Shown: positions 1-64,000 of the stretch, piece by piece | How the letters are laid out: each line of letters begins with the position of its first letter | How positions within the stretch are numbered: position 1 is the first letter of the stretch | Assembly (NCBI GenBank): GCA_019635775.1 | Contig: JAHBYU010000012.1 | Span: forward strand, 88,323-152,322 | DNA: 64,000 nt | Direction: 5' to 3' | Source of the DNA: Rhizobiaceae bacterium | GTDB taxonomy: Bacteria; Pseudomonadota; Alphaproteobacteria; Rhizobiales; Rhizobiaceae | Translations under genes and position numbers: made by a program | Notes under the pieces: model-generated | Database searches by the model: none | What the model was told of the DNA's origin: nothing | What the model saw: the letters and a program-made list of their open reading frames with translations, nothing else

Positions 1-5
1 CCCTC

Positions 6-323
6 GTGATGACACTGTTCCTGGCGGCAGCGCTAATATCACCCAGCGAGGCCGACCTGGCAGAAGGGCCGGGTTTCTTTCAGCGCGATGGGCGCTACGC
101 ACTTCTTGCACTCGCCGGGTTTCACCTCGGTGCTTTGGTCACGAACTGGTGGCTGTGGAACCAGCCCCCATGGGCTAGACAGGCTCTGCCAATCATCGGG
201 CTCGCGGTGATCTGTGTGGCCGCGGCTGTTACGACCCGGCGGCGCATCCAGGCTATCATGGCGGCGCTTTACCTTTTGTTCGGGCTCGCCGCGATCTTGG
301 CTGCGTCGCCGTCTTCTTATTGA
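6..323 (+). CDS. Integral membrane protein, probably the C-terminal part (5' end outside window)
   Basis: No family is recognised. The frame is open to the first base of the window, so the GTG at 6 is only the first start visible and the gene probably begins upstream. The 105 residues open with a short hydrophobic stretch (about 3-11) that looks like the end of a membrane helix. Three predicted membrane segments follow at about 32-50, 60-77 and 83-100. A Trp-rich turn (NWWLWNQPPW, about 47-56) follows the first of these. There is no catalytic motif. It ends 6 bp from the convergent stop of pdxH with no terminator between them. An inner-membrane protein is all the sequence supports. Confidence 0.55.
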   Translation: MMTLFLAAALISPSEADLAEGPGFFQRDGRYALLALAGFHLGALVTNWWLWNQPPWARQALPIIGLAVICVAAAVTTRRRIQAIMAALYLLFGLAAILAASPSSY

Positions 324-329
324 TTCCGC

Positions 330-947
330 CTACGGGTAAAGCCGCGACTTTTTCCACTCGCCGTCGACTGGCCGCGTAAAGACCACCCGATCATGCAATC
401 TAAAGGGGCGGTCGTGCCAGAACTCGATCTGGGAGGGCACGATGCGAAACCCTGACCAGTGCCTCGGCCTCGGAATTTCGCCGATGGCATATTTCGCGGT
501 ATATTCGGCGACCGCTTTCTCAAGCGCGAAGCGGCTTTCCAGCGGTCGAGACTGTTTTGAAGCCCAGGCGCCTATCCGGCTGCCGCGGGGCCGGGTGGCG
601 AAATAAGCGTCGGCTTCCTCGTCGCTCACCACTTCCACCGGGCCGCGCACCCTCACCTGGCGGCGCAGCGATTTCCAGTGAAAGCACATAGCCGCCTTCA
701 TGTTACCCAGAATTTCGCGGCCCTTGGCGCTTTCGAAATTCGTGTAGAAGACGAAGCCATGCTCATCGAGACCCTTCAGCAGCACCATGCGCACATCCGG
801 CAGTCCGTCCGCGTCGACCGTCGCCAGCGCCAACGCGTTGGGGTCGTTCAACTCGCTTTTCGTCGCGTCTTCCAGCCATGCGGAAAACAGCCGGAACGGC
901 TCTGAAGCCTCTGTAAAGTCACCGCTCGTTAACCCCGTATCGCTCAT
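330..947 (-). CDS. pdxH: Pyridoxamine 5'-phosphate oxidase
   Basis: This cytosolic FMN enzyme oxidises pyridoxine or pyridoxamine 5'-phosphate to pyridoxal 5'-phosphate, the last step of vitamin B6 supply. The 205-residue length is normal for the family. The FMN-binding core is visible as RMVLLKG (about 53-59) and [13 protein letters not shown]. The substrate region reads [13 protein letters not shown]. The C-terminal signature [19 protein letters not shown] is present, and the protein ends in the typical RLYP. The ATG at 947 begins a normal N-terminus. It is divergent from the lipoprotein at 988 across a 40-bp, AT-rich gap with repeated TTAA. Assignment is firm. Confidence 0.96.
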
Positions 948-987
948 AATTTAACTTTAACCCTTCCGTTCGCGGGGAGATTGCCGA

Positions 988-1470
988 TTGCCGCGCTCTG
1001 CGCAAGACGATCAGCCGTCGATTTTCGGTGGTCCTGCGCTGCGCGTGCTGCACGTCGCGGCCCTCTTGCCTGTTGCAATCCTGCTGTCAGCTTGCGGCTC
1101 CGGCGGTTTCAGCCTCCAGAAGGCCGAGGTCGATCGCAGCCTCTATACCAGCAGTGCGCCCTCTTCGGGCAAGCCCTTTGACGCCGAGCTTCTGTCCGAC
1201 GAGGCAACGATCCGCAATGCTGTGACGTCGGCGGATCTTGAAACGCTGGCGGGCGGCGCGTTGCCGTGGGCCAATGCCGGCACGGGTGCGCGCGGCCAGA
1301 TAACGGCGATAGTCGAGAGCAAGGCGGAAGGCGCGATCTGCCGCCGCTTCAACGCAACGCGCGAAAGCTTTGACGGGGTAGCGATGTTCCGTGGTGAAGC
1401 CTGTATGGTTGCAAAAGGCGCATGGCGCATGCGCAGTTTGGAGTCTTTCACCACTGGAATTTCTTCCTAG
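988..1470 (+). CDS. RT0821/Lpp0805-family surface lipoprotein
   Basis: This is a probable outer-membrane lipoprotein of a widespread alphaproteobacterial surface-protein family without a known biochemical role. The TTG at 988 is preferred because GGGGAGA (974-980) lies 7 bases upstream. Residues 17-36 form a lipoprotein signal ending in the lipobox LLSAC, with Cys36 as the lipidated residue. The C-terminal half carries the family pattern: LPWAN..TGARG, then CRRFNATRESFDGVAMFRG and EACM, followed by an aromatic-rich end. The length (160) is typical. A DnaJ-type gene follows after 75 bp. The family call rests on the WAN...TGARG and RRF...FDG pattern. Confidence 0.75.
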   Translation: MPRSAQDDQPSIFGGPALRVLHVAALLPVAILLSACGSGGFSLQKAEVDRSLYTSSAPSSGKPFDAELLSDEATIRNAVTSADLETLAGGALPWANAGTGARGQITAIVESKAEGAICRRFNATRESFDGVAMFRGEACMVAKGAWRMRSLESFTTGISS

Positions 1471-1545
1471 CCGAACGCATATATCAGGGCGAACAAACTC
1501 CCTATATTCGCAGCTGAAAAGCTGGAGAATCGCAGGCAAGGAACG

Positions 1546-2499
1546 ATGCGTGATCCCTATGAGGTACTGGGCGTTGCCAAGAACGCCTCAGCCAAGGACA
1601 TCAAGTCGGCCTATCGAAAGCTGGCCAAGAAACATCACCCGGACCAGAATCCAGGCGATGCGAAGGCCAAGGACCGTTTTGCCGCCGCCAATCAGGCCTA
1701 TGAGATACTGGGCGACGAAAAGCAGCGCGCAGCTTTCGATCGCGGCGAGATCGACGCTGAGGGCAAGCCGCGTTTCCAGGGGTTCGAGGGTTTCCAGGGC
1801 GCCGGCGCGCAGGGCGATCCTTTTGCCGGGTTTCGACGCCAGCAGGGCGGGCCGGGCGCGCAGCATTTCGAGTTTCGCAGCACAGGATGCCATCCGTTCG
1901 GTGGCGGCGGCGGTGATGCCGGCGACATCTTTTCGGAGCTGTTCGGCCAGGCTTTCTCGCAGCGTGGAGGTCAGGCGGGCCCCGGCATGGGCGGCGGCAC
2001 ACGCGCCGCTCCGCCCGGTCGCGACGTCAATGTAACGCTCGACATCACGGTCGAGGAAGCCGCGACCGCGCCCAAGGTGACGGCGCAGTTCCCGGACGGC
2101 CGCAAGATTGCAGTCAAGCTGCCGGCCTATGTCGAGGACGGCCAGACCATTCGGCTCAAGGGGCAGGGTGAGCCCGGCATGGGTCAGCCAGGCGATGCGC
2201 TGGTCAAGATTCGGTTGCGCAAGCATCCGCTCTATCGTGTCGAGGGGCGAGACTTGCATGTCGATTTGCCCGTTCCCCTGAAGGACGCCGTTCTTGGCGC
2301 AAAGCTGGCGGTGGACACCCCTACGGGTCGGATCGCCGTGACCGTCCCTGCCTGGTCCAGTTCGGACAAGGTCCTGCGTCTCAAAGGGCGCGGATTGCCG
2401 GTCAAGACAGGGGGCCACGCCGACTTCTACGTCCATGTCCGGATCATGTTGCCCGAAGGCGGCGACCCGGCGCTGGAATCGCTGATGCGCAAGGGCTGA
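1546..2499 (+). CDS. DnaJ-type co-chaperone without zinc finger (CbpA/DnaJ class B)
   Basis: The protein should stimulate the ATPase of a DnaK-type chaperone and hand over unfolded substrates in the cytosol. Residues 1-70 form a J domain with the obligatory HPD triad at 31-33. A Gly/Phe-rich linker (about 80-150) follows, then two substrate-binding beta domains (about 160-300) with the repeated [10 protein letters not shown] and [11 protein letters not shown] type strands. The four CxxCxGxG zinc repeats of true DnaJ are absent, so it is a class B protein like CbpA. A CTATAT box (1502-1507) and a small CAGCT-GAAA-AGCTG hairpin (1511-1524) precede the gene, but no matching -35 was found. A Shine-Dalgarno (AAGGAA) supports the ATG at 1546. 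Confidence 0.9.
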
Positions 2500-2568
2500 A
2501 ACGCCGCCTTGGGGGCTTCACGCGTTCCGGATCGTTGCTTCCGGGTGGCATCACGCTGTTTCTGGCGG

Positions 2569-2597
2569 CTTGAAGGTCTCATGTGCCTGTGCGATAG
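2569..2597 (+). promoter_or_regulatory. Probable fabI promoter (CTTGAA-N17-CGATAG)
   Basis: CTTGAA at 2569-2574 and CGATAG at 2592-2597 are separated by exactly 17 bases. They match the alphaproteobacterial housekeeping pattern CTTGAC-N17-CTATAT at five and four of six positions. The expected start of transcription is near 2604, about 27 bases before the fabI ATG. Confidence 0.45.
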
Positions 2598-2610
2598 GCT
2601 TCTCGCCTAT
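2594..2610. promoter_or_regulatory. Inverted repeat over the fabI -10 and start point
   Basis: ATAGGC (2594-2599) and GCCTAT (2605-2610) are perfect inverted arms around a 5-base centre. The dyad covers the -10 box and the expected transcription start of the fabI promoter, as a repressor operator would. It does not reach the fabI Shine-Dalgarno, so control of transcription is the more natural reading. The binding protein is unknown. Confidence 0.4.
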
Positions 2611-2630
2611 TCCAGCACGGAGAATCCCAT

Positions 2631-3449
2631 ATGACGGTTGGTCAGGGCCTGATGGCCGGCAAAAAGGGTCTGATTCTTGGCGTCGCCAACAACCGTTCTA
2701 TCGCCTGGGGCATAGCAAAAGCTTGCGCGCAACACGGCGCGGAACTGGCCTTCACCTATCAGGGCGATGCGCTGAAGAAGCGCGTCGAGCCGCTTGCAGC
2801 CGAGATCGGCGCTATTGTGGCCGGCCACTGCGACGTCACCGACATGGCCAGCATTGATGCGGTGTTCGACACGGTCGACAAGAAGTGGGGCAAGCTCGAT
2901 TTCGTAGTCCATGCCATCGGGTTCTCCGACAAGGACGAACTGACCGGCCGGTATGTCGACACCAGCCACGCGAATTTCCTCCGCACGATGGACATTTCCG
3001 TCTATTCCTTCACAGCCGTTGCCAAACGCGCCGAGCGGCTGATGACGGATGGGGGCTCGCTCCTCACCATGACCTATTACGGTGCGGAAAAGGTGATGCC
3101 CAATTATAACGTCATGGGCGTTGCCAAGGCTGCGCTCGAGGCCAGCGTGAAATATCTAGCCGTCGACCTTGGGCCGAAGAAGATCAGGGTCAACGCCATA
3201 TCGGCCGGTCCGATCAAGACGCTTGCCGCGTCTGGCATCGATGACTTCCGCTACATTCTCAAGTGGAACGAATACAACGCTCCATTGCGCCGCACCGTGT
3301 CGATCGAAGAAGTCGGCGACGCGGGCTTCTACTTCCTTTCCGACCTGTCGCGCGGTGTCACCGGCGAGGTGCATCATGTCGATTCCGGCTATCACGTCGT
3401 TGGCATGAAGGCGGTCGACGCTCCCGACATTTCAACCGTCAAGGATTGA
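2631..3449 (+). CDS. fabI: Enoyl-[acyl-carrier-protein] reductase (NADH)
   Basis: FabI reduces the trans-2-enoyl-ACP made in each round of type II fatty-acid synthesis and is the target of triclosan-like inhibitors. The protein is a 272-residue short-chain dehydrogenase-like enzyme. The cofactor loop reads GLILGVANNRSIAWGIAKA (about 13-31). The catalytic Tyr-(X)6-Lys pair is Y159 and K166 in YNVMGVAK. The FabI-specific stretch VNAISAGPIKTLAASGI follows. The ATG at 2631 has a GGAG Shine-Dalgarno 8 bases upstream. A later Met at residue 8 (MAGKKG) is a possible alternative start. A phosphatase gene follows 36 bp downstream in the same direction. Confidence 0.96.
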   Translation: MTVGQGLMAGKKGLILGVANNRSIAWGIAKACAQHGAELAFTYQGDALKKRVEPLAAEIGAIVAGHCDVTDMASIDAVFDTVDKKWGKLDFVVHAIGFSDKDELTGRYVDTSHANFLRTMDISVYSFTAVAKRAERLMTDGGSLLTMTYYGAEKVMPNYNVMGVAKAALEASVKYLAVDLGPKKIRVNAISAGPIKTLAASGIDDFRYILKWNEYNAPLRRTVSIEEVGDAGFYFLSDLSRGVTGEVHHVDSGYHVVGMKAVDAPDISTVKD

Positions 3450-3485
3450 GGTTGAGCCGGGCCGGATGAAGCGACGACCCTGCGC

Positions 3486-4067
3486 ATGCCACCTCTTTGC
3501 TATTTCGTCAGGCACGGGCAGACTGGCTGGAACGCCGAACTGAGGCTCCAGGGCCAGGCCGACACCGAACTTAATGACCTTGGCCGCGAGCAGGCCGCCC
3601 GCAACGGTAAAAGGCTTGCCGGGCTGATCGAAGACCCGCACCGGTTCGATTTCGTGGCCAGTCCGCTCAAGCGGACACGCGACACGATGGAACTGGTGCG
3701 CACCGGCATGGGTTTGCCGGCTCGCGGCTACCGCGTCGACAGTCGCCTTATGGAGGTCCATTTCGGCGACTGGCAAGGCTACACTTATGCCGAACTCGAG
3801 GCGTTGCGGCCAGGATCGACCGCAGCGCGGCTTTCAGACAAATGGGGTTTCGTTGCTCCCGGGGGCGAGAGCTACCAGATGCTGCTCGACCGCGTGCGTC
3901 CTTGGTTCGAGGCGCTCGATATGCCGACGATCTGCGTCACGCACGGAGGCGTCATTCGAACGCTCTTCAAGCTGGTCGAGGACAGGCCGGTCGCCGACGT
4001 CGCGGCTATGGACGTTCCTCAAGACCGCGTGCTTCGGCTGAAGGACGCGCGGCTCGAGTGGTTCTAG
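3486..4067 (+). CDS. Histidine phosphatase superfamily protein (phosphoglycerate-mutase-like)
   Basis: This 193-residue protein belongs to the branch of the histidine phosphatase superfamily that includes GpmB and CobC. The phosphohistidine motif FVRHGQTGWN lies at 7-16, with H10 as the catalytic residue. The second catalytic His is in ICVTHGGVIRT near residue 150. E and R residues in the middle (MEVHFGDWQG) complete the fold. Such enzymes remove phosphate from small molecules, and the substrate cannot be read from sequence. It lies 36 bp after fabI and is convergent with the DUF1344 gene, 18 bp away. Confidence 0.85.
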   Translation: MPPLCYFVRHGQTGWNAELRLQGQADTELNDLGREQAARNGKRLAGLIEDPHRFDFVASPLKRTRDTMELVRTGMGLPARGYRVDSRLMEVHFGDWQGYTYAELEALRPGSTAARLSDKWGFVAPGGESYQMLLDRVRPWFEALDMPTICVTHGGVIRTLFKLVEDRPVADVAAMDVPQDRVLRLKDARLEWF

Positions 4068-4085
4068 TAGTGCTGGCGCTCAGCG

Positions 4086-4337
4086 CTATTCCGGCAGTTC
4101 CATGTCGGTGATCAGATTCTGGTCTCCAACCTGATCGTAGGCCAGAAGAACCGTCATGCCCTCCTGGATCGCATCGATGTCGAACTCTCCGGGCAGCTTG
4201 TACGATTTGCCGTTGTCCAGCGTGATCGTGAGGTTGTCGCGGTCGACCGACTTGATCTTGCCTTCCGCCTGGGCGGCAAGGGCGGCGGCTGAAAACACAA
4301 GGGCGGCGGCAAAGGCGCCGGCGAAAAGGCTACGCAT
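4086..4337 (-). CDS. DUF1344 family small exported protein
   Basis: The 83-residue product begins with a clear signal peptide (MRSLFAGAFAAALVFSAAAL, about 1-22, cleavage near AQA). The mature part resembles DUF1344 proteins of Rhizobiales: G-KIKSVD-DNLTITLDNGKSYKLP followed by an acidic GMTVLLAYD segment. It looks like a small periplasmic beta-barrel of the OB type. No enzymatic residues are apparent and the role is unknown. It is convergent with the histidine phosphatase gene and divergent from aroC across 282 bp. Confidence 0.75.
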   Translation of the reverse strand: MRSLFAGAFAAALVFSAAALAAQAEGKIKSVDRDNLTITLDNGKSYKLPGEFDIDAIQEGMTVLLAYDQVGDQNLITDMELPE

Positions 4338-4544
4338 GATCGACCTCTCGTTATTTTTCTGCTTTCGTGCGGGACGGGCGGCGTCCGCGCGAAGCAGAGC
4401 AGAAACATCCCGAATGTGTCAAAAGTGAAGTCCGGTTTTTCACCATCTTATTTTCGGATGTCGACACCGAGGCTATGACGAACGGGTATCTGTTTGGCGC
4501 GCACGGGTCGACAGTGTGTAACCTCGGCCCTGCTGTAACCTTGT

Positions 4545-4573
4545 TTGACCATCGCGGAAAAGGCCAATAGAAG
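4545..4573 (+). promoter_or_regulatory. Weak promoter candidate for aroC
   Basis: TTGACC at 4545-4550 and TAGAAG at 4568-4573 are 17 bases apart and would start transcription about 40 bases before the aroC ATG. The -35 is good and the -10 is poor, so this is only a candidate. The rest of the 282-bp gap (4338-4619) shows no other structure. Confidence 0.25.
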
Positions 4574-4619
4574 GCAGCCGTTGCCGGTTTTTCCCGCAGG
4601 CGCTTCTGGTCGGTTCCTT

Positions 4620-5714
4620 ATGTCGCACAACACGTTCGGGCATCTTTTCCGGGTCACGACCTGGGGCGAAAGCCACGGGCCGGCGCTTGGCTGCGTTGTT
4701 GACGGTTGCCCTCCCGGAATGCGGTTCACCCGCGAGGATGTCCAGCGCGAACTCGATCGCCGCAGGCCGGGGCAGTCGCGTTTCGTGACGCAGCGCCGTG
4801 AGCCTGACGAGGTGCAGATCCTTTCCGGCGTGCTGGAGGAGGATGGTGTTCTGGTTACCACCGGGACGCCGATCTCCATGCTGATCGAGAATGTCGATCA
4901 GCGCTCCAAGGATTACGGCGAGATCGCAAGACAATATCGTCCGGGCCACGCCGACTATGCATACGAGGCCAAGTACGGCATCCGCGATCATCGCGGCGGC
5001 GGTCGTTCCTCGGCGCGCGAAACCGCGGCGCGGGTTGCCGCCGGAGCCATTGCCCGAAGGATCGTACCGGGCATGCTCGTGCGTGGCGCGCTTGTTTCGA
5101 TCGGCGACAAGCACGTTGACCGGGCCAACTGGAACTGGAATTTCGTCGGCGACTCCGAAAATCCCTTCTTTACGCCTGATCCGGCTTCGGTGGCTGTGTT
5201 CGCCGACTATCTCGACGGCATCCGCAAGGCCGGCTCCTCCGTCGGCGCCGTGATCGAGATTGTCGCCGAAGGCGTTCCGGCAGGTCTTGGCGCACCGATC
5301 TATGCCAAGCTGGACCAGGATATCGCGTCTGGCCTGATGTCCATCAACGCGGTCAAAGGCGTTGAGATCGGCAACGGTTTCGAGGCGGCGCGCATCACCG
5401 GCGAGCAGAACGCCGACGAGATGCGCATGGGCAATGACGGCAGGCCGGTTTTCCTCTCCAACAATGCCGGCGGGATTCTTGGCGGCATCTCGACGGGTCA
5501 GGACATCGTCGCCCGCTTTGCCGTGAAGCCGACCTCTTCCATCCTGACGCCGCGCAGGTCCATTGATCGTGACGGCAACGACGTTGATGTCATGACCAAG
5601 GGCCGCCATGATCCCTGCGTCGGCATCCGCGCGGTACCAATCGGCGAGGCAATGGTTGCCTGCGCCATCGCCGACCATTACCTGCGCCATCGTGGCCAAA
5701 CCGGAAGGGAATGA
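4620..5714 (+). CDS. aroC: Chorismate synthase
   Basis: AroC makes chorismate from 5-enolpyruvylshikimate-3-phosphate with reduced FMN, the last common step to aromatic amino acids. The ATG at 4620 gives the family N-terminus [20 protein letters not shown]. Further signatures are [20 protein letters not shown], the central [20 protein letters not shown] region (about 123-142) and the C-terminal KPTSSI...PRRSID...[13 protein letters not shown] stretch. The length of 364 is normal. The frame is open upstream to 4545, but conservation begins at 4620. There is no clear Shine-Dalgarno before this ATG. Confidence 0.96.
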
Positions 5715-5775
5715 GGGTGGCTCCCTGAAGTCCCTGATACCCCCTTCCATTATATGCGAGTGAACCGAGCATCCC

Positions 5776-6873
5776 ATGTCGTACGACCAGAAGAAGATTG
5801 TTGAGGCGTTGCGCGCATTCGAGCGCGGCGAAATCGTCGTTGTCATGGATGATGACGGACGGGAGAACGAGGGCGACCTGATCGTCGCCGCGGTTCATTG
5901 CACCCCCGAGAAAATGGCGTTCATCGTGCGCCATACGTCAGGCATCGTGTGTACCCCGATGACACGCGAGGACGCGAAACGCCTGAATCTCGGCGCGATG
6001 GTTGCCGACAACGATTCCGCACACACGACCGCGTTTACGGTCAGCGTGGATTTCAAGCACGGCACGACCACCGGGATCTCCGCCGACGACCGCACGCTTA
6101 CGGTGCGCAACCTCGCCAACGGCAATGTCGGCGCGTCCGATTTCACGCGTCCCGGCCACATCTTCCCGCTGATCGCGCGCGAAGGCGGCGTCCTCATGCG
6201 CTCGGGCCACACCGAGGCGGCGGTCGATCTGTGCAGGCTTGCGAACCTGCCGCCTGTCGGCGTCATCTGCGAACTGGTGAACGACGACGGTTCGGTCAAG
6301 CGCGGCCCTCAGGTCAAGGCCTTCGCCGAGGAACACGGACTGAAGCAGGTATCGGTAGCCGACCTCATCGCCTACCGCCAGCGCAAGGAAACGCTGATCG
6401 AGCGTGTCGAGAGCTTCGAGCTTGAAACGCCCGGCGGCAAGGCGACCGCCCACTCATACACGCTGCCCTGGGACCCGATGCAGCACCTTGCGGTGGTCTT
6501 CGGGGACATCCGCGACGGCGAGGACGTTCCCGTGCGCCTGCACCCGGAAGAAGTGGTTCGCGATGTCTTCGGGACGAACCATCGCCTTGACGCCATCATG
6601 AAAAAGATGGGCGAAAACAGGCGTGGCGTCATCGTTTACCTGCGAGAAGGTTCCGTCGGCGTCGGCCATCGCGACCGAAACCGTCCCGGCCAGACGAGCG
6701 AGAGCCATGACGAGGCGCGCCGGCGCGAGAACGAATGGCGCGAGATCGGCCTTGGCGCCCAGATATTGAAGGATCTCGGCATATCCTCGATCAGGCTGCT
6801 GGCGTCGCGCGAACGCCACTATGTCGGCATAGAAGGTTTTGGCATCGCGATCACCAGCACCGAAATCATCTGA
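5776..6873 (+). CDS. ribB: 3,4-dihydroxy-2-butanone 4-phosphate synthase with degenerate GTP cyclohydrolase II domain
   Basis: Residues 1-205 are a complete RibB, which makes the four-carbon unit of riboflavin from ribulose 5-phosphate. The acidic loop DDDGRENEGDL (25-35), RPGHIFPL and SGHTEAAVDLCRLA are present. Residues about 210-365 have the length and framework of GTP cyclohydrolase II (RibA), as in RibBA fusions. However, the zinc ligands of RibA (SEC.TGD...RCDCG) are replaced by HPEEVVRDVFGTNHRLDA, so all three Cys are gone. The catalytic HEGRGIG-type loop reads REGSVGVGH. The C-terminal half should therefore be inactive as a cyclohydrolase. A TTATAT box at 5750-5755 may belong to its promoter, without a clear -35. 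The ddl gene follows. Confidence 0.92.
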   Translation: MSYDQKKIVEALRAFERGEIVVVMDDDGRENEGDLIVAAVHCTPEKMAFIVRHTSGIVCTPMTREDAKRLNLGAMVADNDSAHTTAFTVSVDFKHGTTTGISADDRTLTVRNLANGNVGASDFTRPGHIFPLIAREGGVLMRSGHTEAAVDLCRLANLPPVGVICELVNDDGSVKRGPQVKAFAEEHGLKQVSVADLIAYRQRKETLIERVESFELETPGGKATAHSYTLPWDPMQHLAVVFGDIRDGEDVPVRLHPEEVVRDVFGTNHRLDAIMKKMGENRRGVIVYLREGSVGVGHRDRNRPGQTSESHDEARRRENEWREIGLGAQILKDLGISSIRLLASRERHYVGIEGFGIAITSTEII

Positions 6874-6901
6874 CAGCGAAATCATCCGACAGGGGGGACA
6901 G

Positions 6902-7978
6902 TTGAACGCTGCATCGGGAAAACTGCGCATCGCCGTTCTGTTTGGCGGGCGTTCGTCCGAACACGATGTCTCGGTGATGTCTGGCACCAATGTGATGCGC
7001 GCGCTCGACCCCTCGAAATACGAAGCCGTTCCGATCTTTGTGACACGTGAAGGACGCTGGTTGCTCAGCAGCTTCGAGGGCGGCGAGCTTGAGAAACCGG
7101 CAAGCGGCGTCGAGCTGTCGGTCTTGCCGGGGGGCGACGGACGCCTTCTCGCTGTTCCGGACAACGCCGCGCCTCACGAGATTGCCAAGATCGATGCGAT
7201 TTTCCCGGCTCTGCACGGCCTTCATGGCGAGGATGGCTCGGTCCAGGGATTGGCACAGGTTGCCGGCGTGCCTCTTGTCGGTTGCGGGATACTCGGTTCG
7301 GCGGCGGCGCTCGACAAGGACATCGCAAAGAATCTCCTGAAGCAGGCCGGCGTGCCCGTCGCCCGTTCGCTGACCATCCGTCAGGATGCGCCATCGGCCT
7401 TCGCCGAAGTGGAAGCGGCGCTCGGCCTGCCCATCTTCGTAAAACCTGCGCGGCAGGGCTCGTCGGTGGGTGTGAGCAAGGTCTCGTCCGAAGCCGACTA
7501 TGCCGCTGCATTGGAAGAAGGCTTCCGGCATGATTCGCGGCTGCTCGCCGAGGAATTCATCGACGGACGCGAAATAGAACTCGCGGTTCTCGAAAATCCC
7601 GACGGAAGCCTGTTCGTTTCGCGCCCCGGCGAGATCGTGCCCGCCGAAAGCCATGGCTTCTACACATATGACGCCAAGTATATCGACGCCGATGGTGCGG
7701 CGCTCAAGGTTCCCGCCGAATTGCCCCACGAGGTCGAACAGGTCCTTCGCGATACGGCTGCCGCAGCTTTTCGCGCGGTCGGTTGCGACGGAATGGCCAG
7801 GGTCGATTTCTTCGTCACAAGGGATTTGCGCCTCGTGCTGAACGAGCTCAACACCATACCCGGTTTCACCAACATCTCGATGTATCCCAAGGCGATGGAA
7901 GCAAGCGGCATCGGCTATCGCGAACTGATCGACCGACTTGTCGCCCACGGGCTGGAACGCGCCGGCCGCCGGACCTGA
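6902..7978 (+). CDS. ddl: D-alanine--D-alanine ligase
   Basis: This ATP-grasp enzyme makes the D-Ala-D-Ala dipeptide for peptidoglycan precursors in the cytosol. The start is taken as the TTG at 6902 because AGGGGGGAC (6891-6899) is a strong Shine-Dalgarno at the right distance; the frame is open upstream into ribB. The resulting 358 residues begin LNAASGKLRIAVLFGGRSSE, which is the usual N-terminus. Other signatures are LHGLHGEDGSVQG, KPARQGSSVGVSKV, the tyrosine-containing loop ESHGFYTYDAKYID, and RVDFF...LNELNTIPGFTNISMYP with the metal ligands. The size fits the longer DdlA-type ligases. Confidence 0.94.
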   Translation: MNAASGKLRIAVLFGGRSSEHDVSVMSGTNVMRALDPSKYEAVPIFVTREGRWLLSSFEGGELEKPASGVELSVLPGGDGRLLAVPDNAAPHEIAKIDAIFPALHGLHGEDGSVQGLAQVAGVPLVGCGILGSAAALDKDIAKNLLKQAGVPVARSLTIRQDAPSAFAEVEAALGLPIFVKPARQGSSVGVSKVSSEADYAAALEEGFRHDSRLLAEEFIDGREIELAVLENPDGSLFVSRPGEIVPAESHGFYTYDAKYIDADGAALKVPAELPHEVEQVLRDTAAAAFRAVGCDGMARVDFFVTRDLRLVLNELNTIPGFTNISMYPKAMEASGIGYRELIDRLVAHGLERAGRRT

Positions 7979-8035
7979 CGCCGAACGAAACGCTTGCGCT
8001 ATACTTGCCTCAACGGAAGGTGAGGGCGATTCGGC

Positions 8036-9010
8036 ATGTGGGATTTCGAGATCGGCAGGACGCTCGGCATCGTCGTCCGTACCTGGCCCTTCGTCATCCT
8101 GCGCATCACCGTCTATTTCGGCATCACCGTGGCCTACATCCTGGCCACCGGGACCGGCGCGGGAGTTGGCTACGGCGTCGGCCAAGTTGCTGGCGAGGGC
8201 GGGCCGACGAGTTTCGCCCTCTGGGGCGGGATCTTCGGGTTCGGCCTTGTCTCGATGCTGCTCTACTGGCTTCGCGAATACATTCTCTACATGGTCAAGG
8301 CCGGCCACATCGCAGTGATGGTCGAGTTGATCGACGGCCATGATGTCCCCGCGGGACAGAACCAGATCGGCTACGCGCAGGCAATCGTGCGCGAACGCTT
8401 TGCGGAGGCCAACGTGCTCTTCGTCCTGGACCAGCTCATAAAGGGTGTGGTTCGGGTTATCACCGGCATGATTGGCGGCCTCACGGCGTTGCTGCCGATC
8501 CCGGGTCTCAACGGCGTCGCGATATTCGCCAATGCCGTGATTCGCATGTCACTCACCTATGTCGACGAGATAATCCTGGGCTACAACATCCGTCGGAAAA
8601 GCACCGCACCCTTCGAGACAGGACGGCAGGGCGTTGTGCTTTATGCCCAGAACGGCAGGACGATGCTGAAGAACGCCATATGGCTCACTGTCATGACGTG
8701 GGTGCTGGCCATCGTCATCTTCTTCATGACGCTCGCCCCGGCAGCCGCGATCCTTTACGCCATGCCCGGCCAACTCGCAGGCTGGTCGTTCGTGCTTGCC
8801 ATCGTTTTCGCCTGGGCTTTCATCTCGGCGTTCATCGAACCTTTCGTCATCGCCGCGCTGATGCAGGTCTATTTCAGGGTCATTGAGGGTCAGGTGCCGG
8901 ACCCTGCCTGGGACGCACGCCTGGCCGAAACCTCGAAACAGTTCCGCGAACTCAAGGATCGGGCGCTTGCGTCGATGGGCGGCTCGCATCCGGATGGCAG
9001 CCCGGCCTAA
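8036..9010 (+). CDS. Conserved multi-pass membrane protein of unknown function
   Basis: No named family is recognised. The 324-residue protein has predicted membrane segments near residues 18-38, 58-86, 138-170, 213-242 and 250-278. The second is long and the third could be a helical hairpin, so about five to seven helices are likely. A hydrophilic region at 90-130 (HIAVMVELIDGHDVPAGQNQ) contains a short acidic stretch. The C-terminus (about 282-324) is soluble and charged. The ATG at 8036 follows AAGGTGAGGG. A CTATAC box (7999-8004) in the short gap after ddl may be part of a promoter. The next gene encodes a deacetylase-fold enzyme 68 bp downstream. Confidence 0.7.
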   Translation: MWDFEIGRTLGIVVRTWPFVILRITVYFGITVAYILATGTGAGVGYGVGQVAGEGGPTSFALWGGIFGFGLVSMLLYWLREYILYMVKAGHIAVMVELIDGHDVPAGQNQIGYAQAIVRERFAEANVLFVLDQLIKGVVRVITGMIGGLTALLPIPGLNGVAIFANAVIRMSLTYVDEIILGYNIRRKSTAPFETGRQGVVLYAQNGRTMLKNAIWLTVMTWVLAIVIFFMTLAPAAAILYAMPGQLAGWSFVLAIVFAWAFISAFIEPFVIAALMQVYFRVIEGQVPDPAWDARLAETSKQFRELKDRALASMGGSHPDGSPA

Positions 9011-9078
9011 GCTGTGAACATCGGGCTTATCCGGCCGCAAGGCGTGGAAACCGCGCGGCTGCGCCCCTATATCGGGAC

Positions 9079-10005
9079 ATGGTCACCCGACTTTATTCCC
9101 ACCCGATCTATCTGGAGCACCTGACTCCAGCCGGCCATCCGGAGCGCCCGGACCGGTTGCGCGTCATCGAGCGGGTTCTGGAAGACGAGAAGTTCGCCTA
9201 TCTGGATCGCGTCGAGGCTCCCGAAGGCGACCCGCAAACCATCCTCTATGCCCATCCGCAATCGTTCGTGGACAAGGTTCGTGCAGCCATCCCCGCCGAA
9301 GGTTTGGAACGCATCGAGGCAGACACCTGCGTCAGTCCGAAAAGCTGGCTGGCGACGCTGACCGCCATCGGCGCGGCCAACGCCGCCGTGGACGACGTCT
9401 TTTCCGGCGCGGCGGACAATGTGTTCGTCGCTTCCCGGCCGCCCGGCCATCACGCGGAAAAGGCCACGGCGATGGGATTTTGCCTGTTCAACCACGCCGC
9501 CATCGCCGCCCGTCATGCCCAAAAGGCGCATGGCGCGGAGCGTGTCGCCATCGTCGACTGGGACGTGCACCACGGCAACGGAACGCAGGACATCTTCTGG
9601 GACGATCCGAGCGTGCTCTACTGCTCGACGCACCAGATGCCGCTCTATCCGGGCACCGGCGCAGCCAATGAGACCGGTGCGGGCAACATCGTCAACGCCC
9701 CGCTCGCGCCACAGACAGGCAGCGATGTCTTTCGCGAGGCGTTGCGTTCGCGCGTCCTGCCCGCTATCGAAAATTTTGCGCCGGACCTGATCATCATTTC
9801 CGCGGGCTTCGACGCGCATCACCGCGATCCGCTTGCCCAGATCAATCTGGTCGAGGACGATTTCGACTGGGCAACGGGGCAACTGATGGAAAGCGCTTCG
9901 CGCGATTGCGGCGGCAGGCTCGTCAGCCTTCTCGAGGGAGGATATGACCTGCACGGCCTGGCTTTTTCGGTTGCGGCCCATGTCAGCCGCATGATGAGGG
10001 GATGA
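9079..10005 (+). CDS. Histone-deacetylase-fold hydrolase (acetylpolyamine/acetoin-utilisation type)
   Basis: This 308-residue cytosolic protein has the arginase/deacetylase fold used to remove acetyl or acyl groups from amines. The active-site elements are in order: SRPPGHHAE with the tandem His, [24 protein letters not shown] supplying two zinc ligands, and [12 protein letters not shown] supplying the third. The LLEGGYD motif closes the site near residue 285. Bacterial members act on acetylpolyamines or similar small molecules, and the substrate here is not evident. It overlaps the start region of xseB. Confidence 0.88.
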
Positions 10006-10007
10006 CC

Positions 10008-10259
10008 ATGTCCGACGAGGCGAACGAAGACATCAAGACCATGAGCTTCGAGAAGGCGCTCGAGGCGCTGGAAAAGATCGTCGACGACCTAGAGCGCGGC
10101 GATGTTCCGCTCGACCAGTCGATCCGCATCTACGAACGCGGCGAGGCGCTCAAGGCGCATTGCGATCGCCTGCTGAAGGCAGCCGAGGATCGCGTGGAAA
10201 AAATACGCCTGTCCCGCGACGGCAAGCCCGCGGGTACGGAGCCGCTCGACCCTGAATGA
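10008..10259 (+). CDS. xseB: Exodeoxyribonuclease VII small subunit
   Basis: XseB associates with several copies per XseA to form exonuclease VII, which trims single-stranded DNA. The family core [18 protein letters not shown] is followed by [22 protein letters not shown], which forms a coiled coil. The length (83 from this start) is normal. The ATG at 10008 is preferred over the ATG at 10002, which overlaps the upstream stop. The reason is that GAGGGG (9996-10001) would abut the first but lies 6 bases from the second. Related genomes place xseB directly before dxs. Here several genes lie between them. Confidence 0.92.
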
Positions 10260-10325
10260 TTTGAGCGCTTGCTTCCCGGACCCGCAGGATATTCATTGAG
10301 CCTGTGGGGCAGGAAGGTCGACAAT

Positions 10326-11777
10326 ATGCTTAACTTGGGGGAACGTTACGGCGGGTTGGTTCATGGAGCCGGCTGTCCCTGTCATACCCCGGCGGTCCTT
10401 GAACTCAACCGGCGTCTTTCCGAAGGACTGAATCGCCGCTCGACCTTGAAGGGCATAGCGGCAAGTTTCGCTGCGGCAGCACTTGGTGGCGGGCCGGTGG
10501 CCGCGCAGGAGGCCGGAAAGCCGCTATTGTTCTCAAATGTGCGCGTTTTCGACGGCAGGCAGGGCGCGCTTCTCGAAGGAGTAAGCGTTCTCGTCAAAGG
10601 CAACCGCATCCAGGCGCTTGTCCCTGCCGCAGATATGGTTACGGACGCGGATGTGATCGACTGCGGTGGTCGGGTTCTGATGCCCGGCCTTATCGACTCG
10701 CACTGGCACTCGATGCTGGCGGGTATTCCCGAGCTCGTCGCCATGACGGCTGACGTTCCTTACGTGCATCTGGTCGCGGCGCAGCAGGCGGAAGCCACGC
10801 TTCTGCGCGGGTTCACAACCGTGCGTGATGTTGGCGGTCCCGCCTTCTCGCTCAAGCGAGCGATAGACGAAGGGAGGTTCCCGGGGCCACGAATATTCCC
10901 TTCGGGCGCGATGATTTCGCAGACCTCCGGGCACGGCGACTTCCGGTTCCGCTATGAGGTGCCACGTGGCTCGGGCAACGATATTTCCCATGCCGAGGCT
11001 GCCGGCATATCCGCGATCGTGGACGGCGTGCCGGAGGTGTTGCGACGCGTGCGCGAGCAACTGATGCTCGGAGCCAGCCAGATCAAGATCATGGTCGGCG
11101 GTGGCGTATCCTCCGCCTACGATCCGATCGATGCAAACCAGTTCCTCCCGGATGAGATTCGCGCCGCGGTCGACGCCACTACGGATTGGGGCACATATGT
11201 CTGCGCCCACGTCTACACGTCGGCCGGCATCAATCGGGCCATCGACAATGGCGTGAAATGCATCGAGCACGGCCAGCTGGCGGACGAGGACACGGTGCGC
11301 CGAATGGCTGATACCGGCACATGGTGGAGCCTGCAGCCTTTCCTGGCGGACGAGGATTCCAATCCCAAGTCCGATCCCCTCATGCGCCAGCAGCAGGAAG
11401 AGATCGCAGTCGGAACGGTACGCGCCTTCGAACTGTGCCAGAAGCACAAGGTCAAGGTGGCATGGGGTACTGACATACTGTTCAATCCGCGCGGAACATC
11501 CAGCCAGGGAAGACAGCTTGCCAAGCTGGCCCGTTGGTTCGACAACGTGGAAATCCTGCGCATGGCGACTGGACACGCAGGCGATCTGCTGGCACTTTCA
11601 GGCGAACGTAGCCCCTATCGTGGAAAGCTCGGCGTCATCGAAGCTGGAGCCTTCGCCGACATGATTGTTGTCGACGGAGACCCGTTGAAGAACATCGAGC
11701 TGGTTTCCGATCCGGAGGCCAATTTCCGGATGATCGTCAGGGACGGACGCATCCACAAGGACACGTTGAGGGGATGA
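10326..11777 (+). CDS. Tat-exported metal-dependent amidohydrolase (prolidase/imidazolonepropionase-like)
   Basis: The 483-residue protein is an amidohydrolase-superfamily (beta/alpha)8 enzyme. Metal-site motifs appear in order: LIDSHWHSML (HxH), KIMVGGG (probably the carboxylated Lys), VCAHVYT, KCIEHGQL and the catalytic Asp in VAWGTDILFN. The C-terminal DMIVVDGDPL is typical of the prolidase-like branch, which hydrolyses N-acyl or Xaa-Pro substrates. The start at 10326 has AGGAAGG upstream. The N-terminus is unusual: a Cys-Pro-Cys-His motif (17-20) precedes a twin-arginine signal (R37-R38, then SFAAAALGGG), so export by Tat is likely. It overlaps the outer-membrane protein gene downstream. 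The exact substrate is unknown. Confidence 0.83.
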   Translation: MLNLGERYGGLVHGAGCPCHTPAVLELNRRLSEGLNRRSTLKGIAASFAAAALGGGPVAAQEAGKPLLFSNVRVFDGRQGALLEGVSVLVKGNRIQALVPAADMVTDADVIDCGGRVLMPGLIDSHWHSMLAGIPELVAMTADVPYVHLVAAQQAEATLLRGFTTVRDVGGPAFSLKRAIDEGRFPGPRIFPSGAMISQTSGHGDFRFRYEVPRGSGNDISHAEAAGISAIVDGVPEVLRRVREQLMLGASQIKIMVGGGVSSAYDPIDANQFLPDEIRAAVDATTDWGTYVCAHVYTSAGINRAIDNGVKCIEHGQLADEDTVRRMADTGTWWSLQPFLADEDSNPKSDPLMRQQQEEIAVGTVRAFELCQKHKVKVAWGTDILFNPRGTSSQGRQLAKLARWFDNVEILRMATGHAGDLLALSGERSPYRGKLGVIEAGAFADMIVVDGDPLKNIELVSDPEANFRMIVRDGRIHKDTLRG

Positions 11778-11782
11778 CTGCG

Positions 11783-12589
11783 ATGAAGGCCGGGATTGCG
11801 TCGGGCGTGTTTGCGGCGGGGCTACTCTGTTCCGGAGCGGCATTGGCGGCGGACCCGGGTGTGATGGAGGAGCCGCCGGTCGGCGCGTCCGACTGGGTTG
11901 TCCAGGTGACACCCTATCTCTGGGCGTCTGGAATCGAGGGCGCGATATCACCGTTCACGCGCGCTCCGACGGTCAATGTCGACGTCCCGTTTTCCGATAT
12001 ATGGGACAGCCTGAACTTCGGCGGTTTTCTCAATATCGGGGCGCGGCGCGACCGCTTCGTGTTCTCCGGCGACATCATGTATGTGAACCTGTCGGATGCC
12101 GGTACGATAGGAACACTGCCAACGCTGCCCGGATTTCCCGGCGGCGCGGTCGATGCTTCACTGGATACCGTGCAGTTCTATGCGGCGGCGCTGGGTGGTT
12201 ACCGCGTGGTCGACACACCGGAGTTCACGCTGGATGCGATGGCCGGTGGCCGGTTCTGGTACATCTCAAACGACATCACCGTTAGCTACAACGGCTTCTC
12301 GCTTTCGCGCGGGGCGGATTTCACCTGGATCGATCCGCTTGTCGGAGCCCGCGCGTTGTACAACTTCAGCGACAAGGTCTCTGTGTTGGCGCAGGCCGAC
12401 ATTGGCGGTTTCGGAGTGGGCTCTGAACTGACGTGGTCGGTGCTTGGTACCTTCAACTACGTGTTCAACGATAACTGGTCCACCTCGGTGGGCTACAAGT
12501 ATCTTTCCGTCGACTACGCCGATGACGGCTATGTCTTCGACGTCGACATGTCCGGTCCGGTGGTGGGTTTCACCTATCGTTTCAACTGA
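11783..12589 (+). CDS. Outer-membrane beta-barrel protein
   Basis: A signal peptide (MKAGIASGVFAAGLLCSGAA, cleavage after ALAA) precedes about 245 residues of alternating amphipathic strands. The mature chain contains VQVTPYLWASGIEG, then long aromatic-ended strands such as FVFSGDIMYVNL and STSVGYKYLSVDY, and it ends with FTYRFN, a C-terminus typical of barrels inserted by BamA. GAGGGG (11768-11773) supports the ATG at 11783. The ATG at 11774, which overlaps the amidohydrolase stop, is the alternative. The tight coupling suggests that barrel and amidohydrolase serve one substrate, for example entry and hydrolysis, but this is inference. No specific family was recognised. Confidence 0.75.
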   Translation: MKAGIASGVFAAGLLCSGAALAADPGVMEEPPVGASDWVVQVTPYLWASGIEGAISPFTRAPTVNVDVPFSDIWDSLNFGGFLNIGARRDRFVFSGDIMYVNLSDAGTIGTLPTLPGFPGGAVDASLDTVQFYAAALGGYRVVDTPEFTLDAMAGGRFWYISNDITVSYNGFSLSRGADFTWIDPLVGARALYNFSDKVSVLAQADIGGFGVGSELTWSVLGTFNYVFNDNWSTSVGYKYLSVDYADDGYVFDVDMSGPVVGFTYRFN

Positions 12590-12609
12590 CATGTCCTGAC
12601 ACGGTTGAT

Positions 12610-12652
12610 CCCGATGGCGATTTTCCCAGATTATGGGTCAATCGCCATCGGG
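12610..12652 (+). promoter_or_regulatory. Long hairpin covering the Shine-Dalgarno of the DUF2277 gene
   Basis: CCCGATGGCGATT (12610-12622) is perfectly complementary to AATCGCCATCGGG (12640-12652). Inside it CCCA (12625-12628) pairs with TGGG (12634-12637), leaving only a 2x2 internal loop and a 5-base apical loop. The 3' arm runs into GGGAGG (12650-12655), the ribosome-binding site of the ATG at 12661. No T-run follows. A translation-control hairpin, or a 3' end for the upstream outer-membrane protein mRNA, are the two readings. Confidence 0.65.
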
Positions 12653-12660
12653 AGGCCGCC

Positions 12661-12927
12661 ATGTGCCGCAACATCAGACAACTCTTCAACTTCGATCCGC
12701 CCGCGACGGACGACGAGGTGCGCAATGCCGCACTCCAGTTCGTGCGCAAGATCAGCGGTTCCACCAAGCCCTCGCAACGCAACGCCGAAGCGTTCGACCG
12801 GGCGGTTGATGCCATCCAGGCGAGCGTGCGCGAACTGATCGATTCCATGGAAACGACCCAGCCGCCGAAGAACCGCGAGGAAGAAGCGGCCAAGGCCCGT
12901 GCTCGCACGCTTATCCGTTTCGCCTGA
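12661..12927 (+). CDS. DUF2277 family protein
   Basis: The 88-residue product starts MCRNIRQLFNFDPPATDDEV, the hallmark of DUF2277 proteins, which are small, soluble and found mostly with housekeeping neighbours. The rest is helical and highly charged, ending in EEEAAKARARTLIRFA. No enzymatic residues are visible; the conserved Cys2 may matter. Its ribosome-binding site GGGAGG is partly inside a long hairpin, so translation may be regulated. The pirin gene follows 44 bp downstream. Confidence 0.82.
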   Translation: MCRNIRQLFNFDPPATDDEVRNAALQFVRKISGSTKPSQRNAEAFDRAVDAIQASVRELIDSMETTQPPKNREEEAAKARARTLIRFA

Positions 12928-12971
12928 GGTTCGGGCTTGGCTGCCGGACCGGTTCATAGCATCATGCGGCC

Positions 12972-13892
12972 ATGAGCTTCTTTCCCGGCACCGATCCCGA
13001 GGTTGGCCACAGGTTCGCCTGCGACGCACTCGAACTGATGGTGATACCGAACGCCAAGGATATTGGCGGTTTCGAGGTGCGCCGCGCGCTGCCGACCGCC
13101 AAACGCAGGCTGGTCGGTCCCTTCATCTTCTTCGACCGCATGGGGCCGGCCCTTTTGCGCGTGGGACAGGCGCTTGATGTGCGGCCACATCCCCATATCG
13201 GGCTCGCCACCGTGACCTATCTTTTCGACGGCAGGATCAGGCACCGCGATTCGCTCGGCACCGAAATGGTGATCGAGCCGGGCGACGTGAACCTGATGAC
13301 GGCAGGCCGCGGCATCGTGCACTCCGAGCGGACGCCGGAAGAGATGCGCGGCGCGCCGATGTCGGTGTCGGGTCTCCAGACATGGCTTGCGCTTCCCGAC
13401 GGCGGCGAGGAGGTTGCGCCGCTCTTCGAGAATACGGCGCGGCTTGAATTGCCCGAATTCGACGATGCTGGTGTTTCGGGGCGCGTCGTCATCGGAGCCT
13501 TCGACGGGCTGAAATCCCCCGTCCGCGCCGCTTCCGATACCCTTTATGCCGACGTCACCCTCAAACCCGGCGCCAGCGTGCGCATCCCCTCCGACGCGGA
13601 GGAGCGCGCCATATACACGCTTGACGGAACGGTCACGATCGCCGGCGACAGCTTCCCCGACAACAGGCTGCTGGTCTTCAAGCCGGGTGACGAGATCGTC
13701 GTTTCGTCGGAACGCGGCGCGCATTTCATGCTGTTCGGCGGCGCTTCGCTGGGTTCGAAACGCTACATCTGGTGGAATTTCGTTTCGTCCTCGAAGGAGC
13801 GGATCGAGCAGGCCAAGGAAGAGTGGAAGACCGGCCGCTTCGACATCGTTCCGGGCGACGACAAGGAATTCATCCCTCTGCCGCAAGGGTGA
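12972..13892 (+). CDS. Pirin family protein (bicupin)
   Basis: The 306-residue protein has the two cupin domains of the pirin family. The N-terminal domain (about 30-140) carries the metal ligands in [17 protein letters not shown] and the later HSERTPEE. The C-terminal domain (about 165-290) contains [20 protein letters not shown]. Bacterial pirins include quercetinase-like enzymes and regulators of central metabolism, so a cytosolic metal-dependent dioxygenase or redox sensor is possible. The start at 12972 lacks a strong Shine-Dalgarno. The dxs gene follows 73 bp later. Confidence 0.88.
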
Positions 13893-13965
13893 CGCCTTTA
13901 CGTTTACATGCCGCCGTGCCGCCTCTCTTGCGGACCATGCTCGCCATCTGGACAAGGTGACGCCG

Positions 13966-15882
13966 ATGAACGCCAGACCGAATACGCCGCTTCTCGACAA
14001 GGTCAAGGTTCCGGCCGATCTTCGCCGGCTGCCCGAAAGCGACCTGCCGCAGCTTGCCGCCGAATTGCGCGCCGAGCTGATCGACGCGGTGTCTGTGACC
14101 GGAGGGCATCTCGGCGCCGGGCTTGGCGTGGTCGAACTGACTGTCGCGCTTCATCATGTCTTCGACACGCCGTCCGACCGCCTGATTTGGGATGTCGGCC
14201 ACCAGGCCTACCCCCACAAGATATTGACCGGCCGCCGCGACCGCATCCGTACGCTACGGGCGGAGGGGGGACTTTCCGGCTTCACTAGGCGCTCGGAGAG
14301 CGAATACGATCCATTCGGCGCGGCGCACTCATCGACTTCCATTTCGGCAGGTCTGGGCATGGCGGTCGCGCGCGACCTCAAGGGCGCGTGCAACAACGTC
14401 ATAGTGGTGATCGGTGACGGCGCCATGTCCGCCGGCATGGCATACGAGGCCATGAACAATGCAGGGGCGCTCGACGCCCGGCTTGTGGTTATCCTGAACG
14501 ACAACGACATGTCGATTGCGCCGCCGACGGGCGCAATGAGCGCCTATCTGGCGCGCCTTGTATCGGGCCGGACATATCGTTCGCTGCGCGACACGGCAAA
14601 GCAACTGGCCAAGAAGCTCCCGAAATTCTTGGCCGAGAAGGCGCGCCGGTCAGAGGAATACGCACGCGGCTTCCTCACCGGCGGTACGCTCTTCGAGGAA
14701 CTGGGCTTCTACTATGTCGGGCCGATCGACGGCCACAATCTCGAACACATGCTGCCTGTCCTGAAGAACGTTCGCGATACGATCGACGGTCCGGTGCTGA
14801 TCCATGTGGTCACCCAGAAGGGCAAGGGCTATGCGCCCGCCGAGGCCGCCGCCGACAAATACCATGGCGTCAACCGCTTCGACGTCATCACCGGGGCCCA
14901 GGCGAAGCCGCCGGCCAACGCGCCAGCCTACACACGCGTCTTTGCCGACACGCTGGTTGAGGAGGCGGCGCGCGACGAGCGCATCGTGGCCGTCACGGCC
15001 GCCATGCCGTCCGGTACCGGACTGGACCTGTTTGGCGAATTGTTTCCTTCGCGTACCTTCGATGTCGGAATTGCCGAGCAGCATGCGGTGACATTCGCGG
15101 CCGGTCTTGCGACGGAAGGCCTGAAGCCCTTCGCGGCCATCTATTCCACCTTCCTGCAGCGCGGCTACGACCAGATCGTGCACGACGTTGCGTTGCAGAA
15201 CCTGCCGGTGCGCTTCCCGATTGACCGCGCAGGCTTTGTGGGAGCGGACGGCGCGACACATTGCGGCGCGTTCGACACCACTTTTCTGGCCAGCCTGCCG
15301 GGCATGGTCGTCATGGCGGCCGGGGACGAAGCCGAGCTTCGCCATATGGTTCGTACCGCAGCGGACTATGATGAGGGACCGATTTCCTTCCGCTATCCCC
15401 GCGGCAACGGTGTCGGCGTCGACATGCCCGAGCGCGGCTCCGTGCTGGAAATCGGCAAGGGCAGGGTGCTACGCGAAGGCAGCAAGGTCGCGCTTCTTTC
15501 TTTCGGCACGCGGCTTGCAGACTGCCTGCTCGCGGCCGAGGAGCTTTCCGCCGCCGGCCTTTCCACAACGGTTGCCGATGCCCGTTTCGCCAAGCCGCTG
15601 GACGAGGATCTCGTTCGAAGGCTGGCTCGGGAGCATGAGGTTCTTGTCACCGTGGAGGAGGGCGCGATTGGCGGTTTCGCCACTCAGGTCCTTCACTTCC
15701 TCGCGCATCAGGGGCTGCTGGAAAGCGGCGTCAAAGTAAGGCCGCTTGTGCTGCCCGATGCATTTACCGATCATGCTAAGCCAGAAAAGATGTATGCCGA
15801 GGCCGGGCTTGACGCGGCGGGGATCGTTCGGACGGTTTTTGCCGCACTCGGAAGCCGCGCTAGCCAAGCAGCCCGTGCCTAG
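13966..15882 (+). CDS. dxs: 1-deoxy-D-xylulose-5-phosphate synthase
   Basis: DXS condenses pyruvate and glyceraldehyde 3-phosphate, the entry to the MEP isoprenoid pathway; ispH for the final step is also in this window. The 638-residue length is normal. The thiamine diphosphate site is [18 protein letters not shown] near residue 150. The transketolase-like middle domain has [18 protein letters not shown] and [12 protein letters not shown]. The frame is open far upstream, but the family N-terminus ([20 protein letters not shown]) begins at the ATG at 13966, with AAGGTG upstream. In related genomes it follows xseB directly. Confidence 0.96.
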
Positions 15883-16023
15883 CGAAGGCTCGCCGTTAAC
15901 CTCTTGAGGCGGTCACTAACCGGCTGTTTACGCTGCGCCTTGGCACTTTGCTTACCTTGTCTCTTGGCCGTTTCTTAGCGCTGTCCTGCTATTCGTTCCC
16001 TTCGCAAGGGGAGTTCTGGCGGG

Positions 16024-16311
16024 ATGAAAGCGCTTTTCAGCGCAACGTTTGTAGTATTGCTTGCTGTTCCGATGGGCGTGCCGTCGGTTGCCCAGCCGCG
16101 CTACGACCGCAAGCTCGAAGAAGCCGTTATGGCAATCGTCGCCTCGAAGGTGGGCGATATCAGGGGCGGTTTTGGGCTGGACGCAAGGCCGGGGATGGTC
16201 GTCGTGCAGGACTATTTCGTCAGTGCGGCTACCGAAGCGCAATCGGTCGCGGTCCCGAAAGGCATGTCGCGCGCAGTCGAAGGCGCCGCCATTTCGACTT
16301 CCATGCGCTAG
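16024..16311 (+). CDS. Small exported protein of unknown function
   Basis: No family is recognised. The 95 residues begin with a signal peptide (MKALFSATFVVLLAVPMGVP, cleavage near SVAQ). The mature part is about 72 residues and starts with a charged helix (DRKLEEAVMAIVASKVGDIRG), followed by a beta-rich segment. There is no Cys. GGGGAG lies 15 bases before the ATG, inside a small CCCTT-CGC-AAGGG hairpin, and GGCGGG lies close to it. It sits between dxs and tlyA in the same orientation. A periplasmic location is likely, and the function is unknown. Confidence 0.6.
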   Translation: MKALFSATFVVLLAVPMGVPSVAQPRYDRKLEEAVMAIVASKVGDIRGGFGLDARPGMVVVQDYFVSAATEAQSVAVPKGMSRAVEGAAISTSMR

Positions 16312-16337
16312 ATCACTTGCCGGGCTTGCCTAAAGAC

Positions 16338-16357
16338 CCTTCCTTCTCCAAGGAAGG
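16338..16357 (+). promoter_or_regulatory. Shine-Dalgarno hairpin before tlyA
   Basis: CCTTCCTT (16338-16345) is perfectly complementary to AAGGAAGG (16350-16357) around a 4-base loop CTCC. AAGGAAGG is the Shine-Dalgarno of the tlyA ATG at 16361, so the first arm is a built-in anti-Shine-Dalgarno. This can limit translation unless the hairpin is opened, for example by ribosomes, heat or a binding factor. No T-run follows. Confidence 0.65.
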
Positions 16358-16360
16358 ACG

Positions 16361-17128
16361 ATGGCGACTGCTGCCGCGACAAACGATGAACGCATGAGGC
16401 TTGACGAACTTCTCGTCAGGCGGGGCCTCTACGCGACCCGTTCGCGCGCCCGCGATGCGATAGAACGCGGGTCCGTGATCGTCGGCACGAAAGTCGTCCT
16501 CAAGCCAGGCCAGTCTGTGGCGTCGTCGTCCGATATCCGCGTCGATGATCCCGCGTCAGCCTATGTCTCGCGGGCCGCGCTGAAGCTTGTCGCCGGTCTC
16601 GATCATTTCCGCCTTGATCCCGCGGGCGTCCATGCGCTTGACATCGGCGCGTCCACGGGCGGTTTCACGCAGGTGCTTCTGGAGCGCGGCGCGACTCATG
16701 TGGTTGCGCTTGATGTCGGCCACGGCCAGCTTGACAGGAGCCTTCGCAACGACGCGCGCGTCACCGTCATCGAGGGGCTGAACGCTCGTGACCTGACAGG
16801 TGAGGATCTGGAGGGAAGGCGCCCGGATTTCGTCGTGTCCGACGTATCCTTTATTTCACTTCGGCTTGCCCTGCCGCCTGCTCTGGCGCTCGCGGCGCAG
16901 GGCGCCAAAGGGGTGTTTCTGGTCAAGCCGCAGTTCGAGGCGGGTCGTGAAGCCATCGGAAAGGGCGGCATCCTCCGAAACCCTGAAGATGGACCCCGCA
17001 TCGCCGATAGCCTCCACCAATGGCTGGGCGCGCAGCCCGGCTGGCGCGCAATCGGCGTCTGCCCTTCCCCCATCGAAGGCGGCGACGGCAACCGCGAATT
17101 CCTGCTCGCCGGAGTGAAGGACAGATGA
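16361..17128 (+). CDS. tlyA: TlyA-family rRNA (cytidine-2'-O)-methyltransferase
   Basis: TlyA proteins methylate ribose 2'-O positions of rRNA; the mycobacterial enzyme's activity is linked to capreomycin sensitivity, and the family is often mislabelled hemolysin. Residues about 9-70 form an S4 RNA-binding domain (MRLDELLVRRGLYATRSRAR). Residues about 75-250 form an FtsJ-like methyltransferase with the SAM-binding ALDIGASTGGFTQVLL and catalytic-fold motifs ALDVGHGQL and DFVVSDVSFISL. The length of 255 is normal. The ATG at 16361 has a perfect AAGGAAGG that is locked in a hairpin. It overlaps the next RNA methyltransferase gene by ATGA. Confidence 0.9.
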   Translation: MATAAATNDERMRLDELLVRRGLYATRSRARDAIERGSVIVGTKVVLKPGQSVASSSDIRVDDPASAYVSRAALKLVAGLDHFRLDPAGVHALDIGASTGGFTQVLLERGATHVVALDVGHGQLDRSLRNDARVTVIEGLNARDLTGEDLEGRRPDFVVSDVSFISLRLALPPALALAAQGAKGVFLVKPQFEAGREAIGKGGILRNPEDGPRIADSLHQWLGAQPGWRAIGVCPSPIEGGDGNREFLLAGVKDR

Positions 17129-18366
17129 GCGTCACGTTCGAGATTTCACGACTGGGCGCTCAGGGCGACGGCATCGCCGACACGCAGGCAGGACAGGTCT
17201 TCGTCCCTTTTGCCCTTCCCGGCGAAACGGTAACGGCCGCACGCCACAAGGATCGCGCTGACCTGATTTCGGTGTTGAAGGCTTCGCCACAGCGCGTCGA
17301 TCCCGCCTGTCGCCATTTTACGGCCTGCGGTGGGTGCGCCGTACAGCATCTGGAGCGGGGCGCCTACCTCGACTGGAAGCGTCAGAAGGTGGCGCATGCG
17401 CTGCGGGGGGGCCGCATCGATCTGGAGACAGCACCCATTGTTCCGTGCGAGCCCGGCACCCGTCGTCGCGTGACCTTTTCAGCACGGCATACCGAACGCG
17501 GCGCTGTTCTCGGCTTCAATCGCGCCATGTCGAAGGAGATCATCGACATTGAGGAATGCCCGATATCCTTGCCGGAGATCGTTGCAGCCTTGCCGAAACT
17601 GCGTGCCCTGGCAGACGTGATGGTCGCAACCCCGCAAGCCTTCCATCTGACGGTCACGGCAACGGCATCGGGCCTGGACATCGCCACCCGCGATTCCGGC
17701 AAGATGAACGACCAGCAACGCCGTGCGGCTGCAGCCTTTGCGTCGGAAGCCGGCTTCGCAAGGCTTTCGGCTGATGGCGAGATCGTCATCGAGCCGCGCA
17801 AGCCAGCGGTGCTTTTCGGCGATGCGGCGGTTCCAATCCCTCCCGGATCCTTCCTTCAGGCGACCGCGGCCGCAGAGCAGGCGATGGCCGATCTGGTCCT
17901 GTCGCATCTATCCCGCGCGAAGAAGGTGGCCGACCTTTTCGCCGGCTGCGGCAGTTTCGCGCTGAGGCTTGCAAAAAAATCCGAGGTGCATGCGGTGGAG
18001 GGCGATGCTTCCGCACTTGCCGCGCTCGATCGCGGGTTCCGTCAGGCAACCGGCGTGAAGCGGGTGACTGCCGAGCGTCGCGACCTTTTTCGCCGTCCGC
18101 TGACCTTCAAGGAACTGAATGCCTTTGACGGCATCGTCTTCGATCCGCCGCGTGCCGGCGCAGAAGACCAGTCGAAGCAGATCGCGCGGTCGGACGTGCC
18201 TTTTGTCGCGGCGGTGTCCTGCAACCCGGGCACCCTGGTCCGCGACCTTCAGATCCTGGTCGCGGGCGGCTATCGCGTCACGTCGGTCACGCCAATAGAT
18301 CAGTTCCTGTGGTCGCCCCATGTCGAGGCGGTAGCGCTGTTGGAGAAACCGCGCAAACGGCGCTAA
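17125..18366 (+). CDS. Fe-S-containing TrmA/RlmD-family RNA (uracil-5-)methyltransferase
   Basis: The 413-residue protein belongs to the SAM-dependent m5U methyltransferases of tRNA or rRNA. A short TRAM-like N-terminal domain (1-55) precedes an iron-sulphur cluster motif: CRHFTACGGCAVQH (about 60-73) and a fourth Cys in IEECPISL. The methyltransferase domain contains ADLFAGCGSFAL and FDPPRAGA, and the catalytic Cys is in SCNPGTLVRDL near the C-terminus. The ATG at 17125 overlaps the tlyA stop (ATGA), which implies translational coupling. Target base and RNA cannot be decided from sequence. Confidence 0.9.
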   Translation: MSVTFEISRLGAQGDGIADTQAGQVFVPFALPGETVTAARHKDRADLISVLKASPQRVDPACRHFTACGGCAVQHLERGAYLDWKRQKVAHALRGGRIDLETAPIVPCEPGTRRRVTFSARHTERGAVLGFNRAMSKEIIDIEECPISLPEIVAALPKLRALADVMVATPQAFHLTVTATASGLDIATRDSGKMNDQQRRAAAAFASEAGFARLSADGEIVIEPRKPAVLFGDAAVPIPPGSFLQATAAAEQAMADLVLSHLSRAKKVADLFAGCGSFALRLAKKSEVHAVEGDASALAALDRGFRQATGVKRVTAERRDLFRRPLTFKELNAFDGIVFDPPRAGAEDQSKQIARSDVPFVAAVSCNPGTLVRDLQILVAGGYRVTSVTPIDQFLWSPHVEAVALLEKPRKRR

Positions 18367-18395
18367 CTTGAAACGGGCGAGTTTTGCGCCTATTT
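18367..18395 (+). promoter_or_regulatory. Probable promoter of the RES/Xre toxin-antitoxin operon (CTTGAA-N17-CTATTT)
   Basis: CTTGAA at 18367-18372 starts immediately after the upstream stop codon and is 17 bases from CTATTT (18390-18395), a five-of-six match to the alphaproteobacterial consensus in each box. Just downstream, TGAC (18396-18399) and GTCA (18408-18411) form a small dyad where an autoregulating antitoxin could bind. Confidence 0.5.
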
Positions 18396-18432
18396 TGACA
18401 CCGATGCGTCATTTCATGGAAGGATCATGCTC

Positions 18433-18804
18433 ATGGTCGCGACCACGCTCAATATGACTGCGGCCCGTTTCGGTGATGAACCGGCTCCTTTCCTGTCGGC
18501 GCGCCGCGTTGCCGAGACGCTTGGCGTGAACCTGTCGGAACTAGCGGACCTCGTAGGCGTCGCGCGCAACACGCTGGCGGCCCGCGTCGGCGGGCGAAAG
18601 GTCGATGCTGCGCTCAGCCCGGTCGTGCGCATTGTCGCGATGGCCGGCGAGATGGCGGGCAACGAGCAGCGTGCGGCGATCTGGTTCAAGCATCAGCCCA
18701 TCCCCGGCTGGGCTGGCAAGACAGCCTACGATCTCGTCCGCGAGGGCAAGGCCGACAAGGTTCTCGCCTATCTGGAGGCCGTGCGTTCCGGCGTTTATGC
18801 CTGA
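18433..18804 (+). CDS. Antitoxin of a RES/Xre module (MbcA/ParS/Xre, DUF2384 domain)
   Basis: The 123-residue protein is expected to neutralise the RES-domain toxin encoded next to it and to repress their shared promoter. The N-terminal half (about 20-60) contains a helix-turn-helix-like segment, SARRVAETLGVNLSELADLV. The C-terminal half carries the toxin-binding DUF2384 pattern: IWFKHQPIPGW, then TAYDLVREGKADKVLAYLEA and a short SGVYA tail. GGAAGG (18418-18423) is 9 bases from the ATG at 18433 and only 3 from the ATG at 18427, so the second start is preferred. The gene overlaps the toxin start by 8 bp. Confidence 0.86.
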   Translation: MVATTLNMTAARFGDEPAPFLSARRVAETLGVNLSELADLVGVARNTLAARVGGRKVDAALSPVVRIVAMAGEMAGNEQRAAIWFKHQPIPGWAGKTAYDLVREGKADKVLAYLEAVRSGVYA

Positions 18805-19315
18805 ACAGTCTGCCGCGGCTCCCCTCGCGCTCTGGCGCGCCTATGTTCCCCGCTGGGCGCATCTGCCTTTGTCGGGGGAGGGCGCGGCGCGCTTTGGCGG
18901 ACGCTGGAACCCGGTCGGCGTGCCGACGATCTACGCTGCGCGCGAGCTTTCGACGGCATGGGCTGAATACAATCAGGGCTTTGTCCAGCATCCCGCCCTG
19001 ATCGCCCGTATGGAACTGTCCGGCGCGCGCCTTGCTGACCTTACGGATAGCGAAACGCTGGAGACGCTACGCGTCCACGCGGACATCCACCGCTGCGAGT
19101 GGCGCGATGCGATGGACCGGGGTCGTGTCCCCGAAACGCACAGGTTGCGAAAGCGCCTTCTGGCAGAAGGCTTTGACGGCGTGGTCTATCCGTCCTTCAT
19201 GTCACCCGGCGGCACTTGCGTCGCGCTCTGGCGATGGAACGGCAGCGGCAGCCCGCGCCTCGAGGTCATCGACCCGGACAATCGCCTTCCGAAATCGCCG
19301 GCGTCGTGGCTATAG
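18797..19315 (+). CDS. RES-domain toxin
   Basis: RES toxins (for example MbcT and ParT) act on NAD+ or ADP-ribosylate a housekeeping enzyme, which arrests growth when the antitoxin is lost. The 172-residue product shows the family pattern: LWRAY at the N-terminus, GEGAARFGGRWNPVG and IYAARELSTAWAEY (about 28-62), then a conserved FDGVVYPSFMSPGGTCVALW segment before the C-terminal end. The ATG at 18797 lies inside the 3' end of the antitoxin gene, the usual antitoxin-first arrangement. Which of the two chemistries applies is not decided by the sequence. Confidence 0.87.
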   Translation: MPEQSAAAPLALWRAYVPRWAHLPLSGEGAARFGGRWNPVGVPTIYAARELSTAWAEYNQGFVQHPALIARMELSGARLADLTDSETLETLRVHADIHRCEWRDAMDRGRVPETHRLRKRLLAEGFDGVVYPSFMSPGGTCVALWRWNGSGSPRLEVIDPDNRLPKSPASWL

Positions 19316-19329
19316 CGGCAGCGAGGTGC

Positions 19330-19890
19330 TCAGACTTCGGATTTTAGCGCCGGTTCGATCGTGTAGCTCATGCCTGCGATCAGGCTATAGAGCTTGCGGT
19401 CGCGAGATACAGGCCACCATTCGTAGAGCAGCAGTTCCATCGGGTGCCAGAGCGCAACCCATCCCGCGATGACGAAGCCTTCTGACACAAGGTTCCTGAT
19501 GAGGTCCGGCAGGATCGTCGTCTGTCCCGCTATGGCGGAGACAATCATGCAGGCCAGCATGAACAGAAGGCCCTTGCCGAGGGCGCGGATGCCGTCTTTG
19601 CGGATGGCCGTGAGTTGTTCGCCGTGGCGTTCGTCCTGGTAGCGACCCAGGTCTGCGAGCGCGGCGTCGATTCGGCGCTTTGTCTCGCCATCGGGCATTT
19701 CATCGAGCAGCAGCCGCGACTGGATTGCAGAGAGCCGTCTCGTGTTTTGCGCCCGCAGCCGGTCCAGAACGCGCTCGACCCCGGAACGATCTTCAAAGCG
19801 CCCGTCGAGCGGACTTACTTCTGGCGGGACGAGCAATTCCTCCAGCCTTGCGAGATGGAGTTCGAGCGTCAGGCTGTCCTTCCGCGTCAT
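19330..19890 (-). CDS. Membrane protein of unknown function with cytoplasmic helical domain
   Basis: No family is recognised. The 186-residue product has a hydrophilic, Arg/Glu-rich helical N-terminal part (about 1-100), then two hydrophobic segments, LLFMLACMIVSAIAG (about 108-123) and FVIAGWVALWHPMELLLY (about 138-156), and a short C-terminal tail. The ATG at 19890 is preferred; the frame is open to a TTG at 19911. It is convergent with the RES toxin gene, 14 bp away. The 173 bp between it and the end of tldD show nothing recognisable. Confidence 0.6.
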   Translation of the reverse strand: MTRKDSLTLELHLARLEELLVPPEVSPLDGRFEDRSGVERVLDRLRAQNTRRLSAIQSRLLLDEMPDGETKRRIDAALADLGRYQDERHGEQLTAIRKDGIRALGKGLLFMLACMIVSAIAGQTTILPDLIRNLVSEGFVIAGWVALWHPMELLLYEWWPVSRDRKLYSLIAGMSYTIEPALKSEV

Positions 19891-20063
19891 GGTCACGACA
19901 GGTGCCCCCAAGCGCCTACGATTCTGTAAATCGAATCGGTTCCATCCGGCAGAACCGTCACCTGTAAAGCTGGCACGATCTTCCCCGCGGGTCCATGCCA
20001 GTAACGAGAGAGCAACACTTCCCCAGGTGGATCACGGCCCAGCTTTGCGGGAGGCCGCCTTGC

Positions 20064-21479
20064 CTATACCCGCGTGCCGCCCAGTGTCATCTGGTTCATG
20101 CGCAGATGGGGTTGGCCGACGCCCACCGGCACGCCTTGCCCGGCCTTGCCGCACATGCCGATGCCGTTGTCGAGCTTCAGGTCGTTGCCCACCATGCTGA
20201 CGCGATGCATGGCGTCCGGCCCGTTGCCGATCAGCATCGCGCCCTTGATGGGCTGTGTCACCTTGCCGTCTTCGATCATGTAGGCCTCCGTGCAACCGAA
20301 CACGAACTTGCCCGAGGTGATATCGACCTGCCCGCCGCCAAAGGAGACAGCGTAGACGCCTTTCTTCACCGACGCGATGATTTCCTCCGGCGTATGAGGA
20401 CCCTCGGTCATGTAGGTGTTCGTCATGCGCGGCATGGGCTGGTGGGCATAGCTCTCGCGCCGTCCGTTGCCGGTTGGCTTCACCCCCATGAGACGCGCAT
20501 TCTGCCTATCCTGCATGTAGCCGACGAGCTTGCCGTCATCGATGAGCACGGTCCGGTTGGTCGGCGTGCCTTCGTCGTCGATGGTGAGCGAGCCGCGCCG
20601 TTCCGAGATCGTGCCGTCATCGACAACGGTTACGCCCTTCGCGGCTACCTGCTGTCCCATCAGTCCGGCGAAGGCGGAGGTCTTCTTGCGATTGAAATCG
20701 CCTTCCAGGCCGTGGCCCACCGCTTCGTGCAGCATGACGCCCGGCCAGCCCGACGAAAGCACGATGTCGAACGTCCCGGCAGGCGCAGGGATGGCCTTCA
20801 GGTTCACGAGAGCCTGCCTCAACGCCTCATCGGCAGCATGCTTCCAACTGCCCTCCGCCACGAATTCGCCGAAGCCCTTGCGGCCTCCCGCTCCGTAGGA
20901 GCCGCTCTCCTGCCGCTCGCCTTCGCCAACCACGACCGAAACGTTCATTCGAACCAGCGGGCGGATGTCGCGCACAATCTGGCCGTCGCCGCGTATGATC
21001 TCGACATGTTGCCACGAAGCGGCAAGCGATGCGGTAACCTGCCTGACACGTTGGTCGGCATTGCGCACATAGGCGTCGATCTCGGTCAGGAGTTTCGCCT
21101 TTTCCTCGAAGGAGGGCGCACCGATCGGATTCTCGTCTCCATACAAATGTCGGTTGGTGCGGGGAGGGGCGTCGGCCAGCGTGCCGGAATAACCGGTCTT
21201 CACCGCCGACGCCGCGTCAGAGGCACGCAGGAGCGCAGCCTCCGAAAGCTCGCTTGCGTGCGCGTAGCCGGCCGCTTCGCCCGCCACGGCGCGGAGGCCG
21301 AAACCCTGGTCTGTGCTGTAGTTGGCGGTCTTCAGCCTCCCGTTGTCGAACATCAGCGCCTCGCTCTCGCTGCTTTCGAGATAGAGCTCGCCGTCGTCCG
21401 CGCCGTGAACCGCGTCGGCCACGATCTGCTTCAGCCGATCTTCCGAGCAGTCGAAAAGGGAGGTGAGGGATTTTGTCAT
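20064..21479 (-). CDS. tldD: Metalloprotease TldD
   Basis: TldD forms a heterodimeric cytosolic protease with TldE/PmbA that degrades unfolded peptides and matures some modified peptides. The 471-residue length is normal. The zinc motif HExxxH is present as HEAVGHGLEGDFNRK near residue 250. The glycine-rich C-terminal region with GGGQVDITSGKFVFGCTEAY and GNGPDAM is also typical. No tldE partner is in the window. In Rhizobiales tldD is commonly found next to the ialB-like gene and the cytochrome oxidase cluster, as here. Confidence 0.95.
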   Translation of the reverse strand: MTKSLTSLFDCSEDRLKQIVADAVHGADDGELYLESSESEALMFDNGRLKTANYSTDQGFGLRAVAGEAAGYAHASELSEAALLRASDAASAVKTGYSGTLADAPPRTNRHLYGDENPIGAPSFEEKAKLLTEIDAYVRNADQRVRQVTASLAASWQHVEIIRGDGQIVRDIRPLVRMNVSVVVGEGERQESGSYGAGGRKGFGEFVAEGSWKHAADEALRQALVNLKAIPAPAGTFDIVLSSGWPGVMLHEAVGHGLEGDFNRKKTSAFAGLMGQQVAAKGVTVVDDGTISERRGSLTIDDEGTPTNRTVLIDDGKLVGYMQDRQNARLMGVKPTGNGRRESYAHQPMPRMTNTYMTEGPHTPEEIIASVKKGVYAVSFGGGQVDITSGKFVFGCTEAYMIEDGKVTQPIKGAMLIGNGPDAMHRVSMVGNDLKLDNGIGMCGKAGQGVPVGVGQPHLRMNQMTLGGTRV

Positions 21480-21584
21480 TGCGGCGGCCTTCGATTGGAA
21501 TGCTTCCTATCTAGGCGTTTGGCCGCCGGCTATCCAGAGGGACGCCCGGGCGACGTGGCCCGGGCATCCCTTTTGGCGAGATGG

Positions 21585-22028
21585 TCAGCTACCGCCGCCG
21601 AATTCCGACTTGAAGGTTTCGAAGTCGATCTGCATGCCGTTGATCACGGTGCTCCAGTGGCGCGTCATGGCCGCCATCGTGACCGCTTCTGCGATTTCGG
21701 CTTCCGAAGCGCCGTGCTGCTTGGCCGTCTCAGTGTCCAGCCAGATACAGTAGCGACACGGTATCTGGGCTGCGACCGCCACGCTGATGAGCGCCTTGGT
21801 CTTCGGATCGAGCGCGGTCTTGTCCGACATCTCGAAGTTCTTCGTGACCTCCCACATGCCGGCGATTGCGCTCTTTGGGTAGGCCTTCATGAAGCCTGGA
21901 ACGACTCCGAAGGCCGCCTCGATCTCCTTGTAGGTATTCTCGACGGCCATGGGCTCTTCCGCGCCGGCCTGGGAGACGAGGGCTGCTGCGAGCATCGCAG
22001 TGGCGGCAAGTGTTCTTGCATGTTTCAT
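21585..22028 (-). CDS. Secreted AhpD/carboxymuconolactone-decarboxylase-fold protein
   Basis: The 147-residue protein begins with a signal peptide (MKHARTLAATAMLAAALVS, cleavage near AGAEE), which is unusual because AhpD-like proteins are mostly cytosolic. The mature part has the family helices with a CxxC at C91-C94 (IPCRYC) and the EIAEAVTMAAM segment. In AhpD the CxxC is followed by three residues and a catalytic His; here the sequence reads CRYCIWLD, so that His is Asp. A periplasmic thiol redox role is possible but peroxidase chemistry is uncertain. The ATG at 22028 has AAGGATCG upstream; the frame stays open further upstream without conservation. Confidence 0.78.
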   Translation of the reverse strand: MKHARTLAATAMLAAALVSQAGAEEPMAVENTYKEIEAAFGVVPGFMKAYPKSAIAGMWEVTKNFEMSDKTALDPKTKALISVAVAAQIPCRYCIWLDTETAKQHGASEAEIAEAVTMAAMTRHWSTVINGMQIDFETFKSEFGGGS

Positions 22029-22158
22029 GTTCACGATCCTTCTCGAAGGCTGTGGGGGGACGATCGCCGCGCGGCCTTCGCGCGTGGCGACGTACCGGGC
22101 AGGACTTGCCCGGAATCCGGGGAAGTGGAATCGGGGAAACCCTATCTGGAGAAGCCGC

Positions 22159-22341
22159 CTAGAACGGCAGAAAGCTCGTTCCATCAGGGCCTTCGGGAGC
22201 GCGCCGCAGCCCGATGTCCCGCAGAAGGTGGTTCGACATGCCGATGTCGTACCGCTGGCCGCCTGAATCATTCGTCCGGCTCAGGATGCCCCCGAGGCGC
22301 AGAAACAGGGGGACCGGAGGCAAGTAAATTCGCGTTTTCAT
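22159..22341 (-). CDS. DUF1127 family small protein
   Basis: The 60-residue product carries the DUF1127 signature near its end, YDIGMSNHLLRDIGLRRAPEG, on a short basic and hydrophobic N-terminal part (MKTRIYLPPVPLFLRLGG). Proteins of this family are short, arginine-rich and in some rhizobia affect RNA and phosphate metabolism. The ATG at 22341 is preferred since GGATTGGG precedes it closely. A perfect palindrome sits only 14 bp upstream (22355-22369), so expression is likely controlled. The TetR gene is transcribed divergently. Confidence 0.7.
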   Translation of the reverse strand: MKTRIYLPPVPLFLRLGGILSRTNDSGGQRYDIGMSNHLLRDIGLRRAPEGPDGTSFLPF

Positions 22342-22354
22342 GACCCAATCCAGT

Positions 22355-22369
22355 ACGTGCAGTGCACGT
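22355..22369. promoter_or_regulatory. Perfect 15-bp palindrome in front of the DUF1127 gene
   Basis: ACGTGCA (22355-22361) and TGCACGT (22363-22369) are exact inverted repeats around one base. The site lies in the 5' leader or promoter of the minus-strand DUF1127 gene. A second small dyad (TGTCG 22389-22393 / CGACA 22399-22403) is nearby. The divergently encoded TetR-type repressor is the obvious candidate ligand. Confidence 0.5.
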
Positions 22370-22601
22370 CGTTCGTGTGTTTCAGGCTTGTCGTGTGTCG
22401 ACAGGCCCGGAAGATGGGCTGAAGATGCTTTTTTGCCGGGATTGAAACTAGCCGGCTTGTGGTCCTGCTCCAGGCAGCACAAAGAAAACCTTTTCGATCA
22501 GTGATTTATTGCTTCGTGTAACGAACGCGTTTCTGGCCGACACTTGTTTGATACCGCGAAACTGTACCTGAAGTATCGAATTGACGACGGAGGAGTCCGG
22601 C

Positions 22602-23258
22602 ATGAGACGAGGTGCGGAAACGCGCGAGAAAATCTTGGAAATCGCCAAGGCTGCCGTTCTGGCGAAGGGCTTCAATGCAACCTCTATTGAAGAGATCATT
22701 GCCGAAGCGGGCATCACCAAAAGCGGTTTTTTCTACCACTTCCGTGACAAGAACGAGTTGGCGCGGGCGCTGGTGCACCGTTTCCGGGAGCAGGTCGAAG
22801 ACGCGCTGGACAATACCTTCGGACGGGGGGGCGAACTGACGGACGATCCGCTTCAGGCATTTCTGATTGGCCTCAAGCTCTTCGCGGAACTGGTGGCCGA
22901 AGACCATCGTGACGGCTCGGGATGCATTATCGCCAGCATCTGTTACCAGGAACGGCTATTCGACCGCGAGGTCATGGCCTCCATCCGGGACTTTGCCGGA
23001 TCATGGAGCCAGAGATTTGAGGGCTATCTGGGCGAGGTTGCAAAACAGTACGAGCTCGCGCCAGGTGTCGACCTCGAAGACCTTTCCGACATGCTCGCCT
23101 GCGTCATCGACGGTGCGATTGTCATGGCCAGGGTCCGGCAGGAGCACAAATGCATCGAACGCCAGATCCTGGCATATCGCGCGCAGGTTCGTCTGGCATT
23201 CCCGAAACCAAGGCGTTTGGCCCAGCAAGGGTCAACGTCGACCAATCTTGCCGCCTAG
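22602..23258 (+). CDS. TetR/AcrR family transcriptional regulator
   Basis: The 218-residue protein has an N-terminal TetR DNA-binding domain: TREKILEIAKAAVLAKGFNA, then TSIEEIIAEAGITKSGFFYH and FRDKNELARALVHRF. The C-terminal ligand domain (about 80-200) contains CIIASICYQERLFD and a helical dimerisation region, similar to regulators of efflux or fatty-acid genes. GGAGGAG (22589-22595) supports the ATG at 22602. GATAC (22550-22554) and GTATC (22573-22577) upstream could be its own operator. The ligand is unknown. Confidence 0.88.
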   Translation: MRRGAETREKILEIAKAAVLAKGFNATSIEEIIAEAGITKSGFFYHFRDKNELARALVHRFREQVEDALDNTFGRGGELTDDPLQAFLIGLKLFAELVAEDHRDGSGCIIASICYQERLFDREVMASIRDFAGSWSQRFEGYLGEVAKQYELAPGVDLEDLSDMLACVIDGAIVMARVRQEHKCIERQILAYRAQVRLAFPKPRRLAQQGSTSTNLAA

Positions 23259-23278
23259 TCTCTTGACGCCCGGTGACG

Positions 23279-23794
23279 TCAGGGCAGGGCGTCGAAAGCT
23301 TCGCTGAAGCCGGCCAGGTCGACCGGGATGCCAATGCCTTCTTCCGGCGTAGCAAAGACGATGAAGGTCGCCTCCTTCCCGGATTTCAGCGTATCGATCA
23401 GCTGTTGTTCGAGGATCACCTCGGCGTAGCAGCCGTCGCTGAAACATTGCTTGAAATAGGCCCGGCCATTGTCCTTCTTGTCGATGTAGAGGCCGAGGCC
23501 CGTCGGTAGCAACACGCCCAGAGGCGCCAGAACCCGCATGATTTCGGCCTTGCGATCGGCGGTCTTGAGGATGACCACGGACAGTCCGAGGTCGGCGCGA
23601 TCCTCGGCCACCACATTCTGCATCATGATGCACTGCTCGGCACTCGCGCCGGCGGGCGTGTCACATATTATGGACCATGAGCCATGCGTGGCGCGAACCT
23701 GGCCGTTCTGCTGAGCGTTTGCTGGCAGAGCCAGGGCCGCGAGCGCAATCGCGCATGTGGCCCCCGCGACGGACTTGGCAAACCTCGATCTCAT
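23279..23794 (-). CDS. Invasion-associated locus B (IalB) family periplasmic protein
   Basis: The 171-residue product has a signal peptide (MRSRFAKSVAGATCAIALAA, cleavage near ANAQ). The mature part matches the IalB family: THGSWSIICDTP, an EQCIMMQNV motif with conserved Cys, then LGVLLPTGLGLYID and the FKQCFSDGCYAEV segment. Four Cys are placed as in the family and probably form disulphides. Bartonella IalB promotes red-cell invasion, but in free-living rhizobia the role is unknown. The ATG at 23794 has GGAG upstream; a GTG or ATG further up in frame is possible. Two GANTC sites lie in the leader. Confidence 0.85.
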   Translation of the reverse strand: MRSRFAKSVAGATCAIALAALALPANAQQNGQVRATHGSWSIICDTPAGASAEQCIMMQNVVAEDRADLGLSVVILKTADRKAEIMRVLAPLGVLLPTGLGLYIDKKDNGRAYFKQCFSDGCYAEVILEQQLIDTLKSGKEATFIVFATPEEGIGIPVDLAGFSEAFDALP

Positions 23795-24155
23795 GACGAC
23801 TCCATAACGAATCACGCGCACGATATATACCGGCGCATCCGCATTTTAGCAGGATGATCATGCCCTGCCCGACGGCGGACGGCAGCTTTTGGCGCTTTTC
23901 CAGTGAAAATTGGTCTGAAATGCGACGCGCGGCGCTGCAAGGCCCCGCACTGTCTCGCCCGCGGCCGGTTTTGGACCGTTCAGGCGCCGTTTTCAGGAAA
24001 GAGCAAAATGCCGCATGGTTTGCTCCGCTCCTTTCTTGCGATAGGAAAGAGAGTATGGTTTGAACCGGCAATGGTATCCAGCAGGATTCCCGTGATGGAC
24101 CAGTCGCGATCTGGTCGGGGATCTGCCAATGCTCAGGTGGGAGACGAACGGTTCC
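23795..24155. other. Intergenic region between the ialB-like gene and ctaC (361 bp)
   Basis: This is the longest stretch without a supported gene. It must hold the divergent promoters of the ialB-like gene and the oxidase operon, but no consensus pair was found for ctaC. It contains two GANTC sites, GACTC (23798-23802) and GAATC (23809-23813), a TATATA stretch (23824-23829) and the dyad at 24098-24116. Short open frames inside it have no recognisable product. Confidence 0.6.
24098..24116. promoter_or_regulatory. Inverted repeat upstream of ctaC
   Basis: GACCAG (24098-24103) and CTGGTC (24111-24116) are perfect arms around TCGCGAT. The site lies 40 bp upstream of the ctaC start and could be an operator or a leader hairpin of the oxidase operon. 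Confidence 0.3.
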
Positions 24156-26713
<2,558 letters not shown>

Positions 26714-26727
26714 GCCTGTTCCAATGT

Positions 26728-26753
26728 CGATGCCGCCGTCACCGGCGGCATCG
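26728..26753 (+). promoter_or_regulatory. Hairpin between ctaD and ctaB
   Basis: CGATGCCGCCG (26728-26738) and CGGCGGCATCG (26743-26753) are perfectly complementary around a 4-base loop. It begins 15 bases after the ctaD stop. There is no T-run, so it is more likely an mRNA-stabilising or attenuating hairpin than an intrinsic terminator. It would allow ctaC-ctaD to accumulate more than the assembly genes downstream. Confidence 0.55.
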
Positions 26754-26838
26754 GGCCAAACGGACGCATTTTACGCATGGCCCCCCGTTGAGCATTTTGT
26801 CCCGGCGGGCTTCGGACTGAAAGTAGACGCAAGTCGAT

Positions 26839-27792
26839 ATGAGCCTTTTGGAAAAGACCGTAGGGGACGAGGCCGGCCTGTCCGAGGCAATGGCCGCCGA
26901 CTACCTCGAACTGATGAAGCCGAGGGTGATGTCGCTTGTCGTCTTCACGGCTTTCGTTGGCATGGTTGCGGCTCCGGTCGCCCTCAACCCGGTTATCGCC
27001 ACGATATCGATCCTCTGCATCGCCATCGGCGCGGGCGCTTCCGGCGCGCTCAACATGTGGTACGACGCGGATATCGACGCCGTGATGGGCCGAACGGCAT
27101 CGCGACCGGTACCGAGCGGCCGGGTTTTGCCGGAACAGGCGCTGGTCTTTGGACTCGTGCTGTCTGCTCTATCGGTCATGACGCTCGGTGTCTTCGTCAA
27201 CTGGCTGGCCGGCGGCTTGCTTGCCTTCACCATCTTCTTCTATGCCGTGATCTACACGATGTGGCTGAAGCGCTGGACCCCACAGAACATCGTCATCGGC
27301 GGTGCGGCGGGCTCCTTCCCTCCCATGATCGGCTGGGCGGCCGCCACTGGCGCGATCAGCCTGGAAAGCATCATTCTTTTCCTCATCATCTTCCTCTGGA
27401 CGCCGCCTCATTTCTGGGCATTGGCGCTGTTCAAGTCGGGTGACTATGCGCGAGCCGGCATACCTATGATGCCGAACGTTGCAGGCGAAGCATCGACCCG
27501 CCGGCAGATATTCGCCTATTCGCTGGTGGTCGCGGTGGTTGGCATCCTGCCCTGGGTGCTGGGTTATTCCGGCGTGGTCTACGGCGTCTTGTCGACTGCG
27601 CTGGGCGTTGGTTTCGTCTGGTACGCCTGGCAGGTTCTGCGCATGCATGACGAAGATCGCGCGATGCGCCCTGCGAAGGCCTTGTTCGGTTATTCGGTGA
27701 TCTATCTCTTCGCGATTTTCGCGATCTACCTGGCTGATGCCGTGGTGGAACGCCTGGGCCTCTTCCCGTTGCTGGCGGGAGGCGTGGTGTGA
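26839..27792 (+). CDS. ctaB: Protohaem IX farnesyltransferase (haem O synthase)
   Basis: CtaB transfers a farnesyl group to haem B, the first step to haem A of the oxidase encoded here. The 317-residue protein is a UbiA-fold prenyltransferase with about eight or nine membrane helices. The two Asp-rich motifs are present: [15 protein letters not shown] and, more C-terminal, the conserved loop before [18 protein letters not shown]-like sequence, here [19 protein letters not shown]. Length and position between ctaD and ctaG are as in other Rhizobiales. It overlaps the next small gene at its stop codon. Confidence 0.95.
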
Positions 27793-27953
27793 GCGTGATG
27801 GATATAGAGACCTTCAAGCCAACCGAAGCCCAGCAAAAGGCGCGCCGCAGCCGCAACATCGCCATTGCGCTGGCGCTCGCCGCATTCGTGGTCCTGGTCT
27901 ATGTCGTTTCGCTGGCCAAGCTCGGCTCCGCCGTCTTCGAACGGACGCTGTAG
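27789..27953 (+). CDS. Small single-helix protein of the oxidase cluster (CoxF-like)
   Basis: This 54-residue gene fills the gap between ctaB and ctaG. It starts with GTG at 27789, overlapping the ctaB stop, and has GGGAGG (27777-27782) 6 bases upstream. The protein has a hydrophilic N-terminus ([19 protein letters not shown]), one membrane helix (about 24-42, [19 protein letters not shown]) and a short tail ending FERTL. Short proteins of this layout at this position are called CoxF in Rhizobiales. They are thought to take part in oxidase assembly, but the role is not established. The name is from context; the coding status is well supported. Confidence 0.8.
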
Positions 27954-27963
27954 GGGCGGATCG

Positions 27964-28587
27964 ATGACAGCGCACGATATCGACCAGAAGAAGAGAAATT
28001 CGAACCGGCGGGTGGCGGCGATATGCGTCGCCTTCTTCGCCGGCATGGTTGGCATGTCATATGCGGCGGTGCCGCTTTACGCCATGTTCTGCCAGGTCAC
28101 GGGCTATGGCGGAACGACCCAGCGCGTCGAGCAATATTCCGACCGCGTGCTCGATCAGGAAATCACGGTGCGCTTCGACGCCAATGTGGCGGGCGGACTG
28201 CCCTGGGATTTCAAACCGGTCGCCCGCTCTATCACGATGAAGATCGGAGAGACGGCGCAGGCGCATTACACCGCCACCAATCTCTTTGCGACGCCGACCG
28301 GAGGCCGCTCTACCTTCAACGTCACGCCGGAGCTTGCTGGCGCCTATTTCAACAAGGTCGAGTGCTTCTGCTTCACGGACACCACCTTGAAGAAGGGCGA
28401 GACGCTCGATATGCCGGTCGTCTTCTTTGTCGATCCGGACATCGTGAACGTGCCTGAACTGAAGAATCTGAAGACCATAACCCTGTCCTACACCTTCTTC
28501 CCCATAGAGGTGGAAAAGCCGGTGGCGGCAGCGCCACAGGCCGGTTCGGGTGCAAACGAAACGACCGACGAAAATCTCGGGGGATGA
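27964..28587 (+). CDS. ctaG: Cytochrome c oxidase assembly protein CtaG/Cox11
   Basis: CtaG delivers copper to the CuB site of subunit I. The 207-residue protein has an N-terminal cytoplasmic tail, one membrane helix (about 18-38, [19 protein letters not shown]) and a periplasmic immunoglobulin-like domain. The copper-binding CFCF motif is visible in [13 protein letters not shown], and a further conserved Cys is in [14 protein letters not shown]. The C-terminus is extended and Ala/Gly-rich. The ATG at 27964 lies 10 bp after the small CoxF-like gene. Order and spacing fit co-transcription. Confidence 0.95.
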
Positions 28588-28588
28588 T

Positions 28589-29467
28589 ATGGCCGACGCT
28601 CACGCAAAGAACCACGATTACCACATCATCGATCCGAGCCCCTGGCCCTTCCTGGGTTCGATCGGCGCGCTCGTCATGGCCATCGGCGGCATCGGCTGGA
28701 TGCAGGATATCAAGGGCAACGAGTTCCATCTTCTTGGCCTGAACCTGGCGACGCCGTGGCTGTTCTTCATAGGTCTGGCGATTGTCCTGTACGTGATGTT
28801 CGGCTGGTGGTCGGACACAATACGCGAGGGCCACGAAGGGCATCACACGCGCGTCGTTTCGCTGCACATGCGCTACGGCATGATCATGTTCATCGCCTCG
28901 GAGGTGATGTTCTTCGTCGCGTGGTTCTGGGCGTTCTTCGATGCCAGCCTGTTCCCGGGCGAGGCGGCGCAGGTCGCGCGCGCCGAATACACCGGTGGAG
29001 TATGGCCCCCCAAGGGCATCGAGGTCATCAATCCGTTCCACCTGCCGCTCTACAACACCATCATCCTGCTGCTTTCCGGTACGACCGTGACCTGGGCGCA
29101 TCACGCGTTGCTGCACAACGACCGCAAGGGGCTCGTCAACGGCCTGGCGCTGACGGTCGGGCTGGGCGTTTTGTTCTCCTTCGTGCAGGCCTACGAATAT
29201 ATCCACGCGCCGTTCAACTTCCACGACTCCATCTATGGCGCGACATTCTTCATGGCGACGGGCTTCCACGGCTTCCACGTCCTGATCGGCACGATCTTCC
29301 TGATCGTGTGCCTGATTCGCGCCATCGGCGGTGATTTCACGCCGAAGGCCCATTTCGGCTTCGAGGCGGCAGCCTGGTACTGGCATTTCGTCGACGTGGT
29401 CTGGCTGTTCCTGTTTGCCTCGATCTACGTCTGGGGTTCGATTGGCGCGCCTATCGCCGCGCACTGA
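28589..29467 (+). CDS. ctaE: Cytochrome c oxidase subunit III
   Basis: Subunit III stabilises the proton-pumping core of the aa3 oxidase. The 292-residue protein has seven predicted membrane helices. Signatures are [19 protein letters not shown] at the N-terminus, [17 protein letters not shown], the [14 protein letters not shown] segment, and the C-terminal [20 protein letters not shown]. The ATG at 28589 follows CGGGGGATGAT, directly after the ctaG stop. A strong intrinsic terminator follows at 29494-29529, so this is the last gene of the oxidase transcription unit. Confidence 0.97.
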
Positions 29468-29493
29468 TCGGACAGTTCTGACGATCTGATATG

Positions 29494-29529
29494 AAAGGTC
29501 GGACGCAGGGCATGCGTCCGACCTTTTTT
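29494..29529 (+). terminator. Intrinsic terminator after ctaE
   Basis: AAAGGTCGGACGCA (29494-29507) and TGCGTCCGACCTTT (29513-29526) form a perfect 14-bp stem with a GGGCA loop, ending in six T (29524-29529). It is the clearest rho-independent terminator in the window. Because the stem begins with AAA and ends with TTT it may also work weakly on the other strand. Confidence 0.93.
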
Positions 29530-29598
29530 CTGTCGCGATGACCTGCATAATCGGCGCAGGGAAAGGGCGGCGGCCAAGGGTATGGCAGAATTGGGGTG

Positions 29599-29985
29599 AT
29601 GGCAGAAAACGATAACAAGGGGATGTTCCCGCCGGTTGAACCGATCATGGCGGGGTTGAAGGGCTGTTGTCCGCGATGTGGCAAGGGCCGCCTTTTCAGT
29701 GGTCTGTTGAAGGTCGCGCCCAGTTGCGAGACGTGCGGCCTGGACTATTCCTTCGCGGATGCCGGTGACGGACCAGCCGTTTTCGTCATCCTCATCATCG
29801 GCTTCATCGTGGTCGGTCTTGCGCTCTGGATGGAGGTGACCGCAAATCCTCCGCTGTGGCTGCATTTCCTGCTCTGGATTCCCCTCACTCTGATCCTGTC
29901 CCTTGGCGCGCTCCGGCTTATCAAGGGGGTGCTCATCACGCTCCAGTATTCAAACAAGGCCGCCGAGGGCCGGCTTGACCGATGA
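29599..29985 (+). CDS. DUF983 family membrane protein
   Basis: The 128-residue protein starts with a zinc-ribbon-like stretch: GCCPRCGKGRLFSGLLKVAPSC (with CPRC) and CETCGLDY, giving a four-Cys pattern around residues 22-47. Two membrane helices follow (about 60-80 and 88-108). DUF983 genes are regularly linked to cytochrome oxidase clusters in alphaproteobacteria. A role in oxidase maturation is inferred from this context. GTG at 29596 is an alternative start. It overlaps the SURF1 gene by ATGA, and it lies after the ctaE terminator, so its promoter must be in 29530-29595. Confidence 0.87.
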   Translation: MAENDNKGMFPPVEPIMAGLKGCCPRCGKGRLFSGLLKVAPSCETCGLDYSFADAGDGPAVFVILIIGFIVVGLALWMEVTANPPLWLHFLLWIPLTLILSLGALRLIKGVLITLQYSNKAAEGRLDR

Positions 29986-30725
29986 GGGATGAGGCGGCGC
30001 CCGCGTCCGCGCGCTTTCCCTGGGCTGCGCTGCTTTCTGGCCTTGTGGCATTGTGCATCCTGCTGGCGCTCGGCACCTGGCAGGTCCAGCGCCTGCACTG
30101 GAAAGAGGCTCTGCTCGCAGACATAGACGCGCGCACCCATGCCGCGCCGCTGTCCTTCGGCGAAGTTGAGCGGCTTTACGAGACCACTGGCGACGTGGAC
30201 TATATCCCGGTCACGACGTCCGGCCGGTTCCATCATGCGGGCGAACGGCATTTCCTGGCCACGTGGAACGGGCAGTCCGGCTTCTACGTCTACACCCCCT
30301 TCGAGCTCGACGAAGGCGGGATCGTCTTCATAAACCGGGGTTTTGTTCCCTATGACAGGAAGGCTCGATCCACGCGTGCGGAGGGACAGGTGGAAGGGGA
30401 AGTGACCATCAGCGGCCTTGCGCGCAACCCCCTGACGGGCAAGCCGTCGTGGATCCTGCCGAACAACGATCCCGACAAGAACGTTTTCTACTGGAAGGAT
30501 CGAGATGCCATGGCGCGAAGCGCCGGGCTGCGATCGGCCGTCCGCATATTCCCCTTCTTCATCGATGCCGATGCGACGCCCAATCCCGGCGGGTTGCCGG
30601 TTGGTGGCGTTACCATGATCAGCCTGCCCAACAGTCACCTGCAATATGCGCTGACATGGTATGGTCTGGCCGTTGCGCTGGTCGGCGTGATGGGCCTCTG
30701 GTTCTGGAACCGGCGCAGCAGCTGA
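29982..30725 (+). CDS. SURF1 family oxidase assembly protein
   Basis: SURF1 proteins bind haem A and help insert it into subunit I of the aa3 oxidase. The 247-residue protein has the typical two helices flanking a soluble domain: an N-terminal one (about 13-33, ending LGTWQVQRLHWKE) and a C-terminal one (about 222-240, LTWYGLAVALVGVMGLWFW). The family motifs GTWQVQRL, FINRGFVPYD and HLQYALTWYGLA are present. It begins on the ATGA overlap with the DUF983 gene and is followed by ispH. Confidence 0.93.
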   Translation: MRDEAAPASARFPWAALLSGLVALCILLALGTWQVQRLHWKEALLADIDARTHAAPLSFGEVERLYETTGDVDYIPVTTSGRFHHAGERHFLATWNGQSGFYVYTPFELDEGGIVFINRGFVPYDRKARSTRAEGQVEGEVTISGLARNPLTGKPSWILPNNDPDKNVFYWKDRDAMARSAGLRSAVRIFPFFIDADATPNPGGLPVGGVTMISLPNSHLQYALTWYGLAVALVGVMGLWFWNRRSS

Positions 30726-30807
30726 AGTCTCGACCTTGAGCGACCCGGTCGCGTCTTGGTCTTCACCGCAGGCGCAATTTCACCGGTGCCCTTGACATGC
30801 CATACCA

Positions 30808-30824
30808 CCCGACGCCATGTCGGG
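30808..30824 (+). promoter_or_regulatory. Inverted repeat just before the ispH start
   Basis: CCCGAC (30808-30813) and GTCGGG (30819-30824) are perfect arms around GCCAT, ending 3 bases before the ispH ATG. The 3' arm includes the only purine-rich stretch (GGGAA) that could bind the ribosome. It also lies where the -10 would be for a perfect CTTGAC at 30791-30796, but no -10 is visible. It may be an operator or a translation hairpin. Confidence 0.35.
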
Positions 30825-30827
30825 AAC

Positions 30828-31832
30828 ATGCTCGACCGCACCATAAAACCACCCCTGACGATCCGGCTTTGCCAGCCGCGTGGCTTCTGTGCCGGCGTTG
30901 ATCGCGCGATCCAGATCGTCGTTCTGGCGCTCAAAAAGTATGGGGCGCCGGTCTATGTCAGGCACGAGATCGTGCACAATCGCTATGTGGTCGAAGGCCT
31001 GCAGAACCTCGGTGCCGTCTTCATTGAGGAACTGAACGAAATTCCGCCGGAACATCACTCCAGTCCCGTCGTCTTTTCCGCCCATGGGGTGCCGAAGTCC
31101 GTGCCTGCCGACGCGCAGGCACGCAACCTGTTCTATCTGGACGCGACCTGTCCGCTGGTTTCAAAGGTGCACAAGCAGGCGATGCGTCATCAGCGGCTCG
31201 GCCGGCATGTTGTTCTGATCGGACATGCGGGCCATCCGGAAGTCATTGGCACGATGGGTCAGTTGCCCGAGGGTGCGGTAACCCTGATCGAAAGCGAAGA
31301 GGACGTTCGTAGCTTCGAGCCTGCCGATCCGGCAGCGCTGGGCTTCGTCACGCAGACCACCCTGTCCGTCGAGGACACCGCAGGGGTCATCCGCGCTTTG
31401 CAGGAGAAGTTCCCACTTATTCAGGCCGCGGCTGCCGAATCCATCTGCTATGCCACGACGAACCGGCAGGAGGCGGTCAAGGAGACCGCGGCGGGCGCCG
31501 ATCTGTTCCTTGTCGTAGGTGCGCCCAACTCGTCGAACTCAAGGCGACTGGTCGAGGTTGCGGAGCGGGCCGGTGCCAGGACGTCGCTTCTGGTCCAGCG
31601 CGCGTCCGACATTCCGTGGAACGAGATTGGAGAGATCACAACGCTCGGCCTGTCGGCCGGCGCATCGGCGCCTGAAATCATCGTGGACGAGATCATCGAT
31701 GCCTTCCGTGATCGCTTCGAGGTCACGGTCGACCTCGCAATAACCGCAACCGAAACGGAAAACTTCCCCGTGATGCGCACCCTGCGCGACGTCGAACTCA
31801 CCCGGGCCGATATGGCCTTCGTCAACGGCTGA
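30828..31832 (+). CDS. ispH: 4-hydroxy-3-methylbut-2-enyl diphosphate reductase
   Basis: IspH carries out the last step of the MEP pathway, giving IPP and DMAPP with a [4Fe-4S] cluster. The 334-residue product from the ATG at 30828 begins with the family start: [19 protein letters not shown]. The three cluster Cys are in [18 protein letters not shown] and [14 protein letters not shown]. The substrate-binding residues [15 protein letters not shown] and [10 protein letters not shown] are present. A TTG at 30756 is in frame but has no conserved sequence after it. The upstream enzyme of the pathway, dxs, is at 13966. Confidence 0.95.
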
Positions 31833-31836
31833 TCGC

Positions 31837-32799
31837 ATGGCAGTCTACACCGACGTTTCGGAAGGCGAGCTGGAAACGTTCCTGCGTGATTATCCCGCGG
31901 GAAAGCTGCTTTCCTACAAGGGCATCGCTGAGGGTTCGGAGAACTCGAACTTCCTCCTGCATACCTCGGAAGGCTCGTTCATCCTGACGCTCTATGAAAA
32001 GCGCGTTGATACGGCCGACCTGCCATTCTTCCTGGGGCTGATGCACCACCTGGCGGGCAAGGGCATATCCTGTCCGCTGCCGGTAGAGCGTTCCGATGGC
32101 GAATTGTGTGGCACGCTTGCCGGCCGGCCGGCAGCGCTCATCACTTTCCTCGAAGGAATGTGGATGCGCAGGCCATCCGTTGCGCATTGCCGGGAAGTCG
32201 GAAAGGCGCTTGCCGCGCTGCATCTTGCCGGATCGGATTTTTCCCTGTCGCGGCCGAATGCGCTGGCCATCGATGGCTGGCACAAGCTCTGGGCTGCGTC
32301 GCGAGACCGTGCGGACGAGGTGGAGAAGGGGCTGTCGGAGGAGGTCGATGCAGACTTCGCGGCGATAGACGCCAACTGGCCTAAGGAGCTGCCTTGCGGG
32401 GTGATCCACGCCGATCTCTTTCCTGACAATGTCTTCTTTCTGGGCGACAAGCTCTCCGGCCTGATCGACTTCTATTTCGCCTGCAACGATTTCTATGCCT
32501 ACGATGTCGCCACCTGCCTCAACGCCTGGTGTTTCGAGAAGGACTTCTCCTTCAACCTGACAAAGGGCAGGGCGCTCTTGTCGGGCTATCAGTCGGTGCG
32601 GCCGCTGTCAGACGGTGAAAAGGTTGCCATGCCGCTGCTGGCGCGTGGGTCCGCGCTTCGGTTCATGCTGACACGCCTCTATGACTGGCTGACCATCCCC
32701 GATGGTGCTCTGGTCCAGAAGCGCGACCCGCTCGAATATGTCCGCCGCCTGCGCTTCCACCGTGCGGTCACCTCGCCCTCGGAGTACGGGCTCGAATGA
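31837..32799 (+). CDS. thrB: Homoserine kinase (type II, ThrB)
   Basis: ThrB phosphorylates homoserine on the way to threonine; threonine synthase is encoded at 40290. The 320-residue protein is of the aminoglycoside-phosphotransferase-like type found in many alphaproteobacteria, not the GHMP type. Signatures are [20 protein letters not shown] at the N-terminus, the catalytic loop [14 protein letters not shown], and the metal-binding [17 protein letters not shown]. It starts 4 bp after ispH and ends in an ATGA overlap with rnhA. Confidence 0.94.
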
Positions 32800-33335
32800 A
32801 GAAGGTCGAGATTTTCACCGACGGCGCATGCTCGGGCAATCCCGGCCCGGGGGGCTGGGGCGCGATCCTGCGGTTCAACGGCACGACGAGGGAACTGTCC
32901 GGCGGCGAGCCTGTAACGACCAACAATCGAATGGAGCTTCTGGCTGCGATCTCGGCGCTCAATGCCCTGAAGGAACCGTGCGAGGTGTCGCTTCACACGG
33001 ATAGCAAATATGTCATGGACGGCATATCCAGCTGGATTCACGGCTGGAAGCGCAATGGCTGGAAAACGGCCGACAAGAAGCCGGTCAAGAACGGGGAGCT
33101 GTGGCAGCAACTGGACGAGGCAAACCGGCGCCACAAGGTGACATGGCAGTGGGTCAAGGGGCACGCCGGCCATGCCGAAAACGAACGCGCCGACGAGCTC
33201 GCGCGAGAGGGAATGGCTCCGTTCAAGAAGCCGGGTTCAGGCCCGTCCCCCGCGTCAACCGGGGCCGCGTCAAAGCCTCCGGCAAGCAAAAGGCCGGCGA
33301 AGCCGAGGCCGCGCCGGTCCACGCAAAGCTATTGA
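32796..33335 (+). CDS. rnhA: Ribonuclease HI with basic C-terminal tail
   Basis: RNase HI removes RNA from RNA-DNA hybrids. Residues 1-148 form the complete enzyme: [17 protein letters not shown] with catalytic D9, [10 protein letters not shown] with the Glu, [11 protein letters not shown] with the second Asp, [18 protein letters not shown] with the flexible His and last Asp. The tail (about 149-179) is an extension rich in Pro, Lys, Ser and Arg, seen in rhizobial orthologues. It overlaps thrB by ATGA and ends 12 bp from the convergent peroxiredoxin gene. Confidence 0.95.
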
Positions 33336-33347
33336 AGCAGGCTGGAC

Positions 33348-33830
33348 TCAGAGCTCGTCGAGGATCGCCGACGCGCCGGAACCGCTGACACCTGCCTGCG
33401 CCTCGACATTGATGGTCTTGACGACGCCGTCCTCGGCAATCAGCGCGAAGCGCTTGTTGCGCAGCCCCATGCCGTTCTGGCTGAGATCGAGATCGAGGCC
33501 TGTCGCCTTTGCAAAATCGCCGCTGCCGTCCGCGAGAAAGAGGATCTTGCCCTCGCCGCCGGTGAAGCGCGCCCAGGCTCCCATCACAAACGCGTCATTG
33601 GTGGCGACCACCGCGATGGTGTCCACGCCGCGCGCCTTGATGGCTTCGAAATTTTCAAGGTAGCCGGGCAGGTGGTTGTTGGAGCAGGTAGGCGTAAAGG
33701 CACCGGGAACCCCGAACAGGACAACATTCTTGCCGGCGAAGATGTCGGCTGTGGTCAGTTCCTTGGGTCCGTCCTCTGTCATCGTCTTGAAAGTCACGGC
33801 GGGCAGCTTTTCGCCAACGGCTATAGTCAT
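33348..33830 (-). CDS. Peroxiredoxin of the Prx5 type
   Basis: The 160-residue protein reduces hydroperoxides with electrons from glutaredoxin or thioredoxin. The peroxidatic Cys is in the family motif GVPGAFTPTCSNNHLPGY (about 41-58), typical of AhpC/TSA Prx5-like enzymes without fused glutaredoxin. The FLADGSGDFAKATGLDLDLS stretch follows, with the oligomerising VEAQAGVSGSGA end. There is no second Cys that would clearly be a resolving one. GGAG lies before the ATG at 33830. It is convergent with rnhA. Confidence 0.93.
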   Translation of the reverse strand: MTIAVGEKLPAVTFKTMTEDGPKELTTADIFAGKNVVLFGVPGAFTPTCSNNHLPGYLENFEAIKARGVDTIAVVATNDAFVMGAWARFTGGEGKILFLADGSGDFAKATGLDLDLSQNGMGLRNKRFALIAEDGVVKTINVEAQAGVSGSGASAILDEL

Positions 33831-33919
33831 GGAAAGTTCTCCGGAAACTCAGTGAGCCAGACAGTTATCGGCTCGCGCGACACTGGGCAACCGCCGTTTC
33901 AGATAGAAACCAATCGACT

Positions 33920-34726
33920 TCAGAAATAAGGAAGCAGCCCGTTCACGGCGCCGGTATCGGTCACCAGCGTGTAGTGGAGGCCGGGCCCGGTTCCGAGCCG
34001 GGCTGGCAGGCTGACGGAGGTCTCGAAATAGGTCTTGCCGTCCCTGATTGTCCGCACCGGGGTCGTGAAGCTGTAGCCATCCTCCCCCGCCAGAAACAGT
34101 TCGGCGGTGTCGGGATTTCCGGGAAACATCGCCTCAAGCAGGACATTCGTGTCGCCCGGCTTGCTCACCACCTTGACCCCGAATTCGTCACTTGCCGGCT
34201 TCGGAATGGCGCTGAAGGCTGCTTCCACCACTGCCTTGTCGCCAGCGTTTTCCGGCCCCTTTCCGGGATCGACCGACAACCTTGCCTGGACGGGAACGCA
34301 GATCGCCTCACAGACGCCAAGGAACACATCAGCCGTAATTGGCTGCAAAGCCGCCGCTCCCTTGATCGTGAAGGTCACGGGCAGGCCGAGCGGATAGTCG
34401 TATCCCGCCCACTGGAAGTCTCCTTCATCGTGCCGTTGTGGTGCCGGAAAGCTGAGTTCTGCATCCAGGATGTTTGCAGGGACATCGATCATCGGCGGTA
34501 CGCCGGCGTCGCCGGGGTCTCGCCAGTAGGTTTTCCAGCCAGGCTTGAGCGCTATGTCCAGAGTACCCTTCAAGAGTCCCTGCGCATCCGGTTCTCCGGT
34601 TGTCACAAGCCGTATCCGGGCACCCTCCATCTCGAACCACTCGCTGGACGCGGAAAATGCAGCACTCGCTGTCGCGGCAAAAAGGGTGGCCGTAATGATG
34701 AGGACGGGCTTCATGGGAGAACTCAT
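33920..34726 (-). CDS. Periplasmic protein with DsbD N-terminal-like (thiol:disulphide) domain
   Basis: The 268-residue product starts with a signal peptide (PVLIITATLFAATASAAFSA). The mature part resembles the soluble alpha domain of DsbD: LDIALKPGWKTYWRDPGDAG, SFPAPQRHDEGDFQWAGYDYP and the GVCEAICVPVQARLSV segment with a Cys-x3-Cys pair. The membrane and thioredoxin domains of full DsbD are missing. Such stand-alone proteins occur in many rhizobia and may exchange disulphides with a separate CcdA-like protein. The start is the ATG at 34726, with the ATG at 34714 as an alternative. It is divergent from the yqgE gene. Confidence 0.8.
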   Translation of the reverse strand: MSSPMKPVLIITATLFAATASAAFSASSEWFEMEGARIRLVTTGEPDAQGLLKGTLDIALKPGWKTYWRDPGDAGVPPMIDVPANILDAELSFPAPQRHDEGDFQWAGYDYPLGLPVTFTIKGAAALQPITADVFLGVCEAICVPVQARLSVDPGKGPENAGDKAVVEAAFSAIPKPASDEFGVKVVSKPGDTNVLLEAMFPGNPDTAELFLAGEDGYSFTTPVRTIRDGKTYFETSVSLPARLGTGPGLHYTLVTDTGAVNGLLPYF

Positions 34727-34853
34727 GGACCTGTAGATGCGTTGCCGCAACGTGGATTGGCCGGTCATTGGCATCATAATTGCGTGAGCCGGTTGACGTT
34801 TTTACGGCAAGCCCCGTCTTTCAAGCGAACGAAAAAGCAGCTACTTTTGCATC

Positions 34854-35459
34854 ATGGACCTTATTCGGCACAAGAAGCACGCCGTCCGGGGGTTCCTGGA
34901 CGATCAATTCCTCATCGCCATGCCTGGCATGAAGGACGATCGCTTTGCTCGCTCCGTGATTTACATCTGCGCCCACAGCGAAGAGGGCGCGATGGGGCTG
35001 ATCATCAACCAGGCTCAGCAGATGCAGTTTCCCGACCTTCTCGTGCAGCTCGGCATCATGAACGAGCAGGAGGCTATCCGTCTGCCGCGCAAGGCGCGTG
35101 ACTTCGTTGTGCGAAACGGCGGGCCGGTCGATCGCAGCCGAGGCTTCGTGCTTCATTCGGGAGATTACACGGTCGAGTCCTCGCTGCCGGTGTCAGACGA
35201 CATCTGCCTGACCGCGACGGTGGACATGCTGCGCGCCATCTCGGCCGGTCGCGGTCCGCGTCATGCTCTCATGGCGCTCGGCTATTCGGGCTGGGGTGCG
35301 GGGCAGCTGGAAACCGAGATTGCGGAAAATGGCTGGCTGACTTGTCCCGCGACAGCGGATCTCATCTTCGATCCGGATATAGATCGCAAATACGACCGCA
35401 TCCTCGCATCGATCGGGGTCGATCCCGCTCACTTGAGCATGACCGCCGGCCACGCTTGA
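34854..35459 (+). CDS. YqgE/AlgH (UPF0301) family protein
   Basis: The 201-residue protein belongs to the UPF0301 family, which is widespread and has no confirmed biochemical activity; the Pseudomonas member AlgH affects alginate gene expression. Signatures are [50 protein letters not shown], and the C-terminal [20 protein letters not shown]. The ATG at 34854 opens a normal N-terminus. A TTGACG at 34793-34798 may be part of a promoter in the 127-bp gap. It is convergent with the GGDEF-EAL gene, 16 bp away. Confidence 0.93.
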
Positions 35460-35475
35460 TCGATAGCGCCTTGGC

Positions 35476-38364
35476 TCAGGCCGGCGCCATCGGATACTGC
35501 TCCTTCAACATGCGCAGCACCTGGTCACCCGGGATCGGTGCGCCGAACATGTAGCTCTGCACATATTCGCAGCCCATCTGCCGCAGTTCCAGCGCGTCGT
35601 TCTCGTCGGCAACGCCTTCGGCAACGACTGACAGCCCAAGTTCATGCGCCATGTTCACCATGGATTTGAGAAGCACCGCACGCTTCGGCGTGGTGTCGTC
35701 GACGAAACTCTTGTCGATCTTGATCGTGTCGAAGGGAAAGCGCGTCAGGTAGGCAAGCGACGAATAGCCGGTGCCGAAGTCGTCGAGTGAAAGACCGATC
35801 CCCAATTGCTTGAGTTTGCTGAGCACATGATTGGTCTGCTCGGGGTTGTCCATGACCAGGGACTCGGTCAGCTCAAGCCGGAAGCAACGCGGCTTCAGCC
35901 CGGCCCGGGCGATGACCGACCTAACGTCGCTGACGAGGTCCCTGCGGATCAACTGCCTGCTGGAGAGGTTGACTGATACGGAAAGCGGCGCATCGCCAAT
36001 CTGCTTCTGCCAGTAGGCCAGGTCTTCGGCCGCTCGCTGCATGGCAAACAGCCCGAGCTGGACGATGAGCCCACAGCTCTCCGCCACTGGAATGAAATCC
36101 GAAGGCGGTATGGAGCCGCGACGCGGATGGTCCCATCTCAGCAGGGCCTCGAAACCGGCAACGGTGCCGTCCTCGAGGCGCACGATCGGCTGATAGGCGA
36201 GCGTGAATTCCTGTCGTTCGGTCGCGCGCCTCAGGTCGGATTCGAGTTGCAGGCGGTCTGTTCCGACAGAGCGGAACGCAGGCCGGAACGGTTCGATACG
36301 ATCGCCGCCGAAACGCTTTGCCTGATGCATCGCCAGCTCGGCGTCCTTGACCATGTCCTCTGCGGTGTTCTGCGAGTTGGTCCAGGTGATCAGGCCGATG
36401 GATGCCGTCAGCACGATTTCCCGCTTCGCGAAATTGATCGGCGCACGGATCGCCTGCTTGATCGCGTCGGCAACTGCCGCGATGCGCGAAGGATCCTGCT
36501 CCGAGAGCAGCATCAGGGCGAACTGGTCGCCTGCGAAACGCGACAGGGAATCCTTCGGCTTGAGCAAGCGGTGAAGGCGGCGCGCGATGGTCAGCAGGAT
36601 TGTGTCGCCCGCCGAAATGCCGAGCCCGTCATTCACCTGCTTGAACCGGTCGATGTCTATGACGAAAACCGTCGGCTGGATCTTGTCCTCCGACCGGGCG
36701 ACCGAGATGATCGCTTCGAGCCGGTTCATGAACAGTTCCCGGTTGGGCAGGCCGGTCAGGTTGTCATGCACGGCGTCATGCAGAAGCCGCTCCTCGGCCT
36801 TCTTCTGCTCTGTGATTTCCACCATCGTTCCGACGCAACGGATGACCTCGCCGTCGGAACCCACGACCGGACGTGCGCGCAACGAGAACCAGTGGTAGTG
36901 GCCGTCCGCGCCGCGCAGGCGGAAGCTTTGGCCGACTTTGCCGCGCCGGTGTTCCAATACGACGTCGAGTGTCGTGCGGAACGTGTCGCGATCGTCCGAA
37001 TGCAGCGCGGGCAGCCATGTGCGGGCAGGGCCGCCGAGGCTGTTGGGAGGAAGGCCGAGTTGCAGGCTGATGTCGGGCTTGGTCACGACGCGGTCGCGCA
37101 GCACATCCCAGTCGAAGACGATGTCGCCCGAGCCTACGACGGCAAGCGCCTGCCGTTCCATGTCGCTGAACAGGCCCTGATGCAGCGCGCCGCCGGCAAA
37201 GGCATGTTGCATGACGGTGAAGCCGATCAGCAGAATGATCAGGATCAATCCGCCGCCGAGCGCCGGCTGAACCACATCGTTGTCTATGATGCCGGTGATG
37301 GCCATCCACGAGCCGGTCAGCCAGATCAGGACCATGACCCAACTGGGAATGAGCATGATCGCGCGGTCATAGCCTCTGAAGCCGAGGAAGACGATCAGAC
37401 CGATGCCGGTGATGGCCGTCGCTGCAAAGGATAGGCGCGCAATGCCGGCTGCAACCGCCGGATCGATGATCGCGACGCCTGCGATCAGAACCAGGCCGCA
37501 AATCCAGACGAAGGCGCCATAGCTGAAATGGCCGTGCCAGCGATTGAGATTGAGATAAGCGAACAGGAAGACGACAAAAGTCGCCGCCAGACCGACCTCC
37601 GTGCTGGCGCGCCACATCTGCTCGTTGCCGGGCGAGATTTCGATGATCTTGTTCAGGAAGCCGAAGTCGACGCTGATATAGGCCAGGACCGCCCACGAAA
37701 GCGCAGCCGTGGCGGGGAACATGGATGTTCCCTTGACCACGAAAAGAATGGTCAGGAACAGGGCAAGCAGGCCCGCGATCCCGATGACGATGCCGCGATA
37801 GAGCGTGTAGGAGTTCACCGAATCCTTGTAGGCCTCCGGATCCCAGAGATAGACCTGCGGCAGGTTCGGCGAAGCAAGTTCCCCGATGAACGTGATGACC
37901 GAGCCGGGGTTCAGCGTCACGAGGAAGACGTCGGAATCGGCGCTCGCCTGCCTGTCCAGCGCGAAGCCCTCGCTCGGCGTGATCGCGGCGATGCGGCTGG
38001 AGCCGAGATCTGGCCAGAACAGGCCGGAGTTCACCAGCCTGAAATGCGGCGCCACGATCAGCCGGTCGATCTGCTCGTCCGTCGTGTTAGCAAGCGCGAA
38101 AACGGCCCAGTCTCCGCTTGAGCGCTCGTCATTCGCCGCGACCTCGATGCGCCTGACGATGCCGTCCGGGCCAGGCGCGGTGGAAACCTGGAAATTCTCG
38201 CCCTGGTTCCGATAGATCTGGACGGCGCGCGAGAGGTCCAGCGCGACGTTGTCGCGCGAAATCTTGATGGGCTCGATCGCATAAGCGGCCGCGCTTGCGC
38301 AAAGGAGCGTGATTGCCGCCAGGACAAACGCTGCAAGCCGCACTTTGAGCCTATCGATCGCCAA
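35476..38364 (-). CDS. Membrane-bound cyclic di-GMP phosphodiesterase candidate (7TM-PAS-degenerate GGDEF-EAL)
   Basis: The 962-residue protein has a signal sequence and a periplasmic sensory domain (about 30-185), then seven membrane helices (about 195-395) in the 7TMR-DISM arrangement. A PAS domain (about 415-535), a GGDEF domain (about 545-705) and an EAL domain (about 715-955) follow. The GGDEF motif is AGDQF (611-615), so the catalytic Glu is Gln and diguanylate cyclase activity is unlikely. The EAL motif is intact (E739-A740-L741), as are DDFGTGYSSLAYL and AEGV. Cyclic-di-GMP hydrolysis with the GGDEF domain as GTP sensor is therefore expected. The start is a TTG. It is the last gene of the thrC-M16-GNAT operon. 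Confidence 0.88.
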   Translation of the reverse strand: MAIDRLKVRLAAFVLAAITLLCASAAAYAIEPIKISRDNVALDLSRAVQIYRNQGENFQVSTAPGPDGIVRRIEVAANDERSSGDWAVFALANTTDEQIDRLIVAPHFRLVNSGLFWPDLGSSRIAAITPSEGFALDRQASADSDVFLVTLNPGSVITFIGELASPNLPQVYLWDPEAYKDSVNSYTLYRGIVIGIAGLLALFLTILFVVKGTSMFPATAALSWAVLAYISVDFGFLNKIIEISPGNEQMWRASTEVGLAATFVVFLFAYLNLNRWHGHFSYGAFVWICGLVLIAGVAIIDPAVAAGIARLSFAATAITGIGLIVFLGFRGYDRAIMLIPSWVMVLIWLTGSWMAITGIIDNDVVQPALGGGLILIILLIGFTVMQHAFAGGALHQGLFSDMERQALAVVGSGDIVFDWDVLRDRVVTKPDISLQLGLPPNSLGGPARTWLPALHSDDRDTFRTTLDVVLEHRRGKVGQSFRLRGADGHYHWFSLRARPVVGSDGEVIRCVGTMVEITEQKKAEERLLHDAVHDNLTGLPNRELFMNRLEAIISVARSEDKIQPTVFVIDIDRFKQVNDGLGISAGDTILLTIARRLHRLLKPKDSLSRFAGDQFALMLLSEQDPSRIAAVADAIKQAIRAPINFAKREIVLTASIGLITWTNSQNTAEDMVKDAELAMHQAKRFGGDRIEPFRPAFRSVGTDRLQLESDLRRATERQEFTLAYQPIVRLEDGTVAGFEALLRWDHPRRGSIPPSDFIPVAESCGLIVQLGLFAMQRAAEDLAYWQKQIGDAPLSVSVNLSSRQLIRRDLVSDVRSVIARAGLKPRCFRLELTESLVMDNPEQTNHVLSKLKQLGIGLSLDDFGTGYSSLAYLTRFPFDTIKIDKSFVDDTTPKRAVLLKSMVNMAHELGLSVVAEGVADENDALELRQMGCEYVQSYMFGAPIPGDQVLRMLKEQYPMAPA

Positions 38365-38369
38365 AGAAT

Positions 38370-38966
38370 TCAGTCCCTTGTCCTGGCGGTGCGCGGATCG
38401 TCTTCAATCAGCGCGTAGAGGTAATGATCTTGCCAGATTCCGTTTATCTTCAGGTAGGATCGTAACAGCCCTTCGCGCGTGAATCCGGCTTTTTCAAGCA
38501 CACGAACGGACCTGCGGTTCCCCGGAATACAGGCAGCCTCAATGCGGTGCAACCGCATCGTATCAAAGGCATGGCCTGCAAGGAGTTCAAGCGCTTCGAG
38601 CATGTAGCCATGGCCGGCATGTTTTTCGCCGATCCAGTAGCCGATATGACCCGAGCGGGCCACGCCGTGACGGATGTTCCCAAGCGTTACGCCTCCGAGC
38701 AGTTGCCCCGACTGGTTTTCGAAAATGAAAAAGGGGAGCGCTGAGCCGCGAGAAAAGTCCTCGCGATAGCGCCTCAGCCTTTCCCGCCAGGCGGAGATGC
38801 CAAGCTCGTCTGCTGCCCAGCTTGGCTCCCAGGGTTCGAGAAAGGCGCGGCTTTCCCCGCGGACCTGCATCCATTCGCGGTAGTCGCCCTGGACAGGCAG
38901 CCGCAACAGGATGCGTGGTCCCTTCAGCGCCGGGGTGTCGCGGCGGAAGAAGGGAAGCGAGAACAT
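38370..38966 (-). CDS. GNAT-family N-acetyltransferase (RimJ/RimL type)
   Basis: The 198-residue protein belongs to the RimJ/RimL branch, which acetylates protein N-termini such as ribosomal proteins. Visible elements are GPRILLRLPVQGDYREWMQV at the N-terminus, the LGGVTLGNIRHG strand, the acetyl-CoA loop HIGYWIGEKHAGHGYMLEAL and the end strand RLHRIEAACIPGNRRSVRVL. It lies 5 bp before the GGDEF-EAL gene and 16 bp after the M16 peptidase gene, so all three form one transcription unit with thrC. The target protein is unknown. Confidence 0.88.
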   Translation of the reverse strand: MFSLPFFRRDTPALKGPRILLRLPVQGDYREWMQVRGESRAFLEPWEPSWAADELGISAWRERLRRYREDFSRGSALPFFIFENQSGQLLGGVTLGNIRHGVARSGHIGYWIGEKHAGHGYMLEALELLAGHAFDTMRLHRIEAACIPGNRRSVRVLEKAGFTREGLLRSYLKINGIWQDHYLYALIEDDPRTARTRD

Positions 38967-38982
38967 CGAAGATGCCTCGTTG

Positions 38983-40275
38983 TCAAACCGCCCGGCGGCG
39001 CAGGGTCACATCCTGTCCGGGTAAAGAATCGCGAATCGCTTCGTAGGGTGCGAGCTTGCCCACAGGGCCGACGGCGGCAATGGTGGGTGTCGTGCTGAAC
39101 AGCCGGGAGGATAGGTCGCTCAATCGGTCGATGGTGAGCGCGGAAAGCCGTTCCATCAGTTCTTCCTTGGTGACCGGCCGTCCGAACAGGAGCATCTGGC
39201 GCGCGATCTGTGACGCGCGGCTGGAGGCGCTTTCCGCCGACATGATGAGCCCGGCTCTGTATTGTGCCCTGGCACGGTCCAGCTCTTCCTGCGAGATGCT
39301 TTCGCCGGCCTTCTGAAGCTCGTCCACGATGACCGGGATCAGCTTGGAGATGTCGCTCTGCCCGGTTGCAGAGTGAACCCCGAAGATGCCGGTGTCTGAA
39401 AAGCCCCAGTGAAAGGCATAGACCGAATAGCACAGGCCGCGTTTCTCGCGCACTTCCTGGAACAGCCTCGACGACATGCCCCCGCCAAGGATCATCGAAA
39501 GCACCTGCGACGCATAGAAGTCGCGCACATGGTAGGCGCGCCCCTCGAAACCGAGGATGATCTGGGCATCCATCAGGTCGCGGTTTTCCCGGAAGTCGCC
39601 GCCGATATACTGCGCATAGGTCGGCACCGTGTCGTTGGCCTTGCTGCGGAAAGTTCCCAGCCGCTTCTCGACCTCGCGCACGAACTGGTCATGCTGTATG
39701 TCGCCCGCAGCAACGACGACCATCCGCTCGGCGCCGTACTGCCGGTTGATGAAGTCGTGAATCTGCTGCGACGTGAATGATTTGACCGTCTCCGGCGTTC
39801 CGAGGATCGAGCGGCCGATGGTCTGGTGCCTGTAGGCCGTCTCCGTGAACTTGTCGAAGACGACATCGTCAGGCGTGTCATGGGCCGCGCCGATCTCCTG
39901 CAGGATGACGTGCTGTTCGCGCTCCAGTTCGGCGGGATCGAACTTCGAGTCGGTCAGGATGTCGGCGAGAATGTCTACCGCCAGGGGCACGTCGTCTGAC
40001 AGGACGCGTGCATAATAGGAGGTCGTTTCGACGCTGGTGGCGGCATTGATCTCGCCGCCGACATTTTCGATTTCCGAAGCGATCTGGAAGGCGCTTCGGC
40101 GCGCCGTGCCCTTGAAGGCCATGTGTTCCAGCAGATGAGCCATGCCATGCTCGTCGTCGCGCTCGTTTCGCGCGCCGGATTTGACCCACACGCCGAGGGC
40201 AACGGATTCAGTGCTGGGAAGGGTTTCGGTTGCGACTGTCAGGCCGTTCGACAGACGGCTTACCTCAACACCCAT
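38983..40275 (-). CDS. M16 family zinc metallopeptidase (mitochondrial-processing-peptidase-like)
   Basis: The 430-residue protein is related to the beta subunit of mitochondrial processing peptidase and to bacterial PqqL/YmxG proteins. The inverted zinc motif HxxEH is present in HGMAHLLEHMAFKGTARR (His and Glu about 46-53), with the second Glu further on in the FDPAELEREQHVILQEIG region. The GLCYSVYAFHWGFSDTGIF segment is a family mark. In Rhizobiales this gene normally follows thrC, as it does here with a 14-bp gap. The substrate is unknown; it probably acts in the cytosol or periplasm, and no signal peptide is visible. Confidence 0.9.
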   Translation of the reverse strand: MGVEVSRLSNGLTVATETLPSTESVALGVWVKSGARNERDDEHGMAHLLEHMAFKGTARRSAFQIASEIENVGGEINAATSVETTSYYARVLSDDVPLAVDILADILTDSKFDPAELEREQHVILQEIGAAHDTPDDVVFDKFTETAYRHQTIGRSILGTPETVKSFTSQQIHDFINRQYGAERMVVVAAGDIQHDQFVREVEKRLGTFRSKANDTVPTYAQYIGGDFRENRDLMDAQIILGFEGRAYHVRDFYASQVLSMILGGGMSSRLFQEVREKRGLCYSVYAFHWGFSDTGIFGVHSATGQSDISKLIPVIVDELQKAGESISQEELDRARAQYRAGLIMSAESASSRASQIARQMLLFGRPVTKEELMERLSALTIDRLSDLSSRLFSTTPTIAAVGPVGKLAPYEAIRDSLPGQDVTLRRRAV

Positions 40276-40289
40276 ATGGACTTAACTCC

Positions 40290-41687
40290 CTAACGCGACG
40301 CTCTTGCGCGGCGGCTTATGTAATCTTCCATCATTTTAAGGTCGGATGGAAGTACCGTAAACCGTTCCTCTGCACCCATCATTCCCGCCAGCCAGTCGGG
40401 CAGGGCGGGGGTTACACCGCAGGCTGCCTGGACCGCGGCCGGGAACTTTGCCGGGTGAGCGGTCGCCAGCACGACCATCGGGGTTTCAGGAGCAGACTTC
40501 TCGCTCGCGACATGAAAACCCGTCGCGCTGTGCGGATCGAGCAGGTAGCCGCATTCCTTCAGCGTGGAGCGGATCGTGTCGGCGGCCTGCTGCATGGAGG
40601 CCCGCCCCGCATCGAATTCGTGGCGGATTGCTGCCAGGGCATCAGACGCGATTGTAAAGGCTCCCGATTGCTTCAAGCCGTCCATGTAGCGGCGAACCGC
40701 CCCGGCGTCTCGGCCGCTGGCCTCGAAAAGCAGCCGCTCGAAGTTGGAGGAGATCTGGATGTCCATGGATGGGGAGGTTGTCTCGACAACGCCTTCCATT
40801 CGGTAGTCGCCGGTTTCCAAAGTCCGGGCCAGGATATCGTTGTCGTTGGTGGCGATCACCAGCCGATCGATGGGAAGTCCCATGCGCTTGGCCGCATAAC
40901 CCGCAAAGATGTCGCCGAAATTGCCCGTGGGCACCGTGAAGGATACGGGCCGGTCCGGGCTGCCCAGCGAAATCGCCGACGAAAAATAGTACACGATCTG
41001 CGCCATGATGCGCGCCCAGTTGATCGAGTTCACGCCGGAAAGGCTTACGCGGTCACGAAAGGCATGGTCGTTGAACATGTCCTTCACCAGCGCCTGGCAG
41101 TCGTCGAAGTTGCCTTCGACGGCCAGCGCGTGCACGTTCGCTGCTGTCGGGGTCGTCATCTGGCGCTGCTGGACGGGCGACACTTTTCCATGCGGAAACA
41201 GGATGAAGATGTCTGTCCGGTCGCGCCCGGCGAACGCCTCGATGGCCGCCCCACCGGTATCGCCGGAGGTTGCGCCAGCGATCGTTGCCCGTTGTCCGCG
41301 TTCGGCCAGGACATGATCCATCAACCGGGCGAGAAGCTGCATGGCCACGTCCTTGAAGGCGAGGGTCGGGCCATGAAAAAGCTCAAGCACGAAGGAATTC
41401 TGGTCGAGCTGGACGATCGGGCAGACCGCCTTGTGGCGGAAAGTCCCGTAGGCCTCCTTCGTCAGCCTTTCAAAGACGTCTGGAAGCATATCGCCTTCGA
41501 CAAACGGCATGAGAAGCCTGGCAGCGAGCGCGGGATAGGGCAGGCCGCGCATGGCGCGGATTTCCGCCGGGCTGAATGTCGGCCATTCGTGGGGCAGGTA
41601 GAGCCCGCCGTCCCTTGCAAGGCCGGCCAGCAGGGCATCCGAAAATCCGAGGACAGGTGCCTCTCCCCGCGTACTGATGTATCGCAT
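40290..41687 (-). CDS. thrC: Threonine synthase
   Basis: ThrC converts O-phosphohomoserine to threonine with pyridoxal phosphate. The 465-residue length is that of the long bacterial form. The PLP-binding Lys is in FHGPTLAFKDVAMQLLARLM (about residue 107-126). The phosphate-binding GATSGDTGGAAIEAF loop and VPTGNFGDIFAGYAAKRMGL are present. The start at the ATG at 41687 gives the family N-terminus RYISTRGEAPVLGFSDALL; the frame is open a little further up. It heads the minus-strand operon and is divergent from a lipoprotein gene. Confidence 0.96.
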   Translation of the reverse strand: MRYISTRGEAPVLGFSDALLAGLARDGGLYLPHEWPTFSPAEIRAMRGLPYPALAARLLMPFVEGDMLPDVFERLTKEAYGTFRHKAVCPIVQLDQNSFVLELFHGPTLAFKDVAMQLLARLMDHVLAERGQRATIAGATSGDTGGAAIEAFAGRDRTDIFILFPHGKVSPVQQRQMTTPTAANVHALAVEGNFDDCQALVKDMFNDHAFRDRVSLSGVNSINWARIMAQIVYYFSSAISLGSPDRPVSFTVPTGNFGDIFAGYAAKRMGLPIDRLVIATNDNDILARTLETGDYRMEGVVETTSPSMDIQISSNFERLLFEASGRDAGAVRRYMDGLKQSGAFTIASDALAAIRHEFDAGRASMQQAADTIRSTLKECGYLLDPHSATGFHVASEKSAPETPMVVLATAHPAKFPAAVQAACGVTPALPDWLAGMMGAEERFTVLPSDLKMMEDYISRRARASR

Positions 41688-41830
41688 GTCTTTCCCGTTT
41701 GGTCGTACTGCACCGAGCCTGACGGCCATCGGTTAATTTTGTTCCCGCGCCGGTTTCGTTTCGCCGTCGCAATTTTGCCGGGTGGTTGGTATAGAGCAGC
41801 GGCTATGTGAGAGGGAAGTGGAGTTTTCGA

Positions 41831-42430
41831 TTGGCGAAGGGTCGTTTTTTGCCGGGTTTCGCTGTTTTGGGTTGTGCGATGGCTCTCGCGGCCTGCCAAT
41901 CCGGCGATTCTGGCGGTGGCAGCGGCAATATGCTGGGTTTCGGCGGCGCAAAAGAGCCGAAGCCGCCTGAAGAGGGCAAGGTTCTCGCCAGCGAGTTGAC
42001 GGCCTATTGCCCCCGCGTCATCGTGAAGGAGGCGGAGAGCACGATCAACCGCTACGCAAAGGGCGGTGAAGGGGATCCGGCGAAGCTTTCCTGGCAGGCG
42101 TCCATCTCGGAATCGACACGCAGTTGCAGCCGGCAGACCGGCATGCTGCAGATGAACGTCGCTGTGGCCGGCCGCGTCGTTCCGGGCCCGGCCGGTGCAT
42201 CCGGAACGGTCACCCTGCCTGTCAAGGTGACCGTGATGCAAGGCGACGGGACGGCGCTCTACACGCAGACGTTCAACCAGCAGGTTACCCTGGCAGGAAC
42301 CCAGGCTCAGCAGTTCCTCCTGAGCGATCAGAATGTCGTGGTGCCGATACCGGCTGACAACACCTTGCAGGTCTTTGCGGGGTTCGACACGGGAACGTCG
42401 AAGAAGAAGCAGAGCGAAGAGCTTTTCTAG
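41831..42430 (+). CDS. Lipoprotein of unknown function
   Basis: No family is recognised. The 199-residue product from the TTG at 41831 has a lipoprotein signal with the lipobox LAAC (19-22) and a Gly/Ser-rich linker with a further GGSGN stretch. The mature part holds a Cys pair (TAYCPRV and TRSCSRQTGM), and a beta-rich domain with repeated GTVTLPVKVTVMQGDG type strands. GGAG lies 7 bases before the TTG. A GTG at 41807 is in frame but has no Shine-Dalgarno. It is divergent from thrC. An outer-membrane or periplasmic location is likely. Confidence 0.7.
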   Translation: MAKGRFLPGFAVLGCAMALAACQSGDSGGGSGNMLGFGGAKEPKPPEEGKVLASELTAYCPRVIVKEAESTINRYAKGGEGDPAKLSWQASISESTRSCSRQTGMLQMNVAVAGRVVPGPAGASGTVTLPVKVTVMQGDGTALYTQTFNQQVTLAGTQAQQFLLSDQNVVVPIPADNTLQVFAGFDTGTSKKKQSEELF

Positions 42431-42620
42431 AGGTCGATTCTTTACTGTTGCGTTGCTGACTGCGGGGTCTGAGCCGACCGCCATTTCCTTCTGTTGCGTT
42501 TAAGTGCACTGGCCTATTGCAATTCCTCTTTCATCGTGTGAGGCAGGCTTGGGGGTTGTATGAGGTTGTGCGTTTGGGTTCGCCCGGCGGCTGCGATCCG
42601 AGCAGGAGAACGCAAGAGGA

Positions 42621-43721
42621 ATGATGCTGCGTAGACTGCCAGGGCAGATTGCCTTTTTTTGCGTTCGCAAGATTGCCAAGTTCTACTTCCACTATCTGAG
42701 AATTGCCGCGACATATCTCCTGCGTTTGCGGGGAAAAAGATCGTTCATAGTGGAACGGCTGGAAGGCGAGCGCTCGTTTGAGAGTGGCTACTACGCCGTG
42801 TTTATTATCTGGCAGCCCGGTGGTCTTCCCTGGTATGTGAGGAATGCTCTCGAGGCTTTTGCCGCTGCGAAAGTAAATGTCGTGGCCGTGGTCAACCATA
42901 CGTTGACCGACGAGATGCGCGCAGAGCTCGTTCGATCGACCAGATATGTCCTTGTCCGCGACAATACCGGTTTCGACTTTGGCGGCTACCAGGACGGAAC
43001 AGCCTTCATTCGAGCCAGTTTTCCCTATGAGCGGCTGATCTACGTCAATGATAGCGTCTACTTTTTCCGCGATGGGCTGGAAAATCTCTTCACACGTCTG
43101 GCGACGTCAAAAGCCGATGTCTGCACGGCCTTCGAAAACTGGGAATTCAGCTATCACGTGCAGTCATTCTGCTTCTCCGTTTCACGGCATCTGATGGACA
43201 CGCCTGATGTGAGAGCTTTCTGGCTGAATTACCTGCCGGTCAGTTCAAGACTTTGGGCTATCCACAAGGGGGAAATCGGCCTGTCTGCAGCCATTGCTCC
43301 AAATGCAAGGTCGTTCGACGTGGTGTACACGCCGAATTCGATTCGCTCGGCAGTGACCGAGTTGGCCAAAACCGATGTCGACGTGCTCAACACCTACCTT
43401 CCGGTACGGATTCGAATCCCTGTCGGTTCGTCGATGAACTTCAAGGTGGAGGGTGAACAGCAGTTGATCGAAAGGCTGCACTGCTATTCTCAGATTCACG
43501 GTGCGGGTTTTTTGTACAGAAAGTTCGCCAACAGTCCGCTGATGAAGCGCGATATTGTTTGGCGGCGTGATCAATACTCAGTCTACGATGTTGAGAATTG
43601 TCTCACTGTCGTGGGGCACGAAGGACATCTGGCCGAGATCCTTTCGGACATGCGGCGCAAGGGGAAAGGCGATTTGCAGCCCCTTTTGAGAAGAGCGCTC
43701 TTCTGTGAAGCTTTGATCTAA
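42621..43721 (+). CDS. RgpF-like rhamnan/polysaccharide biosynthesis protein
   Basis: The 366-residue protein resembles the rhamnan-synthesis F family, proteins that act with glycosyltransferases in building rhamnose-rich surface polysaccharides. The family motif DNTGFDFGGYQDG is at about residue 114-126, followed by RLIYVNDSVYFF. Two clusters of basic residues flank an amphipathic N-terminal stretch (LRRLPGQIAFFCVRKIAKF). AGAGGA stands just before the ATG. Base composition looks more AT-rich than the flanking core genes, which suggests acquisition. A methyltransferase gene follows after 37 bp. The exact sugar is not known. Confidence 0.75.
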   Translation: MMLRRLPGQIAFFCVRKIAKFYFHYLRIAATYLLRLRGKRSFIVERLEGERSFESGYYAVFIIWQPGGLPWYVRNALEAFAAAKVNVVAVVNHTLTDEMRAELVRSTRYVLVRDNTGFDFGGYQDGTAFIRASFPYERLIYVNDSVYFFRDGLENLFTRLATSKADVCTAFENWEFSYHVQSFCFSVSRHLMDTPDVRAFWLNYLPVSSRLWAIHKGEIGLSAAIAPNARSFDVVYTPNSIRSAVTELAKTDVDVLNTYLPVRIRIPVGSSMNFKVEGEQQLIERLHCYSQIHGAGFLYRKFANSPLMKRDIVWRRDQYSVYDVENCLTVVGHEGHLAEILSDMRRKGKGDLQPLLRRALFCEALI

Positions 43722-43758
43722 CACTCTCAAATTGGAAACAGTGTCAGGAGGCCCGACT

Positions 43759-44757
43759 TTGGACCGGGAAGAACGACTTTTCTCCATGTTCGATGCGTCG
43801 GGCTTCGGGCTCGAAGTAGGTCCGAGCTACAATCCTCTTCTTCCAAAATCGAAATACCGCGTCGAAACGATCGATCACGCCGATGCTGCAACGCTCAGGA
43901 AAAAATACCACGACAATGCCTCGCAGATCGAAGAGGTGGACTATGTGTCCGACGGCGGTGGCATGCTCGATACGATCGGCCAGGCTGCGAGGTACGACTT
44001 CATCGTCGCTTCCCATGTCATTGAGCATATGACGGACGTTGTCCGCTTCCTTCAGGATTGCGAGCAACTCCTGAAACCAGGCGGAACGCTGGTGCTGGCA
44101 GTCCCCGACAAACGTTACTGCTTTGATGCGCTTCGGCCAATATCGACTGTGGGTCAGGCGCTGCAGGCCCATGCCGAAAGTTGGACACGTCATCCGCCTT
44201 CGATTCAATACGATAGCGAGGCTTATGCCGTTCATACGAAGTCCGGCGCAATCGTTTGGATCGAGCCCGACATGGAAGACCTGAAGTTGATGAGATCCCC
44301 ACAGGCGGGAAAACGGGTCGTTGATGCCTTGTCGGGGGACTATCGTGACGCCCATGGCTGGGTATTCACCCCGACATCCTTTCGTTACCTGATCAAGACG
44401 CTACAGGGATTGGGATACATAAATCTCGGTGAGGTCGCGTTTTACAAGCATCCCGGCCTTCAGCCCGGAATGCACGAGTTCTACGTCAGCCTCTCCAAGG
44501 GGGCGCCGCCGATAGCCGACGATGATCTGGAACTCCTCAAGACAGTTCAGGAAGAGATCCGCGAAATTGCGCCGAGGCGCGAGCCACAGCCCGCGCCTGC
44601 GCATCTGTCGGAAGAGCTTGAAGCCGCAAAAAAGCGTATCCGCGAGCTTGAGGTCGCCCAAGCGGCAATGCTTGGCTCGAACTCATGGAGGATCACAGCC
44701 TCACTACGCTCACTCAAGAACCTGCTGGTTGGATTCAGGCCTCGCCAGGCGCCATGA
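43759..44757 (+). CDS. SAM-dependent methyltransferase of polysaccharide synthesis
   Basis: The 332-residue protein has a class I SAM-methyltransferase domain (about 10-130): GFGLEVGPSYNPL, the YDFIVASHVIEH motif and LKPGGTLVLAVPD. An extended C-terminal part ends in a coiled coil (LEAAKKRIRELEVAQ) and GSNSWRITASLRSL, a tail often seen in proteins of the glycan-assembly machinery. The TTG at 43759 is preferred because AGGAGG (43746-43751) lies 7 bases upstream; the frame is open to a TTG at 43732. Its 3' end overlaps the convergent gene by 23 bp. It may methylate a sugar or the chain terminus. Confidence 0.8.
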   Translation: MDREERLFSMFDASGFGLEVGPSYNPLLPKSKYRVETIDHADAATLRKKYHDNASQIEEVDYVSDGGGMLDTIGQAARYDFIVASHVIEHMTDVVRFLQDCEQLLKPGGTLVLAVPDKRYCFDALRPISTVGQALQAHAESWTRHPPSIQYDSEAYAVHTKSGAIVWIEPDMEDLKLMRSPQAGKRVVDALSGDYRDAHGWVFTPTSFRYLIKTLQGLGYINLGEVAFYKHPGLQPGMHEFYVSLSKGAPPIADDDLELLKTVQEEIREIAPRREPQPAPAHLSEELEAAKKRIRELEVAQAAMLGSNSWRITASLRSLKNLLVGFRPRQAP

Positions 44758-45133
44758 TTGCTCCAACGTCCGCTCCTATCGAGCCAAGCAGCGCCACAGC
44801 ACCCTGGTCATCGGCATAGACCTCGGGATGGTCTGGCGCGAACCAGCGGGCGAAGGACGTAGGGTTCGACGTTAACGCCGCATAGGCAGCGTCCATCTTG
44901 CCCGCATCGATGAGACGAGCCTGCACCACCGATTTCCTGACCTTGCGGCGCGCGGTCGGGCCAAGGAGTCCATAGGGCGCCAGAACGTCGTCCAGTTCGG
45001 CCTCGGAAGCAATCGGGCTCACGCCGCCGCTCCCGGCTATTTCCGTAACGTAGGCCCTTGCTGCGCTCGACCAGTAACGGCTGCCGTCGCCGTTGACGAT
45101 CCAGTACCAGTCTTGGGGTGTGTAATTAGGCAT
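44735..45133 (-). CDS. Phage tail-associated-like small protein
   Basis: The 132-residue product begins MPNYTPQDWYWIVNGDGSRY, a pattern I associate with small proteins encoded next to tail or spike genes of rhizobial phages and gene transfer agents. The rest is a helical segment with basic patches (TARRKVRKSVVQARLIDAG) and an acidic C-terminus. Its ATG at 45133 overlaps the stop of the upstream spike-like gene by 8 bp, so the two are translationally coupled. Its 3' end overlaps the convergent methyltransferase gene. There is no recognisable catalytic motif. Confidence 0.6.
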   Translation of the reverse strand: MPNYTPQDWYWIVNGDGSRYWSSAARAYVTEIAGSGGVSPIASEAELDDVLAPYGLLGPTARRKVRKSVVQARLIDAGKMDAAYAALTSNPTSFARWFAPDHPEVYADDQGAVALLGSIGADVGAIMAPGEA

Positions 45134-46604
45134 ACTGGCCTCCTGTTGCCGTTGATCCCGCGCTGTTTCCGGGGAAGTAGGAAGCTCCGCCACCATTCGT
45201 CTGGATAACGCCGTTCAAAGTGACGCTGTATCTGGCGCCCGTGAAAGTGCCGCTGGACGTATTGACGAAGGCGAAGATGACGCCGCCGGTCTGGCTGTAG
45301 GCGAAGGTCCCTTGCGCGGCACTGCCGATCGCTGCCCAGCTTGCGCCCTGGCAATAGAGAACGCTGTTGTTCTGGACAAAATAGTGCCCGCCGGCAACAG
45401 TGCCTTGTATCTCTTCCGCGGCGACGAAATCGGCGGAAGCGAAGTTCTCCAGCAGGATGCGGTGACCGCCGCTGGTCGAGGAAAAGCGGTTTTTTCCTGT
45501 CGTCTTCGCATATCCGCCATTGCGGACATTGACGCAGTACGCGCCTGTTCCCTTGGCAACATTGAGTCCCTGGAAGAACAGCCTGCAGCCGGCGCCATCC
45601 ACCGTGATGTTTCCAACGGTGACGTTTGCGGGCGTCGTCGTATCGCCGCTGAGGGTGACCTTGCCCGCGCCAACCTGAGCCGAAGCGAAGCTGATGGCCC
45701 CGGGATAGGTTCCTGGAGCGACATTGATAGTCACGTCATAGCCCCCCAGGTCGAGGGTGCCGAGGACGAAGTCCAACGCCGCTTGTATTGTCAGGAAGGC
45801 GCCGCCGCTCGTGTCCGCAAGTCCGTCGTTGCTGTCGGACCCGTCAGTGCGGACATAGAGAGCGAGATTTGCGGTCAACCTGTCGCGAATATGCCGTTTG
45901 GTGGCAACCTGATCATCGTGAAGCAGAGGCAGTGCGCCCGGCAGGCTCACCCGTCCGCTGGCCATATCCACGTTCAGGGCCTCGATCCAGCTTTCGCCAT
46001 CGGCAGAAACCTTGACGTGCCAGTCGTCGTCGCCGGTAAGGCCGAATTCGGCTTTGGCGGAATGACCCGTCAGGAAGATCAGCGAAGCGGTATCGTCCGT
46101 GTCTGCCTTGTTGATCATGAGCCTGTGGTCGCCGTCCTCCTCGTCGAAAAGGACCGAGGGGCTGCGCACCGACAGCCTGTTGGTCAGGTCGGCGACTGCG
46201 TTGACGCCGACCATCGCGGCGGGGTTGAGGCCTCCGGAGCCAATGTCTCGCCACTCTGTGCCGTCATGAACGACGAGATGTTCCTCATCGCCGATCCACA
46301 ACACCCATCCGGCGTTCGGCGTCAGGAATTCCCAGGCGCTGTCCTGCCATGCAGCGATGTCGCCATCCTTGCCGGTCCAGGCTCCCGTGGCGTCAGCAGG
46401 GACGAGGTAGCGGGCGCCGTCTGCCGGCGAGGCCGGCGGTTCGACGCTGTCGCGGTCCAGCACCGCAAGCTGAACCAGCGCATCCATCCGCCGGATGGCC
46501 TCATTGTAGGTGACGTGCTTCTGCGCCTGGGATGGCATGATGTAGGGAAGGTCGAGATTGGCAGTGGTTTCTATGGCGACTCCTTCACGGTCGGTCTTCG
46601 CCAA
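45126..46604 (-). CDS. DUF2793 spike-like protein with beta-helix domain
   Basis: The N-terminal half (about 1-130) is a DUF2793 domain: NLDLPYIMPSQAQKHVTYNE and a Trp-rich segment FLTPNAGWVLWIGDEEHLVV. This domain is found in phage tail proteins and, to my knowledge, in head-spike proteins of gene transfer agents that bind capsule. The C-terminal half (about 245-492) starts with LYVRTDGSDSNDGLADTSGG and continues as short repeats with frequent Gly, Asn and Thr, as in a right-handed beta-helix of a glycan-binding or cleaving spike. The marked start is TTG at 46604, without a good Shine-Dalgarno. GAAGGAG instead lies just before an ATA codon at 46574. No other phage gene is present. Confidence 0.72.
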   Translation of the reverse strand: MAKTDREGVAIETTANLDLPYIMPSQAQKHVTYNEAIRRMDALVQLAVLDRDSVEPPASPADGARYLVPADATGAWTGKDGDIAAWQDSAWEFLTPNAGWVLWIGDEEHLVVHDGTEWRDIGSGGLNPAAMVGVNAVADLTNRLSVRSPSVLFDEEDGDHRLMINKADTDDTASLIFLTGHSAKAEFGLTGDDDWHVKVSADGESWIEALNVDMASGRVSLPGALPLLHDDQVATKRHIRDRLTANLALYVRTDGSDSNDGLADTSGGAFLTIQAALDFVLGTLDLGGYDVTINVAPGTYPGAISFASAQVGAGKVTLSGDTTTPANVTVGNITVDGAGCRLFFQGLNVAKGTGAYCVNVRNGGYAKTTGKNRFSSTSGGHRILLENFASADFVAAEEIQGTVAGGHYFVQNNSVLYCQGASWAAIGSAAQGTFAYSQTGGVIFAFVNTSSGTFTGARYSVTLNGVIQTNGGGASYFPGNSAGSTATGGQYA

Positions 46605-46623
46605 GGATAGGGGCCGGCCGTCG

Positions 46624-46645
46624 GGCGTGGACGGGTTTCCACGCC
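46624..46645. promoter_or_regulatory. Inverted repeat in front of the DUF2793 gene
   Basis: GGCGTGGA (46624-46631) and TCCACGCC (46638-46645) are perfect arms around CGGGTT, in the 249-bp gap between the divergent DUF2793 and FlaA1-type genes. It lies 20 bp upstream of the annotated start of the minus-strand gene. The gap also holds one GATTC (GANTC) site at 46647-46651; no consensus promoter was seen. Confidence 0.35.
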
Positions 46646-46853
46646 GGATTCTTCACTTTGCCGGTTGGGCACGGCCTGCCTGGCCCCGTTCATCGTGGAT
46701 ATTCCGTGCTTTGTGCTGTCCTCCGCCCTTTCCAATGGATACAACCTGATAATCGTTTCGCGCATTGTTGGTGTAATTGCAGGTTGTTGAGGTATGCCAT
46801 GATGGAAAACATTGTGCCGCTTGGCCCAACCTCGATGGAAACCCTGACGCAAG

Positions 46854-48712
46854 ATGCATAGAAGATCATTCGGCAGGCGCATCGTGGCGATGCCGCGCGG
46901 CGCCAAGAAGTTTCTCTTCATCAGCTTTGATCTCGTTGCACTGCTGGTCGTCCTGTGGGCCAGCTTTTCTCTCAGGCTGAATCATCTCTTCGTTCCCAAT
47001 CTTGAGCAGGCCCTCCTGATGCTGGCCGCACCGGCCATCGCGCTGCCGATATTCATCCGCATGGGACTCTACCGCTCCGTGCTGCGCTACCTTCCCGAGC
47101 ATTTCGTCGGCACCATCTTCAAGGCCGTGACGGTGGCGGCCCTAGCGTGGGTCAGTCTCGCGTTCCTGACGCAGATGACGGGGCTTTCGGGTGTCCCGCG
47201 ATCGGTCGCGCTGTTTTACTGGGCGCTCAGCGTCGTGGTGATCGCGGGAAGCAGATTCGGCGCCAAGCGGCTTCTGTGGACGAATGCGCGTTCGGCAAAC
47301 GCCCCGCGCGCGCTCATCACGGAACATCCGGGCCGGCTTTGCAACTGGCTGGCGCTCTTGCGGCCACCAGCGAACGCAACGTCATGGGCTTCGTGACCGA
47401 GGATGCCGGTCTGGCGGGCATGGAGATGCTTGGCCTGCGGGTTTATCCAGTCGCCGGGCTGGAAGACGTGGTCACCAGGTTCGGCGTCAGGGAGATCATC
47501 GTCACCACGCCCCTGCCAAACGGCGCGGCCCGCCGCGAGATGGTCGCGCGCTTCGGGGCGTTGCCGGTCAGGTTCCGCATCCTGCCGGCGATCGCCGACC
47601 TGGCTTCAGGGAAGTATTCGATCAGCGACGTGCGTGACATCGACATCGACGATCTGCTGCGCCGGTCTCCGGTCGCTCCAGATCCGGCATTGATGCGTGG
47701 CGTCATCGAGGGGAAGGTCATCCTCGTCACCGGTGCTGCCGGCTCGATAGGTTCAGCTCTGAGCCGCACCATCGCAAGGCTCAATCCAAAGAAGCTGATC
47801 CTCGTGGATTTCAACGAGCATGGGCTCTTCGAGATCACCAGGGAGATAGCTTCATCCGCGCGCTTTCCGCTTGTCCGAGTCCTGGGCTCGGTAACGGACG
47901 GGTCGCTGATGCGCCAGGTCCTCCGTGAAAACGAGGTCGAGACGGTCTACCACTGCGCCGCGTTCAAGCATGTCTCCATGGTCGAGGCCAACTGTGTTGA
48001 GGGCGCGCGCAACAACATCCTGGGCACATGGACCATCGCAGAAGCGGCTCGCGAGCAGCGCGTTGCCAACTTCATCCTGATCTCCTCCGACAAGGCGGTC
48101 CGGCCAAGCAGCGTCATGGGCGCGACGAAGCGGTGGTCTGAGCTGATCGTGCGCCATTTTCCCGTAATCGGCGCGAAATCCGGCGGCGAAGGCAACTTTG
48201 CATCGGTGCGCTTCGGCAATGTCATTGGGTCCAGCGGCTCGGTCGTGCCACTTTTCAGCGAGCAGATCGCTGCCGGCGGCCCGGTCACTTTGACCCATGA
48301 GGAGATGACACGATATTTCATGTCGGTTCGGGAGGCGGCCGAACTGATCATCCAGGCGACCGCTCTCTCCCGGTCGGGCGATGTGCTGCTGCTGGAGATG
48401 GGCGACCCTGTCCGGATTAGGGCGCTGGCCGAGGACATGATCATGCTTTCTGGCCTCACCATCCGCAACGAGGAAAACCCCGAGGGCGACATCGAAATCG
48501 TGACGATCGGTCCTGCCGAGGGGGAGAAACTGCACGAGGAGCTGTTCTACGACCCGTCCGTTGTCGCCCCCACGGCGCACCCGAAGATATTGCGCGATGG
48601 CCAGGTCAACGACGTCGCTGTCGACGTCCCGGCCAGGCTGAAGGATCTGCGCGAGCGGATCGAGATCCGCGACGAAGCGGGGCTTCGCACCTTGCTGTTC
48701 GATTTCACCTGA
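46854..48712 (+). pseudogene. FlaA1/CapD/WbpM-type nucleoside-diphosphate-sugar epimerase/dehydratase, broken by a 1-nt deletion
   Basis: Two overlapping frames together make a normal protein of about 619 residues. The first (46854-47396) has four membrane helices (FISFDLVALLVVLWASFSL onward) and ends in NAPRALI. The second (coding from about 47320, frame open 47147-48712) continues GTSGPALQLAGALAATSERN and holds the catalytic Rossmann domain: VTGAAGSIGSALSRT, ISSDKAVRPSSVMGATK and RFGNVIGSSGSVVPLF. A single T missing between 47318 and 47319 would restore ALI-Y-GTSG, the expected first nucleotide-binding loop. Members make 4-keto-6-deoxy sugar nucleotides for surface glycans at the inner membrane. 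It is either a true pseudogene or a sequencing error. Confidence 0.85.
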
Positions 48713-48721
48713 AGCCCCGCG

Positions 48722-49681
48722 ATGGCGACGACGCGAAATGTTCAGCAGGCGGGCAAGGCTTCCGAAAGGGTCGCCATCCTGCTTGCCACCAGGAATGGCG
48801 AGCTCTTTCTGGACGAGCAGTTGGCGTCGCTGGCAAGACAGACCCATCCGCTGATCGACATATGGGCCTCCGACGACGGGTCGACGGATCGCACATCGGC
48901 GATCCTGAGCGACTGGCAGGCCCGCTGGGACAAGGGAGCATTCCACATCGCTGCCGGTCCCTGCAGGGGGTTCGCCGAGAACTTCCGCTCCCTCATTCTG
49001 AACGAAGCGATCGATGCGGACTATATGGCCTTCTGCGACCAGGACGATATCTGGGAGGCAGGCAAGCTGGAAACGGCGTTGGCCAGCATTCACGATGACG
49101 GCATGGTCAAGCCCGTCCTGTTTTGCGGCCGCACCCTGAACGTTTCGTCCGGCGGCGAGGCAATAGGCCTGTCTCCGTTCTTCCGCAGGCAGCCGTCATT
49201 CCGCAACGCGCTCGTGCAGAGCATTGCAGGCGGCAACACGATGGTCCTTAATCGCGCGGCATGGCAAAGCCTGCGGCAGGCATCTGAGGGAACGGGCTTC
49301 GTGAGCCACGACTGGTGGGCATATCAGGTGGTGACGGGAGTAGGCGGAACGGTGCGCTACACCGCCCAACCTCAAGTGCGCTACCGGCAGCACGCAGCCA
49401 ATCTCATAGGGGCCAACACCTCCTGGGCAGCCAGGCTCACCCGCGTAAGCTTCCTCATGGAGGGCGGTTTCAGGAACTGGAACGACATCAACATGCGCGG
49501 GCTCCAACACAACCGCGACATGCTTACGCCGGATGCGCTGAAAGCTCTGGACCTCTTCGAGGCGGCACGAAAGGGCGGCTTCGTGTCGAGGCTGGCGAAC
49601 CTTTGGCGCTCCGGGGTCTATCGCCAGACGCGAAAGGGAACGATCGCCCTTTGGCTTGCTTGCGCGATGGCGCGCATCTAG
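48722..49681 (+). CDS. Glycosyltransferase family 2
   Basis: The 319-residue protein has a GT-A domain with the family motifs VAILLATRNGELFLDEQLAS, ASDDGSTDRT (nucleotide-sugar binding) and AFCDQDDIWE (the metal-binding acidic motif), in the order expected for GT2. IAGGNTMVLNR and SHDWWAYQV follow, as in rhamnosyl-type transferases. There is no membrane helix, so it works at the cytoplasmic face of the membrane. The ATG at 48722 lies 9 bp after the FlaA1-type gene and lacks a good Shine-Dalgarno, which suggests coupling. The sugar transferred is not known. Confidence 0.88.
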   Translation: MATTRNVQQAGKASERVAILLATRNGELFLDEQLASLARQTHPLIDIWASDDGSTDRTSAILSDWQARWDKGAFHIAAGPCRGFAENFRSLILNEAIDADYMAFCDQDDIWEAGKLETALASIHDDGMVKPVLFCGRTLNVSSGGEAIGLSPFFRRQPSFRNALVQSIAGGNTMVLNRAAWQSLRQASEGTGFVSHDWWAYQVVTGVGGTVRYTAQPQVRYRQHAANLIGANTSWAARLTRVSFLMEGGFRNWNDINMRGLQHNRDMLTPDALKALDLFEAARKGGFVSRLANLWRSGVYRQTRKGTIALWLACAMARI

Positions 49682-49684
49682 TCC

Positions 49685-50221
49685 GTGAACAGGTTTCTCG
49701 ACATAGCGCTCGCCCTGCCGTTGCTGGTGCTCTCGTCGCCCATAGTTCTGGCGGCCGCGCTCTGGATCAGGATGTCCTCGGTCGGCCCCGCTGTTTTCTC
49801 TCAGCTACGCGTCGGGCGCCATGAGAAGGTCTTTCGGTGCCACAAGCTGAGGACGATGTTTGTCGGCACGGAGGCATTGCCAACCCACGAGGTCGGGCAG
49901 GATTCTGTCACGCCGGCCGGCCGCTTCCTTCGTCGCGTCAAGCTGGATGAGCTTCCCCAATTGTGGAACGTTCTGAAGGGTGAGATGAGCCTTGTCGGTC
50001 CCAGGCCATGTCTTGCCACGCAACGCGATCTGATACGCTATCGTCGCGAGTTGGGCGTGTATGCGCTGAGGCCGGGTATAAGCGGTCTCGCGCAGGTCAG
50101 GGGCATAGATATGTCCGACCCGAAAAGATGCGCCGAGACCGATGCCGAATACCTTGCGACCCGGTCGCTGATGCTTGACGTCAGGATACTCTTGGCAACC
50201 GTCGGCGCGCGGTTTCCCTAA
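49685..50221 (+). CDS. Initiating sugar-phosphate transferase (PglC/WecP type)
   Basis: This small phosphoglycosyl transferase starts a polysaccharide repeat unit by moving a sugar-phosphate to undecaprenyl phosphate. The 178 residues have the single re-entrant hydrophobic helix (about 5-30, [19 protein letters not shown]) and the catalytic region: [33 protein letters not shown] with the Asp-Glu pair, and [10 protein letters not shown]. The C-terminal [10 protein letters not shown] is typical. The GTG start is 3 bp after the GT2 gene. Its stop overlaps the convergent HAD gene by 4 bp (CTAA). Confidence 0.92.
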
Positions 50222-50904
50222 GCGTCCGACCATTCGGCCAGCGCGGCCAGCACACCGGGAAAATCGGCCCAGCGCCTTATCACCGTTTCCGCGCCTGCCT
50301 CTGTCAGGACGTCGGCATGCCCCGCATAGCTGTGCGAGGCACCCGTGAAGCCGATCACGCGCATGCCGGCCGCCTTGGCTCCGGCGATGCCATGAACGGA
50401 ATCCTCGACCACGAACGTTTTCGCCGGAGCTGCCTCCATCTTCTGGGCGGCATAGAGGAAGACGTCAGGTGCCGGCTTGGGGTTGCGAGAGGGCGTGTCG
50501 AGGGAACTGTAGATGTGCCCGGAAAAGAACGGAGCAAGCCCGGTTCGTTCAGCCATGAAGCCGATCCTGTCGGCCTGAGAGTTGGAACAGATGCAACGCT
50601 TCGAGGTGACGGATGCGACCGCTTCACGTGCGCCTTCGATGGCCCGCACTTCAGACCGCAGGCGCTTGTCGACAAGCTCCTCGGCCTGATCGATCAGGGA
50701 AGCCTGGAAGGGAATGGACGATACTTCTTCGATGCGCAGCAGAATGTCCTTGAAGGTCAGCCCTGCATAAAGCTGCGACAACTCCTCCGGGCTGATTTCG
50801 TAGCCGGCCTGCGTGATCATCTCGGCCTCGATCCTTGCCGCGACGAACTCGCTGTCGACGAGCGTGCCGTCGAAATCGAAAATGACAAGATCAGGCTGGG
50901 ACAT
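50218..50904 (-). CDS. HAD-superfamily phosphatase (subfamily IA)
   Basis: The 228-residue protein has the four HAD motifs: DLVIFDFDGTLVDSE (Asp nucleophile and second Asp), CICSNSQADRI (the Ser/Thr motif), the Lys in SRNPKPAPDVFLYAA, and VVEDSVHGIAGAKAAGM. The helical cap (about 18-85) fits the beta-phosphoglucomutase/phosphoglycolate phosphatase group. The substrate is not evident. It overlaps the sugar-phosphate transferase gene tail to tail and is divergent from ccrM. Confidence 0.88.
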   Translation of the reverse strand: MSQPDLVIFDFDGTLVDSEFVAARIEAEMITQAGYEISPEELSQLYAGLTFKDILLRIEEVSSIPFQASLIDQAEELVDKRLRSEVRAIEGAREAVASVTSKRCICSNSQADRIGFMAERTGLAPFFSGHIYSSLDTPSRNPKPAPDVFLYAAQKMEAAPAKTFVVEDSVHGIAGAKAAGMRVIGFTGASHSYAGHADVLTEAGAETVIRRWADFPGVLAALAEWSDA

Positions 50905-50996
50905 GATTTGGGAGCAATCTCAAGGACATTGGAGTGGCGCGCCTTACACCATGCCGCCGCATGCCGCAAACCAGGAAAGCCCGCTTCATTAAATCT

Positions 50997-51012
50997 TTAC
51001 CGAGAACGGTAA
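50997..51012. promoter_or_regulatory. Dyad upstream of ccrM
   Basis: TTACCG (50997-51002) and CGGTAA (51007-51012) are perfect inverted arms with an AGAA centre, in the control region shared by ccrM and the divergent HAD gene. The region contains no GANTC site, unlike the well-known ccrM promoter of Caulobacter. It is a plausible operator of unknown protein. Confidence 0.4.
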
Positions 51013-51018
51013 CCATAA

Positions 51019-52799
<1,781 letters not shown>

Positions 52800-52809
52800 G
52801 CCTGTCCTT

Positions 52810-53919
52810 TCAATGCCTGCGTTTCGTAGCGCCGGGTATGGCGGATTCAATGACTTTTTTCATCACGGTCGGCAACGCCTCGTCATGCACGCCCGAGATG
52901 GGCGACCACCGATGGCCTTCGGGCGCGTCCATTCGGAAGACATCGGCGCGGAAGACATCCAGTTCTAGGGAAAAATGGGTGAAGACGTGCGTGATGCTGC
53001 CGGCTCGCCGCCAGTCCGCGGGGAAGGGGGCGCTTTCGACGGTCTTGTCGCCATCCTGCCGGGCGGTCCAGTCGCTTGTCGGCACCTCGCTCATTCCGCC
53101 AAGAAGGCCTTTTTCCGGGCGCGTCCTCAGCAGGATTGAACCGTCCCGGCTGAATGCGACGAATGCAGCCCCGTGCCGTGCGGGCTTCGGTTGCTTCTCC
53201 GCCTTGACGGGCAGCAGTTCCGGATCGCCTGCGACGACAGCTTCGCAATCGTCCAGCAACGGGCACAGCATGCAGCGCGGTCGCTTCGGCGTGCAGATCG
53301 TCGCGCCGAGATCCATCATGGCCTGGGCGAAATCGCCGGGCCGCTCGTCGGGGACCAGATCGTCCAGGGCAACGCGGATTTCGGCTTTTGCAAGGGGCAG
53401 GGGCGTTCGAATCTCGAAAAGCCTTGCGGTGACGCGTTCCACATTGCCGTCAATGACGATAGCCCTGCGGCCGAAGGCGATCGCGGCTATTGCCGCTGCG
53501 GTATAGGCGCCGACCCCGGGCAGTGCGCGCAGGCCTGCCTCATCGTCGGGAAACTTGCCTCCCATGTCCTTGGCTACGGTATCGGCGCATTTCTTTAGGT
53601 TGCGCGCGCGCGAATAGTAGCCCAGTCCGGCCCAGGTTTTCATGACATCCTCGGATTGCGCTTCCGCGAGGTCCGTTATCGTTGGCCATTTCTCGAGAAA
53701 TTTCCGGAAATAGGGCTTCACGGCCTCGACCGTGGTCTGTTGCAGCATGATTTCCGAAAGCCAGACGTGATAGGGTTCCGGCCGAACCCCCTTTGCGAGG
53801 GCGAGCGGGCCGGTTCGCCACGGTAATTCGCGATGGTGCGCGTCGTACCAGTCAAGGAGCCTGCCGGCGATGTCGCCTTTGTCGGTCCTTGTCTTGCGGG
53901 CCTGCTCGGTGGATGCCAT
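52810..53919 (-). CDS. mutY: A/G-specific adenine glycosylase
   Basis: MutY removes adenine opposite 8-oxoguanine. The 369 residues comprise a helix-hairpin-helix glycosylase domain with WLSEIMLQQTTVEAV (catalytic Glu) and ALPGVGAYTAAAIAAIAFG, and then the conserved IVIDGNVERV. An iron-sulphur cluster follows: CTPKRPRCMLCPLLDDC, the expected C-x6-C-x2-C-x5-C. The C-terminal NUDIX-like domain (about 230-360) recognises the damaged base and includes the HVFTHFSLEL stretch. The frame is open upstream, but the family N-terminus begins at the ATG at 53919. Confidence 0.96.
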   Translation of the reverse strand: MASTEQARKTRTDKGDIAGRLLDWYDAHHRELPWRTGPLALAKGVRPEPYHVWLSEIMLQQTTVEAVKPYFRKFLEKWPTITDLAEAQSEDVMKTWAGLGYYSRARNLKKCADTVAKDMGGKFPDDEAGLRALPGVGAYTAAAIAAIAFGRRAIVIDGNVERVTARLFEIRTPLPLAKAEIRVALDDLVPDERPGDFAQAMMDLGATICTPKRPRCMLCPLLDDCEAVVAGDPELLPVKAEKQPKPARHGAAFVAFSRDGSILLRTRPEKGLLGGMSEVPTSDWTARQDGDKTVESAPFPADWRRAGSITHVFTHFSLELDVFRADVFRMDAPEGHRWSPISGVHDEALPTVMKKVIESAIPGATKRRH

Positions 53920-53962
53920 TGGTCGCGGGAACGTTTGGGGAGGCATTGGATGCTTGAGGCAC

Positions 53963-54469
53963 ATGGCAGGAAAAAGGCCTGATCGCAACGCCGTCGCCGT
54001 AAGCGACCTCGCCACCGATATTCTCGATCCGGTGTTGCGTCGTCGCGCCGGTATCTCGATCGGACTGGTGCAGTCGTGGGAGGATATCGTTGGTCCACGG
54101 CTGGCCAGGACGTCCCGGCCCGAGAAGATCCAGTGGCCACGGCGGATGCATGACGACGACCCTTTCGAGCCGGCGGTGCTCGTTATTGCCTGCGAAGGTG
54201 CTGCCGCGCTCCATCTCCAGCATGAGACCGGCGAGGTTATCTCCCGCGTCAACGCATTTCTGGGCTTTTCGGCCATTGGCCGCGTCCGGATCGTCCAGAA
54301 GCCGGTGGAAAGCGGCCAGCTTCGCGAAAAGCCGGCCCGACGGGCGCTTGCGCCTGAGGAAAATGCACGTATCGCCCGGGTTGTCGGCAACGTCGAGGAC
54401 GATGGGCTTCGCGCCGCGTTGGAGCGTCTTGGCGAAAGCGTCCTTGCGTCAAAGGCGCGCAAAGGCTGA
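53963..54469 (+). CDS. DciA/DUF721-family protein
   Basis: The 168-residue protein belongs to the DUF721/DciA group; DciA loads the replicative helicase in many bacteria that lack DnaC or DnaI. The N-terminal half (about 5-100) has the DUF721 pattern: DLATDILDPVLRRRAGIS, LVQSWEDIVGPRLAR and TRPEKIQWP-like TSRPEKIQWPRR, then LVIACEGAAALHLQHETGEV. The C-terminal part is helical and charged. It is divergent from mutY with a 43-bp gap and precedes the DsbA-like gene, an order seen in related genomes. Confidence 0.87.
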   Translation: MAGKRPDRNAVAVSDLATDILDPVLRRRAGISIGLVQSWEDIVGPRLARTSRPEKIQWPRRMHDDDPFEPAVLVIACEGAAALHLQHETGEVISRVNAFLGFSAIGRVRIVQKPVESGQLREKPARRALAPEENARIARVVGNVEDDGLRAALERLGESVLASKARKG

Positions 54470-54601
54470 TTTGCCTCTCGCGAACGTGATGACGGCCACA
54501 ATTTTGGCGATTGGATTGCCCACTGGGATGGCCTAATGCCCGCAACACTCGCCTTTCGGGGCCCAGGTGTTGCAAGATCGAACCAAAATCAGGTGATTCG
54601 C

Positions 54602-55306
54602 ATGACACGCCCTCTGCACCGCAGAACCGTCCTTTCCCTGCTCGCCGTGTCCGGCGTGGCTGTCCTTGCGGCCTGCAGCGATTCAGGCGATGCACCCAAG
54701 ACAGAGGCTCCCGCGCCTGCCGATCCGCCTGCCGCCGCCGTCGAGGCGCCGGCATCCGCCGGCAGCGTCGACATGGCCGAGGTGCTCCAGCCCGGCTCAT
54801 TGCCTGACATGGCGCTCGGCAACGACGATGCTCCGGTCACCATCGTCGAATATGCCTCCCTAACCTGTCCGCATTGCGCGCATTTTCATGAGACGACCCT
54901 GCCTGAGTTGAAAAAGAAGTATATCGATACTGGCAAGGCCCGTCTGATTTTGCGCGAATTCCCCTTTGATCCGCGTGCCGAAGCAGGTTTCATGCTGGCG
55001 CGTTGCTCGAAGGACAACTATTTCGCCATGGTCGATGTGCTGTTTAAACAACAGCGCAACTGGGCGTCCGTACAAAATGCCAAGGAGGCTTTGCTGCAGA
55101 TTTCCCGTTTGGCCGGTTTTTCACAGGAGTCCTTCGAGGCGTGCTTGACGGATCAGAAGCTTCTGGACGATGTGAGGGCTGTGCAAAAGCGGGGTGCAGA
55201 GGAATTCAAGGTCGACTCTACTCCTACCTTTTTCATTAACGGGAACACCTACAAGGGGGCCCTGACGATTGAGGAAATGTCGGCGATCATCGACGGCATG
55301 CTCTGA
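54602..55306 (+). CDS. DsbA-family thioredoxin-fold lipoprotein
   Basis: The 234-residue protein has a signal with a twin-arginine pair (R7-R8) and a lipobox LAAC ending in C25. It is followed by a Pro/Ala-rich linker (about 30-60). The thioredoxin-like DsbA domain carries the active CxxC C89-P-H-C92 in YASLTCPHCAHFHETTLPEL and the cis-Pro loop STPTFFINGNTYKGAL near the end. It should oxidise or isomerise disulphides on the periplasmic face of a membrane. The ATG at 54602 begins the signal; upstream in-frame sequence is not conserved. It precedes smc. Confidence 0.9.
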   Translation: MTRPLHRRTVLSLLAVSGVAVLAACSDSGDAPKTEAPAPADPPAAAVEAPASAGSVDMAEVLQPGSLPDMALGNDDAPVTIVEYASLTCPHCAHFHETTLPELKKKYIDTGKARLILREFPFDPRAEAGFMLARCSKDNYFAMVDVLFKQQRNWASVQNAKEALLQISRLAGFSQESFEACLTDQKLLDDVRAVQKRGAEEFKVDSTPTFFINGNTYKGALTIEEMSAIIDGML

Positions 55307-55360
55307 CGCCCGCCTCATGTGCAATTGGGCGGGCTTTCGCTCGCCTATCGGATGGCAGGC

Positions 55361-58300
55361 ATGAAGTTTTCGCGCCTCCGTCTTCTTGGCTTTAAATCAT
55401 TTGTCGAGCCCGGCGAGTTCGTCATCGAGCGCGGCCTCACGGGAATCGTAGGGCCGAACGGCTGCGGCAAGTCCAATCTTGTCGAAGCGCTGCGCTGGGT
55501 GATGGGCGAAAGCTCGTACAAGAACATGCGCGCGTCCGGCATGGACGACGTCATCTTCTCCGGATCTGGTACGCGCCCGGCTCGAAATACGGCGGAGGTG
55601 ACGCTTTTTCTGGACAACGCGGATAGAACCGCTCCGGCTGCTTTCAACGATGCGGACGAATTGCAGGTTTCCCGTCGCATCGAGCGGGAAGCCGGATCGG
55701 TCTATCGTATCAACGGCAAGGAAGCGCGCGCCAAGGATGTGCAGCTTCTTTTTGCCGACCAGTCGACTGGTGCCCGTTCGCCCTCGATGGTTGGTCAGGG
55801 ACGCATCGGGGAACTGATCCAAGCCAAGCCGCAGGCCCGCCGGGCGTTGCTTGAGGAGGCTGCCGGGATTTCCGGTCTCCACACCCGTCGTCATGAGGCT
55901 GAATTGCGGCTGCGGGGGGCGGAACAGAACCTGGAGCGTCTCGACGACGTCGTTGCCGAGCTTGAAGCCCAGATCGAGAACCTGAAGCGACAGGCACGTC
56001 AGGCGTCGCGCTTCAAGAACCTCTCTGCCGACATACGTAAGGCCGAGGCGACGCTTCTTCACGTGCGCTGGACGCTCGCCAAGGCGGCCGAGGCGGAGGC
56101 TCAGTCCGCGCTTTCGGCGGCGACATCGGTCGTGGGCGAGCGCGCCAGCGCCCAGATGGAAGCCGCGAAGGAGCAGGCGATCGGCGCGCACAAGATGCCG
56201 GAACTGCGCGACACGGAGGCCGCCGCCGCCGCCGCCTTCCAGCGCCTTTCCATCGCAAAGGCGCAGATCGAGGAAGAAGCCAAACGCATGGAGCAGCGCC
56301 GTGGCGAACTGGCCCGCCGCCTGGCGCAGTTCGACGCCGACGTGGCGCGCGAAGAACAGATGGTCCGGGACAACGCGGACGTGCTGCAGCGCCTTGATGC
56401 CGAGGAGGCCGAGCTTGCTGGGGAAAACGCCTCCTCGCAGGAACGAGAAACCACGACACGCGCAGCTTTCGAGGCCGCTTCTTCAGCCTTGACGCTTTCG
56501 GAAGCCGCATTGGCAAAGCTGCAGGCGGAGCGTGCCGAAGCGGTCGCCGCGCGCAACCAGCTCGAACGCTCGCTGAGGGAAACAGACGAGCGCCGTGAAA
56601 GGCTTGAACGCCAGCTTGCCGGTGTTGACCGGGAGGCAGACGAGATTGCCCAGCGGATTGCGGGGCTTGCCGATCCGGCGGAAAAGAAGCAGCTGGCCGA
56701 TGAAGCGCAATCAAGGCTCGAAAGCGCCGAGGCAGCCGCAACGGCTGCGGAAAGGGCAGTTGCCGAAGCGCGCGCCGCCGAAAGTGCCGCCCGCCCGCCA
56801 CTTCAGGAAGCTCGTGCGGCCTTGGCGCGCATAGAGACCGAAGCCAAGACGCTGGCAAAAGTTCTGAGCGCGGTCTCAGGCGATCTTTTCCCTGCCGTCC
56901 TTGAGCAGATCAGTGTCGAGCGCGGCTACGAGGCTGCGCTGGGCGCTGCCCTCGGCGAGGATCTCGATGCCGCGCTGGATCCCGGAGCGCCGGCTCATTG
57001 GGCAAGCATTGAAGGCTTCGCTCACGATCCCGCACTGCCCGAGGGTGTGCGCAGCCTCGCCAGTGTCGTAAAGGCTCCCGTCGAGCTCGCCAGGCGTCTG
57101 GCTCAAATTGGCATCGTCGAGGATGACCAGGGTGCTCGCCTGCAGTCATTCCTGAAAACAGGACAGCGTCTGGTCAACAGACAGGGAGCGTTGTGGCGCT
57201 GGGATGGCTTTACCGCCAGCGCGGATGCACCGACGGCTGCCGCGCAGCGCCTTGCGCAGAAGAACAGACTGTTGGAACTCGACGCCGAGATGGCGACTGC
57301 TACGCAGAAGGTGCAGGCGGCGGAAGCTTTGCTTGCGGCTGCCGAAGCCGCCGTGCGCGAGCGCGTCGCAGCCGAAGCCAATGCCCGTCAGGGCTGGCGC
57401 GATGCACAACGCGTGCTTGGAGAGGCGCGCGACGCGCTGGCGCGTGCTGAAAAGGCTGCCGGAGAATTCGGCGCTCGCCGCCAGTCGCTTGTCGAGTCGC
57501 GTACCCGTATTGCCGACGATCTGGCAGAGGCGGCAAATGCCGTCACGCAGGCCGAAGCGCAACTGGCCGCCGCACCCGATCTTGGCGATCTCGGTCAAAG
57601 GCTGGAAGCGCTAGCGGCCACGGTTGCCCGTGATAGAGGTGTGCTCGCCGATGCCCGCGCCATCCACGAGGGACTGAAAAGAGAAGCGGAAGCACGGACA
57701 CGGCGCCTGGCTGCCATAGGCACGGAACGCAGCACCTGGATGCAGCGCGCAGCCAATGCCGACAAGCAGATCGCTTCTCTTGCGGAACGCCGCGTCGAGA
57801 CCGCCACGGAGTTGCAGGGCCTGGAGGACGCTCCGGATGAAATCGACGCGAAGCGTCGCTCGCTTCTAAGCGAGTTGTCGAAGGCGGAAGCGCTGCGCAA
57901 GGAAGCCGCCGACAAGCTACAGGAAGCAGAGAACCGTCAGGCGCTGCTGGACAAGGCCGCGCTTGCCGCCGTCCAGCAGCTTTCGGAGTCGCGTGAGGCG
58001 AGGGTTCGTGCCGAGGAGCGCCTGAACGCTGCTGATGAGCGCCGCAAGGAAGCGGAAGCGCGCATTCAGGAGGTTCTGAACACACCACCCCATCTTGCTA
58101 TACGGCAGGCCGAGCTCGATTCGGACGCGCCGCTGCCGGATACGGTCGACATCGAGCGGCGTCTCGATCGGCTGAAGGTGGAGCGTGAGCGTCTCGGCGC
58201 CGTAAACCTGCGCGCCGAGGAGGAGCAGCGGGAACTGTCTGAACGTCACGAGACGATCGTTTCGGAGCGCGAGGACGTGATCGAGGCGATCCGCAAGTTG

Positions 58301-58819
58301 CGTCAGGCGATCCAGAGCCTGAATCGCGAGGGACGCGAACGCCTGCTGGCAGCTTTCGAGGTCGTGAATGACCACTTCAAGCGCCTATTCACCCACCTTT
58401 TCGGGGGCGGCACTGCCGAACTCCAACTCATAGAATCCGAAGACCCCCTCGAAGCCGGGCTTGAAATCCTTGCCCGGCCGCCGGGCAAGAAGCCTCAGAC
58501 CATGACCCTCTTGTCTGGTGGCGAACAGGCGCTGACTGCAATGGCACTGATCTTCGCGGTATTCCTGACAAACCCCGCGCCGATCTGCGTGCTCGACGAG
58601 GTCGATGCGCCGCTTGACGACCACAATGTCGAGCGGTTCTGCAACCTTATGGATGAAATGGCTGCGTCGACCGAGACCCGTTTCGTGGTCATCACCCACA
58701 ACCCCATCACGATGGCGCGCATGAATCGCCTGTTCGGCGTCACGATGGCCGAACAGGGCGTAAGCCAGCTTGTTTCGGTCAACCTTGAGACCGCCGAAAG
58801 GCTACGGGAAGCGAGCTGA
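55361..58819 (+). CDS. smc: Chromosome segregation protein SMC
   Basis: SMC forms the ring-shaped condensin with ScpA and ScpB that compacts and segregates chromosomes. The 1152-residue length is normal. The N-terminal ATPase half has Walker A GPNGCGKSN (31-39), followed by a long coiled coil (about 170-510), the hinge (about 510-660) and the returning coil (about 660-1010). The C-terminal half has the signature LLSGGEQALTAMAL (about 1050) and Walker B CVLDEVDAPLDDHN (about 1076-1089). The frame is open to 55319, but the usual start is the ATG at 55361 (MKFSRLRLLGFKSF). Confidence 0.97.
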   Translation: MKFSRLRLLGFKSFVEPGEFVIERGLTGIVGPNGCGKSNLVEALRWVMGESSYKNMRASGMDDVIFSGSGTRPARNTAEVTLFLDNADRTAPAAFNDADELQVSRRIEREAGSVYRINGKEARAKDVQLLFADQSTGARSPSMVGQGRIGELIQAKPQARRALLEEAAGISGLHTRRHEAELRLRGAEQNLERLDDVVAELEAQIENLKRQARQASRFKNLSADIRKAEATLLHVRWTLAKAAEAEAQSALSAATSVVGERASAQMEAAKEQAIGAHKMPELRDTEAAAAAAFQRLSIAKAQIEEEAKRMEQRRGELARRLAQFDADVAREEQMVRDNADVLQRLDAEEAELAGENASSQERETTTRAAFEAASSALTLSEAALAKLQAERAEAVAARNQLERSLRETDERRERLERQLAGVDREADEIAQRIAGLADPAEKKQLADEAQSRLESAEAAATAAERAVAEARAAESAARPPLQEARAALARIETEAKTLAKVLSAVSGDLFPAVLEQISVERGYEAALGAALGEDLDAALDPGAPAHWASIEGFAHDPALPEGVRSLASVVKAPVELARRLAQIGIVEDDQGARLQSFLKTGQRLVNRQGALWRWDGFTASADAPTAAAQRLAQKNRLLELDAEMATATQKVQAAEALLAAAEAAVRERVAAEANARQGWRDAQRVLGEARDALARAEKAAGEFGARRQSLVESRTRIADDLAEAANAVTQAEAQLAAAPDLGDLGQRLEALAATVARDRGVLADARAIHEGLKREAEARTRRLAAIGTERSTWMQRAANADKQIASLAERRVETATELQGLEDAPDEIDAKRRSLLSELSKAEALRKEAADKLQEAENRQALLDKAALAAVQQLSESREARVRAEERLNAADERRKEAEARIQEVLNTPPHLAIRQAELDSDAPLPDTVDIERRLDRLKVERERLGAVNLRAEEEQRELSERHETIVSEREDVIEAIRKLRQAIQSLNREGRERLLAAFEVVNDHFKRLFTHLFGGGTAELQLIESEDPLEAGLEILARPPGKKPQTMTLLSGGEQALTAMALIFAVFLTNPAPICVLDEVDAPLDDHNVERFCNLMDEMAASTETRFVVITHNPITMARMNRLFGVTMAEQGVSQLVSVNLETAERLREAS

Positions 58820-58890
58820 GGCAAGCCTCCGCGTAGCCGCGCACAACGCCCGAAACTCACGCCGAGAACATGCACGGCGCCGCATGCTTC

Positions 58891-58912
58891 GGATGCGACA
58901 GGCCCCGCATCC
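58891..58912 (+). promoter_or_regulatory. Hairpin downstream of smc
   Basis: GGATGCG (58891-58897) and CGCATCC (58906-58912) are perfect arms around an 8-base loop in the gap between smc and the desaturase-fold gene. There is no T-run, so termination would need Rho or another factor. Confidence 0.35.
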
Positions 58913-58918
58913 GGGCCC

Positions 58919-58963
58919 ATGAATCTGCCGCAGAGATGATAGAAATGATAGATTCATCGGCAG
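58919..58963. promoter_or_regulatory. Interlocked repeats with two GANTC sites upstream of the oxygenase-operon promoter
   Basis: ATGAATC (58919-58925) pairs with GATTCAT (58951-58957), and CTGCCG (58925-58930) pairs with CGGCAG (58958-58963), so the arms are interlocked rather than nested. GAATC (58921-58925) and GATTC (58951-58955) are both CcrM methylation sites, exactly 30 bp apart. The element ends 5 bp before the -35 box, the place where activators bind. Confidence 0.5.
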
Positions 58964-58967
58964 AATT

Positions 58968-58996
58968 ATTGAGGCATTATCTCGCAAAAGCTATAT
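58968..58996 (+). promoter_or_regulatory. Probable promoter of the desaturase/MocE operon (ATTGAG-N17-CTATAT)
   Basis: CTATAT at 58991-58996 is a perfect alphaproteobacterial -10 and lies exactly 17 bases after ATTGAG (58968-58973), a four-of-six match to CTTGAC. Transcription would start near 59003, about 56 bases before the ATG. Confidence 0.5.
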
Positions 58997-59058
58997 CTCA
59001 CTGAGCGGACGAGAGGCCATCAGCGCGTCAAGCGTGATGGGCAGTCCAGGAGGAAGCG

Positions 59059-60168
59059 ATGAGCGCCGTCGAGGTTGGAAATAAAACCGGTTCCAAGCGC
59101 GACTATAGTCTTGTCGGCGAGAGCACCAAGCGCGCCGTAGAAACCGGACTGGCGTCCGCCGAATGGTATCACACCGACGTTCCCCGCAAGGTGATGAAGG
59201 AACTGATGCAGCGTTCGGATGGTCCAGCCATTCGCGACACCCTTCTCTGGATCGCGCTTATCCTGGGCTCGGCTGTCGGGGCTATCTGGTTCTGGGGAAG
59301 CTGGTGGTGCGTACCGTTCTTCGTCGTCTATGGGGTGCTCTACGCATCATCGAGCGATTCCCGATGGCATGAGTGCGGCCACGGCACTGCCTTCCGGACG
59401 CGGTGGATGAACGACGCGGTCTACCAGATCGCGTCCTTCATGCAGATGCGCAATCCGGTGCAGTGGCGCTGGAGCCACGCCCGCCATCACACCGATACGA
59501 TCATCGTCGGGCGCGACGCGGAAATCGCGGTCATGCGTCCGCCCGATCTTTTGCGTGCGCTCCTAAGCTTCACCGGACTGCTGGACTTTCGCTATTCTCT
59601 ACCGGGGCTGTTTCGGCAGGCGGCGGGCCGTCTGACCGACGAGGAAAAAAGTTACATACCCGAGATGGAATGGCTGAAGGCGATCGTCGCGGCGCGCTGG
59701 CATGTCGCGATCTATGTCGCGACGGCGGGGCTCGCCATCTACATGCGATCATTCCTCCCCCTGATGCTGATAGGCGGCCCGCGCCTTTATGGTACCTGGC
59801 ACATGGTGCTGACCGGGCTGCTGCAGCACATCGGCCTTGCCGACAACGTGACCGACCACCGCCTGAACACGCGCACCGTCTACATGAATCCGATCAGCCG
59901 TTGGATCTACTGGAACATGAACTACCATGTGGAACATCACATGTTCCCGATGGTGCCCTATCATGCGCTGCCAAGGCTGCACGAACTGATCAAACATGAC
60001 CTGCCGGCGCCAAATCCGTCCATGTGGCACGCCTACAAGGAAGTCTGGCCGGTGGTGCTCCGGCAGTTGCGCTACGAAGACTACTACCTGAAGCGCGAAC
60101 TGCCGCCGACGGCCCGGCCTTACAAGGAAGAGTTCCACAATCTCATCATTCCCGCCGCTGCCGAATAA
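59059..60168 (+). CDS. Membrane di-iron oxygenase of the fatty-acid-desaturase fold (MocD-like)
   Basis: The 369-residue membrane protein has the three histidine boxes of the desaturase/alkane-hydroxylase superfamily: HECGH (104-108), HARHH (140-144) and HVEHH (290-294). An additional HIGLADNVTDHRLNTRTV stretch (about 257-274) is present. Predicted membrane helices lie near 60-95 and 207-255. The next two genes encode a Rieske ferredoxin and its reductase, so it is likely the oxygenase of a three-component system. The rhizopine oxygenase MocD is of this fold, and demethylation or hydroxylation is a more likely role here than fatty-acid desaturation. GGAGG lies before the ATG at 59059. Confidence 0.85.
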   Translation: MSAVEVGNKTGSKRDYSLVGESTKRAVETGLASAEWYHTDVPRKVMKELMQRSDGPAIRDTLLWIALILGSAVGAIWFWGSWWCVPFFVVYGVLYASSSDSRWHECGHGTAFRTRWMNDAVYQIASFMQMRNPVQWRWSHARHHTDTIIVGRDAEIAVMRPPDLLRALLSFTGLLDFRYSLPGLFRQAAGRLTDEEKSYIPEMEWLKAIVAARWHVAIYVATAGLAIYMRSFLPLMLIGGPRLYGTWHMVLTGLLQHIGLADNVTDHRLNTRTVYMNPISRWIYWNMNYHVEHHMFPMVPYHALPRLHELIKHDLPAPNPSMWHAYKEVWPVVLRQLRYEDYYLKRELPPTARPYKEEFHNLIIPAAAE

Positions 60169-60226
60169 GCCTTAACCAGCCATCCGGACACAGTTTTCAG
60201 CTCCGGGAGCCAGATGGAAGAAGACC

Positions 60227-60541
60227 ATGTCCGAATGGGTAGAAGCCTGCGCCGCCGACGATGTCGAGGAGGAGGATGTTATCCGGTTCGACCACGCCGG
60301 CCGGACCTTTGCGATCTATCGCTCGCCCGATGACGAGTATTTTGCGACAGACGGTCTTTGCACGCATGAGAAGGTCCATCTTGCCGATGGGCTAGTGATG
60401 GACGACATCATCGAATGCCCCAAGCACAACGGTCGGTTCAACTACAAGACAGGCGCGGCCAAGGGCGCTCCTGTCTGCGTGAACCTCAGGACCTATCCGG
60501 TAAAGCTGGAAGCCGGAATGGTCATGATCCAACTGGACTGA
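60227..60541 (+). CDS. MocE-family Rieske [2Fe-2S] ferredoxin
   Basis: The 104-residue soluble protein is a Rieske-type ferredoxin. The cluster ligands are C45 and H47 in GLCTHEKVHLADG, and C64 and H67 in ECPKHNGRFNYKTG, giving C-x-H-x16-C-x2-H. The length and the LRTYPVKLEAG end match MocE of rhizopine catabolism and related small ferredoxins of ring-hydroxylating systems. It should carry electrons from the reductase encoded 4 bp downstream to the oxygenase encoded 58 bp upstream. GAAGAAGA precedes the ATG at 60227. Confidence 0.92.
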   Translation: MSEWVEACAADDVEEEDVIRFDHAGRTFAIYRSPDDEYFATDGLCTHEKVHLADGLVMDDIIECPKHNGRFNYKTGAAKGAPVCVNLRTYPVKLEAGMVMIQLD

Positions 60542-60545
60542 CGCG

Positions 60546-61778
60546 ATGGATGCGCGCGGAGCCGTCATCGTCGGTGCAGGCGAATGTGGCGCCCGCGCAG
60601 CCTTCGCGTTGCGGGAAGAGGGCTATGCGGGCCCGACAACCCTGATTGGTGAGGAAACGCATCTTCCTTATGAACGTCCGCCCCTGTCAAAGGAGGGCAT
60701 GGCGTCGGATGCCTCCGGCCTGAAGCTAATTGCCGATGCGGCGCATTTCGCGGATGCGGGGATACGGCTGCTGCTCGGCAGCAAGGTGATTGCTATCGAT
60801 CGCGCGGCGAAAACGGTTTCGTTTCGCAGTGGCAGCACGATCCCCTACGAGATGATGCTGCTCGCGACGGGCGCGCGCCCACGCCGGTTGCCGCTTGCAG
60901 AAGCATCGGGCCACTGCCTCTACCTTCGCACCCAAGATGAAGCGAATGCAATCGCGAGTCGATTTCGTCAGGGCGCACACGTCGTCATTGTCGGAGGCGG
61001 CTTCATCGGGCTGGAACTGGCGGCGGCTGCGAGTCGGCATGGATGCACGGTAAGCCTGCTTGAGGCCGCGCCGCGGCTGCTAGCACGCGCGGTTCCGCCG
61101 GAGATCGCCGAAGTTATCGGGAATGTGCATCGCTCCAACGGTGTCGACATCCGCTTGGGCGTTTCCATCGCCGGGTTCCAGGACATGGACAGGGGCGTGG
61201 AGGTGCATCTCGCGGAAGGCGCGCCGCTTCGGGCAGATTTCTGCATCATAGGAATAGGTGCGGTGCCGAACACGGAGCTTGCGCAGGAGGCGGGACTTGC
61301 CGTCGATAACGGTATCCGCGTCGACGGGACGCTTCGCACCGATGATCCTTATATCTTTGCGGCGGGCGACTGCTGCTCCTTTCCGCTGTCGATCTATGGC
61401 GGTCGACGCGTAAGGCTGGAGACCTGGCGCAATGCGCAGGAGCAGGGAACGCTGGCTGCAAAAAACATGGCGGGGGGCAATATCGAGCACGCCGCCGTTC
61501 CGTGGTTCTGGTCGGATCAGTACGATCGTACGCTACAGATCGCGGGCCTGCCCGATGAAGGGACACAGACCGTTCGCCGCGACCTTGCCGACGGTGCTTT
61601 CCTGCTTTTCCATCTGGCTGGAGACGGCCGTCTTGTCGCCGCCAGCGGCATAGGAATCGGCAATGCCATCGCCCGCGACATAAGGCTGGCCGAGATGCTT
61701 GTCGCGCGGCGCGCCGTGCCCGCAGCTGGCAGCCTCGCATCCGCCGCCGTCAAACTGAAAACGCTGCTTGCAGCCTGA
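60546..61778 (+). CDS. NAD(P)H-dependent FAD ferredoxin reductase
   Basis: The 410-residue protein is a two-dinucleotide-binding flavoprotein of the ferredoxin/rubredoxin/putidaredoxin reductase type. The FAD-binding fold begins VIVGAGECGARAAFALRE (about 7-24), with LPYERPPLSKE after it. LLATGARPRRLP and the NAD-binding HVVIVGGGFIGLELAAAA (about 145-162) follow. The second FAD motif YIFAAGDCCSFPL lies near residue 270. It starts 4 bp after the ferredoxin gene and completes an electron chain NAD(P)H-reductase-Rieske-oxygenase. MocF of the rhizopine system is the same kind of protein. Confidence 0.93.
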   Translation: MDARGAVIVGAGECGARAAFALREEGYAGPTTLIGEETHLPYERPPLSKEGMASDASGLKLIADAAHFADAGIRLLLGSKVIAIDRAAKTVSFRSGSTIPYEMMLLATGARPRRLPLAEASGHCLYLRTQDEANAIASRFRQGAHVVIVGGGFIGLELAAAASRHGCTVSLLEAAPRLLARAVPPEIAEVIGNVHRSNGVDIRLGVSIAGFQDMDRGVEVHLAEGAPLRADFCIIGIGAVPNTELAQEAGLAVDNGIRVDGTLRTDDPYIFAAGDCCSFPLSIYGGRRVRLETWRNAQEQGTLAAKNMAGGNIEHAAVPWFWSDQYDRTLQIAGLPDEGTQTVRRDLADGAFLLFHLAGDGRLVAASGIGIGNAIARDIRLAEMLVARRAVPAAGSLASAAVKLKTLLAA

Positions 61779-61791
61779 ACGGAGGATCAGA

Positions 61792-62592
61792 ATGGCAAGG
61801 ACTCGGCCTACGGTGCATGACCTGCGTGCGATGAAGGGCAAGCGGCAGCTTACGATGCTGCGCGTGATGACGCTCGACGAGGCAGAGGCCGCCGAGCGCG
61901 CTGGCATAGACATCGTTTCCATTCCGCCGGAACTGCTGGCCAATCCCCAGTACCGCGACGCCGCGCCAAGCCTGTTCTCGATGACGGGCGAAAACTTCTA
62001 TGAGATTGGCACCGCCGACGACTTTATCCGCTGGTCGTTCAGGATGCTCAAGGCTGACGCTGACGCAATCTATTGCAGTGCGGGCTATGCAACGATCAAG
62101 CGCATGGCGGATGATGCGGTACCCGTCGTAGGCCATGTTGGCCTCATTCCCTCCCGGCGGACATGGACCGGCGGATGGAAGGCCGTGGGCAAGACCGCAG
62201 ACAGCGCCATGCAGATATTCGAGGCGGTGCGCCAACTGGAGGCGGCCGGCGCTATCGGGGCTGAAATCGAAGTGGTGCCGGTCGAGGTGGCCGAGGCCAT
62301 CAGCGGGCGCACGTCTCTCCTCATGTGGTCGATGGGGGCGGGCGCCGGCTGCGACGCGCAATATCTTTTCGCCGACGATGTGCTTGGGCAAAACCGCGGG
62401 CACATGCCGCGACATTCCAAGGTCTATCGCAACTTCGCTGCGGAATATGACCGGCTGCAGGTCGAGCGCGTCGCCGCCTTCAAGGAATATGTCGCCGACG
62501 TGGAGAGCGGCGCGTTCCCCGAGGACAGACATGTCGTTCGCATGGCGCCGGAGGAACTCGAGAAGTTCCTGCGCCAGATCGAAAAGGGGTGA
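61792..62592 (+). CDS. PanB-fold protein lacking the PanB metal ligands
   Basis: The 266-residue protein resembles ketopantoate hydroxymethyltransferase along its length. Conserved pieces are VGHVGLIPSRRTWTGGWKAVG, the AAGAIGAEIEVVPVEVAEAI strand with the catalytic-base Glu (E160), and the C-terminal HMPRHSKVYRNF...ESGAFPEDRH. In E. coli PanB the Mg ligands are Asp45, Asp84 and Glu114. Here VGDS reads SIPP, the MVKIEGG loop reads AIYCSAG, and no counterpart of Asp84 is visible. It is therefore not expected to make ketopantoate. The 14-bp gap and GGAGGATC before the ATG place it in the oxygenase operon; handling of a one-carbon unit is an inference. Confidence 0.8.
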   Translation: MARTRPTVHDLRAMKGKRQLTMLRVMTLDEAEAAERAGIDIVSIPPELLANPQYRDAAPSLFSMTGENFYEIGTADDFIRWSFRMLKADADAIYCSAGYATIKRMADDAVPVVGHVGLIPSRRTWTGGWKAVGKTADSAMQIFEAVRQLEAAGAIGAEIEVVPVEVAEAISGRTSLLMWSMGAGAGCDAQYLFADDVLGQNRGHMPRHSKVYRNFAAEYDRLQVERVAAFKEYVADVESGAFPEDRHVVRMAPEELEKFLRQIEKG

Positions 62593-62744
62593 AGCGACAC
62601 GCGCGCGAAACTGAAAAGATCACGATCGTCATGGCTGGCTTCACAGGAGTGGGCTGGTCTGCGCATCGTCGACGCTTGTGGACATCGAGAGTCCCGTTTC
62701 GTGCGCTGCGCGATTTTCCGCTATGTCCTTGGAAGACCGCAGGC

Positions 62745-62773
62745 CTTGCAGGAGGCATTCTGATCGCCTATGC
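62745..62773 (+). promoter_or_regulatory. Probable thiolase promoter (CTTGCA-N17-CTATGC)
   Basis: CTTGCA (62745-62750) and CTATGC (62768-62773) are 17 bases apart, each matching four of six consensus bases, and would start transcription near 62780, about 18 bases before the thiolase ATG. It suggests that the thiolase is expressed separately from the upstream operon. The 205-bp gap 62593-62797 otherwise has only a short unsupported open frame. Confidence 0.4.
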
Positions 62774-62797
62774 GCGCTTGCTGTTCAGAGGTGTGAC

Positions 62798-63997
62798 ATG
62801 ACTGAGGCTTTCATCTGTGACTACGTCCGCACGCCGATCGGCCGCTTCGGAGGCTCGTTGGCATCTGTCCGGACCGACGATCTCGGCGCGGTTCCGCTCA
62901 AGGCGCTTACCCAGCGCAACGGATCCGTCGACTGGGCTGCAGTCGATGACGTGATCTTCGGTTGCGCGAACCAAGCCGGCGAAGACAATCGCAACGTAGC
63001 GCGCATGTCTCTGTTGCTCGCAGGCCTGCCTCTGAATATCCCGGGCTCCACGATCAACAGGCTCTGCGGCTCCGGCATGGATGCCGTCATCACGGCCGCT
63101 CGTGCGATCAGGACGGGTGAGGCCGAACTGATGATCGCAGGCGGCGTCGAGAGCATGTCGCGCGCGCCATTCGTCATGCCCAAGGCCGACACAGCTTTTT
63201 CACGCAAGGCGGAGATCTATGACACGACTATCGGCTGGCGCTTCGTCAATCCGATGATGGAAAAGCTCTACGGTACCGATTCCATGCCTCAGACCGGCCA
63301 GAACGTGGCGGACGAGTTTGGCATCAGCCGCGAGGACCAGGACAGGATGGCGCTTGGCTCGCAAGCAAAGGCGGCCGCCGCGCAGGATAACGGCCGGCTT
63401 GCCGAAGAGATCGTTTCGGTGGCGGTTCCCCAGCGAAAGGGCGATCCGGTAATGGTTTTACGCGACGAACACCCGCGCGCGACATCGATGGAGGCGCTGG
63501 CTAAACTCAAGCCTCTCTTCGCAGATGGCTCGGTGACGGCTGGCAACGCTTCCGGCGTGAACGATGGCGCGGCCGCGCTGATCGTCGCTTCCGAAGCCGC
63601 AGCGAAGAAGCACGGGCTTACGCCGGTCGCACGCGTGCTGGGCGGCGCGACGGCAGGCGTCCCACCCCGCATAATGGGCATGGGCCCTGTCCCGGCTTCC
63701 AGGAAGCTTATGGCTCGGCTTGGCCTGACACAGGATCAGTTCGACGTGATCGAACTGAATGAAGCTTTCGCCGCACAAGGCCTGGCGACTCTGCGTGACC
63801 TCGGCATTGCCGACGACGACCCGCGCGTCAACCGCAATGGCGGCGCAATCGCGCTTGGCCATCCGCTCGGAATGTCAGGCGCGCGCATCACCGGCACTGC
63901 CGCCCTGGAGCTTGTCAAGACAGGCGGAAGACGGTCACTTTCGACCATGTGCATCGGCGTCGGACAAGGCATCGCGATCGCGCTGGAGCGAGCCTGA
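62798..63997 (+). CDS. Thiolase (acetyl-CoA acyltransferase, beta-ketoadipyl-CoA thiolase-like)
   Basis: The 399-residue enzyme cleaves or forms 3-ketoacyl-CoA. The catalytic triad is complete: C90 in STINRLCGSGMDAV, H355 in AIALGHPLGMSGARI, and C385 in STMCIGVGQG. EAFICDYVRTPIGRFGGSLA at the N-terminus and NELNEAFAAQ-like ELNEAFAAQGLATL match the PcaF/AtoB group; the PcaF-type start EAFICD(Y/G)VRTP points to beta-ketoadipyl-CoA thiolase. GAGGTG precedes the ATG at 62798. No other beta-ketoadipate gene is in the window, so the pathway is not fixed. Confidence 0.92.
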   Translation: MTEAFICDYVRTPIGRFGGSLASVRTDDLGAVPLKALTQRNGSVDWAAVDDVIFGCANQAGEDNRNVARMSLLLAGLPLNIPGSTINRLCGSGMDAVITAARAIRTGEAELMIAGGVESMSRAPFVMPKADTAFSRKAEIYDTTIGWRFVNPMMEKLYGTDSMPQTGQNVADEFGISREDQDRMALGSQAKAAAAQDNGRLAEEIVSVAVPQRKGDPVMVLRDEHPRATSMEALAKLKPLFADGSVTAGNASGVNDGAAALIVASEAAAKKHGLTPVARVLGGATAGVPPRIMGMGPVPASRKLMARLGLTQDQFDVIELNEAFAAQGLATLRDLGIADDDPRVNRNGGAIALGHPLGMSGARITGTAALELVKTGGRRSLSTMCIGVGQGIAIALERA

Positions 63998-64000
63998 CGC

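Follow-up and report, generated by a model that had tools for sequence, protein, structure and literature searches.

MocDEF acts as a demethylase in the catabolism of rhizopine, and in folate-dependent demethylation the one-carbon unit is oxidised through FolD and PurU. Further clusters resembling mocDEF have been described in rhizobia: as far as the accessible portions of the two source papers go, they adjoin fixV-like LacI regulators, with a role in the catabolism of inositol derivatives proposed for an epimerase encoded adjacent to such a cluster (PMC3538637), and SMb20817-20820 of Sinorhizobium meliloti 1021 constitute one of them (PMC11387232). The 64,000-nucleotide window analysed here, from a Rhizobiaceae bacterium (assembly GCA_019635775.1, contig JAHBYU010000012.1), contains an operon which, judged by those same portions, has its gene set in common with these clusters but is adjoined by neither the LacI gene nor the epimerase gene of the fixV-linked ones; a PanB-like gene, the fourth of the operon, is not mentioned in the portions of the two papers. 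The three redox proteins and their order are like those of MocDEF of S. meliloti L5-30 and Rhizobium leguminosarum, the comparison having been made with loci that carry the moc-box promoter motif, whereas the moc box, mocR, mocA, mocB and mocC were not seen in the window. We propose, with a probability of about 0.55, that the operon serves the oxidative O-demethylation of a methylated cyclitol or sugar and that its PanB-like protein hands on the one-carbon unit, probably to tetrahydrofolate.

All four genes lie on the plus strand and encode a MocD-like membrane di-iron oxygenase of the FA_desaturase fold family (59059-60168, 369 aa; PF00487), a MocE-family Rieske [2Fe-2S] ferredoxin (60227-60541, 104 aa; TIGR02377), a MocF-like FAD/NAD(P)H ferredoxin reductase (60546-61778, 410 aa; PF07992 and PF14759) and the PanB-like protein (61792-62592, in an open frame spanning 61768-62592; PF02548). 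The protein types claimed for this locus from the letters alone are borne out by Pfam, with every match above cut-off (FA_desaturase 120.9, Rieske 70.4, Pyr_redox_2 235.3, Reductase_C 70.2 and Pantoate_transf 131.0 bits), as is the tight operon: 58 bp separate oxygenase and ferredoxin, 4 bp separate ferredoxin and reductase, and the probable start of the PanB-like gene, shared with most relatives, is the ATG at 61792, 13 bp past the reductase stop. The operon had also been credited with a promoter candidate of its own, which was not recovered. A scan of 58700-63000 for sigma-70-like sites found none upstream of the oxygenase and a sole site inside the oxygenase gene, 1.3 such sites being expected by chance; nothing above chance came out of the promoter and terminator scan of the region, and an Rfam scan of 52000-64000 gave zero matches at gathering score. 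The downstream pcaF, encoding a 3-oxoadipyl-CoA thiolase (62798-63997, plus strand; TIGR02430, 674.2 bits against a cut-off of 597 when scanned as 62792-63997), is an ordinary neighbour at the contig end, outside the operon unit, and none of the genes that directly adjoin the operon in the window was recognised by eye as purU, folD, a transporter gene or an inositol gene. We note that a substrate-binding protein encoded on another contig of the genome is 49% identical to the Mesorhizobium one, and that for the Mesorhizobium Gfo/Idh/MocA protein even the best three matches reach no more than 25-31% identity.

The closest reference points for the redox proteins are two moc-box loci, L035 (Phyllobacterium) and L118, in both of which a PanB-like gene likewise follows mocF. 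The ferredoxin, which has the predicted Rieske motif C-x-H-x16-C-x2-H, passes TIGR02377 MocE_fam_FeS (190.3 bits, cut-off 136.15) and is 83% identical to MocE of L035; the reductase is 57% identical to MocF of the same locus, its best NCBIfam models being AndAa and HcaD, each under the equivalog cut-off. The histidine boxes HECGH, HARHH and HVEHH are present in the oxygenase, and H104, H108, H140, H143, H144, H290, H293 and H294 are invariant in an alignment of 28 sequences. Its identity to MocD of L035 and L118 is 67-70%, and it shares 68.9-69.5% with the S. meliloti pSymB and Phyllobacterium copies; these three boxes and this closeness to the MocD of moc-box loci place it in the MocD type, as had been suggested. 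The structure model of the oxygenase (pLDDT 74.4) had two PDB matches below 0.001, which are chains of the chloroplast Ycf2/Orf2971-FtsHi motor complex, and a profile search found no relatives of the protein among PDB sequences.

Co-occurrence of the four genes across genomes, proposed as a check by the sequence-only reading, is supported. Among 80 loci collected with the PanB-like protein as query, six-frame HMM search detected MocD, whole or as a contig-edge fragment, in 78, and a MocD-like gene lay within 4.5 kb of the PanB-like gene in 74 by tblastn; the pSymB locus of an S. meliloti strain other than 1021 has the same four-gene set, with the PanB-like gene fourth. At L080 the MocD gene is about 5.5 kb off on the opposite strand, and at L083 MocE is present and MocD was not found in 2.3 kb upstream and 10 kb downstream. 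Fifty further PanB-like places of the same order yielded a MocD-like gene in the stretch in 34 cases and a PF04116-type oxygenase in 7 more, and MocD, PF04116-type, MocE or MocF genes were found at none of eight comparison PanB loci. All four of these types are also absent from the stretches around the PanB-like genes of L167, L173, L175 and L178 (37-46% identity). The PanB paralogue is spread over many alphaproteobacterial genera; a PanB-like neighbour within 5 kb was found at only 33 of 55 MocD-like places, so MocD does not always have the fourth gene close by.

These relatives keep company with both one-carbon and sugar-type genes. L035 reads, in order, MocR-type regulator, mocD, mocE, mocF, PanB-like gene, purU and folD, the last two being tetrahydrofolate one-carbon genes. 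A purU frame, followed in one case by folD, was found directly downstream on the same strand in 9 of the 80 loci, and at L198, a MocD locus without the PanB-like gene, purU adjoins mocF instead. No formaldehyde dehydrogenase was recognised in place of the PanB-like gene among chosen flanking proteins, inspected by eye, at 16 of the 20 MocD loci lacking it. Depending on the strictness of the cut, sugar-type ABC genes occur in 55 to 73 of the 80 loci and Gfo/Idh/MocA genes in 52 to 54. The cassette also adjoins iolG in some relatives (at L122 the iolG behind the PanB-like gene passes TIGR04380) and, in one, iolC and iolD as well, which leaves unsupported the earlier argument that a lack of inositol-dehydrogenase genes speaks against a rhizopine-like cyclitol.

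The likeness of the oxygenase to MocD of L035 and L118 could mean that this is the rhizopine (3-O-methyl-scyllo-inosamine) operon proper, an identity that is quite improbable on several grounds. The moc-box motif, taken from the accessible part of PMC10107442, occurs as a double box upstream of mocD in L035 (1 mismatch, 0.00 expected) and in the mocD promoter of L118 too, whereas 58820-59058, upstream of the window oxygenase, holds no moc box, not even a single one with up to 2 mismatches; such single boxes number 43 in the whole window against 42 expected. Rhizopine-specific regulation was rejected on this single-box scan. No mocA-, mocB-, mocC- or mocR-like genes were seen by eye from 52000 to the contig end (63999), the contig stopping at the window end with its far side out of view. 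Moreover, the nearest neighbours of the oxygenase in a tree form a group of nine rows accompanied by varied LacI, sugar ABC, DUF4432 and Gfo/Idh/MocA genes, and a MocR-type regulator stands beside none of the nine. This tree included no functionally characterised lipid or carotenoid desaturases; membership of the oxygenase in the Pfam family FA_desaturase is what would favour a desaturase or hydroxylase acting on lipids, hopanoids or carotenoids, an assignment we regard as highly improbable, given that the scores against DesB (31.8 bits, cut-off 500), CrtR (22.9, cut-off 475) and DesA (20.3, cut-off 500) all fall far short and that the stretches of most relatives carry sugar-type transport genes. 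A lipid or carotenoid desaturase identity was rejected on these NCBIfam scores.

As to the fourth protein, a second ketopantoate hydroxymethyltransferase serving coenzyme A synthesis would agree with its database name, since rhizobial records, that of S. meliloti pSymB included, annotate the gene as 3-methyl-2-oxobutanoate hydroxymethyltransferase, and with the PF02548 match and the broken frame, in the present assembly, of the other panB of the genome. The fold is indeed that of PanB (E. coli K-12, PDB 1m3u; 3vav): the best 28 Foldseek PDB matches of the AF2 model (pLDDT 86.9) are all PanB chains, with TM-scores by query length of 0.62-0.74. Against this, the protein scores only 93.6 bits with TIGR00222 (cut-off 207.55), and E. 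coli Asp45, Asp84, Lys112 and Glu114, which we take to be the Mg and ketoacid ligands, correspond to a gap, G66, Y94 and S96. These ligands are missing or changed in nearly all alignment rows, whereas Glu181 and His136 are retained in 42 of 42. Its genomic partners are quite different too, the operon partner being an oxygenase and not panC. The residues, taken together, are not what a ketopantoate synthase would be expected to show; true PanB identity was rejected on the unmet TIGR00222 cut-off and the lost ligands, and we consider it very improbable. Alternatively, the protein may be a folate-free C-C lyase (aldolase or retro-aldolase) acting on an oxidised sugar or cyclitol skeleton, in keeping with the methylisocitrate lyase and oxaloacetate decarboxylase folds that rank, with much weaker scores, behind PanB and with the sugar dehydrogenases and isomerase-type TIM barrels that surround the relatives. 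Methylisocitrate lyase, oxaloacetate decarboxylase and PanB all work with a bound metal, however, and the residues that hold it in PanB are lost here; purU and folD neighbour the gene in relatives, and the oxygenases that are its tightest-kept partners belong to two or three different families, which suggests a shared one-carbon product and not a shared skeleton. This makes a lyase unlikely. Of the two roles first offered for the protein, one-carbon handling thus gains from the purU genes (some with folD) directly downstream in relatives, and an aldol or retro-aldol step in its PanB form is unsupported, given the loss of both metal and substrate ligands.

We return to the operon as an O-demethylase with a one-carbon handler. 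That it demethylates a cyclitol or sugar is likely, on the strength of its homology to MocDEF, from which O-demethylation is deduced, and of its genomic context; the exact substrate is presumably a small methylated cyclitol or sugar. Electrons from NAD(P)H would be relayed by the reductase and then the Rieske ferredoxin to the di-iron centre of the MocD-like protein, where hydroxylation of the methoxyl group would give an unstable hemiacetal, itself expected to break down into formaldehyde and the free hydroxyl. The PanB-like protein, for which a one-carbon role seems somewhat favoured, would accept the unit as formaldehyde or directly from the hemiacetal. Its most likely onward destination would be tetrahydrofolate, as 5,10-methylene-THF, although we place this acceptor a little short of even odds; FolD and PurU, encoded by adjacent genes in some relatives, could then take the carbon on to formate. 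Oxidation of the demethylation carbon via folate would be common to this scheme and to folate-dependent demethylation, in which the acceptor is GcvT-like and not, as the candidate here, of the PanB fold. More tentatively, the PanB paralogue could be a metal-independent enzyme that takes the methyl carbon set free by membrane di-iron or Rieske demethylases and donates it to tetrahydrofolate; growth on O-methylated cyclitols could then proceed without an accumulation of free formaldehyde.

The locus was originally put forward as a candidate for an undescribed pathway, which goes too far in that MocDEF itself is already described; among the matches listed from the open-licence literature (titles and abstract openings, mostly of top matches), none gave an account of the PanB-like partner. 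The current panB annotation sits on a protein that is without the residues defining PanB catalysis. Should this protein accept the one-carbon unit from oxidative demethylases, it would be a new formaldehyde-capture enzyme and would close a gap in the catabolism of rhizopine and methyl-inositols. Because pinitol, ononitol and like methylated inositols are abundant in legumes, the operon could bear on the diet of rhizobia in and around nodules.

The MocDEF-like operon with a PanB-fold partner proposed in the sequence-only reading was borne out, its four genes being real, tightly packed and all on the + strand. They encode a MocD-like di-iron oxygenase (59059-60168; gene read from the sequence; Pfam FA_desaturase), a ferredoxin that passes the NCBIfam MocE family model (60227-60541) and, by Pfam/NCBIfam assignment, a MocF-like reductase (60546-61778) and the PanB-like protein (61792-62592). 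By eye, an smc-like gene and a thioredoxin-fold (DsbA-like) gene lie upstream of the operon; pcaF is the downstream neighbour of the PanB-like gene, and the window end coincides with the contig end. Among Pfam and NCBIfam models, the oxygenase matches the broad FA_desaturase family only, and it scores far under the DesA, DesB and CrtR models. A quick phylogeny of 111 MocD sequences, built without desaturases of known function, with long branches outside the window's group and a single outgroup too distant to root it, puts the window oxygenase into a nine-member group (SH-aLRT 98) in which oxygenase, MocF and PanB-like genes share one operon. Elsewhere in the window, a DNA methyltransferase-like gene (51025-52191) with DPPYN and PTQKPEALL motifs, recognized by eye, is presumably one of the cell-cycle methyltransferases widespread among these bacteria.

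Scanning of genome contigs with a profile of the PanB-like alignment yielded 542 confirmed candidates, the best 80 of which were retained as loci. Because the PanB-like protein served as the bait and Mesorhizobium is heavily represented, counts over these 80 loci are not independent events. In them, tblastn placed a MocD-like gene within 4.5 kb of the PanB-like gene in 74, MocE in 72, MocF in 29 and the one-carbon gene purU in eight. The six loci without MocD at this distance are L080 and five with less than 2.3 kb of upstream sequence (L083, L088, L089, L092, L093). A six-frame HMM search of the full stretches found MocD in 78 of the 80, including contig-edge pieces in L089, L092 and L093 and a copy about 5.5 kb away on the opposite strand in L080; it found none in L088, whose stretch begins inside or just before MocE, or in L083, where MocE is present and the sequence covered reaches 2.3 kb on the upstream and 10 kb on the downstream side. 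The same search of the best 80 gave MocE in 72, MocF in 29 and purU in nine. In each of the nine, purU comes immediately downstream in the same orientation, and in L094 folD follows it. Given the frequency of MocD and MocE relative to MocF, the core of the cassette is oxygenase, ferredoxin and PanB-like protein, the reductase often lying outside the stretch.

In a survey of 297 genomes of the window's order, 51 places of at least 130 bits in 31 genomes were counted as PanB-like, weaker rows being left out as presumed other PanB proteins. Another 55 places were counted as MocD-like, 54 of them scoring 368 bits or more and the last a fragment of 266 bits, with weaker rows again left out. A MocD gene lies no more than 5 kb from 33 of the 51 PanB-like places, and 33 of the 55 MocD places have a PanB-like gene within that distance. 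Among the 50 PanB-like places taken into the partner survey (a partial one in genome G147 was left out), 34 stretches carry a MocD-like gene (about 4 kb away on the opposite strand in L158), and a further seven a gene matching the model of the L124/L125 oxygenases (PF04116 FA_hydroxylase). In one more, L176 (7809-8982), a distant PanB-like gene (35% identity) adjoins an oxygenase of the Rieske ring-hydroxylase type, which brings the oxygenase families to three. Three stretches (L159, L168, L169) have MocE with no oxygenase recognized, and five neither oxygenase nor MocE (L164, at a contig end, L167, L173, L175, L178). All these partners are missing from the eight comparison PanB loci (L180-L187). 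A PanB-like neighbour is lacking at 22 MocD places; 20 of them were examined (those in G130 and G104 were left out), and tblastn found no PanB-like gene in their stretches; since the L190 stretch stops at a contig end, and PanB-like and MocD matches lie on separate contigs in G042 and G147, some such cases may be assembly breaks. With an oxygenase in most PanB-like stretches (34 plus 7 of 50) versus 22 of 55 MocD places lacking a PanB-like gene, the link is lopsided: the PanB-like gene predicts the oxygenase far better than the reverse.

Across the phylum, a PanB-like match at 1e-45 occurs in 19 of 398 genomes, all of the window's class. Six of eight further loci from this survey have a MocD-like gene (L246, L247, L249, L250, L251, L253); L248 has MocE about 7 kb from the PanB-like gene, plus iolG, and none of the partner genes was found in the L252 stretch. 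L246, from the window's own genus, reads LacI, sugar-type ABC genes, one unidentified gene, MocD, MocE, PanB-like and Gfo/Idh/MocA-type genes. In Mesorhizobium sp. 131-2-1 (L125, 9831-10154), the partners of the PanB-like protein are a PF04116 oxygenase and, in place of the Rieske MocE, a 2Fe-2S ferredoxin of the Fer2 type, indicating that the electron carrier can be swapped.

The AlphaFold2 model of the PanB-like protein (pLDDT 86.9) has PanB chains as all 28 of its best PDB matches. Its residues were aligned in 42 rows (41 gene-caller proteins of surveyed places and the window protein, the latter present twice) against E. coli K-12 PanB, whose numbering is used, and nine other PanB. The position of Asp45 is absent in 40 of the 42 rows and F in two; that of Lys112 is Y in 39, that of Asp84 G in 37 and that of Glu114 S or A in 34. 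All 42 rows retain His136 and Glu181. The ten comparison rows all have Asp45 and Lys112, and six have Asp84 and Glu114. We take Asp45, Asp84, Lys112 and Glu114 to be the PanB metal and ketoacid ligands. A further PanB subfamily (L180-L183) keeps Asp45 and Lys112, carries C in place of Asp84 and Q in place of Glu114, and has none of the sought oxygenase or ferredoxin genes as neighbours. The window genome has a separate panB with canonical residues (contig C35, 135696-136444), which in this assembly is in two pieces in different frames; either the assembly is wrong here or the gene is disrupted. The main rival reading of the PanB-like protein is a C-C lyase. From residues and gene partners, we infer instead a protein that would no longer form an enolate and would still move a one-carbon unit; such a role fits the loss of metal and ketoacid ligands, the retained general base, the pairing with two or three oxygenase families and the purU/folD neighbours of relatives.

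No moc box lies upstream of the window operon. The double moc box given for the mocB and mocD promoters in PMC10107442 precedes mocD in the Phyllobacterium locus L035 (one mismatch; a second copy, with three, lies just before the regulator gene; chance expectation 0.00) and in L118 (two mismatches; chance expectation 0.01). In earlier work, mocDEF neighbours have been tied to an inositol derivative (PMC3538637), mocDEF-like genes of Rhizobium mesoamericanum are induced by root exudate (PMC5789663), mocDEF of Pseudomonas syringae adjoins xylA with its function given as unclear (PMC5132102), and the moc names of PMC6341043 denote mannopine genes, a separate set. We found no earlier description of a PanB-fold partner of a MocDEF-type cassette in the open-licence literature, mostly among top matches.

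Neighbouring genes were sought with purpose-built models, and Pfam gave the families of six of the model members. Sugar-type ABC models matched in 73 of the best 80 of 542 loci (70 at stricter cuts; 55 counting binding proteins and permeases of at least 100 bits alone), xylose-isomerase-type TIM barrels in 58, Gfo/Idh/MocA genes in 54 (stricter, 52) and LacI regulators of the modelled kinds in 27 (stricter, 26). The gene next after the PanB-like gene is iolG in L122, where it passes TIGR04380, and L124; in L123, iolG, iolC and iolD all occur at a distance of a few genes. A MocR-type regulator, a sugar-binding protein and a MocA-type gene adjoin the cassette in L035 and L118 (by annotation, and Pfam for L035); L035 continues with PanB-like, purU and folD, an order shared by L033 (Mesorhizobium huakuii) but without the MocR gene. 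On the window genome's contig C12 (L254, 134641-135519), a sugar-binding protein with 49% identity to one beside a Mesorhizobium cassette, together with its adjoining permease, is a possible importer of the cassette's substrate. The window operon has good support as a single unit and is read as a putative oxidative demethylase cassette of MocDEF type that includes a PanB-fold partner; the gene context of its relatives points to cyclitols or sugars as substrates.
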